Positions 1 to 64,000 of a DNA stretch of 64,000 nucleotides are shown piece by piece. The position numbers and the translations under genes were made by a program. Under the pieces are notes generated by a model, which worked only from the letters and a program-made list of their open reading frames with translations, did no database searches and was not told the DNA's origin. The stretch comes from Streptomyces sp. WMMC500 (GTDB lineage Bacteria; Actinomycetota; Actinomycetes; Streptomycetales; Streptomycetaceae), in assembly GCF_027497195.1 (NCBI RefSeq), contig NZ_CP114905.1, positions 6,707,001-6,771,000 of the forward strand. Reading direction: 5' to 3'. How positions within the stretch are numbered: position 1 is the stretch's first letter; each line of letters begins with the position of its first letter.

Positions 1-505
1 GGTACGTCGTGTACGCGGCCGTCGCCCGCAGCCGCGCCTCGGCGTGCGCGAAGCCCAACTCCGTGAAGACCTCCGCCACATAGCCGATCCGGCGCTCCGT
101 CACCCGGCGCAGCGCTTCGGCGACCTGCGGCTGGTCGACGGCGGTGAGCAGGGACAGCTCCAGCGGATCCGCGGGCGCCGACCCGACCGCGTAGGCGAGC
201 AGCCGCCGCAGCCGTAGCTCCGGGTCGGGCTCCTGCTCCGTCTCTTCGATGACGGCCTCGGTGCTCAGCTCCTCCCAGCGGGCCAGCGCGGCCCCGACCA
301 GCGCGTCGCGGTTGGTGAAGTGCCAGTAGAAGCTGCCCTTCGTGGCGCCGAGCCGGGCGGCCAGCGGTTCGACGGCGACGCCGGCGAGCCCGTGCTCACC
401 GATCGCGGCGAGGGCGGCGTCGGCCCAGTCCCGTGCGCTCAGCCGGCGCTTCCCCGGCGTGGCCTCGCGGCCCTCTTCGTGCTGTTCACGTCGGTGTTGC
501 GGCAT
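1..505 (-). CDS. TetR-family transcriptional repressor (C-terminus outside window)
   Basis: This is a reverse-strand frame that stays open to the left edge, so the protein is partial (about 168 residues seen). The N-terminal helix-turn-helix is typical of TetR: an ARLGATKGSFYWHF recognition segment at about residues 50-63, followed by NRDALV. The ligand-binding C-terminal half is only partly present. The start is taken as ATG at 505; an in-frame ATG at 511 is possible. No Shine-Dalgarno sequence is visible and the start codon overlaps the palindromic operator at 505-528, so the mRNA may be leaderless. It is divergent from the SRPBCC-DUF2867 gene, which it probably represses along with itself (inference from layout). 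The effector is unknown. Confidence 0.85.
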   Translation of the reverse strand, partial: MPQHRREQHEEGREATPGKRRLSARDWADAALAAIGEHGLAGVAVEPLAARLGATKGSFYWHFTNRDALVGAALARWEELSTEAVIEETEQEPDPELRLRRLLAYAVGSAPADPLELSLLTAVDQPQVAEALRRVTERRIGYVAEVFTELGFAHAEARLRATAAYTTY

Positions 506-528
506 GACCATACGGTACCGTATGGTCA
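505..528. promoter_or_regulatory. TetR operator 1, perfect 24-bp palindrome
   Basis: The sequence is a perfect inverted repeat over 24 bp with core CCATACGGTACCGTATGG at 508-525. It covers the start codon of the TetR gene and lies about 27 bp before the divergent gene's start. It shares the CCATACG half-site with the adjacent palindrome at 530-547. Binding by the neighbouring TetR protein is inferred from position and symmetry. Confidence 0.8.
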
Positions 529-529
529 A

Positions 530-547
530 CCATACGCAAGCGTATGG
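530..547. promoter_or_regulatory. TetR operator 2, interrupted palindrome
   Basis: CCATACGC-AA-GCGTATGG is an inverted repeat with a 2-bp centre. Its half-sites match operator 1, and the two centres are 22 bp apart, close to two helical turns. The right arm merges into the GGAGG ribosome binding site (546-550) of the downstream gene, so occupancy would block its expression directly. Confidence 0.75.
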
Positions 548-554
548 AGGAGTC

Positions 555-1466
555 GTGCGCACGGTACGCAATGTTCATGAACGGATCCTCGACGCCCCCG
601 CCGCCGCGGTGGGCGCCCTGGTCGACCGGCTCTCCGCCCCCGACGACCCGCTCTTCCCCAGCCCCGCCTGGGCCCCGATGGCCTTCGACCGGCCGCTGCA
701 GACCGGTGCCGCCGGCGGCCACGGCCCGGTGCGGTACGAGGTGACGGCGTACGAGCCCGGCCGTCGCGTCCGCTTCGGCTTCACGCCGCCCGTGGACGGC
801 TTCCACGAGATCACCGTCGAGCCGCTGGCCGACGGGCGGTGCAGGCTGCGGCACGTCCTGGAGTCGCGGATGGGGCCGGTCGACCTGCTGATGTGGACGC
901 TGGTGATCCGCCGGGCGCACGAGACGGTGGTCGAGGAGGTCTTCGACAACGCCGAACTGGTGGCCACGGGCGCGGTCGCCCGGCCGGTGCGCCGATCGGC
1001 CCTGGTGCGGCTGCTGATGCGGGCGGAGTCCGAGAAGGCGACCGCCGTGGAGCTGCCGGCGGGCGCCCGGCTGGCCCGCGGCGCCTACGAGCGGCCGGAC
1101 TTCAGCGACGCGTGGCAGATCGCGCTGCGGCCCGGCATGCCGCGGGACGTGGCCGCCTGGCGCGATGTCCTCCCGTTCCCGGTCGTGGCGCGCGAAGGCG
1201 CCGAGCTGCTGCTCGGCAAGGACGCCGGGCACCTGGACTTCCGCGCCTCGGTGCTCGTCGAGGACGAGCGGGTCACGCTGAGCACGGTCGTACGGATCCA
1301 CAACCGGCGCGGCCGGCTGTACTTCGCCGTGGTCCGCCGCTTCCACCCGCGGGCGGCGCGGCACATGCTCCGCGTCGCCTGGCGGCGGCTGGCGCTGGCG
1401 GCTCCGTCGGCGGGGGCGCGGGAGCGGGAGCGGGCGGGGGCCACGGGCCGTACGGGGGAGGGGTGA
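555..1466 (+). CDS. SRPBCC-DUF2867 fusion protein
   Basis: The 303-residue protein has two parts. Residues about 1-150 look like an SRPBCC/polyketide-cyclase-type lipid-binding fold (HERILDAPAAAVGALV start, then RYEVTAYEPGRRVRFGF). Residues about 170-290 match DUF2867 (ADAWQ-like segment, LLLGKDAGHLDFRASVLV, then TTVVRIHNRRGRLYF). DUF2867 is more often fused to NAD(P)-binding domains, so this pairing is less usual. GTG at 555 was chosen because GGAGG ends 4 nt upstream and earlier starts lie in the operators. It is the only gene facing the TetR repressor and is probably its target. The molecular function is unknown; binding of a hydrophobic small molecule is a guess from the fold. Confidence 0.8.
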   Translation: MRTVRNVHERILDAPAAAVGALVDRLSAPDDPLFPSPAWAPMAFDRPLQTGAAGGHGPVRYEVTAYEPGRRVRFGFTPPVDGFHEITVEPLADGRCRLRHVLESRMGPVDLLMWTLVIRRAHETVVEEVFDNAELVATGAVARPVRRSALVRLLMRAESEKATAVELPAGARLARGAYERPDFSDAWQIALRPGMPRDVAAWRDVLPFPVVAREGAELLLGKDAGHLDFRASVLVEDERVTLSTVVRIHNRRGRLYFAVVRRFHPRAARHMLRVAWRRLALAAPSAGARERERAGATGRTGEG

Positions 1467-1658
1467 ACTCCCGTGGACTCCGGGCCCCGGGCCGCAGGGG
1501 CGTACAGGGCGCCCGGGCGGGCGCACGGTGGCCCGGGGACTGTGGGGGAGCCACCTCCTTTACGGAGAGTGATGAAGCCTTTACGATGAGTGCGTGACAG
1601 CGTCGAAGGGCGGCGCGGACCGACGTCACCAGCGAGAGAAAACCGGGGGGTTGTTCGT

Positions 1659-2303
1659 ATGGCCGATCCACTGTCCGCCTCCGTCGTTCTGCGCGCGCTG
1701 AAGCGCGAGGGGCTGACGGTCGTCGAGCACCGCACATGGCGCACGCACAACCGCAACCACAAGGGCCCGTGGGGTCCGGTGCACGGTGTGATGGTCCACC
1801 ACACCGCCACGTCCGGCACGGACGACACCGTCCGGCTCTGCTACAACGGCCGGCCCGACCTGCCAGGACCGCTCTGCCACGGCGTCATCGACAAGCGGGG
1901 CCGGGTCCACCTCGTCGGCCACGGCCGGACGAACCACGCCGGGCTGGGCGACGACGAGGTGCTGCGCGCGGTGATCGCCGAGCGGTTCGGCGAACGGCCG
2001 CCGTCGCCCAACGAGCAGAACACGGACGGTAACGCCCGGTTCTACGGCTTCGAGTGCATCAACCGCGGCAACGGCGAGGACCCGTGGCCCGACGTGCAGT
2101 TGGAGGCCGCCGAGCGGGCCTCGGCGGCGCTGTGCCGGGCGCACGGATGGCAGGCGAAGTCGGTGATAGGGCACAAGGAGTGGACGAACGAGAAGATAGA
2201 CCCGCGCGGCTTCGGCATGCCCGGGATGCGCGAGCGCATCGCCAAACGTCTGGCCGGCAAGCCGGAAGGCGAACCCCCGAGCCCACCGGAGCCCCCCGAC
2301 TGA
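1659..2303 (+). CDS. N-acetylmuramoyl-L-alanine amidase / PGRP-type hydrolase
   Basis: The 214-residue protein has the Amidase_2/PGRP fold signature: a VMVHHTATSG block (H47, H48) and GHKEW...KIDPRG (H172, D181). In this family two His plus a Cys or Asp bind the catalytic zinc that cleaves the bond between muramic acid and L-alanine. There is no signal peptide or separate wall-binding domain, and the C-terminus is Pro/Glu-rich. It resembles both phage endolysins and chromosomal streptomycete amidases; no other phage genes lie nearby. ATG at 1659 was chosen because it begins the conserved MADPLSASVVL segment. The stretch 1467-1658 before it holds no gene. Confidence 0.8.
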   Translation: MADPLSASVVLRALKREGLTVVEHRTWRTHNRNHKGPWGPVHGVMVHHTATSGTDDTVRLCYNGRPDLPGPLCHGVIDKRGRVHLVGHGRTNHAGLGDDEVLRAVIAERFGERPPSPNEQNTDGNARFYGFECINRGNGEDPWPDVQLEAAERASAALCRAHGWQAKSVIGHKEWTNEKIDPRGFGMPGMRERIAKRLAGKPEGEPPSPPEPPD

Positions 2304-2394
2304 TCCGACCCGGGAACCCGTCCCGGGGAAGCCTCACCGCGCCGCGCCGGTTGCATCCGGAGAGCAAGTCTGCCGGCCACCCAGCGGAGGCACC

Positions 2395-2889
2395 GTGACC
2401 GCACCACCCGCCGACTCCACCGCGCCGCTCGTCGTCCGGGACCTGCCCGCGCCGCCGCCGCTGGTCCACCGGGCGTGGACCGACGCGGACCTGCTGGCGC
2501 GGTGGATCGGGCCACGGGGCTACACCGTCCCGCGCGACACCGTCACCGTGGAACCGCGCGTCGGCGGGCGCTTCGACTACTGCCTGGTGGAGTCCGCCGA
2601 ATCAGCCGAGTCCGCCGGCACCTCCGGCACCTCCGACGGCACCCGCCACTGGCTCCGCAGCCACATCACCGAACTCGCCGTCCCCCGCCTCCTCGTCCTC
2701 ACCTCCGCCCCCATGCCGGAGCACGGGACCCCCGCCCCGGTCACCACCCGCGTCCACCTGGCCCCCGCCCCGCCCGGCACCCGCCTGACGTTCACCCGCC
2801 CCTACCCACCCGACCGCCGCCCCACGGCCCGCGCCACCTGGAGCACCTCGTTCGACAACCTCGAAGCGCTCCTGCGCACCCTCGCCTGA
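2395..2889 (+). CDS. AHSA1/SRPBCC-domain protein
   Basis: The 164-residue protein resembles the activator-of-Hsp90-ATPase-like SRPBCC family: the start VVRDLPAPPPLVHRAWTDADLLARWIGP is the hallmark 'A-F-x-A-W-T-D-x-x-L-x-x-W' helix. A low-complexity Glu/Ser/Ala and Thr/Ser/Gly insert (about residues 66-82) interrupts the middle of the fold. It starts with GTG 91 bp after the amidase. Members bind small hydrophobic ligands; no specific role can be assigned. Confidence 0.75.
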   Translation: MTAPPADSTAPLVVRDLPAPPPLVHRAWTDADLLARWIGPRGYTVPRDTVTVEPRVGGRFDYCLVESAESAESAGTSGTSDGTRHWLRSHITELAVPRLLVLTSAPMPEHGTPAPVTTRVHLAPAPPGTRLTFTRPYPPDRRPTARATWSTSFDNLEALLRTLA

Positions 2890-3051
2890 CCGGGCCGCGG
2901 CGGAGCAGGTGAGGATGCCGCGGGTGAAGACGGCTTCGCCGGCGACAAGGGCGACGGCGGCGGCGTAGCCGGCGCGGGTGCGGCCGGCCGCGCAGGCCCC
3001 CTGGGTCGTCCGGGATCTTCCGGGAGGGGCGTGGTGCCCGGCATCCCGGCG

Positions 3052-4023
3052 TCAGCTCGCGGGGCTGGTCTCGTATATGAGCAGCTCCGTGCCCGCGGGG
3101 GAGGTGCCGTCGTCCGGGGCCGCCCACATGCGCAGGCCGTCGCCGCGCAGCGCCTCCAGCAGCACGGGGTTGCGGGTCGCGACGTGTCCGCCGGTCGACC
3201 AGAGCTGCACCGGCACCTCGTGCTCGATGTCGAACGTGCGCAGGTCGATGGTCGCGATGCCGCCGAGCTCGAAGTCGGCGCCGGAGGCGTTCTTGAAGCC
3301 GGTGATGCCGGTGCACAGCATCTTGCGGGAGTCCGCGTACGCGCAGTCCTGGTAGTCGACGAAGTGGCTCTGGTTCGCCTGTCGTTGCACCTGGCGGCCG
3401 TGCCGGTCCCAGGTGTAGAGGGTCCGCGAGCCCCACGAGACGCCGTGGATCCTGCCGGTGCGCGGCTCGGGCACCACGCCGCCGACGTGGTCGTCGACCC
3501 GGAACTCCTCGCTCACCTTCAGCGTGCGGACGTCGACGCGGTAGACGACGGCCGCGCTGTTCGGCCGGTACTCCGCGACCGGGACCCACACCGAGCGGCC
3601 GTCGGTGTCGATGCCGCCGGGGTGGTACATGTCGCCCTCGCCCAGCGTGATGTCCTCCAGCAGCCGGCCCTTCAGGTCCAGGACGAAGAGGTGGCCGACG
3701 CCGCGGCCCGGGCTGCGGTCGTAGCCGTCGACGGGCTCGGGGTAGCGCACGGGCGGCTCGATGACCTCGACGCTGGAGAGGAACAGCCGGTCGCCGACGC
3801 GGGTCAGCCCCTGCGGGTGGTACGTCTCGAAGTCAAGCGGCAGCTTCTCGACCAGCTCCCACGTGCTGTTGCGGTCCAGCTCGGCGACGGCCTCGACGAC
3901 CCGGGCGTCGCGCTCGGGCCGGTGGTCGCCGCCGGGCCGCGCCGCGGGGGCCGCGGAGGCGGCGACGGTGCCGAGCAGGGCCGCGGCCACGGCGGTGACG
4001 CCGAGCGCTCTGACGTACCTCAT
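3052..4023 (-). CDS. secreted beta-propeller-like protein (DUF6454-like)
   Basis: The 323-residue protein begins with a Sec signal peptide (MRYVRALGVTAVAAALLG, cleavage near the ASA-APAA region). The mature part has repeating YHPQGLTRVGDRLFLSSVE / MYHPGGIDTDGRSVWVPVAE / RIHGVSWGSRTLYTW strands, as in six-bladed beta-propellers of the SMP-30/TolB type. It resembles the actinobacterial DUF6454 family, which I recall but cannot verify here. It lies downstream of the laccase on the same strand, but a strong terminator at 4232-4262 separates them. The substrate is unknown; enzymatic or sugar-binding roles are both possible. Confidence 0.7.
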   Translation of the reverse strand: MRYVRALGVTAVAAALLGTVAASAAPAARPGGDHRPERDARVVEAVAELDRNSTWELVEKLPLDFETYHPQGLTRVGDRLFLSSVEVIEPPVRYPEPVDGYDRSPGRGVGHLFVLDLKGRLLEDITLGEGDMYHPGGIDTDGRSVWVPVAEYRPNSAAVVYRVDVRTLKVSEEFRVDDHVGGVVPEPRTGRIHGVSWGSRTLYTWDRHGRQVQRQANQSHFVDYQDCAYADSRKMLCTGITGFKNASGADFELGGIATIDLRTFDIEHEVPVQLWSTGGHVATRNPVLLEALRGDGLRMWAAPDDGTSPAGTELLIYETSPAS

Positions 4024-4231
4024 GTGGATCCCTTTCCTCGCGGGCCGGCCCGGCCGGCGGGGTGGTCCCGCGCGGCGCCCGGCCGGCGCGCCCGATGATG
4101 GCGAGGGCATCCTGCCCGTACGTGGCGCGGAGGCAATCCCGCGGCGAACAGCGGGACACGGCGCCGGGACGGCACGCCGTCCGCGGTGCCCCGCCGCCGC
4201 GGTCAGGTGCTCCGCTTCCGGGCATGCGAAA

Positions 4232-4262
4232 GCCGGCGGCCCCACCCAGCGGGGCCGCCGGC
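4232..4262 (-). terminator. rho-independent-type hairpin after the laccase gene
   Basis: A 12-bp perfect stem (GCCGGCGGCCCC at 4232-4243 pairing with 4251-4262) encloses a 7-nt loop. It lies 12 bp downstream of the laccase stop codon on the reverse strand. There is no clear T-tract, as is common in streptomycetes. Confidence 0.8.
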
Positions 4263-4274
4263 CGGTCTCGCGGC

Positions 4275-5279
4275 TCAGGTCGTGTCGTGGCTTCCGTGGG
4301 CCGGAGTCTCGCGGGTCGGCTTCATCGCCTCCGCGTTGTGCTTTCCGGCCACCGTGCCGTTGGGGTTCGTCACCACCAGCAGCCCCGCCACACCCATGTC
4401 CGCGTGGCTCTGGACGTGGCAGTGGTACATCCACCGCCCGGAGCCGACCAGTTCGCCCGCGACGAACTGGAAGCCGAACGAGTCGCCCGGCCCGACGATC
4501 TTGTTGTCGATGACGGGAGTCGGGTCGTCCACGCTCGTCAGCATGCCCGTGCGGTTGTCCGCCCAGCGGTGACCGTGTAGATGGAACGTGTGGTAGAACT
4601 CGCCGTGCGTGATCATGAGGACCTCGCACCGCTCGCCGAGGGTGGCGGTGAAGTCGGGCCCGTGGCCGGCGACGTTGTTGATGGTGTTGTCGTTGAAGAC
4701 GATGACGAACTGCTTGTCGGGCAGCTTGTCGCCGCGCCGGCGGACGATCAGCCCGCCGTACAGCCCGCGCTTGACGCCGCCGGACCCGTGCGGGGTGCCG
4801 ACCGCGTGGTCGTGGTAGTGCCAGTAGCCCGCGCTGCCCGGCTGGATGGTGCCGTCGCGGCGGGTGCCGGCGGTGTGCGAGTGCCAGACGTAGTTGCGCG
4901 AACCGCCCGGCGGCACCGCGCTGTTCGTCATCGGCGTGCCGTCGTTGTCGATGTCGTAGTCGACGCCGTGGACGTGCAGGCTGGCCTCGATGTCGAGGTT
5001 GTTGACCACCTTGATCATCATGCTGTCGCCCTCGTACATCTCCAGCAGCGGGCCGGGGATGGAGGGCTTGCCCGGTTCGAGACCGTAGCCGAGCTGGCCG
5101 TCGGGCATGGCGTCGATGTACAGCGTGATCCGTTTGATCTCGCCGAGAGGCTGGGGTCGCGGTTCGTCGCTCGACCCGGTGACCGTCGCTCCCGAGGTGG
5201 ACAGGGCGACCGGGGTCGCCAGTGCGGCCGCGGCCGCACCGCTCGTGAAGGACCTTCTGGTAAAGACATTGCGCGGCAT
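4275..5279 (-). CDS. two-domain (small) laccase, Tat-exported multicopper oxidase
   Basis: The 334-residue protein matches the SLAC/EpoA type of two-domain laccase (EC 1.10.3.2 activity expected; works as a trimer in known members). A twin-arginine signal (TRRSF, residues 7-11) precedes an Ala-rich stretch. Copper ligand motifs are all visible: LHVHG (H102, H104), WHSH (H133, H135), HYHDH (154-158), HTFHLHGH (230-237) and [11 protein letters not shown] (286-296). In S. coelicolor SLAC the axial type-1 ligand is a Met ten residues after the Cys; here that place is Val297 (after C287), so a non-coordinating axial position is predicted. It is divergent from the ThuA/PQQ operon and sits in its own transcription unit. 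Confidence 0.92.
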
Positions 5280-5397
5280 GGTGGCCCCCGCCTTCTCGCG
5301 CGTTTGTGACTCGTCCCTGACAGCCGCTCATGGTAAGGGCTTGCCAGGTCTTTGCCCATCCTCAGGACAAAGTTCGAACCGAATCCGGCTGTAGGCA

Positions 5398-5426
5398 TTG
5401 GCAGTTCGCCAAAAGAGGTCTAACTT
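5398..5426 (+). promoter_or_regulatory. promoter of the ThuA/PQQ operon with overlapping inverted repeat
   Basis: TTGGCA (5398-5403) and TAACTT (5421-5426) are separated by 17 bp and fit the streptomycete HrdB-type consensus. Transcription would start near 5433, 45 nt before the coding start. The -35 box is part of the inverted repeat TTGGC-N5-GCCAA (5398-5412), a candidate operator. The binding factor is unknown. Confidence 0.55.
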
Positions 5427-5477
5427 CCTACGGCGGCGCAGCTATCCCGCAGCATCCCGGGACGAGGTGGGAGGACC

Positions 5478-7913
5478 ATGCGACGCAGGGGAAACGCCCT
5501 GAGCTGGGCGGCCGGCGCATCGGCCGTGGCAATGACGGCAACGCTCCTGGCAGGAGCGCAGGCCGTGGCGGGGCCGTCGGACGGCGGACCGCTCGCGGCC
5601 GGCAAACCGCCGGGCAGCGCGGCCGCTTCGGTGCTCGTGTTCCACCGGGTCGACGGCGATCAGCATGCCGTGACCCAGGCGGGCATCGAGGCCATCGAGG
5701 CGATCGGTGCCCAGGGACCGGAGACGTTCACGGTGACCGCGACCGACGAGGTCACGGCGTTCACCGACAAGAATCTGGCAAAGTACAACGCGGTCGTCTT
5801 CCTGTCACCGGGCAGCGACCGGCTCAACACCGTGCAGGAGCAGTCGTTCCAGCGCTTCGTCGAGGCGGGCGGCGGGTTCCTCGGGATCCATGACGCGGCC
5901 CGGTCCGAGCCGGAGTCCGACTGGTTCACGGGCCTGATCGGCAGCCGCCCCGCCGGCACCCCGGGCGGCGCGCAGGAGGCCGTCGTCGAGGTCGGCGACC
6001 GGCTGAACCCGGCCACCAAGGACCTGCCGCTGGAGTGGTCGCGCAGCGACGTGTGGACCAACTGGGAGACCAACCCCTCCGGCAGCGTCCACACCGTCGC
6101 GCGGGTCCGGGAGAGGACGTACGATCCGGGCTCGACGGCCAACGGCTGGGACCACCCGATCTCCTGGTGCCGCGACTACGAGGGCGGGCGTTCGTTCTAC
6201 ACCGGCATGGGAGGCACCGCCGCCGGCTTCGCGGAGGAGAACTTCCGCTCGCACCTGCGCGGCGCCCTGCTGTGGACCACCCGCCAGGCGCAGGCCGACT
6301 GCCAGGCGAGCATCACCGCCAACTACGAGGCGACGCGGCTGACCCAGCCGAACCAGCCGAACCAGCTCGACCAGATCGGCGAGCCGCACGGCATCGACAT
6401 CGCCGACGACGGCAAGGTCTACTACATCGGCCGCGGCGGCCGGTGGTCCGGCGCCCCCGTCGACGTCGACTGGAACAGCGCCGAGATCGGCAAGGGCCCC
6501 GGCACGGTCCACATGTGGGACCCGGAGACCGAGCAGGTGACCGCGGTCGGGACGCTCGACGTCTTCGGCAACAAGGGCGGCGGCGACGAGCTGGTCAAGG
6601 TCGAGGAGGGCCTGCTCGGCATCGCGCTCGACCAGGACTTCGCCACCAACGGCTACGTGTACCTGCACTACACGCCGCACGCCGGCGTCGACCGCGCCGC
6701 GCACATGGCCGAGCGGCGGGTCTCCCGGTTCACCATCGACCAGGCGACCCAGAAGCTCGACACCGCCTCCGAGAAGGTGCTGCTGTCCTGGCCCGTCCAG
6801 GTGCACAGTTGCTGCCACGCGGGCGGCGACATGGAGTGGGACTCCAAGGGCAACCTGTACATCGCCACCGGTGACACCAACTCCTCGCGGTTCAGCGACG
6901 GCTACTCCGGCAACAACCCGGAGCCGAACTTCGGCGGCGTGTCCTTCGCCGACGCGCGCCGCACCGCGGGCAACACCAACAACCTCAACGGCAAGATCCT
7001 GCGGATCCACCCCGAGGCCGACGGCACGTACACCATCCCCGAGGGCAACCTCTTCACCGGCGACGAGGGCGACGGCGACCAGGCCAGGCCCGAGATCTAC
7101 GTGATGGGCGTACGCAACCCGTCCCGCATCGAGATCGACGCGCAGGACCGGCTCTACGCCGGCTGGGTCGGCCCCGACGCCGGCTCGCCCAGCACCACCT
7201 GGGGCCCGGCGAAGTACGACACGTTCGCCGTCATCACCAGCGCGGGCAACCAGGGCTGGCCGTACTGCATGGGCAACTCGCAGCCGTACCGCGACCGCAA
7301 CCTGCCCGACCCGACGCAGCCGCTCGACTGGTACGACTGCGACAACCTCAAGAACACCTCGCCCAACAACGACGGCCTGACGGACATCCCGCCGGCCCGT
7401 GACAACAACATCTGGTACTCGCCCCAGGGCGGCGGCCCCGACTACCCGCGCAACGCGGACGGGGTGCCCAGCTACAACGTCGGCGAGGCGCAGTACCGGC
7501 TGCCCTGGCTCAAGGGCGGCGGCCAGGCGGCCATGACGGGCCCCGTGTACCGCTACGACGCCGACTCCGACAGCACGGTCAAGTGGCCGGAGTACTGGAG
7601 CGACAAGTGGTTCGTCGGCGACTTCTACGACCAGGACCAGCCGCGGCACGCCGTGGTCATGGACCCGGCCAACGCCGGTAACGGCGGGCTGCCCGTGCAC
7701 GCCGAGTCGCTTGACAAGATCATCCCGGTGGGCGACGGCGGCATCCGCAACCTGATGGACTGGAAGTTCGGCCCGGACGGCGCGCTCTACGTGCTCGACT
7801 ACGGCCGCGGCTTCTTCAACGCCGACTCGGCGTCCGCCCTGTGGCGAGTGACGTACAAGGGCGGGCCGGCGACGCCCCTGCCCGAAGACCTGATCACGAA
7901 GGGGAGTCGATGA
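5478..7913 (+). CDS. secreted ThuA-PQQ-dependent sugar dehydrogenase fusion
   Basis: The 811-residue protein has a Sec signal peptide (about 1-31). A ThuA-like domain follows at about 50-270 (VLVFHRVDGDQHAV, then GGGFLGIHDAAR); this glutamine-amidotransferase-like fold is found near trehalose and keto-sugar genes. A six-bladed PQQ-type glucose/sorbosone dehydrogenase propeller occupies about 290-800 (GEPHGIDIADDGKVYY, EGLLGIALDQDFATNGYVYLHYTP, NNLNGKILRIHPEADG, GVRNPSRIEIDAQDRLYAGWVG). It probably oxidises a sugar outside the cell and passes electrons to a carrier. The TGA stop overlaps the next gene's ATG (ATGA), so the two are translationally coupled. The start is the ATG 9 nt after GGGAGG-like sequence GGTGGGAGG. 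Confidence 0.85.
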   Translation: MRRRGNALSWAAGASAVAMTATLLAGAQAVAGPSDGGPLAAGKPPGSAAASVLVFHRVDGDQHAVTQAGIEAIEAIGAQGPETFTVTATDEVTAFTDKNLAKYNAVVFLSPGSDRLNTVQEQSFQRFVEAGGGFLGIHDAARSEPESDWFTGLIGSRPAGTPGGAQEAVVEVGDRLNPATKDLPLEWSRSDVWTNWETNPSGSVHTVARVRERTYDPGSTANGWDHPISWCRDYEGGRSFYTGMGGTAAGFAEENFRSHLRGALLWTTRQAQADCQASITANYEATRLTQPNQPNQLDQIGEPHGIDIADDGKVYYIGRGGRWSGAPVDVDWNSAEIGKGPGTVHMWDPETEQVTAVGTLDVFGNKGGGDELVKVEEGLLGIALDQDFATNGYVYLHYTPHAGVDRAAHMAERRVSRFTIDQATQKLDTASEKVLLSWPVQVHSCCHAGGDMEWDSKGNLYIATGDTNSSRFSDGYSGNNPEPNFGGVSFADARRTAGNTNNLNGKILRIHPEADGTYTIPEGNLFTGDEGDGDQARPEIYVMGVRNPSRIEIDAQDRLYAGWVGPDAGSPSTTWGPAKYDTFAVITSAGNQGWPYCMGNSQPYRDRNLPDPTQPLDWYDCDNLKNTSPNNDGLTDIPPARDNNIWYSPQGGGPDYPRNADGVPSYNVGEAQYRLPWLKGGGQAAMTGPVYRYDADSDSTVKWPEYWSDKWFVGDFYDQDQPRHAVVMDPANAGNGGLPVHAESLDKIIPVGDGGIRNLMDWKFGPDGALYVLDYGRGFFNADSASALWRVTYKGGPATPLPEDLITKGSR

Positions 7914-9841
7914 GATCCGGAGCTCTGACCGCGGGGGGACCGCGGCGGGCGCTGATCACTCTGGTGGCGGTCTGCCTGGCACTGCTCGTGCCGGGCGGGC
8001 TGCCCGCCGCGGACGCGGCGGCGCCCGACGAGGCCAGGGCGGCGCAGACGCTGACCTGGACCGCGGGCGACAGCATCACCGAGTACACGTCCGCGCCCAC
8101 GACGGCGGTGGCCGGGGAGACGACCATCGTCTTCGAGAACAGCGCCGCCACCGGCAACACCACCGGCATGGTGCACACGCTGACCTTCGACACCTCCACC
8201 GCGGGGTACAACCACGACGTCAGCCTCAACCTCCAGGCGTCGCCGAACGACCAGAACGGCGGCAAGTGGACGGCGACGGTCGACCTGAAGCCGGGCAAGT
8301 ACCGCTACTACTGCGCCATTCCCGGCCACCTCTCGATGGCCGGCGAGCTGATCGTCACGGACGGCGGCGGTGAGGACACCACGGCGCCCGAGACGGCGGC
8401 CGAGGTCACCGGCGAGCAGGACGCGAACGGCGCGTACCTGGGCAGCGGGACGGTCGAGCTGTCCGCCACCGACGACATGTCGGGGGTCGACCGCATCGAC
8501 TACGCCGTCGACGGTGCCACGGACTGGACCGCGTACGAGGCGCCCGTGGTGGTCAACACCCCGGGCGAGCACACCGTCAGATACCGCGCCACGGACAAGG
8601 CGGGAAACACCGCCGAGGAGAAGTCCGTGACCTTCACGGTCGTCGAGGCGGACGACACGACGCCGCCCACGGTCACCGCTTCGCTCAGCGGTGAGCAGAA
8701 CGAGGACGGCGCGTACGTGGACATGGCCATGGTCACGCTGACGGGGGCCGACACCGGCGGCTCCGGTCTGGACAGGGTCGAGTACTCGCTGGGCGGCGGC
8801 GCCTTCCAGAGGTACACCGACATGCTGCACGTCCAGACCCTCGGCGAGCACACGGTCAGCTACCGGGCCACCGACAAGGCGGGCAACTCCTCCGAGGTCG
8901 GGACGGTCACCTTCACGGTCGTCGAGAAGTACCCCAACCCCGACCCGGACTGCCCGGAGCTGGACTCCCGTCCGATCGTCTTCATCGGCGAGTACGACAC
9001 CCACGTGCCCAACCGCGTCACCGCGAGCGGCTGCACGATCAACGAGGTGATCGAGGACGAGAAGGCGTGGAAGACGCACCGGGCGTTCATGACCCACATC
9101 CGGGAGACCACCGACGAGCTGTACGCGGACGCCGTGATCGACGGCGAGGAGCGCCAGGCGCTCCGCGTGACGGCCAAGGCGTCCGGGATCGGCAAGCCTG
9201 GCCAGAACGACGGCTACACGCCGATCTTCACCGGCACCGAGAACTCCTTCTCCAAGTGGGACCACGTCGGCGGCGGCAGCTTCCACCTCAACGAGGACGG
9301 CTCGATGACCAGCGGGACGACGGTCGGCGGGCTGGGCATGCTGTGGTACCCCGAGGCCCAGTACGAGGACTTCTCGCTCAAGCTGCAGTGGCGCGACGAC
9401 GCGCCGGGTGACGGGCGCGCCAACTCCGGCGTCTTCGTCCGCTTCCCGGACGTGCGCGACCACCCGGACGAGTCGCGGCCCGAGTGGGTGGCGATCAAGT
9501 ACGGGCACGAGGTGCAGGTCTTCGACTCGGAGGCCGGCGACCAGTACAAGACGGGCTCGGTCTACGGCTTCGACCTGGTGAACCACGGCTCGGCCGGGGT
9601 GACGCCGAAGGGCACGTGGAACGACTACGAGATCCGGGTGGTGGACCAGCACTACGAGGTCTATCGCAACGGCGTGCTCATCAACGAGTTCGAGAACGCC
9701 CCGGGCCAGCTCTTCTCGCCCCCGCGCGCGGACGACCCGGGCACGGACGGCCGGCAGCACGCCAAGGGCTACCTCGGCCTCCAGGTGCACGGCACCACGG
9801 ACGTGGTCTCGTACCGCGACATCCGGATCAAGCCGCTGTGA
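7910..9841 (+). CDS. secreted cupredoxin - Ig-like repeats - DUF1080 (3-keto-disaccharide hydrolase) protein
   Basis: The 643-residue protein has a Sec signal (about 1-36). A blue-copper domain spans about 46-150, with H89 and the C135-x4-H140-x2-M143 ligand loop (YYCAIPGHLSMAGEL). Two Ig-like/OmpL47-type repeats follow at about 155-250 and 255-350, each ending in HTVxYRATDKAGN. The C-terminal DUF1080 jelly-roll, now called 3-keto-disaccharide hydrolase, spans about 410-643 (GGLGMLWYPEAQYEDFSLKLQWR, ANSGVFVRFP, DYEIRVVDQHYEVYRNG). The ATGA overlap with the upstream dehydrogenase argues for matched amounts. Likely roles: the cupredoxin accepts electrons from the dehydrogenase and the DUF1080 domain cleaves the oxidised glycoside (inference). 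Confidence 0.88.
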   Translation: MRSGALTAGGPRRALITLVAVCLALLVPGGLPAADAAAPDEARAAQTLTWTAGDSITEYTSAPTTAVAGETTIVFENSAATGNTTGMVHTLTFDTSTAGYNHDVSLNLQASPNDQNGGKWTATVDLKPGKYRYYCAIPGHLSMAGELIVTDGGGEDTTAPETAAEVTGEQDANGAYLGSGTVELSATDDMSGVDRIDYAVDGATDWTAYEAPVVVNTPGEHTVRYRATDKAGNTAEEKSVTFTVVEADDTTPPTVTASLSGEQNEDGAYVDMAMVTLTGADTGGSGLDRVEYSLGGGAFQRYTDMLHVQTLGEHTVSYRATDKAGNSSEVGTVTFTVVEKYPNPDPDCPELDSRPIVFIGEYDTHVPNRVTASGCTINEVIEDEKAWKTHRAFMTHIRETTDELYADAVIDGEERQALRVTAKASGIGKPGQNDGYTPIFTGTENSFSKWDHVGGGSFHLNEDGSMTSGTTVGGLGMLWYPEAQYEDFSLKLQWRDDAPGDGRANSGVFVRFPDVRDHPDESRPEWVAIKYGHEVQVFDSEAGDQYKTGSVYGFDLVNHGSAGVTPKGTWNDYEIRVVDQHYEVYRNGVLINEFENAPGQLFSPPRADDPGTDGRQHAKGYLGLQVHGTTDVVSYRDIRIKPL

Positions 9842-9875
9842 CGTATACGGTCGGCTGAGCTGACGCGGGTCCCGG

Positions 9876-9904
9876 TGGGGGGCGGTGGCACACACCGCCC
9901 CCCA
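9876..9904 (+). terminator. hairpin terminator of the ThuA/PQQ operon
   Basis: A 12-bp perfect stem (TGGGGGGCGGTG at 9876-9887 with 9893-9904) has a 5-nt loop and begins 35 bp after the stop codon of the cupredoxin-DUF1080 gene. No poly-T tract follows. Confidence 0.8.
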
Positions 9905-10045
9905 TCAGGCGTTTCGAGGGTGTTCCAACCGGCGCCCGGGCTGAAACGTCCGTTCGCCACGGGATCGAAACCGCGCCGGTGCGCGCACCTCGGTGGGATA
10001 GTCGGTCCGTTCGGTGTCCACGGTCCCGAAGGAAGGTGATGGCCC

Positions 10046-10969
10046 GTGGTGTTCGCCATGGGATTCTCCGCATACGGCGGAGCCGAGGTGCTGCGCCGCA
10101 TCGACGTCGACGTGCCGGCGCCGGCCGCCGGCCAGGTGCGTGTCCGCGTCCGGTGCGCGGGCGTCAACCCGATGGACTGGAAGCTGCGCAGCGGGCGGAT
10201 GGCCGCCGTCCGGCCGCTGAGCCTCCCGCACGTCCCGGGGCTGGAGGCCGCGGGCATCGTGGAGTCCGTCGGCCCGGACGCGGACCCGTGGCGGGTGGGC
10301 GACGAGGTGCTGGGGCCGGTGAGCGCCGGGTACGCGGTGCAGACGCTGGCCCGCGCGGACCGGCTCGTCGCCAAGCCGCCGGGGCTGCCGTGGGAGCTGG
10401 CCGGCGGCCTGCCGACGGCGTCGGAGACCGCGTACCGCACGCTGACGGCGCTGGGCGTGGCCAAGGACGACACGCTGCTCGTGCACGGCGCGGCGGGCGG
10501 GGTGGGCAGCCTGGCGGTGCAGTTCGCGGTCTCCGCGGGGGTGCGGGTGATCGGTACCGCGAGCCCCGGCAACCACGACTACCTGCGCTCGCTGGGCGCG
10601 GAGCCGGTCGCGTACGGGGAGGGCGTGGGCGCGCGCGTACGGGAGCTGGCGCCGGACGTCAACGCGGTCCTGGACGCCGCGGGCCGGGGCGTGCTGCCGG
10701 AGTCGGTGGACCTGGCGGGCGGCGCGTCACGGGTCCTGTCGATCGCGGACGCGGCGGGTGCGCAGGCCGTCGGCGCGCGGTTCTCCAGCCAGGCGGACGG
10801 CGAGGACCAGCATGTGGCGGGGATCGAACGGGCGTTGGCGCTGTACCGCGACGGCAGGCTGCACCTGCCCGTGTGGCGGGCGCTGCCCCTGGCGGAGGCG
10901 GCGGACGCACACCGGGAGAGCGAGGGGGGCCACTTGCGCGGCAAGATCGTCCTGGTGGCGGCGGGCTAG
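10046..10969 (+). CDS. NADP-dependent quinone oxidoreductase-type MDR enzyme
   Basis: The 307-residue protein belongs to the zinc-free quinone oxidoreductase branch of medium-chain dehydrogenases. It shows the GroES-like start (AGVNPMDWKLRSG, HVPGLEAAGIVESVG) and the nucleotide-binding motif LLVHGAAGGVGSLAVQFA at about 150-167. Zinc ligands of classical alcohol dehydrogenases are absent. The GTG start follows GGAAGG 10 nt upstream. It stands alone, facing the end of a convergent DMT transporter gene, so the substrate cannot be inferred; family members reduce quinones or enones. Confidence 0.85.
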   Translation: MVFAMGFSAYGGAEVLRRIDVDVPAPAAGQVRVRVRCAGVNPMDWKLRSGRMAAVRPLSLPHVPGLEAAGIVESVGPDADPWRVGDEVLGPVSAGYAVQTLARADRLVAKPPGLPWELAGGLPTASETAYRTLTALGVAKDDTLLVHGAAGGVGSLAVQFAVSAGVRVIGTASPGNHDYLRSLGAEPVAYGEGVGARVRELAPDVNAVLDAAGRGVLPESVDLAGGASRVLSIADAAGAQAVGARFSSQADGEDQHVAGIERALALYRDGRLHLPVWRALPLAEAADAHRESEGGHLRGKIVLVAAG

Positions 10970-11203
10970 CGGCCGGCGGTCCGGCGGGCGGATCCCGCCG
11001 GGTCCGGGTGCGCGGCGGGAAGGGCGGGCCGGCGCGCGGGCGGCTGTGCACCGCCGGGTCGGAGAGCCGGGCCGGGGGCTCAGCGGGGTGAGGCGCGGGC
11101 CGGTCCGGGCGCCCCACGGCCGCGCCCACGACGCTGGAACCGCTACCTGTCTTACGTTCGGCCTCCCGGCCGGACCGCCGCGGGCAGCGCCGCGCGGGGC
11201 GGG

Positions 11204-12133
11204 TCAGCGGGCCAGGCTGAAGGTTTCGGACGGGCGCGGTGCGGGATTCCGCGGCCAACCGACGGGAGCGTCCGCCGCCTTGGCGGCCTGCCGCTGCGTG
11301 GCTGCCCGGTCGGGGCGCGACAGCAGGACGACGCCACGGGCGGCCAGGGCCGTTGCCGTCAGGGCCACCGCCGCGCCCAGCGCGCCGCCGGCCAGGTGTT
11401 CGCCCAGCAGCGTGAGGCCCACCGCCGCGCAGACCGCCGGGTTGACCAGTGTCGCCGTGGCCAGCGGGGCGCCCAGGCCGCCGCGGTAGGCCGCCTGCGA
11501 GAGCATCAGGCCCGCCGGGGCCAGCGCCGCCACCGCCAGGCCCGTCAGGATCGTGAAGGCGTCGGGGCCGGGGCGTACCGCGACCGTCTGGGTCAGCACC
11601 GAGCCGGCGCCGAAGGCGATGCCCGCGGCCGTGGCGTACGCGAGGCCGGCCGCCCGCGGGCCCGCACCGCGCGCCGCCGCGCCGAGCACGGCCAGCGCCG
11701 CGGCGGTGGCCGCGACCGTGCCGAGGACCTGCGCCGGGGTCAGCGCCTCGACGTGCCCGCCGCCCCGGACCAGCGGCAGCACCCCCGCCAGGCCCGCCAG
11801 CGTCAGCGCCGCGCCCCGCCACCGCACCGCCCCGACCCGGCGCCCGGTGCAGGCCGCCTGCAGCGGCAGCGCGAGGACCAGGGTGAGGGCGCCGAGCGGC
11901 TGTATCAGGGTGAGCGGCCCGTACCGCAGCGCGAGCACGTGCAGCGCGGCGCCCGCGACGTTGAGCCCGACCGACAGCCACCACGAGCCCCGCGTGAGCG
12001 CCGCCCACACCCCCGCGTCCGTCTCCCGGCCCGCACCCGCGACCCGCTCCTGGAGCACGGCCGCCCCCGCGTACGCCGCGGCGGACGCGAGGGCCAGCAC
12101 CAGTGCTGCCGCGAGGCCGTTCATGCCGTTCAT
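11204..12133 (-). CDS. DMT-superfamily (EamA-like) membrane transporter
   Basis: The 309-residue protein has about ten hydrophobic segments in the two-times-five arrangement of drug/metabolite transporters. Segments such as ALVLALASAAAYAGAAVLQE, LRYGPLTLIQPLGALTLVLALPLQ and LATATLVNPAVCAAVGLTLLGE resemble the streptomycete DMT/DUF6-type proteins annotated as integral membrane proteins. A hydrophilic tail of about 40 residues (SRPDRAATQRQAAKAAD and onward) is cytoplasmic. The substrate is unknown. The start at 12133 has a second in-frame ATG (12124) that could be used. The 233 bp between this gene and the convergent oxidoreductase (10970-11203) hold nothing I recognise. Confidence 0.8.
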   Translation of the reverse strand: MNGMNGLAAALVLALASAAAYAGAAVLQERVAGAGRETDAGVWAALTRGSWWLSVGLNVAGAALHVLALRYGPLTLIQPLGALTLVLALPLQAACTGRRVGAVRWRGAALTLAGLAGVLPLVRGGGHVEALTPAQVLGTVAATAAALAVLGAAARGAGPRAAGLAYATAAGIAFGAGSVLTQTVAVRPGPDAFTILTGLAVAALAPAGLMLSQAAYRGGLGAPLATATLVNPAVCAAVGLTLLGEHLAGGALGAAVALTATALAARGVVLLSRPDRAATQRQAAKAADAPVGWPRNPAPRPSETFSLAR

Positions 12134-12258
12134 GTCCCCTCCGGTGGTCGAGCCGTGCCCCGACGGTACGAAGTGTTGCGGTCAGATCCTGTCCGCAAGT
12201 CGTCGCTGCCGTCGTGTTTGTGGACTGCGCGGGCCGCCCGAACTCATCGGAGGGAATC

Positions 12259-12882
12259 ATGGGCACCGTGTCCTCCCTGCTGTACGACGACTCCGTCCTG
12301 CCGCCCGGCCCCGTCCAGTTCCAGCTCGTCCTGCTGCGCCGCATGCAGGACTTCCAGCCGGAGCTCGTCGCCGACGCCCTGCGCGCCCTCGGCGTGCCGC
12401 GCTCCGCGATGCGGGAGGCCAACCGCCGCTGGCAGGGCCGGCTCCGCGCCCGCGGCGGCCGGGAGCCCGGCGCCGCGCGGGCCCGGGACTTCGCCGCGCT
12501 GCTCGGGCCCGCCGTGTCCGAGACGCGGCGCGCGCACGGCGACATGACGGTGGACGTGCACGTGTGGCGCGTACCGCTCTGGCCGGACCTGCGGTTCGAG
12601 GCGACCTGCGGCGTGGGCGGGGTCGCGCTGAACGCGTGGCTCGTCCGGGCCCCGGACGCGGCAGGCCCCGCGCTTCGTACGCTCGCCGATCTCGCGCCGT
12701 GGGGCTGCACCGTCGACGAGGTCGCGCGTGCGTTCCCGCCCGCGCGGCCCCGCGAGGCTTCCGCCACGCATCGCTTCGCGCTGGCCTTCACCGCGCGGGA
12801 GGCGCCGGGCGCGCCCGGTGAACCGCGGGCGTGCACGGCCGAGTTCGCGTGGGGGCTGGTGCAGCGGTGGGCCGTCGATTAA
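12259..12882 (+). CDS. conserved hypothetical protein
   Basis: The 207-residue protein has no motif I can assign. It is soluble, with a helical N-terminal half (LVLLRRMQDFQPELVADALRALGVPRS) and a C-terminal half that looks like a beta-rich fold (VHVWRVPLWPDLRFEATCGVGG). There is no signal peptide or membrane segment. ATG at 12259 was chosen because GGAGG lies 5 nt upstream, although the frame is open further 5'. It precedes a DinB gene by 71 bp on the same strand, so the two may be co-transcribed. Confidence 0.55.
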   Translation: MGTVSSLLYDDSVLPPGPVQFQLVLLRRMQDFQPELVADALRALGVPRSAMREANRRWQGRLRARGGREPGAARARDFAALLGPAVSETRRAHGDMTVDVHVWRVPLWPDLRFEATCGVGGVALNAWLVRAPDAAGPALRTLADLAPWGCTVDEVARAFPPARPREASATHRFALAFTAREAPGAPGEPRACTAEFAWGLVQRWAVD

Positions 12883-12953
12883 GGATCGCTTACCGATCCC
12901 TTCAACGAATTCTCGCTGGTGCTGCACAGTCTTCCGCGGGGAGACTGGGAGAC

Positions 12954-13487
12954 ATGATCACACCGGACACCAAGGACTGGACCTGGGTCCTCGACCGGCC
13001 GTGCCCCGAGTGCGGCTTCGCGGCGGCGGAGATCCGGGCGCAGGACGTCCCCGCGCTGACCCGGCAGTGCGCCGTGCGCTGGGTGCAGGTCCTGGCCGAC
13101 GAGCCGGCGCGGCTGCGGGCGCGGCCCCGGCCGGACGTGTGGTCGGCGCTGGAGTACGCGTGCCACGTGCGCGACGTGTTCCGGCTGTACGACGAGCGGC
13201 TGCGGCTGATGCTCACCGAGGACGGCCCGCACTTCGCCGACTGGCCGCAGGACGAGACGGCGGTCGAGTCCCGGTACGGGGAGCAGGACCCGCTGCGGGT
13301 GGCCGCGGAGTTGTCGGCGTGGGGGGAGACGCTGGCGGAGCACCTGGACGAGGTCGGCGAGGGGGAGTGGGGGCGGACGGGGTTCCGCAGCGACGGCGCG
13401 GCGTTCACGATCGACACGTTCGCGCGCTACTTCGTGCACGACGTGGTCCACCACCTGTGGGACGTGGGCGCACCCCTGGACCGGTGA
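12954..13487 (+). CDS. DinB-family protein (putative metal/thiol-dependent transferase)
   Basis: The 177-residue protein has the DinB/YfiT four-helix signature: a metal-ligand His in EYACHVRDVFRLYDERL (about residue 70) and HDVVHHLWDVG near the C-terminus. In actinomycetes such proteins often use mycothiol as co-substrate (family knowledge). The N-terminal PCPECGF pair of cysteines is an extra that could bind a metal or be structural. GGGGAGAC precedes the ATG. No pathway can be assigned from neighbours. Confidence 0.75.
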   Translation: MITPDTKDWTWVLDRPCPECGFAAAEIRAQDVPALTRQCAVRWVQVLADEPARLRARPRPDVWSALEYACHVRDVFRLYDERLRLMLTEDGPHFADWPQDETAVESRYGEQDPLRVAAELSAWGETLAEHLDEVGEGEWGRTGFRSDGAAFTIDTFARYFVHDVVHHLWDVGAPLDR

Positions 13488-13525
13488 GCGGCTCCGCCGG
13501 GGGCGGCGGGGTAGAGGAGGGTTTT

Positions 13526-13546
13526 TCCGGGGGCTGCGCCCCCGGA
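13526..13546. repeat. GC-rich hairpin resembling a streptomycete intergenic repeat
   Basis: TCCGGGGGC pairs with GCCCCCGGA across a TGC loop, preceded by TTTTT. I recall very similar hairpins scattered between genes in many Streptomyces genomes. It may terminate the upstream DinB gene or act on the reverse strand. Confidence 0.5.
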
Positions 13547-13800
13547 CCCCCGGCGCGACGGTGTCGCCGGTGGTCTCGTCCACCTTCCCCCTCCGTCGCC
13601 CGTTGTCGTCACCGTACGTAGGTCCGGCGAGGCCCTGAGCCCGTCGGCGGCACCGTCGGTTTCGGCCACCACCACTCCCGCGTCCCCCGTCGGCCGCCCC
13701 CGGAACACCGCTGCCCGGCCCACCCCGACGACTACTGTGCGTAGCCGGAAAATGCTGAACGGAAGCAGTCGGAAGCGCCTGATTGCAGGCAGGTCACGGC

Positions 13801-13816
13801 AGTGGCCTAGACCTGT
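13801..13816. promoter_or_regulatory. DasR-responsive element (dre)-like site
   Basis: AGTGGCCTAGACCTGT matches 13 of 16 positions of the palindromic dre consensus ACTGGTCTAGACCAGT, including the CTAGACC core. It lies 96 bp upstream of the sugar-binding lipoprotein start. DasR controls aminosugar uptake in streptomycetes, so the transporter may import GlcNAc or chito-oligosaccharides. Two of the three mismatches break symmetry, so binding is uncertain. Confidence 0.5.
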
Positions 13817-13912
13817 TCGCGAGAGGCGCCCCTCGGTAGGCTGACGCCCAGCGCACGCTGGATGATCTTCATCTGGTCGTTAAACCAGCGCCGAGGACAA
13901 AGGGGTTCAACA

Positions 13913-15181
13913 GTGAGGACAGTACGGTTGATCAGTGCCGGCGCAGCGGCCTCTGCGCTGGTGCTGGGGCTTGCGGCATGCGGTGATGACGGGGGTAGCT
14001 CGGACGGGACGACCACCCTCAAGCTGGTGGCGGCCGACTACGGGGACAAGGCCTCGAACGCGTCCAAGGTCTACTGGGACGACGTCGTCAAGCGCTTCGA
14101 GGCGAAGAACAAGGACATCAAGGTCGACGTCCAGGTCATCAACTGGAACGACATCGACGCCAAGGTCAAGACGATGATCCAGGGCGGGAACGTCCCGGAC
14201 ATCCTGCAGACCGGCGGTTACGCGGACAAGGTCGCCGACGACCTGCTGTACGAGGCCGACGAGGTGCTCTCGCCGAAGACGAAGTCGAACCTCATCGAGT
14301 CCTTCGCCAAGGCGGGCGAGGTCGACGGCACCCAGTACGGCATCCCGTTCGTCTCCTCGGCGCGGCTGATGTTCTACAACAAGGAAGTCCTCGACAAGGC
14401 CGGCGTGGAGGTCCCGCAGACCTGGGACGACGTCGCCGCCGCGGCGGAGAAGATCAAGGACGAGAACGCCGCGGAGATCCCCTACGCGCTGCCGCTCGGC
14501 CCGGAGGAGACCCAGGGCGAGACGATGATGTGGGAGCTGGGCAACGGCGGCGGTTACACCGACGCCGAGGGCAACTACACCATCGACAGCAAGCAGAACG
14601 TGGAGACGTTCGACTGGCTGCAGGAGAACCTCGTCGGCCCCGGTCTGACCTACGAGAACCCCGCCACCACCGACCGCAAGACGGCCTTCGCCGACTTCGC
14701 CGCCGGCAAGGTGGGCATGCTCAACGGCCACCCGACGCTGATCCAGATGGCCAAGGACGGCGGCGTCGACTACGACGTGGCCCCGATCCCCGGCAAGGAC
14801 GGCCCGCTGGACTCCACCCTCGGCGTCGCCGACTGGATGATGGCGTTCAAGGACGGCGGCAAGCAGGAAGAGATCAAGAAGTTCCTGGACTTCGCGTACG
14901 CCAAGGAGAACACGCTCAAGTTCGACGAGATGTACAACCTCATGCCGGTGACCACGGACACCCTTGAGGAGATGCAGTCGAGCGGCAAGCACAAGGACCT
15001 GGAACCCTTCTTCGAGGTGCTGCCGGCCGCCGAGTTCTACCCGCTGGGCAACACGAGCTGGGACGTGGTCTCCGCCGAGATCAAGAAGTCGGGCGGCAAG
15101 GCCGTGTCCGACGACCCGGGCGACGTGCTGGGCGAACTGCAGCAGAAGGCCGAGGACACCGCAGCCGACATGGGCGAGTGA
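13913..15181 (+). CDS. ABC transporter sugar-binding lipoprotein
   Basis: The 422-residue protein has a lipoprotein signal with lipobox LAAC (Cys about residue 23) and the extracellular solute-binding family 1 fold. Typical blocks are KVYWDDVVKRFEAKNKDIKV, GGNVPDILQTG, YGIPFVSSARLMFYNKEVLDKAGV, the hinge FADFAAGKVGMLNG and a C-terminal WDVVSAEI. The GTG at 13913 has AAGGGG 8 nt upstream. It is first in an operon with two permeases. A DasR-like site upstream suggests aminosugars; other oligosaccharides are possible. Confidence 0.88.
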   Translation: MRTVRLISAGAAASALVLGLAACGDDGGSSDGTTTLKLVAADYGDKASNASKVYWDDVVKRFEAKNKDIKVDVQVINWNDIDAKVKTMIQGGNVPDILQTGGYADKVADDLLYEADEVLSPKTKSNLIESFAKAGEVDGTQYGIPFVSSARLMFYNKEVLDKAGVEVPQTWDDVAAAAEKIKDENAAEIPYALPLGPEETQGETMMWELGNGGGYTDAEGNYTIDSKQNVETFDWLQENLVGPGLTYENPATTDRKTAFADFAAGKVGMLNGHPTLIQMAKDGGVDYDVAPIPGKDGPLDSTLGVADWMMAFKDGGKQEEIKKFLDFAYAKENTLKFDEMYNLMPVTTDTLEEMQSSGKHKDLEPFFEVLPAAEFYPLGNTSWDVVSAEIKKSGGKAVSDDPGDVLGELQQKAEDTAADMGE

Positions 15182-15223
15182 CCCGGCACGGGTGCTGAAC
15201 ACCCCTCGGTGACCGTACCGGGC

Positions 15224-15257
15224 CGGGCCGCCGCGCCTTGAGCCGCGCGGCGGCCCG
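15224..15257 (+). other. intra-operon stem-loop between binding protein and permease genes
   Basis: A 12-bp perfect stem (CGGGCCGCCGCG at 15224-15235 with 15246-15257) has a 10-nt loop. It sits 43 bp after the binding-protein stop and ahead of the permease gene. Such hairpins usually protect the upstream mRNA or partly terminate, giving more binding protein than permease. Confidence 0.65.
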
Positions 15258-15369
15258 CCCCCGGCGCCGTCACCCCGGCACCCCTCGCGCGAGCGCGCGT
15301 ACGACGCGCCGCCGCGCCCCCGTAGTCCCCGTGCGGTCCCCGGGCCGCCGTACCCGCAAGGAGCCCCCC

Positions 15370-16323
15370 GTGCCCGTCACGGTCAAGGAGCCCGCGGCCG
15401 ATACCGGCCCCGGGCCCGGCGGGCGGAAGACCGGGCCGCAGCGCCGCCGTCGCGGCGGCCTCGCCCGGCTCGGCCCGCTGCCCTGGATCGCCCCCGCCAT
15501 CCTGCTGATCGTCGTGGTGGTCCTCTGGCCCATCTACGAACTGATCCGCACCTCGTTCCTCAACGTCAGCATCAGCGGATTCGTCCGCGGCTCGGCCGGC
15601 ACCGAGAAGTACCGCCAGCTCTTCGACGAGTCCGGCTTCGGCAGCGTGCTGACGATGACAGTGGTATGGACCGTCGCCGTCGTCGGCGTCACCATGCTGC
15701 TCTCGCTCGGCCTGGCCCAGTTGTTCAACAAGCCCTTCCCGGGCCGCACCGTCACCCGCTGGGCGCTCATCGCGCCGTGGGCCGCCTCGGTGCTGATGAC
15801 CGCCATCGGCTTCCGCTGGATGCTCGACCAGACCGCCGGCGTGCTCAACACCCTGATGACCGACATCGGTCTGATCGACGGGCCGAAGGACTGGCTGGGC
15901 GACCCGGCGACCGCCTGGCCGTGGATGATGTTCGTCGCGGTCTTCGTCTCGCTGCCGTTCACCACCTACACGCTGCTCGCCGGGTTGCAGACCATCCCGC
16001 ACGAGGTGTACGAGGCCGCCCGCATCGACGGCGCCAACCCCCGCCAGACCTACTGGCGCGTGACCGTGCCGCTGCTGCGGCCGGCGTTCCTCGTCGGCTT
16101 CGTCATCAACCTCATCAACGTCTTCAACTCGTTCCCGGTCATCTGGGCCATGACCAAGGGCGGCCCCGGCAGCGACACCGCCACGACCACGGTGTTCATG
16201 TACCAGTTGAAGGACACCGACATCGGCGAGTCCGCCGCGATGTCCGTCGTCAACTTCGCGATGGTCGTCCTACTCGTCCTGATCTTCCTCAAGGTCAGCC
16301 GCTGGAACAAGGAGGACGCATGA
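15370..16323 (+). CDS. sugar ABC transporter permease 1
   Basis: The 317-residue MalF-type permease has a basic N-terminal tail (GRKTGPQRRRRGG) and six predicted membrane helices (first at about 40-60, APAILLIVVVVLWPIYELI). The cytoplasmic EAA loop for contact with the ATPase reads EAARIDGANPRQTYWRVTVP. GTG at 15370 was chosen because the upstream open sequence is compositionally unlike coding sequence and overlaps the stem-loop. Its stop overlaps the next start (ATGA). No ATPase gene is linked; streptomycetes commonly use the shared ATPase MsiK for this transporter class. Confidence 0.88.
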   Translation: MPVTVKEPAADTGPGPGGRKTGPQRRRRGGLARLGPLPWIAPAILLIVVVVLWPIYELIRTSFLNVSISGFVRGSAGTEKYRQLFDESGFGSVLTMTVVWTVAVVGVTMLLSLGLAQLFNKPFPGRTVTRWALIAPWAASVLMTAIGFRWMLDQTAGVLNTLMTDIGLIDGPKDWLGDPATAWPWMMFVAVFVSLPFTTYTLLAGLQTIPHEVYEAARIDGANPRQTYWRVTVPLLRPAFLVGFVINLINVFNSFPVIWAMTKGGPGSDTATTTVFMYQLKDTDIGESAAMSVVNFAMVVLLVLIFLKVSRWNKEDA

Positions 16324-17252
16324 AGGTCTCCGCGCCCTCAGGCACACCCGGGGAAGCCGTCGCCGCGGAAGCCGGCGGCACAGGCGGCAGGGCCGGCGGC
16401 GCCGGCAAGGGCGGCAAGGGCGCCCCCAAGGCGCGCAAGTACGGCCCGCGCACCCTCGTCATCGCCGCGAGCGCCTGGATGCTCGCGGTCATCTTCATCG
16501 CGCCGTACGTGGAGATGATCATCACCGCGCTGCGGCCGGCGAACGAGCTGCGCGACCGCACGTACCTGCCCACGTCGTTCGAGTGGAAGAACCTGGTCGA
16601 CGTCTGGGAGGAGTCCACGCTCGGCGACAACCTCCAGGTCACCCTGCTGATCGCGGGCGGCGCCACGCTGCTCGTGCTGCTGGTGTCGCTGCCGGCCGCG
16701 TACTACACGGCGCGCGTGCGCTACCGCGGGCGCAAGGCGTTCCTGCTGCTGGTGCTGGTCACCCAGATGTTCCAGCCCACCGCGCTGCTCATCGGCCTCT
16801 ACCGCGAGTTCCACCAGCTCGACATGCTGAACTCGGTGTGGACGCTGATCCTGGCCAACGGCGCGTTCAACCTCGCCTTCGCGATCTGGATCCTCACCGC
16901 CTACATCTCCTCCATCCCGGCGGAGCTGGAGGAGGCGGCGATGGTCGACGGCACCGGGCGGTTCGGCGCGCTGTTCCGGGTGACGCTGCCGCTGGCCATG
17001 CCCGGCGTGGTCACGGCGCTCATCTTCACGTTCATCTCGACCTGGAACGAGTTCGTGATGGGCCTGACGCTGATGACCGAGCCGGAGAAGCAGCCGCTGA
17101 CCGTCGGCATCAACAACTTCATCGGCAACTACACCGTGGAGTGGAACTACCTCTTCGCGGCGTCGGTCGTCGCCATCCTCCCGGTCGTCGTGCTCTTCGC
17201 CTTCATCGAGCGGCACGTCGTCTCGGGTCTGACGGCCGGCTCGGTGAAGTAG
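16320..17252 (+). CDS. sugar ABC transporter permease 2
   Basis: The 310-residue MalG-type permease starts with a Gly/Ala/Lys-rich cytoplasmic tail of about 40 residues (AGGTGGRAGGAGKGGKGA), then six membrane helices. The EAA loop is EEAAMVDGTGRFGALFRVTLP. The ATG lies inside the previous gene's stop (ATGA), with GGAGG 6 nt upstream, so the pair is translationally coupled. It forms the membrane channel with permease 1 and is followed by an imperfect terminator hairpin. Confidence 0.88.
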   Translation: MKVSAPSGTPGEAVAAEAGGTGGRAGGAGKGGKGAPKARKYGPRTLVIAASAWMLAVIFIAPYVEMIITALRPANELRDRTYLPTSFEWKNLVDVWEESTLGDNLQVTLLIAGGATLLVLLVSLPAAYYTARVRYRGRKAFLLLVLVTQMFQPTALLIGLYREFHQLDMLNSVWTLILANGAFNLAFAIWILTAYISSIPAELEEAAMVDGTGRFGALFRVTLPLAMPGVVTALIFTFISTWNEFVMGLTLMTEPEKQPLTVGINNFIGNYTVEWNYLFAASVVAILPVVVLFAFIERHVVSGLTAGSVK

Positions 17253-17260
17253 ACCCCGAC

Positions 17261-17309
17261 CCGCACCCCGCCCGCCGGCGCGCCCACGCGCCCGGCCGGC
17301 GGGGTGCGG
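17261..17309 (+). terminator. terminator of the sugar ABC operon
   Basis: CCGCACCCC-GCCC-GCCGGC (17261-17279) pairs with 17295-17309 with one 4-nt bulge. It starts 8 bp after the permease stop codon. Confidence 0.6.
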
Positions 17310-17424
17310 CGTACCGCGGCCGGGGGAGCGCGGGGGCGCGGACGGCTGCGCCGGACGGGCGATATACACCGGCGCTCCCGCGTTTCCTTCGCAACAGCGC
17401 GCGATAACGACGTAATTTCGACCG

Positions 17425-18534
17425 ATGCGACGAATTATCACACAAACAGGAGCGGCCACGGCCCTGTGCGTCGCCCTGGCCGTCCCCGCCGGCGGCACCG
17501 TGCACACCGCCGCCCGCCCCGACCCGGGCACGGACGGCAAGACCGGCGTGCGGGCGGTGCTCGGTACGGTCGACCGGCTGTTCCGGGACGCCGCCGCGGC
17601 GACCGAGCGCTACGAGGCCGCCCGCCGGGCGTCCGCCGCGCAGCGCGTGAAGATCGCCGAGCTCCAGCGGGCCGTACGCGCCCAGCACCGCAGGCTCGTC
17701 GTGCTCCGCGGCCGGATCGGGCAGCTCGCCGCCCGCCAGTACCAGTCCGGCGGCCTCGGCCCCACCGCCGAACTGCTCACCTCGCGCTCCCCCGAGGACC
17801 TGCTCGACAAGGTCTTCCTGCTCGACAAGGGCGAGCAGGCCGCGGCCGGCCTCTACCACCGCGCCGAGCGGGCCGAGCGGCGGCTCGCGGCAGAACGGGA
17901 GCGCCAGGCCGTCGCGCTCGCCGACCTCCGCGCCGAACTGCGCACGCAGGCGCGGGTGAAGCGGCTCATCGAGACCAAGCTGGCGCGCGCCCAGCGCCGG
18001 CTGGAGCGGCTGCAGAGCGGGCAGACCGCCCGCTCGCGCGGCTCCGACTGCCCGCGCGCCGAGCGCTCCCGGTCCGTGACGCTGAGCACGGACGGCAAGG
18101 CCCTCGGGGGCCGCAAGTGGACGGCGCCGGTGGGCCGTTACACCCTCTCCGCGCGCTTCGCCCAGGACGGCGGGATGTGGTCCTCCCGCCACACGGGCCT
18201 GGACTTCGCCGTCCCCGAGGGCCGGCCCGTGGGCAGCGTCGGCTACGGACTGGTGTACGAGATCGGCTGCGACGACGCCTTCGGCAACTCCGTCACCGTC
18301 CTGCACGACGACGGCTACTACACCTTCTACGCCCACCTCTCCGAGGTCCGCGCCAAGCCCGGCGCACGGGTCTTCCCCGGCCAGCCCCTCGGCCGCGCGG
18401 GCACCACCGGGAACTCCACGGGCCCGCACCTGCACTTCGAGGTGCGGGTGACCCCGCAGTTCGGCTCGGGCATCGACCCGGAGCCGTGGCTGCGGGACAA
18501 GGGCGTACGCCTCCGCAAGGGACCGGCGGAGTAG
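17425..18534 (+). CDS. secreted M23-family (LytM) peptidoglycan endopeptidase
   Basis: The 369-residue protein has a signal peptide (about 1-29), a long charged helical region with coiled-coil character (about 45-210, rich in Arg/Glu/Ala heptads), and a C-terminal LytM domain. Zinc ligands are H256 and D260 in HTGLD, and H337 in HLHFEV. The coiled coil plus M23 layout resembles EnvC/NlpD-like or streptomycete hydrolases that act in cell wall remodelling. It converges with the small Trm112-like gene only 3 bp away. An ATTATCACA context around the start lacks a clear ribosome binding site. Confidence 0.88.
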   Translation: MRRIITQTGAATALCVALAVPAGGTVHTAARPDPGTDGKTGVRAVLGTVDRLFRDAAAATERYEAARRASAAQRVKIAELQRAVRAQHRRLVVLRGRIGQLAARQYQSGGLGPTAELLTSRSPEDLLDKVFLLDKGEQAAAGLYHRAERAERRLAAERERQAVALADLRAELRTQARVKRLIETKLARAQRRLERLQSGQTARSRGSDCPRAERSRSVTLSTDGKALGGRKWTAPVGRYTLSARFAQDGGMWSSRHTGLDFAVPEGRPVGSVGYGLVYEIGCDDAFGNSVTVLHDDGYYTFYAHLSEVRAKPGARVFPGQPLGRAGTTGNSTGPHLHFEVRVTPQFGSGIDPEPWLRDKGVRLRKGPAE

Positions 18535-18537
18535 GGC

Positions 18538-18753
18538 CTACGGCTGGGGCTGCAGACCGCCCGTGATCCGCTCGTGCTCCTCGTCCGACACCGCCTCGCC
18601 GGAGGCCGGCAGCAACTGCGGGACGCCGTCGCGCACCGGATAGCGGCGCCGCAGCCGCGGGTTGTACAGCGCGTCGCCCGAGTCCAGCAGGGTCAGCGGG
18701 CCCTTGTCGAGCGGGCAGACGAGGATCTTCAGCAGCGGGTCGTCGGGGTTCAT
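18538..18753 (-). CDS. Trm112/UPF0434-family small protein
   Basis: The 71-residue protein matches the Trm112-like (UPF0434) family: LLKILVCPLDKGPL, then YNPRLRRRYPVRDGVPQLLP. Only one of the zinc cysteines of classical Trm112 (in VCP) remains, which is common in the bacterial branch. Trm112 proteins activate methyltransferases in eukaryotes; here a class I methyltransferase lies two genes upstream in the same run, so a partner role is possible but unproven. Its ATG overlaps the stop of the DMT gene (ATGA). Confidence 0.8.
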   Translation of the reverse strand: MNPDDPLLKILVCPLDKGPLTLLDSGDALYNPRLRRRYPVRDGVPQLLPASGEAVSDEEHERITGGLQPQP

Positions 18754-19820
18754 GGGACGGGTCCTCCACGGTCGGGGGTCGGGACGGGGGCGGGTGGCAC
18801 GGCTGTGGGGCCCCGCTCGGGCCCGGCGGCGGACCCGGGCGGCAGCCCGGGGTCCCCGGCGCGTACGGGCCGGGGCTCGGCGTCCCGTACGGGCGCGGAA
18901 CCGGGCGCGGCACCGGGCGCCTCGCCGGGAGCCCGCTCGGGCGCCGGCTCGTCGTGGCGCGGCAGGGCCAGCAGCACCGACACCGCCAGCGCGATCCCGC
19001 CCAGCCGCAGCAGCAGCCGCGGCACGTCGTCCGGCAGCGGCTCGCCGAAGACGAACGTGCCCGCGGCGACGGCGTGCAGGCAGTTGGCCGTCGTGCACAC
19101 CGGCACGATCAGCGAGGCCCGGCAGCGCTGCAGCGCCGCCTGCGACATGACCAGCCCCGCCGCCCCGGTGAACAGCAGCGTGTACGGGTACGGCGACGTC
19201 AGCAGGTCGCCCGCGGTGCCCAGCAGGTCCGAGCCGGACACCAGACCCGAGACACCCTTGATCGTCAGCGAGCTGACCCCGTACAGGAAGCCCACCCCGA
19301 CCCCGTACGCGATGCCGGTCGTCGGGATCCGGTGCCGCCGCTTCGCGCGCAGCTCCGCCGCCAGGTACAGCCACAGCCCCGCGGCCAGCGACGGCACCGC
19401 GATCAGCAGGAACCGCCCGGCCGGCGCCGAGGTGCTGACCGTGTCGGCGTCCTTGTCCAGGGACAGCACGATCATCCCCAGCGAGAGCAGGATCGCACCC
19501 ACCCCGGCGATCTCGCGCGGGCTCAGCCGCTCGCCGAGGAACCGCGACGACAGCAGGATCAGCAGCACGAGACCCGAGACGAGGATCCCCTGCGCGGCGG
19601 CCAGCGGCAGCGTGCGGTAGCAGAGCACCTGGGCGGCGAAGCCGAGCCCCAGGCTGAGGCAGCCGGCCAGCCAGAGCGGGCTGGACACCAGCACCCGCAC
19701 CATGCGGCCCGGCCGCTTCACGCTCAGCTCCGGCAGGGCCGACAGTGCCCGCTTCTCCAGGACGAAGCCGCTGCTGATGAAGACGTTCGCCAGCAGCGCC
19801 GCCGCAACCCCCCACCACAT
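18750..19820 (-). CDS. DMT-type membrane protein with Pro-rich tail
   Basis: The 356-residue protein has about nine or ten hydrophobic helices (MWWGVAAALLANVFISSGFVLEK start, ILVSGLVLLILLSSRFLGE, LLRLGGIALAVSVLLAL), typical of drug/metabolite transporter-like proteins. A disordered tail rich in Pro, Ala and Gly occupies about 290-356. It sits between a methyltransferase (3 bp upstream) and the Trm112-like gene (4-bp overlap), so these three form one unit. Substrate unknown; the nearby envelope-glycan genes make a lipid- or sugar-linked cargo plausible. Confidence 0.75.
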   Translation of the reverse strand: MWWGVAAALLANVFISSGFVLEKRALSALPELSVKRPGRMVRVLVSSPLWLAGCLSLGLGFAAQVLCYRTLPLAAAQGILVSGLVLLILLSSRFLGERLSPREIAGVGAILLSLGMIVLSLDKDADTVSTSAPAGRFLLIAVPSLAAGLWLYLAAELRAKRRHRIPTTGIAYGVGVGFLYGVSSLTIKGVSGLVSGSDLLGTAGDLLTSPYPYTLLFTGAAGLVMSQAALQRCRASLIVPVCTTANCLHAVAAGTFVFGEPLPDDVPRLLLRLGGIALAVSVLLALPRHDEPAPERAPGEAPGAAPGSAPVRDAEPRPVRAGDPGLPPGSAAGPERGPTAVPPAPVPTPDRGGPVP

Positions 19821-19823
19821 CGA

Positions 19824-20633
19824 CTACTCCCGCCTGGCGTGGACGAGCAGGATCGAAGCCAGCGACGGCGCCCTGCACAGGGCGCGGTCGAACGGCCGCA
19901 GCGGCCGGGGCACGTCGTGGTACGGCGCGCCGGCCACCTTCTCCACCGTAAAGCCGGAGGCCGCCAGGAAACCCCGCAGTGCGCGGGCCGTGTACAGCCG
20001 GAGGTGGCCGACGACCTGGTTGCCGGGCCTGCCGTGGATGCCGCGCAGGCTCACCTCGGAGAACACCGGCTGCACGCCGGCCAGCAGCAGCGCGCGGTTG
20101 TACCAGGCGGCGAGGTTGGGGGTGGACAGCAGCAGGTGGCCGCCGGGCCGCAGTACGCGGCGCAGTTCGTCCAGCGCCGCGTCCGGGTCGACCAGGTGCT
20201 CCACGACCTCGCTGAAGAGCACGGCGTCCGCGCTGCCGGCGGCCAGCGGCAGCCCCGCGGGCTGCGCGGCGCCGTCGGGCAGCCCGCCGCGTACGACGTG
20301 CACCGGGGTCCCGGGCGCGGCGTCTCGGGTACGGGCCCTGGCGCGGCGCAGGGCGTCGTGCGACCAGTCGACGGCGACGAGGCGCTGCCCGCCGGGGCGG
20401 CGCCCGTCGAGCACGCCGGCGGCCACGGCCGCGGCCGAGCCGTCACCGCACCCGACGTCCACGACGACCGCGGGCGCCTCGCCGGTACGGAACGGGCCCA
20501 GGGCGTCCGCGAGCATCCGCGCCTGCCGCCGGCTGCGGGCGTCGCCGGAGGCGACGGGGACGGCCGGGTTCTCGTAGAACTCCCGCAGCGAGGCGGGTGC
20601 TTCGGCGGCGCCCCGCGCGCCGGGCCCGCTCAT
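19824..20633 (-). CDS. class I SAM-dependent methyltransferase
   Basis: The 269-residue protein has SAM-binding motif I VVVDVGCGDGSAAAVA, the acidic motif LVAVDWSHDAL, and the post-motif region DAVLFSEVVEHLVDPDAALDELRRVLRPGGHLLLSTPN, which places it in the Methyltransf_11/UbiE-like group. The start at 20633 (MSGPGARG) is preferred over an upstream in-frame ATG at 20711 with atypical composition. It lies 3 bp upstream of the DMT gene. The acceptor is unknown; glycan or lipid methylation would fit the neighbours. Confidence 0.8.
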   Translation of the reverse strand: MSGPGARGAAEAPASLREFYENPAVPVASGDARSRRQARMLADALGPFRTGEAPAVVVDVGCGDGSAAAVAAGVLDGRRPGGQRLVAVDWSHDALRRARARTRDAAPGTPVHVVRGGLPDGAAQPAGLPLAAGSADAVLFSEVVEHLVDPDAALDELRRVLRPGGHLLLSTPNLAAWYNRALLLAGVQPVFSEVSLRGIHGRPGNQVVGHLRLYTARALRGFLAASGFTVEKVAGAPYHDVPRPLRPFDRALCRAPSLASILLVHARRE

Positions 20634-20778
20634 GCGGGGCCCCCGTGCGCCGCACGGCGACGGGAACGCCGCGCCTGCGGCGGCGGGTCCGGGTGTGCAC
20701 CGCGCCGCCACCGGTCCGCCCCGGGTCCGGCCACCGGACCGGGACCCGTCCTACGCCCTCGCAGGCCGGCCGCGGGGC

Positions 20779-22176
20779 TCATCGCGGCGGCTCCGCACAG
20801 GCCGCGAGGCCCTCCTGCATCAGCTCGCCGATGCGGACGGCCGCGGCGTGGTCGAGGAGGGCGCGGGAGTAGCGGATGGCCAGGTGCAGCCGGCCGGCGG
20901 TGGAGGCGGCGGTGACCGCGAGGCCGCGCGGCATGCGCGCCGGGGCGGAGAACCACACCGCGGTCGGGCGGCCGGCGGCGCCGAAGTCCAGCGGGTAGAC
21001 GATGCGGCCGAGGTTGGACAGCAGGGTGGTCGACATCAGCGGCGCGGCGGCGCGGCGCAGCGTGCGGGCCAGCGCGCCGCGTACGCCCACGGGCAGCACA
21101 GGCGCGGTGAGCAGCACGCCGGAGAGCCCCAGCGGGTAGCTCGGCTCGGACTTGAGGGCCTGGGTACGGGCCATGGTGGCGCGCAGCAGCCGCTCCACCG
21201 CCGCCGGGTCCGGCGCCGCACCGCCGGTCAGCGCCTCCGCGTCTGCCCGCTCCCCGGGGCCGAAGCCGACCTCGGTGAGCCGGGTGCCGTTGCCGATCGG
21301 CATCTCCGCCGACTCCCGCGGGCGGTTGTCGACGGGCATGGTGATGCGCACCGGGGCGCTGCGGACCCCGTGCGCCCGGTTCCAGCGGGCGGCCGTCAGG
21401 CAGGTGGCGACGAGGAGCTGGTCGTTGACGGTGGCGCCGTAGGGGGTGCGGCGGGGGGCGGGCAGGTCGAGGAGCAGCAGGCCGTTGCCGGTGCCGGGCG
21501 CCCCCGAAGACGCAGTGGACGACGTGTCGCCGGCGATGCGGGCGGGGCGGGCGGGTCCGGAGCGGCCCGCGGCGGCGGGCGGGGGCGGGGGCGTCGCGGG
21601 GGCCGCTTTCGCCCCCGTACCGCCGGAGAACGTACGGCCGGGGGCCGTACCGGCGGAGGAGGGCGCGGTCTGGGCCTCGACGCCCGCGTACACCTCCGCC
21701 GCCGTGGCCAGCACCCGCAGGCACGACGGGCCGTCCATGGCGGTGTGGTTGACGGTGGCCATCAGCACCGTGCCGCCGTCGTCGGTCTCGACGGCCTCGA
21801 TACGCACCGGCGGCGCGGCGTCCAGCGGCGGGCAGTCGGTCAGCGTCCGCGCGCGCGCCGCCTCCAGCACGCCGGGTCCGGCGGCCCGGAACGTCACCGG
21901 GTCGACGTCGGCCTCCGCGGTCACCTGCCACTGGTAACGACGGTGCCACCACCGGCTGTCGGCCTTGCGCTGCTGGAACCGCGGGTGCCGGCGCGCGGCC
22001 TCGGCGAGCGCGGTGCGCAGCCGCTCGGGCTCGAACCGCCCGGGGAAGTGGATCTCGATGTGCACGGTCTCCGGTTCCACCGGATCGGTGCAGTGCAGCG
22101 AGACCTCGTCCACCGTGGGGAACGGGACCCGCCCGGGCGCCGCCGGGGCGGGCCGGGCGGGCTGCGTCACCGTCAT
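20779..22176 (-). CDS. PapA/condensation-domain-like acyltransferase
   Basis: The 465-residue protein resembles chloramphenicol-acetyltransferase-fold acyltransferases (NRPS condensation/PapA5 type). The catalytic motif appears as NHTAMDG (canonical HHxxxDG), with the first His changed to Asn and the second His and Asp kept. A supporting block is LLSNLGRIVYP, as in the DFGWG-side region. A Pro/Ala/Thr-rich insertion (about 175-225) splits the two halves. Family members esterify hydroxylated lipids or sugars. Context with glycosyltransferases suggests acylation of an envelope glycolipid; this is inference. Confidence 0.65.
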   Translation of the reverse strand: MTVTQPARPAPAAPGRVPFPTVDEVSLHCTDPVEPETVHIEIHFPGRFEPERLRTALAEAARRHPRFQQRKADSRWWHRRYQWQVTAEADVDPVTFRAAGPGVLEAARARTLTDCPPLDAAPPVRIEAVETDDGGTVLMATVNHTAMDGPSCLRVLATAAEVYAGVEAQTAPSSAGTAPGRTFSGGTGAKAAPATPPPPPAAAGRSGPARPARIAGDTSSTASSGAPGTGNGLLLLDLPAPRRTPYGATVNDQLLVATCLTAARWNRAHGVRSAPVRITMPVDNRPRESAEMPIGNGTRLTEVGFGPGERADAEALTGGAAPDPAAVERLLRATMARTQALKSEPSYPLGLSGVLLTAPVLPVGVRGALARTLRRAAAPLMSTTLLSNLGRIVYPLDFGAAGRPTAVWFSAPARMPRGLAVTAASTAGRLHLAIRYSRALLDHAAAVRIGELMQEGLAACAEPPR

Positions 22177-22229
22177 CTACGCCTCTCCTTCGCGGCGGGC
22201 GCCCCGGGGTGGGGGGCGCCCGCCGTCAC

Positions 22230-25200
22230 TCAACTGCCGTTCTCTCCCCGCCGGCCGTCCGGCGGGGTGTCCGCGGGGGGTGCGTCCGCGGGCGGGGTGT
22301 CCTGGACGCCGTCCTCCGCGCCGGCCGTGCCGCTGAGCGGGATCGGCGGCTTGGGCACGAAGGCGTCGCGCGGCTCGTCCTGGGCGGTGCCCAGCGGCGG
22401 GGTCGCGGCGTCGCCCGCCCCGGCCCGCCCGGTGCCGAGCGGCGGCGTCTGCTCGGCGCCGGACTCCGCGGCCGGGCCTGCGGCGTGGCCCGCGGACCTG
22501 CGGCGCCAGAACCGCTGCGTCGGCCGGTCCGGCTCCTGCGGCGGCGCCGCGGCCGGGGACGGGTGCCCCGCCGGTGCGCCGGCCGTACGTCCGGGCGGCC
22601 CGCCGGGGCCGGGCGGCGGACCGCCCGCGGCACCGGCCGCACCCGCGCGGGCCACCCCCGCGCCGTACGCCGGGAACGCGGCCGTCTCCGCCTCCGGGTC
22701 GGTGTCCGGGCCGTACCCGGTCTCCGCCCCGGCCGGCTCCGGCCGCTCCGCGGTGACCAGCGCCGCGGCCAGCGCCAGCACGGCGAGCGCCTGCGCCACC
22801 CCGCTGAAGGCCCCCTCGTCCATGCGGACAGCCTCGCCCGCGCCGGTCAGCGCCGCAACACCCGCGCCGGCCATCGCCACCAGCGCCAGCGGCGCCAGCA
22901 GCCCGGCCCGGGTCCGCGCCAGCAGCGCCAGCGCCGGCACGATCAAGGCATAGGGACCGGCCACCACGGCGACCACGGCGGTGAGCACCAGCGCGCCCAG
23001 CACCCAGCCCGGCGCCGGCGGCGCCGGCTCGGCGGCGACGACCTCGCGCCGCCCGGCGCGGACGAACGCGAGCCCCAGCAGCGCCAGGACGGCGGCGACA
23101 CCGGCGAAGATCCCGGCGTCGTACCAGACCGCAGGCTTGTACTCCAGCTTCACCTCGCCGCTCAGGTCCGCCGGCACCAGGAAGCCCTGCTGCCAGCCGT
23201 CGAGCCGCACCGACTCCAGCTCCTCGCCGTCGAGCGTGGCCTTCCAGCCGTCGTTGTAGTTCTCGTACGTCGTGAGGTAGGCGTCCTCGCCCTCGCCGAC
23301 CGTGACGGAGCGCTCGTCGCCCGCCCAGTCGGTGGCCTCCACGTCGCGGCCCTCGGCCGCCGCGGCCGGCTCGCCGCGGGTCAGCGTCAGGTCGGTGACC
23401 GCCAGCGCGTCGCCGTCACCGGCGGCGACGGCGTGCCGGCCGGACTCCAACTGCACCGGGCCCGCGGCCTCGCCGTCGTCGGGGCACAGCTCGATGCCGA
23501 CGGGGCGGCGGTCGACGAGGTCGCCCAGCGTGCCCTCGGCGCGGGTGTTGAGCAACTGCCCGTCCACGGCCACGGTCGGGCCGCGGCCGCACTCCAGCTC
23601 GAACGGCTCGTCCTTGTCGACCGGTTCGGTGCGCAGGTCCTTCTGCGCGTCCTCGCCGAGCGCCGGGACGTAGACCTCGGTGAGGCCCACGGGCAGTTGC
23701 ACGTCGCGGTCCGCGAACGGGTTGTGCACCGTCAGCGACTCGGACTCGGTGACCTTGATGTCGATCCGGTCGGTCGTCACCGGCGGGATCCGCACCCAGC
23801 CGTTGTCGTCCACGCCCACGGTCTGCGCCCCGGTGGGGGTGCTCACCTCGACCTCGGTCGGCCGCGCCGACAGGCCGCCGGCGGGCGCGAGCACGAACTC
23901 GCTGATCTCCGTCTCCTCCGGCCAGGTCAGCGTGAGCGACTGGTCCTCGCCCGCGATCCACGCCGTCGTCAGGTCCTTGTCGACCAGGTTGCGCGGGCTG
24001 AGCTGCGGGCTCAGCGGCAGCGTGGAGCCCGCGGTGACGTTGATCCGGTCCTCGTCCGCCGCGCCCAGCTCGTCGAGCAGCGCGTCGAGTTCCTGCCCCT
24101 GTACGGGCAGCGCGCTGCCGGTGACGGTGTACTCGCCCGCGCCGGACTCGAAGCGCCGCTGCAGACCCGTCTCGGCCGCCGCCGGGTTGAGGCCGCCGAG
24201 GTCGCTGCCGCGGTGCAGGGAGATCTGCTCCGCGTCGGCCGCGACCTGCCGGGCGTCCTCGGGCAGCCGGAGCTGCCGGGTGACCGGCGAGACGCCGGGG
24301 ATCTCGACCTCGGCGAAACCGGCGCCGGCGAAGCCGGTGCGGTGCCCCTCGGTCTTGCGGATGGTGATCCGCAGCCAGTCCGCCTGCCCCGCGGGGGCCT
24401 TGACGGTCTGCGTACGGCCACCGGTCTGCAGCGTGCTGACCTCGCTGCCGCGCGGGGTCTCCACCTCGACCTCGACGGGCTCGGGGCGGACGCCGGCGCC
24501 GGGCAGCGGCGTCAGGTCGAGCGTGCCCTCCAGGTTCGTGGGCTCGGTGAAGTCGATCTGGAGCCACTCACCCTTGGAGGTGTCCGGGTTGCCCTCGGCC
24601 CAGCCTGTCTGCGCGACGCCGTCGAAGGCGTTGACGGGGTCGAACTGCGGCAGGTGGAACATCCAGTTGCCGCTGGTGGACGCGGTCACCGAGGCGGCGC
24701 CGTCGAGGACGGCGGTCGTCTGGTGCTCGGCGCCCTGCTCCGGGACGATCATCCGCGGCTCGTCACCGGGGTCCTGGAGGCTCTCCGACGGGTTCTTCTC
24801 GTCCTCGGTGTAGGTGTACGAGGTGTTGTTGTTGACCACGCCGAACCGGGTGTCGGCCCGGCGCAGCCCGTCCGTCTGCACCTTGACCGCCGGCTCGTCG
24901 ACGCCCGGGTGGGCGTCGCCTGCGAGCACCGCGGGCCGGCCCTGCCAGTCGGGGTCGGCGGACAGTTGCAGCAGCGACTCCGGGCCGCCGCTGAGGACGG
25001 CGGTGTCGGCGGCGTTGAGCGTGCCGGCCGCGCCGGGGCGCAGGTCCTCGCCGTCGGCCGGCTGGAAGATCTCCACCGCCCGCTGGCGCGAGAACAGCCC
25101 CTCGATCTGCAGCGGCGTGCCCTCGGGGATGCGCCCGCCGGTCAGCTCAGGGCCGAACTCGGCGACCTTCTCGTAGCCGGAGGACTCCAGGGTCTGCTTC

Positions 25201-26888
25201 ACGGTGGTCGGCGGGACGTAGCCGACCTGGTCGGGGTCGAGGTCGTTGCGTACGACGACGTAGTGCAGGCCGGCGCGGGCCAGGAACGCCTGCAGCCCCG
25301 GCACCTCGCCGCCGGTCATCAGCGCCTGGTCGACGGCGTCCATCGCGCGCCGCGAGCCGGCCGTGCCGAACGGCACGTAGTCGCGCTGCGCCCAGCGGGA
25401 CTCGGCGAGCACGTCCAGCGGCTGGTCGATCGGCTTGCCCCACTCGTACGTGCCGTGCGCGGTCGCCGGCACCACCAGGGCCCGGCTGTCGGGCGAGTAC
25501 TCCTCCAGCCAGTCCGCCGTCTGCTCCCAGTGCTTGGGCAGCTTGTCGAACGCGCCCGGCTGGAGCACGTCGCCGTTGGCGTACGGCAGCAGCAGCCCCG
25601 GCAGCACCACGAGGGAGGCGATCGCGGGCACCCACACTCTGCGCCGCGGCGTGGCGCGGGTGCCGCGGCGCTCGGCGGCGACCGCGACGAAGTGCGCGAG
25701 GCCCAGGGCGAGCGCGAGGGCCAGACCGGGCTGGAACTTGTAGATGTTGCGGAACGGGCTCAGCCAACTGTCCAGCGCGTCCTGCACGCTGCCGGAGAAC
25801 GGGGCGCCCAGCGCGCCGCCGTAGCCGGCCAGCGTGACCAGCGCGACGACCATCACGGTCAGCACCAGCCAGCGCCGCTCGGGCAGGTCGCGGCGCGCGA
25901 GCCCGGCCAGGCCGAGGCCGGCGGCGAGCGCGGAGGACAGGATCGGCAGCCAGCCGGTGGCCACGGTCCAGCCGCCGGGCAGCCACTCCTCGCCGAAGTT
26001 CAGGTACGCGACCCAGTTGCCGGTGCCGCGCAGCACCTCGGTCGCCGACATCGTCGTCGTGGTGTTGTGCGCGGTCTCGATGAACGGCAGGAAGTTCTCG
26101 CCGTAGACGCCGAGGAGGAGCAGCGGCACGATCCACCACAGGCACGCCAGCGCCACCCCGGGCAGCCACCACGCCAGCAGTTTCGTGCGGCGCGGGCCGG
26201 TGCGGGTGCACACGTACAGCAGCGCGGGCACCAGCGCGGCCAGCGTGGAGGCCGCGTTGACGCCGCCCATGAACGGGATGATCAGCGCCGAGCGGGCGGC
26301 GGCGACCCGCGGGGTCAGCCGCTCGTCGAGCAGCGGCAGCAGCACCCACGGCAGCACCGCGCCGGGCAGCGCGCCGGCGGAGGTGGAGCCGACGATGATG
26401 GTGAACACGGGCCACAGCGCGTACGCGGCGGCGCCCAGCACCCGCGTCCCGGAGGTGCCGAAGCCCAGCCGGTCGGCCAGCTTCAGCGCGCCCCAGAAGG
26501 CCGCGGTGACCACGAGCGACAGCCACAGCCGCTCGGCCAGCCACGTCGGCATCTGCAGCAGATCGGTGAGCAGGTAGTACGGCAGCATCGGGAAGGCGTA
26601 GCCGAAGTACTGGTCGTGGATGCCGCCGAAGCCGTTCTGGTCGTGCCACAGCTCGCCGAGGTCGCCGGCGAACTTCCACGGGTCGACCGCCACGCCGAGC
26701 TTCGTCTCGAACGTCGTCTTCCCCGCGGAGGGGATGAGCCAGGCGACGAACGCGAGGGCCCAGAAGCCGAGCGGCCAGCGCCAACTGCGCCGGCTCTCGG
26801 GCGGCCGCGCCCCTTCCGGCCCCGCCGGGGGCGGTGGTGAGTAGGGCCTGCCGGGCGTGGCCGGCTGGGCGGGGAGCGTGGAGGTCAT
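22230..26888 (-). CDS. AftD-like alpha-(1->3)-arabinofuranosyltransferase homologue
   Basis: The 1552-residue membrane protein has an N-terminal GT-C-type region of about eleven helices (about 30-470, starting WRWPLGFWALAFVAWLIPSAGK with FETKLGVAVDPW and the HDQYFGYAFPMLPYY loop). A long extracytoplasmic part follows (about 480-1340) with carbohydrate-binding/discoidin-like segments (SVTASTSGNWMFHLPQFDPVNAFDG, then GTLDLTPLPG). C-terminal helices and a Pro-rich tail end it. This is the DUF3367/AftD architecture that adds branching arabinofuranose to mycobacterial arabinogalactan. Streptomycetes lack arabinogalactan, so the acceptor is unknown. The start at 26888 overlaps the upstream methyltransferase stop (ATGA); 26894 is an alternative. 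Confidence 0.8.
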   Translation of the reverse strand: MTSTLPAQPATPGRPYSPPPPAGPEGARPPESRRSWRWPLGFWALAFVAWLIPSAGKTTFETKLGVAVDPWKFAGDLGELWHDQNGFGGIHDQYFGYAFPMLPYYLLTDLLQMPTWLAERLWLSLVVTAAFWGALKLADRLGFGTSGTRVLGAAAYALWPVFTIIVGSTSAGALPGAVLPWVLLPLLDERLTPRVAAARSALIIPFMGGVNAASTLAALVPALLYVCTRTGPRRTKLLAWWLPGVALACLWWIVPLLLLGVYGENFLPFIETAHNTTTTMSATEVLRGTGNWVAYLNFGEEWLPGGWTVATGWLPILSSALAAGLGLAGLARRDLPERRWLVLTVMVVALVTLAGYGGALGAPFSGSVQDALDSWLSPFRNIYKFQPGLALALALGLAHFVAVAAERRGTRATPRRRVWVPAIASLVVLPGLLLPYANGDVLQPGAFDKLPKHWEQTADWLEEYSPDSRALVVPATAHGTYEWGKPIDQPLDVLAESRWAQRDYVPFGTAGSRRAMDAVDQALMTGGEVPGLQAFLARAGLHYVVVRNDLDPDQVGYVPPTTVKQTLESSGYEKVAEFGPELTGGRIPEGTPLQIEGLFSRQRAVEIFQPADGEDLRPGAAGTLNAADTAVLSGGPESLLQLSADPDWQGRPAVLAGDAHPGVDEPAVKVQTDGLRRADTRFGVVNNNTSYTYTEDEKNPSESLQDPGDEPRMIVPEQGAEHQTTAVLDGAASVTASTSGNWMFHLPQFDPVNAFDGVAQTGWAEGNPDTSKGEWLQIDFTEPTNLEGTLDLTPLPGAGVRPEPVEVEVETPRGSEVSTLQTGGRTQTVKAPAGQADWLRITIRKTEGHRTGFAGAGFAEVEIPGVSPVTRQLRLPEDARQVAADAEQISLHRGSDLGGLNPAAAETGLQRRFESGAGEYTVTGSALPVQGQELDALLDELGAADEDRINVTAGSTLPLSPQLSPRNLVDKDLTTAWIAGEDQSLTLTWPEETEISEFVLAPAGGLSARPTEVEVSTPTGAQTVGVDDNGWVRIPPVTTDRIDIKVTESESLTVHNPFADRDVQLPVGLTEVYVPALGEDAQKDLRTEPVDKDEPFELECGRGPTVAVDGQLLNTRAEGTLGDLVDRRPVGIELCPDDGEAAGPVQLESGRHAVAAGDGDALAVTDLTLTRGEPAAAAEGRDVEATDWAGDERSVTVGEGEDAYLTTYENYNDGWKATLDGEELESVRLDGWQQGFLVPADLSGEVKLEYKPAVWYDAGIFAGVAAVLALLGLAFVRAGRREVVAAEPAPPAPGWVLGALVLTAVVAVVAGPYALIVPALALLARTRAGLLAPLALVAMAGAGVAALTGAGEAVRMDEGAFSGVAQALAVLALAAALVTAERPEPAGAETGYGPDTDPEAETAAFPAYGAGVARAGAAGAAGGPPPGPGGPPGRTAGAPAGHPSPAAAPPQEPDRPTQRFWRRRSAGHAAGPAAESGAEQTPPLGTGRAGAGDAATPPLGTAQDEPRDAFVPKPPIPLSGTAGAEDGVQDTPPADAPPADTPPDGRRGENGS

Positions 26889-27628
26889 GGGCACCGCCGG
26901 AGTATGAGAAGAAGGTTCCAGGTGGCGAACTCGCGCACGCCGGGGACACGGACGACGGCCTCGGCGAGGAAGGGCCAGTAGCGGGAGCGGGCCGCGACGA
27001 CCTCGACGTCGTCCCGGGCCCGTACCGCCTTGAGCGTGGGGCCTATGTGGATGGGGAAGAGGTTCTCGCCCAGGGTGTGCTTGGGGTCGCGTCCGCTGCG
27101 CCGCCGGTAGCGGCGGCGCGCGCGGTCCGCGCCCAGGTAATGCCAGGGCGCCTGCTCGTGGCCGCCCCAGGGGGAGAGCCAGTTCGTGAACGCCACGTAC
27201 AGCAGGCCGCCGGGCTTGGTGACCCGGATCAGCTCGCTGAGGAAGGTCTCGGGATCGGCCACGTGCTCCAGCACGTTGGAGGAGAAGGCGACGTCGGCGA
27301 CGCCGTCGGCGAGCGGCAGCAGATAGCCGTCGGCGACCACGGCACCGGTCGTGACGTCCGGGCCGGCCGCTGCGCCGGACATCTCACCGGCGTCGCAGTC
27401 GAAGAGGTACGCCTCGGCCCCGCGGCTGCGGAACTCCTCCGTGAACCAGCCCCCGCCGCCGCCGACGTCGACGACCAACCGGCCCTTGAGCGGCGTGATC
27501 CGCTCGACCTGGTCCGCCGCGTCCCGCGCCAGCAGGCTGTAGGCGTGCGCGGGGTCGTCCTGTTCCTTCATGAAGGCGCGGAAGAGGGCGACCGACCGCC
27601 GGATGGAGGGGTCCCGCACTGCTGTCAT
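26885..27628 (-). CDS. class I SAM-dependent methyltransferase (Rv0224c-like)
   Basis: The 247-residue protein has SAM motif I RLVVDVGGGGGWFTEEF and the downstream VLEHVADPETFLSELIRVTKPGGLLYVAFTN. A substrate-side segment WGGHEQAPWHYLG is unlike small-molecule enzymes and resembles mycobacterial Rv0224c, which as I recall neighbours Rv0225 and Rv0227c. It overlaps both flanking genes by 4 bp (ATGA): the glycosyltransferase upstream and the AftD homologue downstream, so the three are co-translated. Sugar or lipid-linked glycan methylation is the likely job. Confidence 0.8.
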   Translation of the reverse strand: MTAVRDPSIRRSVALFRAFMKEQDDPAHAYSLLARDAADQVERITPLKGRLVVDVGGGGGWFTEEFRSRGAEAYLFDCDAGEMSGAAAGPDVTTGAVVADGYLLPLADGVADVAFSSNVLEHVADPETFLSELIRVTKPGGLLYVAFTNWLSPWGGHEQAPWHYLGADRARRRYRRRSGRDPKHTLGENLFPIHIGPTLKAVRARDDVEVVAARSRYWPFLAEAVVRVPGVREFATWNLLLILRRCP

Positions 27629-28860
27629 CCCTCCCGCTTCTCGGGCCGGCCGGCGCGGGCGAGCGCCTCGTCGGCGACGGTACGGAAGTCGCGTACCGTC
27701 GCCTCCCAGCTCAGCCGGGTGGCGCGGCGCCGGGCCGCGGCGCCGAGGGCGGCCCGCCGCTCCTCGCTGAGCGCGAGGGCGCACCAGTGGGCGGCGAAAG
27801 CGCTCTCGCCGCGCGCCAGCATGCCGGTGTCGCCGTCGCGGATGGAGTCGCGCAGGCCCGGTATGTCGAAGCCGATCGCGGGGGTGCCGCGCACCGCGGC
27901 CTCGGTCACCACCAGGCCCCAGCCCTCGACGAGGGAGGGGTGCAGCAGCAGCCAGGAGGAGGCGAGGAGGCGGTGCTTCTCGCCCTCGGAGACGTGGCCG
28001 GTGAACGTCACGCCGGGGCCCGCCATCGCTTCGAGCCGGCCGCGCTCGGGGCCGGTGCCGACGATGACGAGACGGCCGCCGGTGACCGGGCGCACCCGCT
28101 CCCACAGCCGCAGCAGCAGGTCGATGCGCTTGTACTCCACCAGCCGCCCCATCGCCAGGAACAGCGGCTCGGGCGACTTCGGCGGCAGCGGGCCCGGGTC
28201 CTCGACGCCGTTGTGGACGACCCGTATCCGCTTGGGGTCGACGCCGATGTTGCGCAGGGCGGCGGCGGTGGAGGAGGAGACGGCGACCAGGAGGTTGCCG
28301 CGGTGCGCGCCGGCGAGCGCCCAGTGCTCCAGGCGGCGGCCGAGCCTGGCCAGGGGCCCGGGGTAGCGCATCGCCCACAGCTCGGTGTGCACGTGGTTGA
28401 CCAGGCAGAGGGAGGGGCCGCGGTGCCACAGCGGCGCCAGGTAGGGCATGCCGTTGCAGACCTCGACCAGCAGGTCGGTGCCGCCGACGTGGCGGGAGAG
28501 CGCGCGGCGCGCGCGCAGGAAGTGCCCGGCGTCCCCGCCCGCGGACACGACGCGGTAGTCGCGGTACGCGGCCGGGCCCCCGCAGACCAGGGTCACCTGG
28601 TGGCCGTGGTCGGTCAGGCCGCCGGCGAGCCGGTCCACGAGCAGTTCGGAGCCGCCCGCGGCGGGGTTGCCGAGGTCGCGGCGGGCCAGGAAGGTGATCC
28701 GCCGGGCGGCGTGGCCGTTGCTCGTCCCTTCGGCGGCACGGCCTTCGGCGGCACGGCCTTCCGCGGTCCGGCTCGCGGGCACGCCGGCGCCGCCGGCCGG
28801 GTGCGGGTGCGTACGCCGGAGCGCGTCCGCGTCCAGGGACGGGGGTACGTGCTGGGGCAT
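27625..28860 (-). CDS. GT4-family glycosyltransferase (Rv0225-like)
   Basis: The 411-residue protein has the GT-B fold of GT4 enzymes: N-terminal ITFLARRDLGNPAAGGSELLVDRLAGGL, linker RIRVVHNGVE, nucleotide-sugar side FLAMGRLVEYKRIDLLLRLW and the E-x7-E motif EGWGLVVTE. The N-terminal 50 residues are disordered (Pro, Ala, repeated RAAEG). ATG at 28860 follows a GGAG motif; an in-frame ATG at 28923 has none. It leads the operon glycosyltransferase-methyltransferase-AftD. The donor sugar cannot be told from sequence. Confidence 0.85.
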   Translation of the reverse strand: MPQHVPPSLDADALRRTHPHPAGGAGVPASRTAEGRAAEGRAAEGTSNGHAARRITFLARRDLGNPAAGGSELLVDRLAGGLTDHGHQVTLVCGGPAAYRDYRVVSAGGDAGHFLRARRALSRHVGGTDLLVEVCNGMPYLAPLWHRGPSLCLVNHVHTELWAMRYPGPLARLGRRLEHWALAGAHRGNLLVAVSSSTAAALRNIGVDPKRIRVVHNGVEDPGPLPPKSPEPLFLAMGRLVEYKRIDLLLRLWERVRPVTGGRLVIVGTGPERGRLEAMAGPGVTFTGHVSEGEKHRLLASSWLLLHPSLVEGWGLVVTEAAVRGTPAIGFDIPGLRDSIRDGDTGMLARGESAFAAHWCALALSEERRAALGAAARRRATRLSWEATVRDFRTVADEALARAGRPEKREG

Positions 28861-28971
28861 CGGCGCTCCAACTCGTCTCAGGGTGCGGGCGGGATTATCG
28901 GGGCCGTTCGTGGGGTGCGGCATGGCGGTCGGGGAGGGGTGTCGGGGAGGAGTGCGGACGGAAGGGGGCGA

Positions 28972-29005
28972 CGGGGACGCCGGCCGGGGGAAACCGGCGT
29001 CCCCG
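28972..29005 (-). terminator. terminator between DUF3068 and glycosyltransferase genes
   Basis: CGGGGACGCCGG (28972-28983) pairs perfectly over 12 bp with 28994-29005, with a 10-nt loop. It lies 24 bp after the DUF3068 stop on the reverse strand, which implies a separate promoter for the glycosyltransferase operon in 28861-28971. Confidence 0.75.
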
Positions 29006-29029
29006 TCGCGGGGTGGGGGGTGGGGGGCA

Positions 29030-30040
29030 TCAGGCCGCGACCGGCTGGGGCGGCACGCCGTCCGGCTCCCGGTCGCGGTCCGGCTCGTCCGGCCGGCCGC
29101 CGCGGGCCAGCAGCACGGCGCCGGCTCCCGCGAGTACGAAACCGGCCACGAGGGCGACGACCGGCAGGGTCTCACCGACCAGCTTCAGCCTGCTGCTGTC
29201 CTCGTCGGCGAGGTCGACCTGCTCCTTCTGCGTCTCCTCGGTGAACTCGATGCCGTCGCTCTGCAGCAGCGTGACCTCGTCGGTCCCGCCGCCGGGCTGG
29301 CGCAGCGTCTTCTTCGGCGCGATGGAGGCGTAGATGATGCGGCCGGTGCGCTCGTCGGCGACGAGCTCGATCTTCTCGTTGGCGTACCACTCGTCGGCGA
29401 ACACCTGGTCCTTGTCGGGCAGCCCGACCATCACCCCCGGCACCTGCCGGGTGCCGGTCTTGACGGGCTCGATCTCGCCGGTGAAGGCGAGGCCGGTGTA
29501 GCCCTGGATCTTCCGCTCGCCGGCGTACTGCAGCGCCACGGTGTCCTGGGCGGTGCTGTCCCACCAGCGGTAGGTGTCCTTCTCGACGTCGAAGGGGAAC
29601 TTCAGGTACGCGTCGCCGGCGAACTGCTTGCCCTTGACCCCGGTGTTCTCGTCGCAGCAGTGCTCCGGCGCGTTGGTCTCGCGGTTCATGACCCACCGCT
29701 CGGTGGTGAACTGGAACGCGCGGCGCGGATCGTCGATCTCCCGCGTCAGCGGGGTGTCGATGGCGGTGGCGGCGTCCCAGACGGCGGTGTCGTCGTCGCT
29801 GGCGGCCACGTCGCCCAGCACCCGCCGGACGATGGTCAGCTCCTGGTTGTCGCGTTCCTTCTGCGCGTCGGTGTCGTAGAAGGTCCCGGTGCCCTCGTAG
29901 CGGGTCGTCGAGTCGATGTCGACGGGATTGAGCTTGGCCCGCGGTTCGACGTAGAACGCGAGCATGGGGGCGAGCACGAGCAGGAAGACGCCCAACCCCA
30001 GCAGGATGAGGGACAGGGGTGACGCGGTACGGCGGCTCAT
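29030..30040 (-). CDS. DUF3068 (PorA-like) membrane protein, Rv0227c-type
   Basis: The 336-residue protein has an N-terminal membrane anchor (about 10-31, LILLGLGVFLLVLAPMLAFYV), a large extracytoplasmic beta-rich domain (about 32-285) and a C-terminal helix (about 288-310), then a short charged tail. This two-anchor layout with YVEPRAKLNPVDID and KFPFDVEKDTYRWWD is the DUF3068 family, including essential mycobacterial Rv0227c. A CC pair at about 129-130 lies outside the membrane. Function is unknown; it is consistently found near arabinosyltransferase-type genes. Confidence 0.8.
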   Translation of the reverse strand: MSRRTASPLSLILLGLGVFLLVLAPMLAFYVEPRAKLNPVDIDSTTRYEGTGTFYDTDAQKERDNQELTIVRRVLGDVAASDDDTAVWDAATAIDTPLTREIDDPRRAFQFTTERWVMNRETNAPEHCCDENTGVKGKQFAGDAYLKFPFDVEKDTYRWWDSTAQDTVALQYAGERKIQGYTGLAFTGEIEPVKTGTRQVPGVMVGLPDKDQVFADEWYANEKIELVADERTGRIIYASIAPKKTLRQPGGGTDEVTLLQSDGIEFTEETQKEQVDLADEDSSRLKLVGETLPVVALVAGFVLAGAGAVLLARGGRPDEPDRDREPDGVPPQPVAA

Positions 30041-30124
30041 GCTGCACTCCCGGCAGGGGCTGGTTTACGACGCTGGTTTGTCACCGCGGTGCAAGTTCTA
30101 CGGGTCGGTAACGTAAGGCTGTGC

Positions 30125-30154
30125 TTGACAGGGTGTCAATGCTGCTCCCACACT
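30125..30154 (+). promoter_or_regulatory. promoter with palindromic -35 region before the DUF2613-like gene
   Basis: TTGACA (30125-30130) is followed 18 bp later by CACACT (30149-30154), a weak -10 box. Transcription would start within about two bases of the ATG at 30163, so the mRNA is probably leaderless. The -35 lies inside the palindrome TGACA-GGG-TGTCA (30126-30138), a candidate operator. Confidence 0.45.
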
Positions 30155-30162
30155 CAGCGTCC

Positions 30163-30306
30163 ATGCAGAACCGACTGGTAGCCGCCGTGGTGACCAGCGT
30201 CGCCGCCGCCGCTCTCGCCGTGGGCGCAGCCCTCGGCCTGGTGGCCGCGCTGAACGTCACCCCGGATCAGCCCAACGTCCCGCTCATCAGCTTCGACGGT
30301 CGCTGA
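30163..30306 (+). CDS. DUF2613-like small membrane protein (Rv0236A-type)
   Basis: The 47-residue protein has one hydrophobic helix (about 5-29, LVAAVVTSVAAAALAVGAAL) and a short outside tail with TPDQPNVPLISFDGR. It resembles the DUF2613 small secreted/membrane proteins; in mycobacteria the family member Rv0236A lies next to aftD. Here it is divergent from the DUF3068 gene and a few kilobases from the AftD homologue, which supports the call. There is no ribosome binding site and the promoter suggests leaderless translation. A longer frame from GTG 30121 would overlap the -35 box and is unlikely. Confidence 0.65.
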   Translation: MQNRLVAAVVTSVAAAALAVGAALGLVAALNVTPDQPNVPLISFDGR

Positions 30307-30318
30307 CCTGGTATTCGT

Positions 30319-30343
30319 CCCCGCCGCGCAGGCCGCGGCGGGG
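30319..30343 (+). terminator. terminator of the DUF2613-like gene
   Basis: CCCCGCCGCG (30319-30328) pairs perfectly with CGCGGCGGGG (30334-30343) across a 5-nt loop, 12 bp after the stop, and is followed by GCTTTG. Confidence 0.75.
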
Positions 30344-30500
30344 GCTTTGCCACGCCCTGGCGGCCGGCGGCGAGACGGCCGGGACACGCCGAGGACACGG
30401 TGGCATACCGATGGCGAATCTTTGTCGACCAGGTGACAAGTAGTCACCGCCCGGCGGCGCGCCGCGAGCGCCGGGCGCCGGCATCCGGACTCCGCCTGCC

Positions 30501-30526
30501 ACCCGCGCGCGCCGGCGCGCGCGGGT
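30501..30526. terminator. bidirectional hairpin at the end of the SpoIIE-type gene
   Basis: A perfect 26-bp palindrome (ACCCGCGCGCGCC mirrored) is directly followed by TTTT on the forward strand and lies 2 bp beyond the stop codon of the reverse-strand phosphatase gene. It can stop transcription from both sides. Confidence 0.7.
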
Positions 30527-30528
30527 TT

Positions 30529-32586
30529 TCAGCCGAATTCCGCCCACACGCACTTGTCGTTGCCGCGCGACTCCACGCCCCACACGTCCGCCAGCATGTC
30601 CACCAGCAGCAGCCCGCGGCCCGAGACGCCCGCTTCGCCCGGTTCGCGGCGGTGGGGCAGTGCGCTGGAGCGGTCCTCGACCTCGACGCGCAGCCGGGGT
30701 TCCGGCGTGCTCAGCGGGCGGATCGTCACCACCGCCGGGCCGTCGGTGTGCAGCAGCGCGTTGGTGATCAGCTCGTCGGAGACCAGCTCGATCTCGTCCG
30801 CGCGCTCGCCGGCGCCCCAGGAGCGCACCGCGCTGCGGATCATGTGGCGGGCGGCGGAGAGCGCGTCGGGGTCGGAGGCCGGGATGTACTGGCGCAGCCG
30901 GCCGCCGGGCTGCGCGGTGTCGCCCGCGGTGCGGCGCAGTATCACCAGCGCCATGTCGTCCTGGATGTGCCGCTCGTCCACCACGTCGCAGAGCCGGTCC
31001 GACAGCTCGCCGATGTCGCGCGGCCCGGTGCGTACGAGCTCGGCGAGTTGCGCCAGGCCGTCGTCCAGGTCGGCGCCGGGGACCTCCACCAGGCCGTCGG
31101 TGCACATCAGCAGTGCGTCGCCGGGGTCGAGGGTCAGGGTCGTCACGGGGTAGTCGAGCGGGCCGAACGTCGCGGAGAGCCCGAGCGGGAGCCCGCCCGG
31201 CACGGTCAGCCAGCGGCAGCCGCCGTCGGTGTGCCGGACGAGGGGGTCGATGTGCCCGGCACGGACCAGTTGCAGCGCGCCGCTGGACAGGTCGATCTCC
31301 GCGTACGTGCAGGTGGCGAAGCGCTCGGTGTCCAGCTCGTGCAGGAACTCCGAGGCGCGGGCCATCACGGTGGCCGGCGCGTGGCCCTCGCCCGCGTACG
31401 CCCGCAGCACGATGCGCAGTTGTCCCATCACCGCGGCGGCCTTCGTGTCGTGGCCCTGGACGTCGCCGATGACGACGCCGACCCGGCCGCCGGGCAGCGC
31501 GATCACGTCGTACCAGTCGCCGCCGATGCCCTGCCCCTCGTGCGCCGGCCGGTAGCGCACGGCGACCTCCGCGCCCGGCACCTCGGGGATGCTGCGCGGC
31601 AGCATGGCCTGCTGCAACTCACCGGCGAGGTCGTGCTCGCGGTCGTGCAGCTTGGCGCGCTGGAGGCTCTGCCCGATGCCGCTGCTCAGCGCGATCAGCA
31701 GGTTGCGCTCCTCCGGCGAGAAGGCGCTCTTGCCGCGGTAGGACAGCCCGAGCGCCCCGATGACGCGCCCCTCGGCGATCAGCGGCAGGTACGCGGCGGA
31801 GTCGATGCCCAGGGACTCCGCGTGCGGGTAGAGCCGCGGGTACGCGGCGGCGAACTCCGCCCGCGAGAGCACCAGCCGCGGCCGGCCCGTACGCACCACC
31901 TCGCTCATCGGCAGCCCGGGGTCGTCGACCCGGACGTACTCCGCGAGCTGCGACTCCCTGCCCTCGCCCACGGTGACGATCCGGATCCGGCCCGCCTCAG
32001 CCAGGCCGAGGATCATGTTCACCGCGCCGAGCCGGGCCAGCCCCTCCGGGCCGCCGAGCACCCCGATCACGTCCTGCACGGTGCTGGCGTTCGCCAGCGC
32101 CGCCGCGGTCTGCTGTATGACGCCGGTCTGCCGGCGCCGCTCCTGGTCCAGCGCGAACTGCTGCGCGGAGAAGTTCAGCTCCAGCGTGGCGTCGCGGACC
32201 ATGCCGACGACGCGGTGCGCGCGCCCGCCGTCGTCGCGGAGGATGGTGCCCTGGGCGTGCGTCAGGCGGGTCGTGCCGTCGCGGAGCTGCACCCGCAGGT
32301 ACGCGCTGTAGGCGGGGCGGCCGTGCGCGATGGCCTGGGAGATCAGCGCTTCGAGCCGCGCGCGCTCCTCCTTGGTGAGGCGCGAGCCGAGCGTCCCGGG
32401 GGCGCCGTCGAACTCCTCCGGCCGCAGGTCCATGACCCGCAGCGCCCCCTCGTCCAGGTGCATCTGCCCGCGGGCGAGATCCCAGTCGAAGCTGCCCATG
32501 TGGTTCAGCTCCATGCTGAGAGCCGCGGGCGCGGGCCAGTCGCCGGCCTCCCGGGCCGGTGCCGCCGGGCCTCCCCGGTCGCTCAT
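30529..32586 (-). CDS. PAS-GAF-SpoIIE phosphatase-HATPase signalling protein
   Basis: The 685-residue soluble protein has four modules. They are a PAS domain (about 20-145, MGSFDWDLARGQMHLDEGALRVMD), a GAF domain (about 165-325), a PP2C-type SpoIIE phosphatase (about 345-545, AVRYRPAHEGQGIGGDWYDV and the metal Asp in VVIGDVQGHD, later LLMCTDGLVEV) and an RsbW-like HATPase_c domain (about 560-685, ELVSDELITNALLHTDG and GRGLLLVDMLADVWG). Streptomycetes have many such proteins that balance anti-sigma and anti-anti-sigma factors. Phosphatase and kinase halves in one chain suggest a self-contained switch. The signal sensed is unknown and no sigma gene is adjacent. Confidence 0.9.
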   Translation of the reverse strand: MSDRGGPAAPAREAGDWPAPAALSMELNHMGSFDWDLARGQMHLDEGALRVMDLRPEEFDGAPGTLGSRLTKEERARLEALISQAIAHGRPAYSAYLRVQLRDGTTRLTHAQGTILRDDGGRAHRVVGMVRDATLELNFSAQQFALDQERRRQTGVIQQTAAALANASTVQDVIGVLGGPEGLARLGAVNMILGLAEAGRIRIVTVGEGRESQLAEYVRVDDPGLPMSEVVRTGRPRLVLSRAEFAAAYPRLYPHAESLGIDSAAYLPLIAEGRVIGALGLSYRGKSAFSPEERNLLIALSSGIGQSLQRAKLHDREHDLAGELQQAMLPRSIPEVPGAEVAVRYRPAHEGQGIGGDWYDVIALPGGRVGVVIGDVQGHDTKAAAVMGQLRIVLRAYAGEGHAPATVMARASEFLHELDTERFATCTYAEIDLSSGALQLVRAGHIDPLVRHTDGGCRWLTVPGGLPLGLSATFGPLDYPVTTLTLDPGDALLMCTDGLVEVPGADLDDGLAQLAELVRTGPRDIGELSDRLCDVVDERHIQDDMALVILRRTAGDTAQPGGRLRQYIPASDPDALSAARHMIRSAVRSWGAGERADEIELVSDELITNALLHTDGPAVVTIRPLSTPEPRLRVEVEDRSSALPHRREPGEAGVSGRGLLLVDMLADVWGVESRGNDKCVWAEFG

Positions 32587-32694
32587 GCTGTTACTTTCAC
32601 ACTTTTTGTACGGATATTCGAGTGAGCCGCCATTCTACGCGCCGCGCGGCACAATCCGGTGGCGCCGCCCGCGCCGCCCCGGCATGCTGAGCCC

Positions 32695-33183
32695 ATGCTG
32701 ATCAGGGACGCCACCGCCGACGACTGGCCCGCCATCTGGCCTTTCTTCCACCGGATCGTCGCCGCCGGCGAGACCTATCCCTACCCCCTGGACATGAGCG
32801 CCGAGCAGGGCCGCGAGGTGTGGCTGCCGCCGCCCCCGGACCGTACGACCGTCGCCGTCGACGACGAGGGCCTGATCGTGGGCTCGGCGAAGATGAACGC
32901 CAACCGGCAGGGCAACGGCGACCACGTCGCCAGCGCGAGCTACATGGTCGACCCGGACCGGCACGCGCGCGGCACCGGCCGCGCGCTGTGCGAGGACTCC
33001 CTGCGCTGGGCGCGCGCCCGCGGCTTCCTGTCCATGGAGTTCAACGCGGTGGTCGAGACCAACATCTACGCCGTGAAGCTCTACGAGTCCCTCGGCTTCC
33101 GCATCACCGGCACCCAGCCCCGGGCCTTCCGCCATCCCACCGAGGGCCTGGTCGGCCTGCACTGCATGCACGTCGACCTCTGA
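32695..33183 (+). CDS. GNAT-family N-acetyltransferase
   Basis: The 162-residue protein has the GNAT fold: LIRDATADDWPAIWPFFHRIV start, beta-4/helix-3 acetyl-CoA motif VDPDRHARGTGRALCEDSLRWA (motif A, about 80-101) and YESLGFRITG (motif B). It resembles the phosphinothricin/L-amino-acid acetyltransferase group (PYP in the GETYPYPLDM loop). ATG at 32695 begins the conserved LIRDA strand. It stands alone next to the signalling protein; the substrate is unknown. Confidence 0.85.
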   Translation: MLIRDATADDWPAIWPFFHRIVAAGETYPYPLDMSAEQGREVWLPPPPDRTTVAVDDEGLIVGSAKMNANRQGNGDHVASASYMVDPDRHARGTGRALCEDSLRWARARGFLSMEFNAVVETNIYAVKLYESLGFRITGTQPRAFRHPTEGLVGLHCMHVDL

Positions 33184-33197
33184 CCTCGGTGACCTCG

Positions 33198-33221
33198 GCC
33201 CCCATTGCCCGCGGTGGGGGC
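33198..33221 (+). terminator. possible terminator of the acetyltransferase gene
   Basis: GCCCCCA and TGGGGGC form a 7-bp stem around a 10-nt loop, 14 bp after the stop codon. The stem is short, so this is tentative. Confidence 0.4.
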
Positions 33222-33242
33222 GGGCGTTACGCTGCGTCCGTC

Positions 33243-33263
33243 ATTTCGATAACTGATCGAGAT
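33243..33263. promoter_or_regulatory. IclR-type operator upstream of iclR gene
   Basis: ATTTCG-N9-CGAGAT lies 32 bp before the IclR-family gene. It also contains TCGAT-N5-ATCGA. The same half-sites with the same 9-bp gap occur before the aldonate dehydratase gene (51030-51050). Autoregulation by the adjacent IclR protein is inferred. Confidence 0.6.
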
Positions 33264-33294
33264 TTCGGACTATTCGAGGGGTGGGTGAGCGCGC

Positions 33295-34080
33295 ATGGGG
33301 CGACTCGTTCCGGCCGTGACGCGGGCACTCGACATCCTAGAGCTCTTCCTGGACCGGGACGCGACGCTCTCCGCCCCCGAGATCACCCGCAAGCTGGGCC
33401 TGCCCAGGACCACCGTGCACGAGCTGGTCACCACGCTGGCCGCCCGCTCCTACCTCGCCGCCGTCCCCGGCCAGCCGGGGCGCTACCGCCTGGGGGTGCG
33501 CACGTACCAGCTCGGCAGCACCTTCGGGGAGCAGCTCGACCTCGCCGCCGAGGGCCGGGAGGTCGCCCGCGAGGTCGCCGAGACCTGCGACGAGACCGTG
33601 CACATCGCGATCCTGGAGGACACGGACGTCATCTACATCGCGAAGGTCGACAGCACCCGCGCGGTACGGATGGTCTCCGCCACCGGCCGCCGGCTGCCCG
33701 CGCACTGCACCGCCGTCGGCAAGATGCTCCTCGCCTCGCTGCCCGAGCAGGCCCTCGACGCGCGGCTGCCCGAAGGCAGGCCGCTGGTCGCGATGACCGA
33801 CCGCAGCCACACCTCCGTGCGCGAGCTGCGCCGCCACCTCGCCGGGGTGCGCGAGCGCGGCATCGCCGTCGAGGAGCGCGAGTCCAACCCGGACGTGAGC
33901 TGCGTGGCGGCGCCGGTGCACGACTCCGCGGGCCGGGTGGTCGCCGCGCTGAGCATCTCGGTGCCGATGATCCGGTGGAGCGCGGAGCGCAGGGACGAAC
34001 TGGCGGAGCTGGCCGCGAAGGGCGCGGGCAGGCTGTCCGAGCGCCTGGGCCACCGGGGCCCGGGGAGCAGAGCCGAGTGA
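33295..34080 (+). CDS. IclR-family transcriptional regulator
   Basis: The 261-residue protein has an N-terminal winged helix (about 8-65, ALDILELFLDRDATLSAPEITRKLGLPRTTVHELVTTLA) and the IclR effector domain (about 80-250, ETVHIAILEDTDVIYIAKVD, TAVGKMLLASLPE, VSCVAAPVHDSAGRVVAALSISVP). It is followed by a lactonase and an aldo/keto reductase on the same strand, so it probably senses a sugar or aldonate in that pathway. A matching palindrome lies in front of it and before the distant dehydratase operon. Confidence 0.9.
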   Translation: MGRLVPAVTRALDILELFLDRDATLSAPEITRKLGLPRTTVHELVTTLAARSYLAAVPGQPGRYRLGVRTYQLGSTFGEQLDLAAEGREVAREVAETCDETVHIAILEDTDVIYIAKVDSTRAVRMVSATGRRLPAHCTAVGKMLLASLPEQALDARLPEGRPLVAMTDRSHTSVRELRRHLAGVRERGIAVEERESNPDVSCVAAPVHDSAGRVVAALSISVPMIRWSAERRDELAELAAKGAGRLSERLGHRGPGSRAE

Positions 34081-34132
34081 GCCGGGGACGTACCCGGAGA
34101 CGAGAGCCGGGACGTACCCGGAGAGGAGCCAG

Positions 34133-34975
34133 GTGACGATGCTGGACGTGGCCGTGCGCACGCGCGCCGAGCTGGGCGAGGGACCCACGTGGGACCCCGC
34201 GGCCGGCCGGCTGATATGGGTCGACATCCTGGGCGCCCGCGTCCACGCGTACGACCCGGCCACCGGCAGGCGCACCGTGCAGACCACCGAGCAGCACGTC
34301 GGGGCCGCCAAGCCGCGCGCCGGCGGGGCCGGTTACGTGGTCAACCTGCGCGACGGCGTCGGGCTCTACGACGCGGACGGCGCGTTCCGCTGGCTCGTCC
34401 ACGAGCCGGTCGCGGGCCGCCGCGGCAACGAGGCGATGGTCGCCCCCGACGGCGCCCTCTGGGCGGGCACCATGCGCTACGACGCCACCCCCGGCGGCGG
34501 CACCCTGGCCCGCGTCACCGGCGACGGCGAACGGACCGTCGTCCTGGACGACGTCACCGTCAGCAACGGCACCGGCTGGAGCCCGGACGGCCGGCTCATG
34601 TACTACGCCGACACCCCCACGGGCCGGATCGACGTCTTCGACACCGACGGCGCCCGGGTCACCGGCCGGCGGGTGTTCGCCGCCGTCGAGGACACCCCGG
34701 GCTCGCCGGACGGGCTGTGCGTGGACGCCGAGGGGTACGTGTGGGTCGCGCTGTGGGACGGCTCCGCCGTCCGCCGGTACGCCCCGGACGGCACCCTGGA
34801 CCGCACGGTGGAGGTGCCCGTACGCCGCCCCACCTCCTGCGCGTTCGGCGGACCGGAGCTGGCCGACCTGTACATCACCTCCTCGTCGCTCGCGGACACC
34901 CACCCGCTGGCGGGTTCGGTGCTGGTGCTCCCGGACGCGGGCCGCGGACTGCCGCAGGCACCGTTCGCGGGGTGA
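34133..34975 (+). CDS. SMP-30/gluconolactonase-family lactonase
   Basis: The 280-residue protein is a six-bladed propeller of the SMP-30/LRE family that opens sugar lactones with a divalent metal. The metal-ligand Glu is in ELGEGPTWD (about residue 16), Asn in VSNGTGWSPDG, and Asp in GSPDGLCVD. The loop that usually reads N-D is GRRGNEAMVAPDG here. GTG at 34133 follows GAGGAGCC; an ATG two codons later could be used. It lies 52 bp after iclR and 7 bp before the reductase. Expected role: hydrolysis of aldono-lactone between aldose oxidation and the dehydratase step. Confidence 0.85.
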   Translation: MTMLDVAVRTRAELGEGPTWDPAAGRLIWVDILGARVHAYDPATGRRTVQTTEQHVGAAKPRAGGAGYVVNLRDGVGLYDADGAFRWLVHEPVAGRRGNEAMVAPDGALWAGTMRYDATPGGGTLARVTGDGERTVVLDDVTVSNGTGWSPDGRLMYYADTPTGRIDVFDTDGARVTGRRVFAAVEDTPGSPDGLCVDAEGYVWVALWDGSAVRRYAPDGTLDRTVEVPVRRPTSCAFGGPELADLYITSSSLADTHPLAGSVLVLPDAGRGLPQAPFAG

Positions 34976-34982
34976 GGCGCGG

Positions 34983-35855
34983 ATGACCGCGGGCACGTTC
35001 CGCATCGGCGGGGACCTGGAGGTCGGGCGGCTCGGGTTCGGCGCGATGCAGTTGCCGACCGAGCCGGCGGACGCGCGGGCGGCGTCCGTCGCGGTGGCGC
35101 GCCGGGCGGTGGAACTCGGCGTCACGCTGATCGACACCGCGCACCTGTACGGCGGCGGCGCCAACGAGGAACTGCTCGCCGAGGCGCTGTACCCGTACCC
35201 CGAAGGGCTGTTGATCACCACGAAGGTCGGCGTCGCCCGCTCCGCCGAGACCGGCGAGTGGGGTCTCGACGGGCGGCCGGAGGTGTTGCGGCAGCAGGTG
35301 GACCACGCGCTGCGGCGGCTGCGGGTGGAACGGATCGAGCTGCTGCAACTGCACCGCATCGACCCGGAGGTGGACCTCGCCGAGCAACTGGGGGCGCTGC
35401 GGGAGCTGCGGGAGGCGGGCAAGGTCGGCCGGCTCGGGCTTTCGGAGGTCACGGCCGGCGAGCTGACGCGGGCGCGGCAGTCGGTGGACGTCGCGAGTGT
35501 GCAGAACCGGTACAGCGTCGGCGACCGGGAGCACGAGGCGGTGCTGGAGGCGTGTGCGGCGGCGGGGATCGCGTTCCTGCCGTGGCGGCCGGTGCTCGGC
35601 GCGGTGCCGCCCGCGGACGGTTCGGACGCCCGGAGCCCCGAGGCCCCGTACCACGTGATCGGCTCGGTGGCCCGCGAACTCGGCGCGACGCCCGTACAGG
35701 TCGCGTTGGCCTGGCTGCTGGCGCGCTCGCCGGTGGTGCTGCCGATCCCGGGTACCGCGAAGCTCGCGCACCTGGAGGAGAACGTCGCCGCCGCGGACGT
35801 ACGGCTGGAGCCCGCCCATCTGGACCGGCTCGACGGGCTGTCCGGGAACGGCTGA
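34983..35855 (+). CDS. aldo/keto reductase
   Basis: The 290-residue protein has the AKR catalytic tetrad D51, Y56 (DTAHLYG), K81 (TTKVG) and H124 (QLHRID), and the C-terminal NADPH-side block LPIPGTAKLAHLEENVAA. It is 7 bp downstream of the lactonase and probably co-transcribed with it. AKRs of this kind can act as aldose (for example L-fucose or galactose) dehydrogenases, which would supply the lactone for the neighbour; that substrate assignment is inference. Confidence 0.85.
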   Translation: MTAGTFRIGGDLEVGRLGFGAMQLPTEPADARAASVAVARRAVELGVTLIDTAHLYGGGANEELLAEALYPYPEGLLITTKVGVARSAETGEWGLDGRPEVLRQQVDHALRRLRVERIELLQLHRIDPEVDLAEQLGALRELREAGKVGRLGLSEVTAGELTRARQSVDVASVQNRYSVGDREHEAVLEACAAAGIAFLPWRPVLGAVPPADGSDARSPEAPYHVIGSVARELGATPVQVALAWLLARSPVVLPIPGTAKLAHLEENVAAADVRLEPAHLDRLDGLSGNG

Positions 35856-35894
35856 GGCCGGGCGCCCGTCCCGGGGGCGGGCTGCCCGGACGGT

Positions 35895-35906
35895 GAAATC
35901 GATTGC
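35895..35906. promoter_or_regulatory. upstream half-conserved LacI-type operator
   Basis: GAAATCGATTGC repeats the first ten bases of the palindrome at 35994-36005; GTGAAATCGATT is identical in both. The two sites are 99 bp apart, suited to a repression loop. Confidence 0.45.
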
Positions 35907-35959
35907 TCGCCCGGGGACTTGACACCCGCGCCCCGTCACTCCTGTTGCGTACAGACCTC

Positions 35960-35988
35960 TTGACCCGCCCCGTGTCCGCCCCTAGCTT
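35960..35988 (+). promoter_or_regulatory. promoter of the GH172 gene
   Basis: TTGACC (35960-35965) and TAGCTT (35983-35988) are 17 bp apart and fit the HrdB-type consensus well. The LacI-like palindrome at 35994-36005 would sit at the transcription start. Confidence 0.65.
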
Positions 35989-35993
35989 CTCGT

Positions 35994-36005
35994 GAAATCG
36001 ATTTC
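35994..36005. promoter_or_regulatory. LacI-type operator at the GH172 promoter
   Basis: GAAATCGATTTC is a perfect palindrome with the central CG typical of LacI-family operators. It lies between the -10 box and the ribosome binding site, so a bound repressor would block transcription. No LacI gene is present in the window. Confidence 0.65.
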
Positions 36006-36024
36006 GCGAATCGCGGGAGGCACC

Positions 36025-38553
36025 GTGAACAGACATGGCCGGGTACGCGGCGGCGTCGCCGCACTCCTCGCCCTGGTGACGGCGCTGGCGACCGGGGGCC
36101 TGGCGACGGCCTCCCCCGAGGCGCCCGAGCCGCGCGGCGGGCCGGACCGCGCGGCGGGCAAGGGGCCCGTCGGGTGGGACACGTACCGGCAGCTCGACCG
36201 GCTCTCCGACCTGCCGGCGGGAGTGCACACCAAGCAGTTCTCCAGCTTCGACCGGACCGGCGGCAACGCGCACGACGGGTTCGACGGCAAGTTCTCCTGC
36301 CTGCGCACGACCGCCGCCGGCTGCGTCATCGCCGAGCAGTCCGGGGCCGGCGAGATCGGCGCCATCTGGTTCACCCGCGACGAGGGCGACGTCAGCAAGA
36401 CGGGCCGGATCACCATCGAACTCGACGGCGAGAAGGTCGTCGACGCGCCGCTGCAGGACCTCGTCGACGGCAAGCTCGGCGCGCCCTTCGTCAGCCCGCT
36501 CGTCGCCAACGCCGACCAGACCTCCGGCGGCGTCGTGATCGAGGTGCCGATGCCGTACCGGGAGTCGATGCGCATCACCACCGAGCACAACCCGCTCTTC
36601 CACCACGTCTCGTACCGGACCTTCGCCGACGCCGAAGGCGTCGCCACCTTCGACCCGGGCGACCCCGCCCGCGACGTCGTCGACATGCTGCGCGCCGCCG
36701 GCACCGCCGACCCGAAGCCGGCCCTGCCCGGCGCCCGCACGCAGCGCACCGCACTCGCCCTCGCGCCCGGTGCGTCCCAGACCCTCGCCCGCGCCACCCG
36801 GCCCGGGCTCCTCTCCGAGCTGCGCCTCACGCTTCCGCAGGCCCCGTACGTCGAGCCGCGCAGCGAGACCGACGAGGGCCGGGCCTACGGCGCCGGCGGC
36901 GGCAGCGAGTTCACCGTCGCCGTCGACCCCGCGAACGAGGGCGTGCGGCTGACCCGCCGCTACGACCCGATCATCGCGAACCAGGTCGCCACGGTGTACG
37001 TGGACGGCCGCGAGGCCGCCACCTGGGGCCCGACGCCGCAGGCCGGCGGCGGGCTGTGGGGGGAGGACAGCGTGGAGCTGCCCGCGGAACTGACCGCCGG
37101 GAAGTCGGAGATCACCGTACGCAACGCCTTCGTCTCCTCCGACCTCGACGTCAACGAGTTCACGTACTGGGCCGACAGCCGCGTCGGCGGCGAGACGCGC
37201 CGCACCGACACGATGGACGTCGGCGACGCCGCGAGCGAGACCGCCCACGGCTACACCGTCACCGCGCCGAACTGGGAGGGCGTGCGCACCTACGACTACC
37301 CCCTCGGCGACGACGAGCGCGCCCGGCTGGCCGCGGCCCAGGACGTGCTGCGGGGCCTGCGGCTGCGCGCCACCTTCGACGGCGAGCGCACGGTGGACGC
37401 CCCGCTCGGCGAGTTCTTCGGCTCCGGCCACGCGACCGCGCCCGTACGGGCCCTGATGTACGGCATCGACGCCGAGGCCGCGGGCGGGCCCGTGTTCACG
37501 TCCTGGTGGCCCATGCCGTTCGCGAAGAACGCGAAGGTCGAGCTGTACAACGGCTCCGGCACGGCGATCACGGCGGGCACCGCCGAGGTCACCGCCGCCG
37601 CGTCCCGCACCCACGCCCGGGCCGTCGCCGCCGGCGACGCCGGCCGCTTCCGCGCCACGTCCCACGCCGGGCCGACCGTGCCGGGGGAGAGCTGGGACTT
37701 CCTCGCCACCGCGGGGACCGGCAAGTTCACCGGGGTCACCCACACCATGACCGGCGAGCTGAACCGCAACTACCTGGAGGGCGACGAGCGCGTGTACGTG
37801 GACGGCGCCCGCACCGCGCAGCTCCACGGCACCGGCACCGAGGACTTCTACCAGAGCGGCTGGTACTTCAACCGCGGCACCTACACCCAGCCGTTCAACG
37901 GCAACCCCGCCCACCTGGGCCCGCCGACCGGCTGCGCGGCGGAGCGGGACTGCACGGGCACGTACCGGCTGATGATCCACGACGCGGTGCCGTTCTCGCA
38001 GGCGATCGACTTCGACGTCGAGCACGGCTTCGTCAACGACAAGCAGGCGGACTACTCCACGACCGCGTACTGGTACGGGGAGAAGAAGGCGACCGGCGCG
38101 AGGACCGACACTCTGGACGTCGGCGACCCGCGGAGCGAGAAGGCCCACGACTACGCCTCCGACGCCCCCGGCGAGGTCACCGAGCTGGACTCCGTCTTCG
38201 AAGGCGACGCGCAGCACCCGCGGCGCCTCACCGCCGACACCCGCGCCACGACGGCGCCCGTCAGCTTCACCCTGCGCGTCGACCGCCGCAACGCGGGCGT
38301 CGAACTGCGCCGCACCAGCGACCAGGCGGCGGCGTACCAGCGCGCGGCGGTCGAGGTCGACGGGCAGCGGCTGCCGGACTGGCTCCAGCCGCTGGGCAAC
38401 GAGGAACGCCGGTGGCTGGACGACACGTATCAGATCCCGGCGAGCGCCACGGCGGGCAAACGCGAGATCACGGTGACGCTGACGCCGGCGGCGGACGCCC
38501 CGCCCTGGTCGGCGGAGTCGTACGAGGCCCACAGCCTGGGCCCGGCCGGCTGA
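36025..38553 (+). CDS. secreted DUF2961 (GH172) glycoside hydrolase, duplicated
   Basis: The 842-residue protein has a Sec signal peptide (about 1-31). It carries the DUF2961 jelly-roll module (WDTYRQLDRLSDLPAGVHTKQFSSFDRTGGNAHDG, later YYFNRGTYTQPFNGNPAHLGPP and DAVPFSQAIDFDVEHGFVND), now CAZy family GH172, whose known members cleave or rearrange alpha-fructofuranosides and D-arabinofuranosides. A pair of related jelly-roll segments (ETRRTDTMDVGD at about 390 and GARTDTLDVGD at about 690) suggests internal duplication. GTG at 36025 follows GGGAGG by 4 nt; an earlier ATG overlaps the operator. It may feed arabinose- or fructose-type sugars to the pathway genes nearby. Confidence 0.8.
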   Translation: MNRHGRVRGGVAALLALVTALATGGLATASPEAPEPRGGPDRAAGKGPVGWDTYRQLDRLSDLPAGVHTKQFSSFDRTGGNAHDGFDGKFSCLRTTAAGCVIAEQSGAGEIGAIWFTRDEGDVSKTGRITIELDGEKVVDAPLQDLVDGKLGAPFVSPLVANADQTSGGVVIEVPMPYRESMRITTEHNPLFHHVSYRTFADAEGVATFDPGDPARDVVDMLRAAGTADPKPALPGARTQRTALALAPGASQTLARATRPGLLSELRLTLPQAPYVEPRSETDEGRAYGAGGGSEFTVAVDPANEGVRLTRRYDPIIANQVATVYVDGREAATWGPTPQAGGGLWGEDSVELPAELTAGKSEITVRNAFVSSDLDVNEFTYWADSRVGGETRRTDTMDVGDAASETAHGYTVTAPNWEGVRTYDYPLGDDERARLAAAQDVLRGLRLRATFDGERTVDAPLGEFFGSGHATAPVRALMYGIDAEAAGGPVFTSWWPMPFAKNAKVELYNGSGTAITAGTAEVTAAASRTHARAVAAGDAGRFRATSHAGPTVPGESWDFLATAGTGKFTGVTHTMTGELNRNYLEGDERVYVDGARTAQLHGTGTEDFYQSGWYFNRGTYTQPFNGNPAHLGPPTGCAAERDCTGTYRLMIHDAVPFSQAIDFDVEHGFVNDKQADYSTTAYWYGEKKATGARTDTLDVGDPRSEKAHDYASDAPGEVTELDSVFEGDAQHPRRLTADTRATTAPVSFTLRVDRRNAGVELRRTSDQAAAYQRAAVEVDGQRLPDWLQPLGNEERRWLDDTYQIPASATAGKREITVTLTPAADAPPWSAESYEAHSLGPAG

Positions 38554-38559
38554 CGTCCG

Positions 38560-40899
38560 TCAGATGTGCCTGCCGCTGAACTGCTGCCAGTAGCTCACGC
38601 AGGTGTCCCGCCAGTCGGCGGCATCCGCCTCGTGGAGCGCCAGCTTGGCCCTGACCTCGGCGAAGCGGCGGGCGTCTATCCGGGACTCCAGGGAGTCCCA
38701 CGCCCGCCGCATCCCGCCGACGTACCGGACGCCCGCGTAGTAGCGGTGGACGAGTTCGTCCCAGAAGATCCTGCCGCTGCTCATGGGGTGGTCCCAGGGC
38801 ACGTGGTGGAACCACATCATGAGGTTCTCGGGGACGGTGCCGAGGTCCCCGTACGCCGCCTGAAGACCGGGGAAGTACTGGGCGGTGAAGTCGCTTCCGG
38901 TGGGGGAGCGGTCGTAGCCCAGGCCGATGCTGTCCGCCTTGTGGTAGTAAGTGGGGTTCCAGTCCTCGCGCGGGAGGTGCGACTCCGAGGGGCCGGGGCC
39001 GTAGTGCACGTCGGCGGTGAACTGGTGGGCGATCCCGAGCGGGGTCTGGTAGTTCACCAGCGCCTCCCAGGAGCCCATCATCATGGCGACGACCACGCCG
39101 ACGACGTGGTGGTCGTTGCTCCAGGTCATCCGGACCCAGTCGGCGGCGATGTCCCCGGCGTCCAGCGTCCAGTCCCAGGACTGGCGGCCGAAGGCGTACA
39201 GGTTGGCCTGGGAGAAGTGATGCCCGGTCAGGTTGTCCGCGTTGCCGAGGTTGGCCACGCCGACGACGGCGGTGTCCGAGTGGTGCTGGGCCGTTCCGTC
39301 CACGACGTGGCCGACCAGGCGCTTGTCGAGCAGCCGGCCCCGCGCGTCCGTGGCCCGGGTGTCGGTCTTGAGGATCTCCTCCCACATGGGGGCCAGGAAG
39401 CAGAGCATCCGGTTCTGCCCGGTGTACTCCTGGGTGATCTGCAGCTCGATCGCCTGGTTGGTGTTCTCCATCCGGCCGAACATCGGGTGCACGGGCTCCC
39501 TGGCCTGGAAGTCGAGGGGGCCGTTCTTGGTCTGGAGGAACACGTTGTCCAGGAAGCGGCCCCTGCTCCCGTCGGGCTGGGGCTCGTCGTCGATGTGGCC
39601 GAACTCCAGGTAGGCCCGCTTGAGCCGGTCGCTGTCCACCTCGGGGTTGTAGACGAAGGTCCGCCAGTAGATCTTCAGGCCGAGGGGTGCCACGGCGGCC
39701 GCCATGCCGTTGGCGCCGTCGCCGTGGTCGTAGCCGAAGTCCTGGGGTCCCGGCTGGCCCTCGGAGTTCGCCTTGACGGTGAACCCGGCGAAGTCCGGTA
39801 CGGACTGCTGGATCCGCCGGGCCCTGCGGGTCCACCAGGCCCGGAAGTCGGGGTCGGTGGGCGCCATCTGTTCCTCGGTGAGCGTGTCCGGCGCGAACCG
39901 GCTGTCCAGGGGGGCCGCGTACCTGATGGAGAGCGCGAGCCTGATCCCGTACGGCCGCAGCGCGTCGGCCAGGGCGGCCTCCTGGGCGATGTACTCGTCC
40001 GTGAGGTACGCGTTGTCGGCGTTGACGTTGTTGATGGTGATGCCGGTGATCCCGACCGACGCCATCGCCCGCGCCGCCACGAGGTAGCGGTCGAGGACGA
40101 CGGGCAGGTTCAGCCCGGCGCTGGCGCCGGTGGCGGCGAAGTTGAAGATCGCGCCGTTCTCGCCGTTCAGCCCGCCCGTTCCCGGTGCGTCGTTGCCGGC
40201 GTAGAGGCGCTCGGTGTCCCAGTAGTTCAGGTGGCGGTGCGCGACCCGGGGGCTCTCGGCGACGGCGAGCCCCTCGACGGGCCGGTGCGTCTGGATGCGC
40301 CGCAGAAACGCGAACGTGCCGTACAGCGCACCGACGTCCGTGTGGCCCGCGATGACGGTGAACGCCCGCCGCCCCTGCGTCACCGACCTGAGGACGAAGC
40401 CGTCCCGGCCCACCCGCGCCAGCTCCTCGGCCGGGACGAACCGGCGCACGGCCGGCGAACTCTCCCGGGTCCCCACGACGACGGCGCCGTCGGGCAGGTC
40501 GTGTCCCGGCCCGTGGACCACCCGTACCGGACGGTCCAGCAGTCCGCCGAGACCCCGGACCAGCTCCTCCCGGGCGGCCTCCAGCGTGGACGTCATCAGC
40601 CGCTCGGTCGATCCCGGAGCCATGCTCAGGTTCGGCGTGTGGCGGTACGACCTGTTCCGGTCGGCGTTCTCCACGACGACGGCGGTGACCCGGCGCCGGT
40701 ACCGCCTGAGCAGGTGCGGATCACCGACCGGCACGTAGCGCAGCCACAGGGCGGATCCGTCGTAGCCGTCGTCCCGTTGCCCGGCGGGGCCGGAGGGCGT
40801 GTCCTGCCCGCCCAGCGCCCGCGCGGTCCCGGCCGCGTCAGTTCCCAGGGTCACGCCCGCCGTGACCGCACCCACGAACACCCGTCGACTCATCGGCAT
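38560..40899 (-). CDS. secreted GH67 alpha-glucuronidase
   Basis: The 779-residue protein matches GH67 (EC 3.2.1.139/131), which removes 4-O-methyl-glucuronic acid from xylo-oligosaccharide ends. Characteristic blocks are RHLNYWDTERLYAGND, ITGITINNVNADN, GFTVKANSEGQPGPQDFGYDHGDGANGMA, WRTFVYNPEVD and a C-terminal W-rich region (PENLMMWFHHVPWDHPMSSGR). The N-terminus MPMSRRVFVGAV is a signal with a twin Arg, so this copy is probably exported, while many GH67 enzymes are intracellular. ATG at 40899 was chosen over GTG 40911, which abuts AAGGGG. It lies 103 bp after the GH30 glucuronoxylanase gene and acts on its products. Confidence 0.9.
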   Translation of the reverse strand: MPMSRRVFVGAVTAGVTLGTDAAGTARALGGQDTPSGPAGQRDDGYDGSALWLRYVPVGDPHLLRRYRRRVTAVVVENADRNRSYRHTPNLSMAPGSTERLMTSTLEAAREELVRGLGGLLDRPVRVVHGPGHDLPDGAVVVGTRESSPAVRRFVPAEELARVGRDGFVLRSVTQGRRAFTVIAGHTDVGALYGTFAFLRRIQTHRPVEGLAVAESPRVAHRHLNYWDTERLYAGNDAPGTGGLNGENGAIFNFAATGASAGLNLPVVLDRYLVAARAMASVGITGITINNVNADNAYLTDEYIAQEAALADALRPYGIRLALSIRYAAPLDSRFAPDTLTEEQMAPTDPDFRAWWTRRARRIQQSVPDFAGFTVKANSEGQPGPQDFGYDHGDGANGMAAAVAPLGLKIYWRTFVYNPEVDSDRLKRAYLEFGHIDDEPQPDGSRGRFLDNVFLQTKNGPLDFQAREPVHPMFGRMENTNQAIELQITQEYTGQNRMLCFLAPMWEEILKTDTRATDARGRLLDKRLVGHVVDGTAQHHSDTAVVGVANLGNADNLTGHHFSQANLYAFGRQSWDWTLDAGDIAADWVRMTWSNDHHVVGVVVAMMMGSWEALVNYQTPLGIAHQFTADVHYGPGPSESHLPREDWNPTYYHKADSIGLGYDRSPTGSDFTAQYFPGLQAAYGDLGTVPENLMMWFHHVPWDHPMSSGRIFWDELVHRYYAGVRYVGGMRRAWDSLESRIDARRFAEVRAKLALHEADAADWRDTCVSYWQQFSGRHI

Positions 40900-41002
40900 G
40901 GACCCGTACACCCCTTGCTCTCCCGGATTCCTGTACAGAGAACTGCTTCTACGTACGTGAACGGCCGCCCGCCGCGCGCCTGCCCGGACGTGGCCCGGCG
41001 GT

Positions 41003-42313
41003 TCAGGCGGTCGTGCTGAACGTCGTCATGCTCCGGGCGGGCAGCGTGACGGTGAAGGTGCCGTTCGACGCGCCGGCCGGCGACTGGGGCGAGACGTTCC
41101 TGCCCGCGTCGGTCAGCCAGGACGAGACGCTGGACGCGGTGCTGTTCGCCACGGAGAACTGCTGGCTCACCGCGGCGGCGCCCTTGTTGACGGCCACGAT
41201 GACGACCGTGGAGCCGCCCAGGTACGCCGAGACGTGGACGTTCGGCGCCGGGTTCGCCGTCGCCTCGATCCGCACGTGCCCGGGGCGTACGAACCGGGCG
41301 AAGTGCGCCATGGCGGCGCCGCGCTTGCTGATCCCGCCGTCCTCGCGCATGGGGCCGTAGCCGCGCCGGATGTACCACCAGACGTACGCCTGGAAGCCGC
41401 CGTCCACCAGGGCGCGGTGGATGTGCTCCCCCACGTCGAGCGCCTGGGGCCAGAGGTCGGCGGAATCGGAGCTGTTGGGGTAGTAGACCTCGGTCATCCA
41501 GAGTTCCTTGCCCGCGCCCTTCTGCCGGAAGAGGGGGTAGGGGAAGTCCGCGAACGAGGTGCCGTAGAGGTGGGCCCCGATGATGTCGGTGTTGGCGAGC
41601 GCGGCGGCGTCGTTGAGGATCGGGTCCGACATGTTCTTCCGGTACTGGAAGGACTCGGGCGCGATGACCCTGGTGCCGATCGAGCCGGCGTTCTCCCGCA
41701 GGAACCGGACCATCTCGCCGGGGGTCCACCACGTCCAGTCATGGGCGTAGTCGGGCTCGTTCTGCACCGATATCCCGTACAGGTTCACCCCGTTGTTCCG
41801 CAGGTGGGTGGTGAAGTCGTCCAGGTGCCGGGCATAGGCGCCGTACATGTCGTACCGCAGGCGCCGCGCGTCGGTCTGGTCGCCGCGGACGAAGGTCTCG
41901 ACCATGTGGGCGGGGGGATTCCACGGCGACGCGATGACGCTCGCCCCGAGTTCGCTCGCGCGCCGCGCGGTCGCCACGTCACGGCCCCAGTCCGCCTGGT
42001 TCTCGGGGACGGGGATCCGCAGCAGGGAGAACCCCAGCCGCCCGTCGCCCGTGCCGAACGCCGTGTCCCGCTGAGCGGCCGTCAGATCGCCGATCCAGGC
42101 GGTGTGGTTCATGCCGCCGAAGCCCCGGATCGTCTGCCGCCGCGCCGAGGGGTCGACGACCGCCGTGGCGGCCGGTGCGGCCGCGGCTCCCGGGGGCGCG
42201 ACGGCCGCCGTCGTGGCCGCCAGGACCGGCAGCGTCCCCAGCGCCAGGACCGTTCGCCGGCTCGGCAGGCGCGGTGGTCCGCTGCTCACGTGCTCTTTCC
42301 GGGCTCGCGTCAT
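41003..42313 (-). CDS. xynC: secreted GH30 glucuronoxylanase (GH30_8 type)
   Basis: The 436-residue protein is very similar to Erwinia/Bacillus XynA/XynC glucuronoxylan endo-xylanases (EC 3.2.1.136). A Tat/Sec signal (RRTVLALGTLPV) is followed by the (beta/alpha)8 domain with acid/base E186 (SVQNEPDY) and nucleophile E275 (WMTEVYYPN). The block YVWWYIRRGYGPM (310-322) carries the Arg region that reads the glucuronic acid side chain in this subfamily. A C-terminal beta side domain ends it. ATG at 42313 has GGAGGAG just upstream; longer frames would cover the operator at 42341. The product feeds the downstream alpha-glucuronidase. Confidence 0.92.
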   Translation of the reverse strand: MTRARKEHVSSGPPRLPSRRTVLALGTLPVLAATTAAVAPPGAAAAPAATAVVDPSARRQTIRGFGGMNHTAWIGDLTAAQRDTAFGTGDGRLGFSLLRIPVPENQADWGRDVATARRASELGASVIASPWNPPAHMVETFVRGDQTDARRLRYDMYGAYARHLDDFTTHLRNNGVNLYGISVQNEPDYAHDWTWWTPGEMVRFLRENAGSIGTRVIAPESFQYRKNMSDPILNDAAALANTDIIGAHLYGTSFADFPYPLFRQKGAGKELWMTEVYYPNSSDSADLWPQALDVGEHIHRALVDGGFQAYVWWYIRRGYGPMREDGGISKRGAAMAHFARFVRPGHVRIEATANPAPNVHVSAYLGGSTVVIVAVNKGAAAVSQQFSVANSTASSVSSWLTDAGRNVSPQSPAGASNGTFTVTLPARSMTTFSTTA

Positions 42314-42340
42314 CCCTCCTCCTGTCCCCTCACCCTGACC

Positions 42341-42353
42341 GGGAGCGCTCCCA
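42341..42353. promoter_or_regulatory. CebR/LacI-type operator of the glucuronoxylan genes
   Basis: GGGAGCGCTCCC plus A is one base short of the full CebR palindrome TGGGAGCGCTCCCA. It is placed just downstream of the -10 box and 28 bp before the GH30 start. CebR represses cellulose-use genes and responds to cello-oligosaccharides in streptomycetes; a xylan-specific paralogue is possible. Confidence 0.7.
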
Positions 42354-42383
42354 ATCATGTTCGGTATGGCGGACGACGTCCAA
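42354..42383 (-). promoter_or_regulatory. promoter of the GH30-GH67 unit
   Basis: Read on the reverse strand, TTGGAC (42383-42378) and CATGAT (42359-42354) are separated by 18 bp. The CebR-like operator follows immediately, which fits classic repression. Confidence 0.5.
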
Positions 42384-42454
42384 GTCTGTGAATACGGGCA
42401 AGGTAATGACCCCGCTCACCGCCGTCAAGGCTCCCGGCATCCCGCCGGCGGGGG

Positions 42455-42490
42455 GCCCGTCCCGCAGGACGTCGGGTACCTGCGGGACGG
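42455..42490 (-). terminator. terminator of the ChvE transporter/mutarotase operon
   Basis: CCCGTCCCGCAGG (42455-42467) pairs over 13 bp with 42478-42490 around a 10-nt loop, 18 bp beyond the mutarotase stop on the reverse strand. Confidence 0.8.
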
Positions 42491-42508
42491 GTGGCTCGCG
42501 GGGGCGGG

Positions 42509-43693
42509 TCAGTCCGCGGCGAAGGAGTGGACCGTGGTGGAGCGGTAGGTGTCGCCGGGGCGCAGGACCGTGCTGGGGAAGGACGGCTGGTTCGGGGAGT
42601 CGGGGAAGTGCTGGGTCTCCAGGCAGAAGCCGTCGCCCTGGCGGTAGACCCGGCCCGAGGTGCCCGCGAAGGAGCCGTCGAGGAAGTTGCCGCTGTAGAA
42701 CTGCAGTCCGGGCTCGGTGGTGGCGATGCTCATGGTGCGGCCCGACGACGGCTCCCGGACCGTGGCGACGCGCTCCGGGGTGCGGGTGAGGCCCTTGTCC
42801 AGGACCAGGTTGTGGTCGATGCCCTTGCCGTACAGCAGTTGCTCGTGGTCGTCGCGCAGGTCGGCGCCGATGGTCTTCGCCCGCCGGAAGTCGAAGGGGG
42901 TGCGGGCGACCGGGGCCAGTTCGCCGGTGGGGATCAGGCCGGCGTCGACCGGGGTGTAGCGGGCGGCGGCGATCCGCAGCTCGTGGTCGTAGACGTCGCC
43001 GCTGCCCTCGCCGGCGAGGTTGAAGTAGACGTGGCTGGTGAGGTTGACGACCGTCGGCGCGGAGGTGGTGGCGGCGTAGTCGATCCGCCAGTCGCCGGCC
43101 GCCGTGAGGGTGTAGTCGACCCGGGTGGCCAGCGCGCCGGGGTAGCCCATCTCGCCGTCCCCGCTGACGTAGCGCAGGGTCAGGCCCACGCCCGCCGCGG
43201 AGGTGAACGGCTCGACGTCCCACACCCGCTTGTCGAAGCCCTTGTCGCCGCCGTGCAGGCTGTGGTCGCCGTCGTTGAGGGGCAGTTGGTGGGCCGTGCC
43301 GTCGAGGGTGAAGCGGCCCTCGGCGATGCGGTTGCCGTAGCGGCCGATGAGCGCGCCGAAGTACGGGCTGAGGGCGACGTAGTCGTCGAGGTTGTCGAAG
43401 CCCAGCGACACGTTCGCGTACCGGCCGCGGCGGTCGGGCAGCTCCAGGGACTGCACGATGCCGCCGTAGGACAGCACCCGCAGCCGGGTGCCGCCGTTGG
43501 CGAGCGTCCAGCGGTCCACGCGGGTGCCGTCGGCAAGACGGCCGAACGGCTCGCGCACCGGCCGGCGGGTACGGTCCGCGGAGTCCGCCGCCGCCGGGGC
43601 GGCGAGGCCGGCGGCGGCCAGGCCGCCGGCCGAGGCGGCGAGCACCGTTCTCCTGCTCGGCGCCGCCGGGGTCGGGGGTCGGGTGGGGTTCAT
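42509..43693 (-). CDS. exported aldose 1-epimerase (galactose mutarotase)
   Basis: The 394-residue protein has a Tat-type signal (PSRRTVLAASAGG) and the mutarotase beta-sandwich: FGALIGRYGNRIAEG, DGDHSLHGGDKGFDKRVWD (first catalytic His), VNLTSHVYFNLAGEGSG (second His) and ETQHFPDSPNQPSFPSTVLRPG (Glu base). It is the last gene in the operon with the ChvE-type transporter, so it probably converts sugars to the anomer the transporter or dehydrogenase takes, but outside the membrane. A close paralogue without a signal is at 51-52 kb. Confidence 0.9.
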   Translation of the reverse strand: MNPTRPPTPAAPSRRTVLAASAGGLAAAGLAAPAAADSADRTRRPVREPFGRLADGTRVDRWTLANGGTRLRVLSYGGIVQSLELPDRRGRYANVSLGFDNLDDYVALSPYFGALIGRYGNRIAEGRFTLDGTAHQLPLNDGDHSLHGGDKGFDKRVWDVEPFTSAAGVGLTLRYVSGDGEMGYPGALATRVDYTLTAAGDWRIDYAATTSAPTVVNLTSHVYFNLAGEGSGDVYDHELRIAAARYTPVDAGLIPTGELAPVARTPFDFRRAKTIGADLRDDHEQLLYGKGIDHNLVLDKGLTRTPERVATVREPSSGRTMSIATTEPGLQFYSGNFLDGSFAGTSGRVYRQGDGFCLETQHFPDSPNQPSFPSTVLRPGDTYRSTTVHSFAAD

Positions 43694-43747
43694 AACAAGA
43701 CAGCTCCTCTTGAAGGGAATTCGGGTCGGGTCACACCGGTCACAGGG

Positions 43748-44989
43748 CTACGCGCCCGCCCTGCGCTTGTTCCAGATGTCGAAGCCCACCGCGGCCAGCA
43801 GCACCAGCCCCTTGATGACCTGCTGGTAGTCCGTGCCGAGCCCGACGAGCGACATACCGTTGTTCAGCACGCCCAGCACCAGGCCGCCGATCACCGCGCC
43901 GAACACCGTGCCGATGCCGCCGCTCATCGACGCGCCGCCGATGAACGCCGCGGCGATCGCCTCCAGTTCGAACATCTCGCCGGCCTTCGGCACGCCCGCG
44001 TTCAGCCGCGCCGCGTAGACGCAGCCCGCCAGCGCCGCGAGCACGCCCATGTTCACGAAGACGAGGAAGGTGACCCGCTTGTCCTTCACGCCGGACAGCT
44101 TGGCCGCGGCCTTGTTGCCGCCGAGCGCGTAGACGTGCCGGCCGACGACCATGTTGCGCATCACGTAGCCGAGCGAGATCAGCAGTCCGGCCATGATGAG
44201 CAGCACCACCGGGATGCCCCGGTAGCTGGCCAGCATCAGCGTGGCGACGACCACCGCCGCCACGATGAAGGCGCACTTGCCCAGCCACAGCGGGTACGGC
44301 AGCACGTCCAGTTCGTACGAGAGCTGCCGCCGCCGGTCGCGCCACTCCTGCCACAGCAGGAACAGCCCCACGCCCACGCCCAGGAGCAGCGTCAGGTTGT
44401 GGTAGTTGGTGTCCGGTCCGGTCTCCGGCAGGAAGCCCTGCGCCATGTTCTGGAAGCCCTTGGGGAACGGCGACAGCGACTGGCCTTCGAGGACGATCTG
44501 CGTGAGGCCGCGGAAGACCAGCATTCCCGCCAGCGTCACGATGAACGACGGTATGCCGATATACGCGATCCAGAAGCCCTGCCACGCCCCCGCGACCGCC
44601 CCGATGAGCAGGGAGCACACGAGCGCCAGTGGCCAGGGGAAGTCGTGGTTGACCATCATCACGGCCGACATCGCGCTGGCGAACGCGCACAGCGAGCCCA
44701 CCGACAGGTCGATGTGCCCGGCGATGATGACGATCATCATGCCCATCGCCAGGATCAGGATGTAGCTGTTCTGCTGGACGATGTTGGAGACGTTGCGCGG
44801 CAGCAGCAGCGTGCCGTCGCTCCATACCTGGAACACCACGACGATCAGTCCGAGCGCGACGAGCATGCCGTACTGCCGCATGTTGTTGCGCATCGCTTCC
44901 AGCAGGGCGCCGGCGAGCGCGCCGCGGGACCCGCCGGGGGCGGGGGCGGCGGCCGGGGTGTCGCGCTTCTCGGTGGTCAGCGGGCTCAT
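43748..44989 (-). CDS. mmsB: monosaccharide ABC transporter permease (MmsB/XylH type)
   Basis: The 413-residue protein is a BPD_transp_2-family permease with about ten to twelve helices. Hallmarks are [61 protein letters not shown] and [34 protein letters not shown]. These match the multiple-sugar (xylose, arabinose, galactose) MmsB/XylH group. Its ATG overlaps the ATPase stop by 4 bp. Confidence 0.9.
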
Positions 44990-46575
44990 CCTTCGTCCCT
45001 TACGTGCGTGGTCATGTGGCGCATGAGTACTTCCTGGGTGGCCTCGGCCCGCGGCACCTCGCCGGTCAGCCGGCCCGCGGCCATGGTGTAGATGCGGTCG
45101 CACATCCCCAGCAGCTCGGGCAGCTCCGAGGAGATGAAGACGACCGCCTTGCCGCGGGCGGCGAGCTGGTCGATGACGGTGTAGATCTCGTACTTCGCCC
45201 CCACGTCGATGCCGCGGGTGGGCTCGTCCAGGAGCAGCACCTCGGGGTCGGCGTGGATCCACCGGCTGAGCACGACCTTCTGCTGGTTGCCGCCGCTCAG
45301 CCGGTTCACGGGCTCGAAGACCGTGGGGGTCTTGATGTTCATCGACGTGCGGAAGCCCTCGGCGACCCGCCGTTCCTCATGCTCGTCGACCGCGCCGCGG
45401 CGGACCAGCTTCGGCAGCGCGGAGAGCGTGATGTTGCGCATGACGTTCTCGATGAGGTTGAGGCCGTACGTCTTGCGGTCCTCGGTGACGTACGCGATGC
45501 CGTGCCGTACCGCGTCCGGCACGGTGCGGGTGTCGACCTCGCGGCCGTCAACCCGTACCGTGCCCGACTCGTACCGGCCGTAGGAGCGTCCGAAGACGCT
45601 CATCGCCAGCTCCGTGCGGCCCGCGCCCATCAGGCCCGCGATGCCGACGATCTCGCCGCGCCTGACCTCGATCGAGACGTCGTCGACGACCTTGCGCTCG
45701 TGGTCGATGGGGTGGCGCACGGTCCACCCCTCGACGGACAGCGCGACCGTGCCCGTGTCCGCGCCCCGGTAGGGGGAGCGCTCCGGGAAGCGGTGGTCGA
45801 GGTCGCGGCCGACCATCCCGCGGATGATGCGGTCCTCGGACAGAGCTTCCCCCGCGCCGGTCGGACCCGCGCCGTCCGCACCCCCGCCGCGTACGGCGAG
45901 GGTCTCGATCGTCCGGCCGTCGCGCAGGATCGTCACCGCGTCCGCGACCTGCCGGATCTCGTTCAGCTTGTGCGAGATGAGGATGCAGGCGATGCCCTGG
46001 TCCCGGAACTCCCGGATGAGGTCGAGCAGTTTGCGGCTGTCCTCGTCGTTCAGGGCCGCGGTCGGCTCGTCGAGGATGAGCAGTTTCACCTTCTTGGAGA
46101 GCGCCTTGGCTATCTCCACGAGCTGCTGCTTGCCCACGCCGATGTCGGCGATCCGGGTCTGCGGCTTCTCGGCTCCGAGACCGACGCGCCTGAGCAGCGC
46201 GGCGGCGTGCCGGAGGGTCTCGTTCCAGGAGATGACGCCCCGGGTGGCCTGCTCGTTGCCGAGGAAGATGTTCTCGGCGATGGACAGGTACGGCACCAGG
46301 GCCAGCTCCTGGTGGATGATGACGATCCCGCGCGCCTCGCTGGCCTTGATGTCCTTGAAGGCGCACGGCTCGCCCTCGAAGAGGATCTCTCCGTCGTAGC
46401 TGCCGTGCGGGTGGACCCCGCTGAGGACCTTCATCAGGGTGGACTTGCCGGCGCCGTTCTCACCGCAGATCGCGTGGATCTCGCCGGGGGCGACGGTGAC
46501 GCTGACGTCGGACAGCGCCCTGACCCCGGGGAAGGTCTTGGTGATGGAGCGCATCTCGAGGACCGGAGCGGTCAC
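44986..46575 (-). CDS. mmsA: monosaccharide ABC transporter tandem ATPase (MmsA/XylG type)
   Basis: The 529-residue protein has two nucleotide-binding domains. The first has Walker [10 protein letters not shown] (about 39-47), signature-like [14 protein letters not shown] and Walker [12 protein letters not shown]. The second has the degenerate [11 protein letters not shown], signature [14 protein letters not shown] and [11 protein letters not shown]. This is the rule in sugar importers of the RbsA/XylG class. It overlaps both the binding-protein and permease genes by 4 bp, so the three are translationally coupled. Confidence 0.92.
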
Positions 46576-47681
46576 TTCAGGTCTCCGGCCTGGTAGTAGC
46601 CCTCCTCGACGAGCAGGTCCGTGTTGGTCTTGTCGATGCTGACCGGGTCGAGCAGGAACGACGGCACGACCTTGGTGCCGTTGTCGTACGTCTTGGTGTC
46701 GTTGACCTCGGGCTTGCCGCCGGTGAGCACCGCGTCGGTCATCTGCACGGCCTGCTTGGCGAGCTTGCGGGTGTCCTTGTAGACGGTCTGGGTCTGCTCG
46801 CCGGCGATGATGGACTTGACGGAGGCCAGCTCGGCGTCCTGCCCCGTGACCACCGGCAGGTCCTTGCCGCCGCTGCCGTAGCCGGCGCCCTTCAGCGCGG
46901 AGAGGATGCCGATGGAGATGCCGTCGTACGGGGAGAGGACCGCGTCGACGTCCTCGCTGCCGTAGTTGCCGCTCAGCAGGTCGTCCATGCGCTTCTGCGC
47001 CGTGCCGCCGTCCCAGCGCAGCGTGGTGACCTGGTTCAGCTTCGTCTGGCCGGACCGCACGGTGAGCTGTCCCGAGTCCAGGTACGGCTGGAGCACGCTC
47101 ATGGCGCCGTTGAAGAAGTACTGCGTGTTGTTGTCGTCGGGGGAGCCGGCGAACAGCTCGACGTTGAACTTCGCGTCCTTGTCGTCCTCGAGCTCGAGGG
47201 CGTCCACGATGTACTGGCCCTGCAGCCTGCCGACCCGCTCGTTGTCGAAGGAGGCGTAGTAGTCGACGTTCTCGGTCTCCAGGATCAGCCGGTCGTAGGC
47301 GATCACGGGTATGCCCGCCTCTTCGGCGTCGGAGAGCACCTCGGTGAGCGAGGTGTTGTCGATCGCCGCCACGACGAGCGCGTCCACGCCCTTGGTGATC
47401 ATGTTGTCGATCTGCGAGACCTGGTTCTCGACCTTGTCCTCGCCGTACTGCAGGTCGGTCTCGTAGCCGGCGGCCTCGAACTCCTTGACCATGTTCTCGC
47501 CGTCGGCTATCCAGCGCTCCGACGACTTGGTCGGCATGGCGATGCCGATCGTGCCGCCTTCGCCGGAGTCCTTCTTCTCCTCGCTGCCGCCCTCGCTGTC
47601 CTGGCCGCAGGCGGCGAGGGCGAGAGCGAGTACGGACACGGTGGCGGCGGTGCGCAGGCGTGCGGCTCGGGGGGTGCGCAT
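46572..47681 (-). CDS. chvE: ChvE-type sugar-binding lipoprotein
   Basis: The 369-residue protein has a lipobox (LALAACG, Cys about residue 26) and the periplasmic-binding type 1 fold of Chv[86 protein letters not shown], and [27 protein letters not shown]. ChvE binds several aldoses (xylose, arabinose, galactose, glucose). It lies only 5 bp after the upstream TIM-barrel-like gene, so both are in one operon. Confidence 0.92.
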
Positions 47682-47686
47682 GGTGG

Positions 47687-48754
47687 TCAGATCCCTTCGG
47701 GTACGGAGGCGGGGGCGGAGTTGGGGGAGGTGGCAGGGTCGGGCGGGCGGGAGGTGTCAGACTCGGGCGGGCGGGAGGTGTCAGGCTCGGGCGCGGGGGA
47801 GGTGGCAGGCTCGGGGGCGGGGAACCGGCGCAGGTCGCCGGGCAGCCGGGAGCCGAGCGGGGACATGGCGTCGCCGGCTCCGAGGCGGTCGAGGAGGTCC
47901 AGGACCAGCCGTCCGCGGCGCACCCGTTCGCGCGCGGTGGCGATCACCGTCTCGCGCATGTGGGCGCCGTACGGGTAGATCCCGGGGGCCTTGGAGAGGC
48001 CGAACTTCAGGTACAGCGGGGCGCCGCGGCGGATCAGCTCGGCGGCGTCGTACATCCGCACGAAGCCGCCGAGGTCGTCGGGCGCCTCCACGTACAGGTC
48101 CATCGGCGCGGCGCTGGCCCGGCGGATCTCGGTGAGCTGCTGGAGCGACAGGTCCGAGGGGATGTTGAGCGAGTCGGCGCCGAGCCGTTCCCAGACCGCG
48201 TACGCGGCGGGGTTCACCGGGCCGACGAGCGCGGAGACCTTGAACGTGGTGTGCGCGGGCAACTCGCCCAGCTCGCGCAGCCCGTGCAGCAGCCACAGCA
48301 CGCCCTCGTCGGCGACGAGCAGGCACGTCACGCCCAGGCTCGCGGCCCGGAGCGCGTCCTCCACGCAGCCGGCGAGCTGGTCGTGCCCGCGGGCCCGCAG
48401 TCCGGCGCCGCCGGAGGCGCTGCGGGTGGCGGCGCCGGTGTCCCAGGTGCCGCGCGGGCCGGTGAACAGGCACAGCTCGACGTCCCGTGCGGCGCAGGCC
48501 GCGACCATGTCGGTGATCTCGGTGTCGGTGAGCATCCACACGCCGCTGCCCTGGCTGATCCGGTGGACCGGCACGCCGAGGCGGGTGCTCTCCTTCAGGA
48601 CGGCGGCCAGCGCTTCCGGGCCTTCGACGGACGGGATCTCGGTACGCCACCGGCCTCCGTCGGGGAAGGCGTGCGGCGAGGTGTCGGCCGGGTCGGCCGG
48701 CCGGGCGCGGAAGCCGAGGCGGCCGAGGGCCGGTTCACCGGGGGCATGAGGCAC
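47687..48754 (-). CDS. uncharacterised TIM-barrel-like (U32-peptidase-like) protein
   Basis: I do not recognise this 355-residue protein with certainty. Its order of short strands and helices ([97 protein letters not shown]) suggests a TIM barrel, perhaps related to U32 'peptidases'. There is no signal peptide. The C-terminal 40 residues are a repeated Pro/Ser/Thr/Glu tail. It is the first gene of the ChvE transporter operon, next to the dehydratase operon, so a role in the same sugar pathway (aldolase-like is one option) is plausible. Confidence 0.55.
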
Positions 48755-48772
48755 GGTACTCCTTTGTTCGGC

Positions 48773-48793
48773 ATTTCGGACGTCGTTCGGTTG
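48773..48793. promoter_or_regulatory. degenerate IclR-type operator before the transporter operon
   Basis: ATTTCG-N9-CGGTTG keeps the left half-site and the spacing seen at 33243 and 51030; the N9 ends in the same CGTT as the 51030 copy. The right half is poorly conserved. It lies 19 bp before the first gene of the transporter operon. Confidence 0.35.
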
Positions 48794-48802
48794 TGATCAC
48801 AA
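48791..48802. promoter_or_regulatory. perfect palindrome TTGTGATCACAA
   Basis: This 12-bp perfect palindrome lies 37 bp upstream of the transporter operon's first gene, between it and the terminator of the dehydratase operon. It has an AT centre, unlike LacI operators, and resembles GntR-type or CRP-core sites. The binding factor is unknown. Confidence 0.5.
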
Positions 48803-48808
48803 AGGAAC

Positions 48809-48833
48809 AGCGGCCGTCGCCTGGACGGCCGCT
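48809..48833 (-). terminator. terminator of the dehydratase-dehydrogenase operon
   Basis: AGCGGCCGTC (48809-48818) pairs perfectly over 10 bp with 48824-48833 around a 5-nt loop, 7 bp after the alcohol dehydrogenase stop on the reverse strand. Confidence 0.75.
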
Positions 48834-48840
48834 CTCCGGG

Positions 48841-49857
48841 CTACGGCCGCAGCAGCACCTTGCCGACGGCGGGGTCGGTGCCGCCGACGAGGCCGACGGC
48901 CTTCTCGTACGCGTCGAGGGGCAGTTCGTGGGTGATCAGCGCGGCCGGGTCCAGCAGCCCGGCGCCGAGCGCGCGCACCGCGTACGACCACGCCGCCGGC
49001 GGGGCGCCGAAGACGCCGAGGACGGCGACCTGGCGCATCGACAGCTCCAGCGGGTCGATGCCCGCCGCGCCGCCCGGCGGGATGCCCGTGACCACGGCCC
49101 GCCCGCCGCGGCGCGCCAGCGCCACCGCGGCCACCGCCGACCGCGCCGCACCCGCCGTCTCCACCACCATGTCGTACGCCCCCGCCAGGCCGGCGGTGTC
49201 GCCGGGCGCCACCGTCCGGGCGCCGCACACCCGCGCCTGCGCGGCCCGTTCCTCCCGCGGCTCGACCACCAGCAGCTCCGCGGGGGAGTACGCGGCGAGC
49301 AACTGCACCGCCAGCAGCCCCAGCGTGCCGCCGCCGACGACGGCCACCCGCTCGCCCGGCAGCGGCCCCCCGCGCAGCACCGCCGCCGCGGCGACCGCCG
49401 CCGGCTCCAGCAGCGCGGCGGCGCGCAGGTCGGCGGCGTCGTCCAGGACGTGCAGCAGCGTCGCCGGCACCGTCACGGTCTCCGCGAACGCCCCGGGCCG
49501 GGTGAACCCCGTCTCGTCGTACGGCCCCTCGCACAGGTTCGGCTCGCCGGCCCGGCAGCGCGCGCACACCTGGCAGCGGCGGAAGCCCTCGGCGACGACC
49601 TTCCGCCCGCCCAGCTCCTCGCCGACGCCCGGCCCGACGGCCTCGACGGTCCCCGACCACTCGTGGCCGGGCGTCAGGGGGTACGTGACGTAGCCGGCCG
49701 GCCGGGTGCCGTCGTACACCTCGCGGTCGCTGCCGCACACCCCCGCCGCGTACACCCGCACCCGCACCTCGCCGGGCCGGAGCAGCCCGGTCGCCACGCT
49801 CTCGACCCGCACCCGGCCCGGGCGCTCCAGCACGACCGCGCGGTGGGCCTCAGCCAT
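48841..49857 (-). CDS. zinc-dependent alcohol dehydrogenase (sugar/polyol type)
   Basis: The 338-residue MDR enzyme has catalytic zinc ligands C41 (AGVCGSD) and H65-E66 (PGHEWSG), the structural zinc cluster C95, C98, C101, C109, and the dinucleotide motif VAVVGGGTLGLLAVQLLA. It resembles threonine/sorbitol/galactitol-type dehydrogenases. Its start overlaps the end of the aldonate dehydratase gene by 8 bp, so it probably acts in the same pathway, either on the aldose or on the keto-deoxy product. No signal peptide. Confidence 0.88.
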   Translation of the reverse strand: MAEAHRAVVLERPGRVRVESVATGLLRPGEVRVRVYAAGVCGSDREVYDGTRPAGYVTYPLTPGHEWSGTVEAVGPGVGEELGGRKVVAEGFRRCQVCARCRAGEPNLCEGPYDETGFTRPGAFAETVTVPATLLHVLDDAADLRAAALLEPAAVAAAAVLRGGPLPGERVAVVGGGTLGLLAVQLLAAYSPAELLVVEPREERAAQARVCGARTVAPGDTAGLAGAYDMVVETAGAARSAVAAVALARRGGRAVVTGIPPGGAAGIDPLELSMRQVAVLGVFGAPPAAWSYAVRALGAGLLDPAALITHELPLDAYEKAVGLVGGTDPAVGKVLLRP

Positions 49858-51001
49858 CGGGGTTCCTCTTCTCCCAGCCCTCGGCCCACAGGTCGAAGTG
49901 CGCCCGCTGCTGCGGGAACTCCGCCGCCGCGTCGGTGTCCAGCTCCACCCCCAGGCCCGGGGCCGACGAGCGGGCGAAGTAGCCGTCGACCACCTCGGGC
50001 GCGCCCTTGACGACCTCCTTGATCTCCGCGTCGGCGAAGTCGTTGAAGTGCTCCAGGATCTTGAAGTTGGGCGTGCAGAAGCCGACCTGCAAGGAGGCCG
50101 CGGTCAGCACCGGGCCGCCGACGTTGTGCGGCGCGACCAGCACGTAGTGGGTCTCGGCGGTGGCGGCGAGCTTGCGGGTCTCCAGGATGCCGCCGACGTG
50201 TCCCACGTCCGGCTGGACGATGTCGGCGGCCTGGCTCTCGAACAGCTCGCGGAACTCGATCCGGTCGTGGATCCGCTCCCCGGTCGCCACCGGCAGGTCC
50301 ACCTTCCGCGCCACCTTCGCCAGCGCCTTCAGGTTCTCCGGCGGCACCGGCTCCTCCAGCCACGCCGGCCGGAACGGGGCCATCTCCCGGGCCAGCCGCA
50401 CCGCGGTGGCCGGTGAGAAGCGGCCGTGCATCTCCAGCATCACCTCCACCTCGTCGCCGACGGCGTCGCGCACGGCCTCGATGAGGGAGACGGCGTAGCG
50501 GGACTCGGCGTGGTCCAGCTCGAAACGGCCCGCGCCGAACGGGTCGATCTTCAGCGCCCGGTAGCCGCGCTCGACCACCCTGCGGGCCGCCTCGTGGTAC
50601 GCCTCCGGGGTGCGCTCGGTGGTGTACCAGCCGTTGGCGTACGCCTTGACCCGGTCGGTCACCGCGCCGCCGAGCAACTGCCACACGGGCACACCCAGCG
50701 CCTTGCCCTTGATGTCCCAGCAGGCCGTCTCGACGCACGCGATCCCCGACATCACGATCTCGCCGGCCCGGCCGAAGTCGCCGTACTTCATCCGGCGGAC
50801 CAGGTCCTCGATCGCGAACGGGTCGGAGCCCGCGATGTGGTTCGCCTCCGCCTCGCGGAGATAGCCGACGAGGGCGTCGGTGTGGCCCAGCATCCGGGTC
50901 TCGCCGACCCCGGTCAGGCCCTCGTCGGTGTGCACTTGGACGTAGGTCAGGTTGCGCCAGGGGGTGCCGACCACGTGCGTGCTGATTCCGGTGATGCGCA
51001 C
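49850..51001 (-). CDS. enolase-superfamily aldonate dehydratase (galactonate dehydratase-like)
   Basis: The 383-residue protein belongs to the mandelate racemase/muconate lactonizing family. Residues of the D-galactonate-dehydratase-like group are visible: RALKIDPFG, metal ligands in EMHGRF, LEEPVPPEN and GERI, the QPDVGHVGGI strand and the base His in APHNVGGP. It would convert an aldonate (for example galactonate, fuconate or arabinonate) to 2-keto-3-deoxyaldonate. The GTG at 51001 has AAGGAG 9 nt upstream; longer frames run into the operator at 51030-51050. It forms an operon with the alcohol dehydrogenase. Confidence 0.85.
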   Translation of the reverse strand: MRITGISTHVVGTPWRNLTYVQVHTDEGLTGVGETRMLGHTDALVGYLREAEANHIAGSDPFAIEDLVRRMKYGDFGRAGEIVMSGIACVETACWDIKGKALGVPVWQLLGGAVTDRVKAYANGWYTTERTPEAYHEAARRVVERGYRALKIDPFGAGRFELDHAESRYAVSLIEAVRDAVGDEVEVMLEMHGRFSPATAVRLAREMAPFRPAWLEEPVPPENLKALAKVARKVDLPVATGERIHDRIEFRELFESQAADIVQPDVGHVGGILETRKLAATAETHYVLVAPHNVGGPVLTAASLQVGFCTPNFKILEHFNDFADAEIKEVVKGAPEVVDGYFARSSAPGLGVELDTDAAAEFPQQRAHFDLWAEGWEKRNPDG

Positions 51002-51029
51002 GGCTGCGGGCTCCTTCACCGTGTTCGAG

Positions 51030-51050
51030 ATTTCGTCAGTCGTTCGAAAT
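51030..51050. promoter_or_regulatory. IclR-type operator of the dehydratase operon
   Basis: ATTTCG-N9-CGAAAT is a perfect 6-bp inverted repeat 28 bp before the dehydratase start. The spacing and left half match the site in front of iclR at 33243-33263. Control by that IclR protein is inferred. Confidence 0.65.
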
Positions 51051-51091
51051 GCTGGCGCGACAGTAAGGAGGCAAGCGGCAGGTGTCAACGG

Positions 51092-52198
51092 TCAGCGCAC
51101 GGCGAACTCGTAGACCGTGGCCGAACGGTAATGCTCGCCGGGCCGCAGCACGGTCGAGGGGAAGTGCGGGTGGTGCGGTGCGTCGGCGAAGTGCTGGGTC
51201 TCCAGCGCGAGTCCGTCACCCGGACGGTATGCCCGCCCGGAGAGCCCGGTGAACGACGGGAAGACGAAGTTCGCGGTGTAGAGCTGCAGTCCGGGCTCGG
51301 TGGTCAGCACCCGCAGCACCCGGCCCGAGGCCGGCGAGCGGACCTCGGCCACCGGCTCGGGTCCGGCGGTGACGCCCTTGTCGAGCACGAAGTTCTGGTC
51401 GTACCCGCGGCCGATCAGCAACTGAGGGTGCCCGGAGCGCAGTTCGGCGCCGACGGGGCGCGCGGTGCGGAAGTCGAACGGGGTGCCCGCCACGTCCGCG
51501 ATCTCGCCGGTCGGCGCCGAGGTGGGCGTGTTGACGGTGAACCGGCTGGCGGCGATGCGCAGCCGGTGGTCCTCGACGCTCCCGCTGCCCTCGCCGTCGA
51601 GGTTGACGTACGAGTGGTTCGTGAGGCTCACCACCGTCGGCGCGTCGGTGGCCGCCTCGTAGTCGAAGCGCAGCGCGCCCCCGGCGGTCACGGTGTACGT
51701 CGCCCGCACCTGGAGCGTGCCGGGGAAGCCCTCCTCCCCGTCCGGGCTCGTCCGCGACAGCAGCAGCGCGGCGGCACCCGGCGCGGCCGGCGCCTCGGCC
51801 GCGGCCCACACCCGCTTGTCGAAGCCGCGGGCGCCGCCGTGCAGGCAGTTGGGGCCGTCGTTGGCGGGCAGCGCGTACGTGCGGCCGTCGAGGGCGAACG
51901 AGGCCCCCGCGATGCGGTTGGCGTACCGCCCGATGAGCGCGCCGAAGTACGGGTCCGCGTGGGCCACGTACTCGTCCACGGTCGCCAGCCCCAGCGCCAC
52001 GTTCGCGTACCGCCCGGCCCGGTCCGGCACCTCCACGGACTGCACGATCCCGCCGTACGACAGCACCCGCACCCGGGTGCCGCCCGCGACCAGCGTCCAC
52101 CGCTCGACGGGAGTGCCGTCGGCGAGCTTCCCGAAGGGCTCGGCGGTGACGGAGGGCGCCGGCGCGGCGTCGGGCGGGGGCAGGGGAGTCTCGGCCAT
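51092..52198 (-). CDS. galM: cytoplasmic aldose 1-epimerase (galactose mutarotase)
   Basis: The 368-residue protein is a paralogue of the exported mutarotase at 42-44 kb but has no signal peptide. Catalytic blocks are FGALIGRYANRIAGA, DGPNCLHGGARGFDKRVW (His), VVSLTNHSYVNLDGEGSG (His) and ETQHFADAPHHPHFPSTVLRPGEHY (Glu). It lies upstream of the dehydratase operon with 90 bp between them, which contain the IclR-type site. It would supply the anomer for the sugar dehydrogenase inside the cell. Confidence 0.9.
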   Translation of the reverse strand: MAETPLPPPDAAPAPSVTAEPFGKLADGTPVERWTLVAGGTRVRVLSYGGIVQSVEVPDRAGRYANVALGLATVDEYVAHADPYFGALIGRYANRIAGASFALDGRTYALPANDGPNCLHGGARGFDKRVWAAAEAPAAPGAAALLLSRTSPDGEEGFPGTLQVRATYTVTAGGALRFDYEAATDAPTVVSLTNHSYVNLDGEGSGSVEDHRLRIAASRFTVNTPTSAPTGEIADVAGTPFDFRTARPVGAELRSGHPQLLIGRGYDQNFVLDKGVTAGPEPVAEVRSPASGRVLRVLTTEPGLQLYTANFVFPSFTGLSGRAYRPGDGLALETQHFADAPHHPHFPSTVLRPGEHYRSATVYEFAVR

Positions 52199-52256
52199 GG
52201 GGAGACCTTATGCGCCCCGCCCGGCCGTCCCGCGCGCCGCCCGACGCCCGGCCCGC

Positions 52257-53159
52257 CTACTCCTCCCGGGCCGCGCGGAGCTTCTCGTACGCGATCTCCG
52301 CCAGGACCCGCTGGCCCTCCTCGTCCGGGTGGAAGGAGTCCCAGCGGCTCAGGTGGTCGCCGGTGAAGGCGTACTGGAACGCCGCCCCGTCGTCGTACAC
52401 GCACAGCGGGTGCTTCCCGCACTCCTCCTGGAGCACCGCGTTGAACTCCACCACCCGCTCCTGCACCGCGTCGCGCCGGCCGGTCGCGGACACGCCGAGG
52501 TCCGACGGGTCCTCCAGCATCGACTGGCAGATGCCCAGCGACCAGATCTGCCGGGTCAGCGCGCTGCCGCGGCCCACCTCCCACAGCCGCATCAGGCTCG
52601 GCACGCTGGAGACGTACACCTGCGTCCGCGGCAGGTCGGCCGCCAGCCGGTCCAGCGAGTCCGCCACCGCCGTGCGGAAGTCCGCCACCGGCGTCATCCC
52701 CGCCGCGCTGTCCGTGCAGGCGTCGTTGGCGCCGATGAGGACCGTCACGAGGTCCGGGCGGCGGGCGATGGCCTCGCCCGTCTGGACCGGCAGATCCGCC
52801 ACCTGCGCGCCCGAACGGGCGAAATTCCAGGTGTGCCCCGACGGCTTGTCCAGCAACCGCCCCGCGAGGCTGTCCACGTCCTTCGAGGTGCCCGTCGACC
52901 AGGACTTCTCCGGGCAGTCCGAGAGGGGTTCGCAGGCGTGGAAGCCGCGCGTGATGGAGTCGCCGAGCGCGGCCACCGACCGCGGCGGCCGGGGCGCCGC
53001 CCTCGCCTGCTCCGACGGTGCCCCCACGTCCTCGGCGCCGCCTGACGGCGCGGCAGATCCCCTGTCCCTCCCCTGTGTCGAGCCCTCGCCGGTGCAGCCG
53101 GCGAGGACCAGTGACCACGCGACCGCCCCCGAGAAGACGAGTGCCGCCCCTTTGCGCAT
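52257..53159 (-). CDS. SGNH/GDSL-family lipoprotein hydrolase
   Basis: The 300-residue protein has a lipobox (LVLAGC, Cys about residue 22), a disordered Ser/Gly linker and an SGNH hydrolase domain: block I VAALGDSITRGF (nucleophile Ser), block III IGANDAC, and block V DSFHPDEEG (Asp and His). Extra cysteines (about six) suggest disulphides. Such surface esterases can remove acetyl or feruloyl groups from xylan, which would match the neighbouring glucuronoxylan genes, but lipase activity is equally possible. Confidence 0.85.
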   Translation of the reverse strand: MRKGAALVFSGAVAWSLVLAGCTGEGSTQGRDRGSAAPSGGAEDVGAPSEQARAAPRPPRSVAALGDSITRGFHACEPLSDCPEKSWSTGTSKDVDSLAGRLLDKPSGHTWNFARSGAQVADLPVQTGEAIARRPDLVTVLIGANDACTDSAAGMTPVADFRTAVADSLDRLAADLPRTQVYVSSVPSLMRLWEVGRGSALTRQIWSLGICQSMLEDPSDLGVSATGRRDAVQERVVEFNAVLQEECGKHPLCVYDDGAAFQYAFTGDHLSRWDSFHPDEEGQRVLAEIAYEKLRAAREE

Positions 53160-53384
53160 CCCTGCGCTCCCTCCCGCCCCCGAGGTCGTCCTCCGAACGT
53201 AGTCAGCATGCCCAGGACCGACCGTACGGCACGCGCGGAGTGCGCCGGCGCGATAGCTTGGCTGGTGCTCAACGGCCCGTATCGCGGCGGGATCGCACCC
53301 GGTGGCGGAGTGTCCTGTTTACCCGGAAAGGCGACCCGTGGTGTTTACTCTAGGCAACTTCGAGCCCGCGGATGGAGGCCCCCG

Positions 53385-53879
53385 GTGACGACGCGTGGAG
53401 TTCTGTTCGTCCACTCTGCCCCGCGGGCGCTCTGCCCGCACATCGAGTGGGCGGTCGCCGGCGTCCTCGGCGGCCGGATCAGCCTGGACTGGATCCCGCA
53501 GCCCGCCTCTCCCGGCACGTGGCGCGCGGAGTTCTCCTGGCAGGGCGAGCCCGACACCGCGTCCCGGCTGGCCTCCGCGCTGCGCGGCTGGCACCTGCTG
53601 CGCTTCGAGGTCACCGCCGAGCCGTACGCCACCGCGGAGGGCGAGCGCTACAGCTCCACCCCCGACCTCGGCATCTTCCACGCCGTCACCGGCGTGCACG
53701 GCGACATCCTCATCCCCGAGGACCGGCTGCGCGCGGCGCTGGCCCGCGCGCAGCGCGGCGAGACGCAGTTGGAGGCGGAGATCGCCAAGCTGCTGGGCAA
53801 GCCGTGGGACGACGAGCTGGAGCCCTTCCGCTACGCCGGCGAGGGCGCGCCGGTCCGCTGGCTGCACCAGGTCGTCTGA
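53385..53879 (+). CDS. DUF3145 family protein
   Basis: The 164-residue protein has the usual DUF3145 length and blocks: TTRGVLFVHSAPRALCPHIEWA, LDWIPQPASPGTWRAE, LRGWHLLRFEVTAEP and EGERYSSTPDLGIFH. The family is confined to actinomycetes and is found next to fabF; its function is unknown. The GTG at 53385 has GGAGG 7 nt upstream; the open frame extends 5' but lacks similarity. It converges with fabF across a shared terminator. Confidence 0.88.
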   Translation: MTTRGVLFVHSAPRALCPHIEWAVAGVLGGRISLDWIPQPASPGTWRAEFSWQGEPDTASRLASALRGWHLLRFEVTAEPYATAEGERYSSTPDLGIFHAVTGVHGDILIPEDRLRAALARAQRGETQLEAEIAKLLGKPWDDELEPFRYAGEGAPVRWLHQVV

Positions 53880-53880
53880 A

Positions 53881-53906
53881 CCCGGCGGGCCGTCGGGCCC
53901 GCCGGG
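53881..53906. terminator. bidirectional terminator between DUF3145 gene and fabF
   Basis: CCCGGCGGGCC (53881-53891) pairs perfectly with GGCCCGCCGGG (53896-53906) around a 4-nt loop, between two convergent stop codons. Confidence 0.8.
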
Positions 53907-53939
53907 GGACGGTCGCGGCCGGGCCGGCCGGACCGCGCG

Positions 53940-55217
53940 TCAGACCGAGCGGAACGCGAGCACCACGTTGTGGCCGCCGAAGCCGAACGAGTTGTTCAGC
54001 GCGACGATCCGGCCGCTCTGCGGCAGCGGGGTCGCCTGCACGGCGATCAGCGCCGGGTCGACCTCGTCGTCCAGGTCGTCGACGTTGATCGTCGGCGGCG
54101 CGACGCGGTGCCTGACCGTCAGCACCGCCGTCACCGACTCGATGCCGCCGGCGCCGCCCAGCAGATGGCCGGTCATCGACTTCGTACCGGAGACGAGGAC
54201 GTGCCCCAGCTCGTCGCCGAACACCTTCTGCATGGCCTTGATCTCCGCCACGTCGCCCTGCGGCGTCGACGTCGCGTGCGCGTTGACGTGGACGACCTCG
54301 GCGGGCGTCAGGTCGTTCTGCGCGAACAGGTTCTCCAGCGCCGCCGCGATGCCGCGGCCGCTCGGCTCCGGCTGCGCGATGTGGTGGCTGTCCGCCGACA
54401 GCCCCTGGCCGACCGCCTCGCAGTAGACCGTCGCCCCGCGCCGCTTCGCGTGCTCCGCGGACTCCAGCACCAGCACGCCCGCGCCCTCGCCGAGCACGAA
54501 GCCGTCGCGCTCCTTGTCGTACGGGCGGGAGGCGCCGCGCGGGTCGTCGTTGTTCTTCGACATCGCCATCATGTTGGCGAACGCCGCGATGGGCAGCGGG
54601 TGGATCGCCGCCTCCGTGCCGCCGGCCACGACGACGTCGGCGCGGCCGGTGCGGATCATCTCCACCGCGTAGCCGATCGCCTCCCCGCCGGAGGCGCAGG
54701 CGCTGACCGGCGTGTGCACGCCGGCCCGGGCGTTGATCTGCAGGCCGACGTTGGCCGCCGGGCTGTTGGGCATGAGCATCGGCACCGTGTGCGGCGAGAC
54801 GCGCCGGGGACCCTTGTCCCGGAGGTTGTCGTACTGGTCCAGCAGGGTCGTCACGCCGCCGATGCCGGAGGCCACGACGGCGCCGAGCCGGTCGGGGTCG
54901 ACCGCGGAGTCCTCGCCCGCCCGGGCGGTGAACCCGGCGTCGGCCCACGCCTCCTGGGTGGCGACGAGCGCGAACTGCGCCGCCCGGTCCAGCTTGCGGG
55001 CCTGCGGCCGGGGGATGGTCTCGGTGGGCTCCACCGCGACCTCGCCCGCGAACCGCACGGGCAGGTCGGCGGCCCACGGGTGGTCCAGGTCCGCGATGCC
55101 GGAACGGCCGGCCACCAGGCCGTCCCAGGTGGACGCGCTGTCGCCACCCAGCGGTGTGGTGGCGCCGATTCCGGTGACGACCACGGTGCGATCGGTCGCG
55201 TTCACGTCGATGCTCAC
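53940..55217 (-). CDS. fabF: beta-ketoacyl-ACP synthase II
   Basis: The 425-residue KAS II elongates acyl-ACP with malonyl-ACP in type II fatty-acid synthesis. The Cys-His-His triad is C174 (VSACASGG), H314 (NAHATST) and H351 (MTGHLLGG), with the C-terminal GFGGHN loop. It is the last gene of fabD-fabH-acpP-fabF and lies 94 bp after acpP. It is a housekeeping enzyme shared by primary and, indirectly, polyketide metabolism. Confidence 0.96.
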   Translation of the reverse strand: MSIDVNATDRTVVVTGIGATTPLGGDSASTWDGLVAGRSGIADLDHPWAADLPVRFAGEVAVEPTETIPRPQARKLDRAAQFALVATQEAWADAGFTARAGEDSAVDPDRLGAVVASGIGGVTTLLDQYDNLRDKGPRRVSPHTVPMLMPNSPAANVGLQINARAGVHTPVSACASGGEAIGYAVEMIRTGRADVVVAGGTEAAIHPLPIAAFANMMAMSKNNDDPRGASRPYDKERDGFVLGEGAGVLVLESAEHAKRRGATVYCEAVGQGLSADSHHIAQPEPSGRGIAAALENLFAQNDLTPAEVVHVNAHATSTPQGDVAEIKAMQKVFGDELGHVLVSGTKSMTGHLLGGAGGIESVTAVLTVRHRVAPPTINVDDLDDEVDPALIAVQATPLPQSGRIVALNNSFGFGGHNVVLAFRSV

Positions 55218-55311
55218 TCCGAAGGTTGAGGTGTTTCTACGGTGCCACCGCGGGCCGCCGCCGCGCCCGCGGGCGCAGGGGAGGGGGTGGCGACAGCGGG
55301 CGACCGGTCGG

Positions 55312-55560
55312 TCAGCTCTGGTGCTTGAGGATGTAGTCCGTGGCGTCGCCGACGGTCCTGAGCTGCTTGACGTCGTCGTCCGGGATCTTGACGTCGAAGC
55401 GCTCCTCGGCGGCGACGACGACCTCGACCATGGACAGCGAGTCGACGTCCAGGTCGTCGGTGAACGACTTGTCCGACTGGACGTCCTCGACCGGGATGCC
55501 GGCGATCTCGTTCACGATCTCCGCGAGACCGGCGACGATCTCTTCCTGAGTGGCGGCCAT
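55312..55560 (-). CDS. acpP: acyl carrier protein
   Basis: The 82-residue acidic protein carries acyl chains on 4'-phosphopantetheine attached to S41 in the DVDSLSMVE motif. Size and composition are those of a housekeeping ACP. It sits between fabH (82 bp upstream) and fabF. Confidence 0.97.
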   Translation of the reverse strand: MAATQEEIVAGLAEIVNEIAGIPVEDVQSDKSFTDDLDVDSLSMVEVVVAAEERFDVKIPDDDVKQLRTVGDATDYILKHQS

Positions 55561-55642
55561 CTTGGGGACTCCTTCTTTCCGTTCCTTGAGGTTGTTCTCG
55601 AGTGGAGTGAGCTGCGGGGCGGTCGGGCGGCCCGACCGCGGG

Positions 55643-56677
55643 TCAGGGAAGGGTCACGACCGTGGCGGCGTAGACCAGTCCGGCCCCGAACCCGATGACG
55701 AGGGCGGTGTCCCCGCTCTTCGCCTGCCCGGTCGCCAGCATCCGCTCCATGGCCAGCGGGATGGAGGCGGCCGAGGTGTTGCCGGTGGTCTCGATGTCGC
55801 GGGCGACCGCGACATGCTCCGGCAGCTTGAGGGTCTTCACCATCGAGTCGATGATCCGCATGTTGGCCTGGTGCGGGATGAAGACGTCCAGGTCGTCCGG
55901 CGTGATGCCGGCGGCCTCCAGGGCTTCCTGGGCGACCTTGGCCATCTCGTAGACCGCCCAGCGGAAGACCGTCTGGCCCTCCTGGGTGATGGCGGGGAAC
56001 TTCACGTCGCCGTTGTCGTCCAGGGGCAGTTCGCCCAGGTCGCCGACGCGGAAGCGGTCCCACGACACGGTCTGCTTGATGGTCTCGTGCTTGTCGCCCT
56101 CCGAGCCCCACACCGAGGGGCCGATGCCCGGCTCGTCGGCGGGGCCGACGACGACCGCTCCGGCGCCGTCCCCGAAGAGGAAGGCGGTGGTCCGGTCGGA
56201 CGTGTCGGTGAGGTCCGAGAGCCGCTCGACGCCGACGACGAGCACGTGCTCCGCGCTGCCCTCCACGATCAGGCCCTTGGCCAGCGTCAGCCCGTACCCG
56301 AAGCCGGCGCAGGCGGCGGAGATGTCGAACGCGGCCGGCTTGCCGGCGCCCAGCAGGTGCGCGATCTCGGTGGCGACCGACGGCGTCTGCAGGAAGTGCG
56401 AGACGGTCGAGATGATCACGGCGTCGATCTGCTCCGCCGTCACGCCCGCCGCCGCGAGCGCCTTGCCCGCGGCCTCGACGGACATCTGGGCGACGGTCTC
56501 GTCCGGGCCCGCCCAGTGCCGGGTGGCGATGCCCGAGCGGCTGCGGATCCACTCGTCGGAGGAGTCGATGTACTGCAGGATCTCCTCGTTGGTCACGACG
56601 CGGGTCGGGCGGTAGCCGCCGACGCCCATGATGCGGGCGTACGGAGCACCCTTGGTGGGCCGGATCTTCGCGGTCAT
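55643..56677 (-). CDS. fabH: beta-ketoacyl-ACP synthase III
   Basis: The 344-residue KAS III starts fatty-acid chains from acyl-CoA and malonyl-ACP; in streptomycetes it accepts branched starters. Catalytic residues are C123 (ISAACAGFGYG), H269 (IPHQANMRI) and N300 (TTGNTSAAS). Its ATG overlaps the fabD stop by 4 bp, so translation is coupled. Confidence 0.96.
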   Translation of the reverse strand: MTAKIRPTKGAPYARIMGVGGYRPTRVVTNEEILQYIDSSDEWIRSRSGIATRHWAGPDETVAQMSVEAAGKALAAAGVTAEQIDAVIISTVSHFLQTPSVATEIAHLLGAGKPAAFDISAACAGFGYGLTLAKGLIVEGSAEHVLVVGVERLSDLTDTSDRTTAFLFGDGAGAVVVGPADEPGIGPSVWGSEGDKHETIKQTVSWDRFRVGDLGELPLDDNGDVKFPAITQEGQTVFRWAVYEMAKVAQEALEAAGITPDDLDVFIPHQANMRIIDSMVKTLKLPEHVAVARDIETTGNTSAASIPLAMERMLATGQAKSGDTALVIGFGAGLVYAATVVTLP

Positions 56678-57630
56678 GCGCTCTCCTCCGCGGCCGCCGC
56701 GGCGGCCGTCTCGGCGACGGCGGCGCGGGCCTTCTCGATGTCCTCGGGAGTCTTCAGCGGAACCGCCGCCACGCCCTTGAGGGCGCGCTTGGCGAGTCCG
56801 GTGAGCGTGCCGCCGGGGGCGGCCTCGACCAGCGCGGTCGCGCCGTGTGCCGCGAAGGTCTCCATGCAGGCGTCCCAGCGGACCGGGCTGGCGACCTGGT
56901 CGACCAGCCGCTCGACGACCTCCGCGCCGGTGCTCACCACGCGGCCGTCGCCGTTGGACACGTACGGAATCTGCGGGTCCGCGGGGGTGAGCCGCCCGGC
57001 GCGCGCCGCCAGCGCGGCCACGGCGGGCTTCATGTGCTCGGTGTGGAAGGCGCCGGCGACCTTCAGCGGCATGACGCGGCGCGCCCCCTCGGGCTTGTCG
57101 GCGGCCAGCTCCGCGAGCTGCGCGGCGGTGCCGGCGGCGACGATCTGGCCGGCGCCGTTGACGTTGGCGGGGGTGAGGCCGAGGCGGTCCAGGTGCGCGA
57201 GCACCGTGTCCTGCTCGCCGCCGAGGACGGCGGACATGCCCGTCTCCGTGACGGCGGCGGCCTCCGCCATGGCCAGGCCCCTGGCCCGTACCAGCGCGAT
57301 GGCCTCCTCGTCGGTGATCACCCCGGCGAGCGCGGCGGCGGTCAGCTCGCCGACGCTGTGGCCCGCGACCATGCCCACCTGCCGGCGCAGCGGCGCGGGG
57401 CCGTCGAAGAGCGCGTACGCGCTGACCAGGCCGGCGGCGACCAGCAGCGGCTGCGCCACGGCGGTGTCGCGGATCTCGTCCTCGTCCGCCTCGGTGCCGG
57501 CCCGGACCAGATCGAGCCCGGCGACGTCCGACCAGGCCGACAGCCGCTCGGCGACGCCGGGCAGGTCGAGCCAGGGGGTGAGGAAGCCGGGCGTCTGTGC
57601 GCCCTGGCCGGGAGCTGCGAGTACGAGCAC
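56674..57630 (-). CDS. fabD: malonyl-CoA:ACP transacylase
   Basis: The 318-residue enzyme loads malonyl groups onto ACP. The nucleophile is S92 in GHSVGE, the catalytic base is H196 (GAFHTEHM), and the N-terminal GQGAQ oxyanion loop is present. The C-terminus ends in an Ala/Glu run. It is the first gene of the fab operon, 89 bp downstream of fasR. Confidence 0.96.
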   Translation of the reverse strand: MLVLAAPGQGAQTPGFLTPWLDLPGVAERLSAWSDVAGLDLVRAGTEADEDEIRDTAVAQPLLVAAGLVSAYALFDGPAPLRRQVGMVAGHSVGELTAAALAGVITDEEAIALVRARGLAMAEAAAVTETGMSAVLGGEQDTVLAHLDRLGLTPANVNGAGQIVAAGTAAQLAELAADKPEGARRVMPLKVAGAFHTEHMKPAVAALAARAGRLTPADPQIPYVSNGDGRVVSTGAEVVERLVDQVASPVRWDACMETFAAHGATALVEAAPGGTLTGLAKRALKGVAAVPLKTPEDIEKARAAVAETAAAAAAEESA

Positions 57631-57697
57631 CCTTCAACCTTCTCTTGTCGGGGGTGTCTGCCGCCCGTGAGGACGGGGACGAAGAACACCGGAGGGT

Positions 57698-57716
57698 TTT
57701 GTTGAGTCCGAACAAA
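57698..57716. promoter_or_regulatory. inverted repeat between fasR and fabD, candidate FasR site
   Basis: TTTGTT-N7-AACAAA is an AT-rich inverted repeat in otherwise GC-rich DNA, 68 bp upstream of fabD and just after the fasR stop. In S. coelicolor FasR activates the fab operon from this same interval (established knowledge as I recall). Confidence 0.6.
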
Positions 57717-57719
57717 CGG

Positions 57720-58934
57720 TTACGGCTGGGGCTCCGTCTCCGTCAGCCGGCCGAGGATCAGTGCGATACGCAGAGTAAACGCCGAACGGACATCGGACGG
57801 GGACCAGCCCGTGACATCGGTCACACGTCGCAGCCGGTAGCGAACGGTGTTGGGGTGAACGAACAACATCCGCGCGGCGCCTTCGAGGCTCGACGCCTGC
57901 TCCAGGTAGACGCTCAGCGTCTCCAGGAGCGCCGAGCCGGCCTCCGCCAGAGGACTGTAGATCTCCTCCACCAGTTGTTCGCGCGCCGCCGGATCGCCGG
58001 CGATCGCCCGTTCCGGCAGCAGGTCGTCCGCCAGCACCGGCCGCGGCGCGTCCTCCCACGCAGAACACGCCTTCAGCCCGGCCGCCGCGGCCTGCGCGGA
58101 ACGGGTCGCGGCCAGCAGGTCGCCGACCACGGGACCGGCCACCACGGGACCCTGCGCGAACGGGCCGATCAGCGCCTTCGCCGCCTTCAGCGGATCGGCG
58201 CTGCCGCCCGCGACGACCACCAGGCGGCTGCCCAGCACACCGGTGAGGACCTGGAGCTTCGCGTGCCGCGAGGCCCGCCGGATCGCCTCCACGGTCAGCT
58301 CGCTGTCCCCGTCGGGCGCGGTGCCGAGCACCACGCACACGTGCTCCGGCGCGCTCCAGCCGAGCGCCGCCGCGCGCGACAGGGCGCCCTCGTCGGCCTC
58401 GCCGGAGAGCACCGCGTTGACCACCAGCGACTCCAGCCGCGCGTCCCAGGCGCCGCGGGCCTCCGCGGCCTGCGCGTAGACCTGGGCGGTGGCGAAGGCG
58501 ATCTCGCGGGCGTAGACGAGCAGCGCCTCGCGCAGCGCGGACTCGTCGCCCGGCGCGGCCACCTCCCCGATGGCGGACTCCATGACCTCGATCGTCGTCC
58601 GCACCATCTCCACCGTCTGCCGCAGGGTGACCGCCCGCGTCAGCTCCCGCGGCGCGGTGCCGAAGACGTCGGTGGAGATGGCCTGCGGCGTCTCGGGGTG
58701 CCGGAACCACTCCGTGAACGCGGCGATGCCCGCCTGCGCCACCAGCCCGATCCACGAGCGGTGCTCCGGGGGCATGGCCCGGTACCAGGGCAACTGCTCA
58801 TCCATCCGGGCGATGGCGGCGGCGGCCAGTTCCCCGGACGACTTCTCCAGCCGGCGCAGGGTCGCGGCGTGCGGATGCTGCAACCGAGCGGCGTCACGAT
58901 CGGGCGGCTCGGGTGTCTCGGTCGGTTCAGGCAC
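57720..58934 (-). CDS. fasR: FasR, PucR-type activator of fatty-acid synthesis
   Basis: The 404-residue protein has the streptomycete FasR layout. There is an N-terminal helical domain (about 25-170, MDEQLPWYRAMPPEHRSWIGLVAQAGI), a GGDEF-like middle domain and a C-terminal PucR HTH_30 domain (ASSLEGAARMLFVHPNTVRYRLRRVTDVTGWSPSD, about 345-380). FasR activates fabD-fabH-acpP-fabF. The position directly upstream of fabD supports the call. Confidence 0.92.
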   Translation of the reverse strand: MPEPTETPEPPDRDAARLQHPHAATLRRLEKSSGELAAAAIARMDEQLPWYRAMPPEHRSWIGLVAQAGIAAFTEWFRHPETPQAISTDVFGTAPRELTRAVTLRQTVEMVRTTIEVMESAIGEVAAPGDESALREALLVYAREIAFATAQVYAQAAEARGAWDARLESLVVNAVLSGEADEGALSRAAALGWSAPEHVCVVLGTAPDGDSELTVEAIRRASRHAKLQVLTGVLGSRLVVVAGGSADPLKAAKALIGPFAQGPVVAGPVVGDLLAATRSAQAAAAGLKACSAWEDAPRPVLADDLLPERAIAGDPAAREQLVEEIYSPLAEAGSALLETLSVYLEQASSLEGAARMLFVHPNTVRYRLRRVTDVTGWSPSDVRSAFTLRIALILGRLTETEPQP

Positions 58935-59025
58935 GGGTCTAGCCTGCCCTATCCGGGTCGCCCCGGACGAAAGCGGCGTCTTCCGGCCGGCGCGGGGGCG
59001 ACTTCCGGCGGCGTACGGTGGCGGG

Positions 59026-59709
59026 GTGATTCAGCTACGGCGGGGTCCCGGGCGCTACCGCGGCGGGGACGCGGGGGCGGGAGTCGAGACGCTGCACGCC
59101 TTCTCCTTCGGCGGCTTCTACGACCCGCAGAACGTCCGCTTCGGCGCGCTCGTCGCGTGCAACGAGGAGCGGCTGCGGCCCGGCGCGGGCTTCGCCGAAC
59201 ACCCGCACCGCGACATGGAGATCGTCACCTGGGTCCTCGACGGCGAGCTGACCCACGAGGACTCCGCGGGCCGCACCGAGACGGTCCGCCCCGGTGACGT
59301 CGCGCGCCTGTCGGCGGGCACGGGCATCCGCCACGTGGAGCGCAACGCGGGCCCCGCGCCGCTGACGTTCCTGCAGATGTGGCTGATGCCGGCGGAACCG
59401 GGCGGCACCCCGTCGTACGAGATCGTCCGCGGCATCGCCGACGGCACCCCGCTGGCCGTCGAGGAGGCCGCGGCCGTCCTCCATGTACGCCGCCTGCGCG
59501 CGGGCGGACGCACGGCGCTGCCGGACGCCCCGTGGGTCTACGTGCACGTGGTCCGCGGCGCGGTGCGCATCGGGGGCGGGGGCGCGGGCGACGCCCCGCC
59601 GGCGGAGGCGGGGGACGCGGCGCGTATCGCGGGCTGCGAGCGGCTGGACCTCACCGCGGTGGAGCCCGCCGAGGTGCTGGTGTGGGAGATGCAGGCGGCG
59701 GGCGTATGA
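59026..59709 (+). CDS. pirin-family cupin protein
   Basis: The 227-residue protein has the pirin N-terminal cupin with metal ligands in HPHRDMEIVTWVLDGELTHEDS and HVER, and a weaker C-terminal cupin. Pirins bind iron or other metals; some have quercetin dioxygenase activity, others are redox-sensing regulators. GTG at 59026 begins the conserved IQLRRGPGRYRGGD; it is divergent from fasR with 91 bp between the starts. The C-terminal half carries a Gly/Ala insert. Confidence 0.85.
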   Translation: MIQLRRGPGRYRGGDAGAGVETLHAFSFGGFYDPQNVRFGALVACNEERLRPGAGFAEHPHRDMEIVTWVLDGELTHEDSAGRTETVRPGDVARLSAGTGIRHVERNAGPAPLTFLQMWLMPAEPGGTPSYEIVRGIADGTPLAVEEAAAVLHVRRLRAGGRTALPDAPWVYVHVVRGAVRIGGGGAGDAPPAEAGDAARIAGCERLDLTAVEPAEVLVWEMQAAGV

Positions 59710-59722
59710 AAGCGTTTGTACA

Positions 59723-59748
59723 CCGGCCGTCTCCTTGACGACGGCCGG
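59723..59748 (+). terminator. terminator of the pirin gene
   Basis: CCGGCCGTC (59723-59731) pairs with GACGGCCGG (59740-59748) around an 8-nt loop, 13 bp after the stop codon. The following 220 bp up to the alginate lyase gene hold no gene. Confidence 0.65.
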
Positions 59749-59971
59749 GCGGGATGGTGGGGGACCGGTCCCCGCACGCGTCTGACAGCGTGCCGACTGC
59801 CTGCGCCCGACCGCGTCACCACGGCACCACCCCTGCTGTACGAAGCTCTCCGACGCGGCCGCGCCGTGCAGGCGGCATCGCCGTGCGCAACCTCGCGGTG
59901 TTCCACCACAACCGTTCGGCGCCGGGCAGATCCCCTCGGTCGGCCCGGTGCTCCGACCACAGTGAGGCCCT

Positions 59972-62900
59972 GTGAAGAGAACGACTCGCGCGCTTCTGGT
60001 GGGCGTCTTAGCCCTCGGAGTCTCCAGCGTGTACCAGCCGGTCGCGTCGGCCGAGACAGCCGAGATCGGTGCGCCCCTGCCGGTCACGGCCGTCACCGCC
60101 AGCGCCGATGACGGCAACGTGCCCGAAAACACCCTCGACGACGATCTGAGTACCCGGTGGTCCGCGGAGGGCGACGGGGTGTGGATCCGCTACGACCTCG
60201 GCTCCGTGCAGACCGTCGGCTCGGCGTCGATCGCCTGGCACCAGGGAGACACCAGAAGGAGCACCTTCGACGTCGAACTGTCCGACGACGGACAGCAGTG
60301 GACGCCGGCCCTGTCACGGAAAGTGAGCAGCGGGACCAGCCTCCAGCCGCAGAACTACGACTTCGCCGACGCCTCCGCCCGCTACGTGCGCATCGTCGGC
60401 CACGGCAACACCTTCAACGACTGGACCAGCATCACCGAGACCACCGTCCACGGTGAGGACGGCGGAGGCGGCGGCGGCGAGTGTGAGTACCCGGCCGACG
60501 TCCTGGACCTGACGAACTGGTACATCGGGCTGCCGACCGGCGAGGAGGAGTCGCCGACCAACGTCTACCAGCCGGAACTCGACACCTTCTCGGTCGACCC
60601 GTGGTTCACCACGACCGCGGACTGCGACGCCGTCCAGTTCCGCGCCGCCGTCAACGGGGTCACCACCAGCGGCTCCAACTATCCGCGCTCGGAACTGCGC
60701 GAGATGACGGACTCGGGGGAGACCAAGGCGGCCTGGTCCGCGAACTCCGGCACGCACACGATGGTGATCGACCAGGCCATCACGGACGTCCCGGAAGAGA
60801 AGCCGCATGTCGTCGCCGGGCAGATCCACGACTCCTCGGACGACGTCTCGGTCTTCCGCCTGGAGGACACCAAGCTCTACATCACCTCTCCCGAGGACAG
60901 CAATCACCACCTCGTGACCGACGACTACGAGCTCGGCACGAGGTTCCAGGCGAAGTTCGTGGTCAGCGACGGCGAGATCAAGGCCTACTACAACGGCGAG
61001 CTGGAGACCACGGTCCCGGCGGACTTCTCCGGCGGCTACTTCAAGGCCGGCGCGTACACCCAGGCCAACTGCGAGCGCTCGTCGCCGTGCAGCGACGACA
61101 ACTACGGCCAGGTGGAGATCTACGATCTGAGCGTCAGCCACGACGACGGTCTGGCGGCCGAGGACCCGACGCAGGCGGCCGACCGGTACGACTGGGGCGA
61201 ACCGCTCCCGGTCTCCGACGAGTTCGACTACACCGGCCCGGTCGACCCCGCGAAGTGGGACGTGCCGTCGGGCAGCGTCGGCGGCACGCCCCAGTGCTGG
61301 GAGGGGCACGAGGGGAACGGCCGCCGGTGCGGGAAGAACAGCACCGTCGCGGACGGCATCATGACCATGCGCGGCGAGGCGAACGGCGACACCGGATGGA
61401 TCCGGCAGAACGTCGACATGCAGTACGGCCGCTGGGAGATCCGGTCCCGCTCCCGGAACACCGGCTCCAGCGGCGGGCTCTACCACCCCCTGCACCTGAT
61501 CTGGCCCACTCACGGCGACCGGCTCAAGAACGGGGAGTACGACTGGGTCGAGTACTCGAACCCCGACGCGCAGTGCCTCTCGGCTTTCCTGCACTACCCG
61601 GACAGCCCGACGGACAAGAAGGAGAACCCCGAACTCTGCCCGGTGGACATGACGCAGTGGCACAACTTCGCGTTCGAGTGGACACCGGAGGAACTGGTCG
61701 GCTACGTCGACGGGGAGGAATGGTTCCGGTTCGCGGACGGCGCGAACGCCGACCGGGGGGACATCCAGACGATGCCCCTGGGGAATCTCGTCATCCAGCT
61801 CGACAACTTCACCGGCGACAGCGGTCTGCGCCCGGCGGTGTTCGAGGTCGACTGGGTCCGGACGTATCCGGTCGGGCCGTCGGACGGCTCTCCGGGTTCT
61901 CCGCTGCCGGTCACGGGAGTCACGGCCAGCGCCGATGACGGCAATGTCCCCGAGAACACCCTGGACGACGATCTGAGTACCCGGTGGTCCGGCGAGGGCG
62001 ACGGGGTGTGGATCCGCTACGACCTCGGCTCCGTACAGACCGTCGGTTCGACGTCGATCGCCTGGCACCAGGGAGACACCAGGAAGAACACCTTCGACGT
62101 GGAGCTGTCCGACGACGGACAGGAGTGGACGCCGGTCCTGTCGGGCAAGGAGAGCAGCGGGACCAGCCTCCAGCCGCAGAACTACGACTTCGCCGACGCC
62201 TCCGCCCGCTACGTGCGCATCGTCGGCCACGGCAACACCTCCAACGACTGGACCAGCATCACCGAGACGGTCGTCCACGGTGAGGACGGCGGCGGCGAGG
62301 ATCCCGGGCCGGGACCCGGCCCCGGCCGTACCGTCGAGGTCGCGGACTCGGACGAGTTGCAGGACGCGATGGGGGACGCGCGCGCCGGGGACCGCATCGT
62401 CCTCGCGGACGGCGCGTACTCGATCGGGAAGATGAGCGGCAAGAACGGCACCGCCGCCGAGCCCGTCACCGTCGTCGCGGAGAACCGCGGTCAGGCGGTG
62501 ATCGAGGACGGGCAGTTGGAGGTGCTCGACTCCTCGTACGTCACCTTCGAGGGTCTGAAGTGGACGAACAGTGACACGTTGAAGATCACCAGCTCGAACA
62601 ACGTGCGGCTGACCCGCAACCACTTCCGGCTGACCGAGGAGGAGTCGCTGAAGTGGGTGATCATCCAGGGTGAGAACAGCCACCACAACCGGATCGATCA
62701 CAATCTCTTCGAGGAGAAGCACGAGCTGGGAAACTTCATCACCATCGACGGATCCGAGACCCAGCAGTCGCAGCATGACCTGATCGACCACAACCACTTC
62801 CGCAACATGGGTCCCCGTGCGGAGAACGAGATGGAAGCCGTCCGGGTCGGCGAGAGCGCGCTCTCCGAGTCGAGCGGATTCACGGTCCTCGAGTCGAACC

Positions 62901-63667
62901 TCTTCGAGAACTGCGACGGCGACCCGGAGATCGTGTCCGTGAAGAGCAACGACAACGTCGTCCGCTACAACACCTTCCGCACCTCTCAGGGCGTGCTCTC
63001 CCAGCGCCACGGGAACCGCGGCTCCTTCTACGGCAACTTCTTCCTCGGGGAGGGGAAGGCGGGAACCGGAGGAATCCGGATCTACGGCCGGGACCACAAG
63101 ATCTACAACAACTACTTCGAGGGCCTGACCGGCTCCGGCTACGACGCCGCGCTCCAGATCGACGGCGGCGACGTGGACACCTCGGGCGCACTGAACGCGC
63201 ACTGGCGCGTCTACCGGGCGACCGTCGTGAACAACACCTTCGTGAACAACGTGTCGAACATCGAGATCGGCGCCAACTACGATCTCGCGCCGGTCGACTC
63301 GGTCGTCGCCGACAACGTGGTCACAGGAAGCCGCGGCAAGCTGTTCAACGAGGTCATGGAGCCGGAGGACATGACGTACGCCGGCAACATCGCCTGGCCC
63401 ACGGGCTCGGCGAGCGTCGGCGTCGACGTGCCCTCCGACGCCGTCAGCCAGGCCGATCCGCTGCTGGACGCCGACGGACCGGTCCAGCGCATCGGAGCCG
63501 GCAGCCCGGCCATCGACGGCGGCACCGGCGACCACGCGTTCGTGACCGACGACATGGACGGTCAGACCCGCTCGGGCGTCGCCGACGCCGGAGCCGACGA
63601 GCGCTCGTCGTCCGCCGTCGCGCGAGCCCCCCTCACCGGGGGCGACGTCGGCCCGAGCGCTCCGTAG
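59972..63667 (+). CDS. multi-catalytic secreted alginate lyase: discoidin-PL7-GH16-discoidin-PL6
   Basis: The 1231-residue protein has a signal peptide (1-27) and five modules. (1) A discoidin/CBM-type domain (36-161). (2) A PL7 alginate lyase (about 171-390) with RSELR (239-243), QIH (284-286) and YFKAGAY (356-362). (3) A GH16-like domain (about 408-632) with the intact E-x-D-x-x-E at 522-527. (4) A second discoidin domain (645-770), nearly a copy of the first. (5) After a Pro-Gly linker, a PL6 right-handed beta-helix (about 786-1195) with K991 and R1012, the spacing seen for Lys/Arg in chondroitinase B. PL7 and PL6 both cut alginate by beta-elimination. GTG start with GAGG 4 nt upstream; codon 13 is TTA. 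Confidence 0.9.
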   Translation: MKRTTRALLVGVLALGVSSVYQPVASAETAEIGAPLPVTAVTASADDGNVPENTLDDDLSTRWSAEGDGVWIRYDLGSVQTVGSASIAWHQGDTRRSTFDVELSDDGQQWTPALSRKVSSGTSLQPQNYDFADASARYVRIVGHGNTFNDWTSITETTVHGEDGGGGGGECEYPADVLDLTNWYIGLPTGEEESPTNVYQPELDTFSVDPWFTTTADCDAVQFRAAVNGVTTSGSNYPRSELREMTDSGETKAAWSANSGTHTMVIDQAITDVPEEKPHVVAGQIHDSSDDVSVFRLEDTKLYITSPEDSNHHLVTDDYELGTRFQAKFVVSDGEIKAYYNGELETTVPADFSGGYFKAGAYTQANCERSSPCSDDNYGQVEIYDLSVSHDDGLAAEDPTQAADRYDWGEPLPVSDEFDYTGPVDPAKWDVPSGSVGGTPQCWEGHEGNGRRCGKNSTVADGIMTMRGEANGDTGWIRQNVDMQYGRWEIRSRSRNTGSSGGLYHPLHLIWPTHGDRLKNGEYDWVEYSNPDAQCLSAFLHYPDSPTDKKENPELCPVDMTQWHNFAFEWTPEELVGYVDGEEWFRFADGANADRGDIQTMPLGNLVIQLDNFTGDSGLRPAVFEVDWVRTYPVGPSDGSPGSPLPVTGVTASADDGNVPENTLDDDLSTRWSGEGDGVWIRYDLGSVQTVGSTSIAWHQGDTRKNTFDVELSDDGQEWTPVLSGKESSGTSLQPQNYDFADASARYVRIVGHGNTSNDWTSITETVVHGEDGGGEDPGPGPGPGRTVEVADSDELQDAMGDARAGDRIVLADGAYSIGKMSGKNGTAAEPVTVVAENRGQAVIEDGQLEVLDSSYVTFEGLKWTNSDTLKITSSNNVRLTRNHFRLTEEESLKWVIIQGENSHHNRIDHNLFEEKHELGNFITIDGSETQQSQHDLIDHNHFRNMGPRAENEMEAVRVGESALSESSGFTVLESNLFENCDGDPEIVSVKSNDNVVRYNTFRTSQGVLSQRHGNRGSFYGNFFLGEGKAGTGGIRIYGRDHKIYNNYFEGLTGSGYDAALQIDGGDVDTSGALNAHWRVYRATVVNNTFVNNVSNIEIGANYDLAPVDSVVADNVVTGSRGKLFNEVMEPEDMTYAGNIAWPTGSASVGVDVPSDAVSQADPLLDADGPVQRIGAGSPAIDGGTGDHAFVTDDMDGQTRSGVADAGADERSSSAVARAPLTGGDVGPSAP

Positions 63668-63676
63668 GACGCGCGG

Positions 63677-63712
63677 CACGACCGGCGGCGGCCCCGGCCG
63701 CCGCCGGTCGTG
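63677..63712 (+). terminator. strong hairpin terminator after the alginate lyase gene
   Basis: A 17-bp perfect stem (63677-63693 with 63696-63712) with a 2-nt loop begins 9 bp after the stop. It is the strongest hairpin seen in the window. Confidence 0.85.
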
Positions 63713-63790
63713 TCCTCGCGACGGTCAGGCGACCCACTCCCGGGAGACGCACGTGAACATTCCGAACGCCCCGACAGGACGGTGACGACG

Positions 63791-64000
63791 ATGAGGAAAG
63801 GTTTATCGGTGAGACGCATTCTGACCGCCGCGCTGTGCGCGTGCACGGCGATCGGCTCGGTGGCGCTGCTCAGCCCGACGGCGTCGGCGGCGACGCTGCC
63901 CATCAGGACGGCGACGGCCAGCGCCGACGACGGCAACGAGCCGGCCAACGCGATCGACGGCGACCTGTCCACCCGGTGGTCCGGTGCCGGTGACGGCGTC
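63791..64000 (+). CDS. secreted discoidin-domain protein (partial, continues beyond window)
   Basis: The visible 70 residues are a signal peptide (about 1-33) and the first part of a discoidin module (TATASADDGNEPANAIDGDLSTRWSGAGDGV) almost identical to those in the preceding alginate lyase. The catalytic part lies outside the window; another polysaccharide lyase or hydrolase is likely. ATG at 63791 would place a TTA codon at position 5; GTG at 63782 is an in-frame upstream option, and GTG at 63809 with AAAGG 7 nt upstream would exclude the TTA. Confidence 0.8.
   Translation, partial: MRKGLSVRRILTAALCACTAIGSVALLSPTASAATLPIRTATASADDGNEPANAIDGDLSTRWSGAGDGV

Follow-up and report, generated by a model that had tools for sequence, protein, structure and literature searches.

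Xu et al. (ISME J 2026; PMC13235733) describe enzymes that carry alginate lyase and glucanase modules in one chain. In the part of the paper available, the domain order CBM32-PL7-GH16-CBM32-PL6 is printed as the "PL7+GH16+PL6" type. Representatives of three types were reported jointly to have alginate lyase and glucan activity; the glucan activities, given for the three representatives together, include those on beta-1,3/1,4-glucan and CMC. Laminarin is not named in that part as a tried substrate of the PL7+GH16+PL6 type. The hosts of types other than GH5+PL31 were primarily Actinomycetes, and the enzymes were strongly tied to marine environments in a count that covered marine-derived homologs only (PMC13235733).

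The chain encoded here by Streptomyces sp. WMMC500 is a further member of this published type. An earlier note on this DNA had presented the domain order as unfamiliar; that claim to novelty falls, because a description of the design, with assays, appeared in 2026 (PMC13235733). In the window (the whole stretch of 64,000 nucleotides analysed), an ORF on the plus strand (59972-63667) with a GTG start is open from end to end and encodes 1231 aa. Since an in-frame stop lies at 59963, GTG 59972 is the sole start candidate; GAGG immediately precedes it. The chain contained the modules CBM32-PL7-GH16-CBM32-PL6 in this order, each above its Pfam cut-off, in line with the earlier picture of PL7, GH16, PL6 and two discoidin modules in one chain. 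The N-terminus resembles a signal peptide, and the 1231-residue chain is probably secreted. The features of the locus were as follows, all on the plus strand.

59972..60076, +, signal-peptide-like start, residues about 1-35 (judged by eye from a basic N-terminus, a hydrophobic core and small residues ahead of the first module)
60077..60451, +, N-terminal CBM32 (F5/8 type C), residues about 36-160 (Pfam; matched by the CBM32s of 7w12 and 5zu5, both alginate lyases)
60476..61147, +, PL7 alginate lyase module, residues 169-392 (Pfam; 1uai; residues conserved)
61163..61891, +, GH16 glucanase module, residues 398-640 (Pfam; laminarinase profile match; ExDxxE at 522-527)
61904..62305, +, C-terminal CBM32, residues 645-778 (second Pfam stretch; the AlyQ CBM32 7d29 matches 647-777)
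62327..63664, +, PL6 alginate lyase module, residues 786-1231 (Pfam; 7o84, AlyGC; K991, R1012)
63677..63712, +, hairpin with a 16-bp inner stem and without a T run, between the trimodular gene and the next (RNA fold)
63791..64000, +, start of the companion gene, CBM32 and right-handed beta-helix (likely ATG at 63791; ORF opens at 63710)

The five modules were found in one ORF in 5/392 genomes of the genus, the own genome included (one N-terminal end was cut by a contig end). The architecture is thus described but not common, these being the two halves of a counter-case that the earlier note had named. A frame or assembly artefact was ruled out as the source of the fusion, since the five modules share one ORF in other genomes at 77–86% identity. 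On sequence grounds, the chain is probably a multimodular polysaccharide-degrading enzyme of the PL7+GH16+PL6 type that attacks alginate and embedded glucan, an explanation to which, taken as a whole, we assign a probability of about 0.9.

The PL7 module matched the Pfam family Alginate_lyase2/PL7 at residues 178-390 (8.8e-43), and among solved structures the polyguluronate lyase 1uai was its relative (3.4e-95). The PL7 motifs, given as RxExR, QxH and YxKAGxYxQ in the part of PMC8618178 available, were all present in the chain together with the family profile, as RSELR (239-243), QIH (284-286) and YFKAGAYTQ (356-364). E241, R243, Q284, H286, Y356 and Y362 were conserved in 32/32 aligned rows and R239 in 31/32, the own protein included in both counts.

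The PL6 module matched Chondroitinas_B/PL6 at residues 790-1111 (1e-49); both lyase families, whose detection by profile search the earlier note had proposed as a check, were found with Pfam. Its solved relatives were the alginate lyases 7o84/7o7a (2.3e-45) and AlyGC (7e-40). Chondroitinase B, which matched at 3.1e-18 when the full-length chain was searched, was rejected as the identity of the module. K991 and R1012, spaced 21 residues apart, were conserved in all 15 aligned rows (own protein included) and correspond to the Lys/Arg pair noticed from the letters. In AlyGC the pair is K220 and R241, the latter named in the matched record.

For the GH16 module, the Pfam match (Glyco_hydro_16, residues 471-596, 6.3e-6) reached 26.2 bits, the cut-off being 22. 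The laminarinase 3iln was matched at 4.1e-9 with the single sequence and at 1.6e-13 with a profile. GH16 enzymes follow the motif rule ExDxxE, and E522, D524 and E527 were conserved in 42/42 aligned rows, again counting the protein itself. The three catalytic acids that the earlier note ascribed to this module were therefore confirmed, and R243, E522 and K991 all lie at the positions it gave.

Two stretches of the chain matched the F5/8 type C profile (the best at 41-156, 6.6e-34), which we take to stand for CBM32. Together with this profile, kinship with CBM32s of alginate lyases (7w12, 5zu5, 7d29) marks both as CBM32 modules. The two CBM32s are 92% identical, and at the DNA level a 91% repeat links 60068-60367 and 61895-62194. 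In a comparison limited to stretches over 80 residues, the pair was more alike than either copy was to any orthologous copy compared, a pattern present in 4/11 such proteins.

Alginate with embedded cell-wall glucan is the best substrate reading because of the reported alginate lyase and glucan activities. The two CBM32 modules would anchor the enzyme to alginate. We infer the block preferences and the order of action of the PL7, PL6 and GH16 modules to be as follows: PL7 would cut by beta-elimination, probably in G-rich or mixed blocks, given its QIH motif and its kinship with a polyG lyase, PL6 would cleave further alginate blocks via the Lys/Arg mechanism of its family, and GH16 would hydrolyse a beta-1,3/1,4-type glucan within the alginate as the matrix opens. 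According to the available part of PMC8618178, however, the block preference of several PL7 enzymes does not follow from QIH.

The earlier note had proposed laminarin as a possible target of the GH16 module; a second polysaccharide beside alginate is upheld, whereas laminarin itself is not established. The nearest solved GH16 enzymes are laminarinases and endo-1,3-beta-glucanases, but similarity to them is low and the printed activities are on beta-1,3/1,4-glucan and CMC (PMC13235733, available part), so that a true laminarinase (beta-1,3-glucanase) is unlikely.

The same one-ORF architecture was also present in named Streptomyces, and the nearest of 10 trimodular-type proteins compared was that of S. 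aculeolatus (86% identity). In related actinomycetes, the same modules occurred in differing arrangements and the three activities were co-localised. At 33/43 GH16 loci, PL7 and/or PL6 shared the ORF of the GH16 or lay in one close by, a figure biased upward because the words used for scanning came from fused GH16s; the other ten loci had no lyase. All 43 GH16 loci located in named genomes bear actinomycete names and the printed hosts of the types other than GH5+PL31 are primarily Actinomycetes (PMC13235733, available part), which disposes of the view that such an enzyme is unexpected in an actinomycete. The GH16 module had no match in viral contigs. Among 72,556 plasmid records, 37 matched some module and none covered 80% of the query; a match on a Deinococcus plasmid was set aside: the protein has a discoidin domain, and neither a lyase nor a GH16 is annotated in the stretch shown.

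Downstream of the trimodular gene, the RNA fold of 63668-63730 had an energy of −49.5 kcal/mol (z −4.37), with 0/200 shuffles as good. The companion gene that follows extends beyond the window to genome position 6772104. It had strong matches in 4/392 genomes of the genus, each adjoining the trimodular gene, as seen in genomes G047, G050 and G183 besides the present one. The companion gave no NCBIfam match at 0.001, and its beta-helix profile gave one solved match, at 0.11; in an alignment of 7 rows, the general Beta_helix and NosD models were the only ones that matched all 7 members. It is conceivable, if rather doubtful, that the companion represents an undescribed alginate-active family (a lyase or C5-epimerase) and is the partner of the trimodular enzyme. 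The gene is a compact candidate for such a family and lends itself to testing.

About 3–9 kb downstream, on the other strand, lie a nucleotide-sugar dehydrogenase gene, two epimerase-family genes and a glycosyltransferase gene with a weak CelA match. These exopolysaccharide-type neighbours could be taken to mean that the trimodular enzyme belongs with them and trims the cell's own polymer. However, none of these genes was matched within the 20-kb loci surrounding the trimodular gene in G183, G047 or G082, and in G050 the companion is followed by an NmrA-like gene, which in G000 sits beyond the exopolysaccharide block. The neighbours were rejected as context because they are not conserved, and trimming of an own polymer is very improbable. 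In another alternative, the host lives on land: the enzyme would then attack bacterial alginate (Pseudomonas or Azotobacter biofilm) and mixed-linkage glucan of plants or lichens, not brown algae. Alginate is made by soil bacteria; our literature search returned no direct support for such production. The names of several named carriers, though only their names, point to plants or soil, S. sabulosicollis, with a contig carrying GH16-CBM32-PL6, came from a sand dune (PMC8137480) and the type strain of S. aculeolatus from coastal soil (PMC10897937). Against this, 83% of 16S sequences of MAR4, the clade of S. aculeolatus, were marine (PMC10897937), and Xu et al. report a strong marine association, counting marine-derived homologs alone (PMC13235733; these papers as far as available). 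Life on land is a minority possibility, though a serious one. Habitats were established for few carrier strains and were mixed; strain CNH099 we take to be marine. For the present host, the seaweed or marine association put forward earlier is possible.

Elsewhere in the genome, a search with PF07940 revealed no recognisable oligoalginate lyase; the one matching ORF also matched Hepar_II_III_N, and its neighbours are a Gfo/Idh/MocA-type fusion, an ORF for a beta-helix and another whose Wzy_C match falls short of the cut-off. Two more ORFs matched PF05426 (Alginate_lyase) well above the cut-off, with no solved relative at 0.001; because of these, the trimodular chain may not be the sole alginate lyase.

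The chain documents an actinomycete design in which two alginate lyases and a glucanase are packed together; in related families these modules are spread over separate adjoining genes. Together, the fused and re-sorted forms support the idea of a joint attack on alginate and the glucan embedded in it. Close solved relatives correspond to single modules: polyguluronate lyase 1uai matched PL7 and neither PL6 nor GH16, and AlyGC (5gkd) matched PL6 and neither PL7 nor GH16. CBM32-PL7-PL6 proteins of Saccharothrix, Kibdelosporangium and Actinosynnema have these three modules in common with the present chain (PL6 76–83% identical in those of loci L074, L083, L085, L086 and L087), whereas their GH16 is encoded by a separate adjoining gene. 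PL7+GH16 enzymes, a further type of Xu et al. (PMC13235733) that was seen here in S. specialis, S. radicis, Crossiella sp. SN42 and others, share the CBM32-PL7-GH16 part but lack the second CBM32 and PL6. CelAly of Aquimarina (GH5+PL31; PMC13235733) likewise joins an alginate lyase and a glucanase in one chain, although its catalytic families and binding modules differ. The PL7+GH16+PL6 enzymes have a module order identical to that of the present chain; their representative was marine-derived and assayed, whereas the present chain is known from its sequence (PMC13235733, available part).

The trimodular gene was a single, uninterrupted reading frame of 1231 residues. The GTG at 59972, with GAGG immediately 5' of it, was the sole start candidate because of an in-frame stop at 59963. 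Pfam recovered everything that the earlier note had proposed for the chain, namely PL7, GH16 and PL6 together with two discoidin modules, and both lyase modules were significant in the HMM check.

Trimodular and companion ORFs, with the modules of the former in order
59972-63667, forward strand: trimodular ORF
First module: F5/8 type C (CBM32), first copy (Pfam)
Second module: Alginate_lyase2 (PL7; Pfam, 8.8e-43)
Third module: Glyco_hydro_16 (Pfam, 6.3e-6, over the cut-off)
Fourth module: F5/8 type C, second copy (Pfam)
Fifth module: Chondroitinas_B (PL6; Pfam, 1e-49)
63710 (opening; probable start ATG 63791) to genome position 6772104, past the window (L032:6791-8104, counted from that ATG): companion ORF, CBM32 and right-handed beta-helix

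Residues R243, E522 and K991 had been placed correctly. In alignments that included the protein itself and omitted rows under a length limit (about 190, 200 and 380 residues), PL7 residues E241, R243, Q284, H286, Y356 and Y362 were conserved in 32 of 32 rows and R239 in 31, the GH16 catalytic acids in 42/42 rows and the PL6 Lys/Arg pair in 15/15. The trimodular enzyme is real and conserved. The top solved relative of the PL7 module was the polyguluronate lyase 1uai (3.4e-95). The PL6 module was nearest to solved alginate lyases (7o84/7o7a, 2.3e-45; AlyGC, 7e-40), with chondroitinase B remote (3.1e-18). The GH16 module was remote from solved enzymes, the nearest being laminarinases (3iln, 4.1e-9 with a single-sequence query; 1.6e-13 with a 27-row profile). 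Both CBM32s were nearest to CBM32s of alginate lyases; in one alginate lyase, such a module is reported to aid action on gel, not on soluble alginate (PMC8776709).

Among the matches listed in a survey of 392 genus genomes (own included), with architectures mapped in fetched loci, at least five had the complete set of five modules fused in a single ORF (G000, the own genome, G047, G050, G183 and G022, the last interrupted by a contig end). The modules were spread over two ORFs in G082, and G194 held a fragment. CBM32-PL7-GH16 occurred in one ORF in at least four genomes (G120, G297, G037, G185). Seven congeners carried GH16s of a more remote group (50-53% identity, among the matches listed); in the loci fetched for them, none of the called ORFs showed a lyase module. 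In the class survey, 84 of 394 genomes matched the GH16 profile at 0.001; the own genome scored 8e-137, two congeners 4e-111 to 4e-112 (293-residue frames) and the others 4e-51 or weaker.

A scan of named genomes by GH16 alignment gave 44 loci, and the module was located in 43; L100 had a weak partial match in the scan (32% over 81 residues) and none when the module was located. This survey overlaps with that of the genus (e.g. L062/G022, L073/G082), so the counts are not additive. Eleven of the 43 loci were of the trimodular kind: six full (L057, L058, L059, L061, L063, L071), three cut or fragmentary (L062, by the contig start; L077, cut; L098, a fragment), one without PL6 (L060) and one frame-split between PL7 and GH16 (L073). 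Sixteen were of the PL7-GH16 kind, two of them imperfect (L091, CBM32 undetected; L094, frame-split). In six, GH16 formed its own ORF in a locus that also contained PL7 or PL7-PL6 (L074, L083, L085, L086, L087, L090). Thus 33/43 loci had a lyase module within the GH16 ORF or in one close by, a figure obtained with scan words drawn from fused GH16s; none was located in the remaining ten (L075, L078, L082, L084, L092, L093, L095, L096, L097, L099), although in L082 the contig ends 19 residues into a possible PL7. L078 and L082 are titled Rhodococcus rhodnii NRRL B-16535, and their GH16 groups with Kibdelosporangium on the tree; the title may be a mislabel.

Trimodular rows formed a single group in the PL6 tree (10 of 15 rows, 100/99) and in the GH16 tree (11 of 42, 91/88), and required two changes in the PL7 tree (10 of 32). 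A single assembly, with later exchange of PL7 or loss of modules, would be compatible with these trees. The two CBM32s of this protein shared 92% of residues, and their coding DNA (60068-60367 and 61895-62194) was 91% identical over 300 nt. Among 11 proteins, including L060 without PL6, the two copies were closer to each other than to any orthologous copy in four (G000, L059, L062, L063) and not mutually closest in the other seven. These observations are consistent with occasional gene conversion between the copies inside the gene.

A strong hairpin separates the trimodular gene from its companion. The companion beta-helix had a strong match in 4/392 genus genomes, each adjoining the trimodular gene, and a weak one in four more (1e-8 to 2e-13); no companion was among the called ORFs of the loci fetched for G022 and G082. 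It was present in the named loci L057, L058, L059 and L074 (L057 and G050 overlap between the surveys), adjoining in L074 (Actinosynnema sp. ALI-1.44) one gene for CBM32-GH16 and another for CBM32-PL7-PL6, and was unmatched in the other trimodular loci (L060, L061, L062, L063, L071, L073, L077, L098). In a family-wide sample of 394 genomes, the match was strong in the own genome only and weak in one. Family-model and solved-structure searches gave no informative relative. The companion may be an alginate-active partner. Beyond it (L032:8290-15339) lies an exopolysaccharide-type block, in which a beta-helix ORF is followed by opposite-strand genes for a nucleotide-sugar dehydrogenase, two members of the epimerase family and a glycosyltransferase that matches CelA weakly (63 bits vs 699). 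The block was unmatched beside the trimodular gene in G047 and G183 and absent from the corresponding place in G050.

Searched with this protein, the own genome matched only in the trimodular gene and the companion CBM32, and therefore has no further closely related PL7 or PL6. Two ORFs (L131:1135-2400 and L132:1141-2379) matched PF05426 Alginate_lyase at 56.6-56.9 and 44.6-46.2 bits (cut-off 22.2), had no solved relative at 0.001, and may be additional lyases for alginate or another uronate. The one PF07940 protein also matched Hepar_II_III_N; its gene neighbours were a beta-helix ORF, a dehydrogenase/Gfo-Idh-MocA fusion and an ORF that matched Wzy_C below the cut-off, and were read as a polysaccharide-synthesis region. 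Elsewhere in the window, 49850-53159 included genes for a galactonate-dehydratase-like protein (298.2 bits, cut-off 311) and an aldose 1-epimerase, and one of the GDSL lipase family.

The nearest of 10 trimodular-type proteins compared was that of S. aculeolatus (86%), a MAR4 species with a coastal-soil type strain; marine habitats are reported as the source of 83% of MAR4 16S sequences (PMC10897937). S. sabulosicollis is of sand-dune origin (PMC8137480). A coastal or marine life of the host is plausible.

This exact module order was unfamiliar to the earlier note. Xu et al. (ISME J, May 2026; PMC13235733) report screening the CAZy alginate-lyase families for additional GH modules and name four types, among them PL7+GH16 (CBM32-PL7-GH16) and PL7+GH16+PL6. 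The architecture is described but not common, so one half of the outcome that the earlier note gave as refuting (an architecture both common and described) holds. One marine-derived representative was assayed for each of three types, PL7+GH16+PL6 included, and the three are jointly reported to combine alginate lyase activity with activity on glucans, including beta-1,3/1,4-glucan and CMC. The arrangement given there for PL7+GH16+PL6, CBM32-PL7-GH16-CBM32-PL6, is the module order of this protein, which is a further member of the type described and assayed in 2026.
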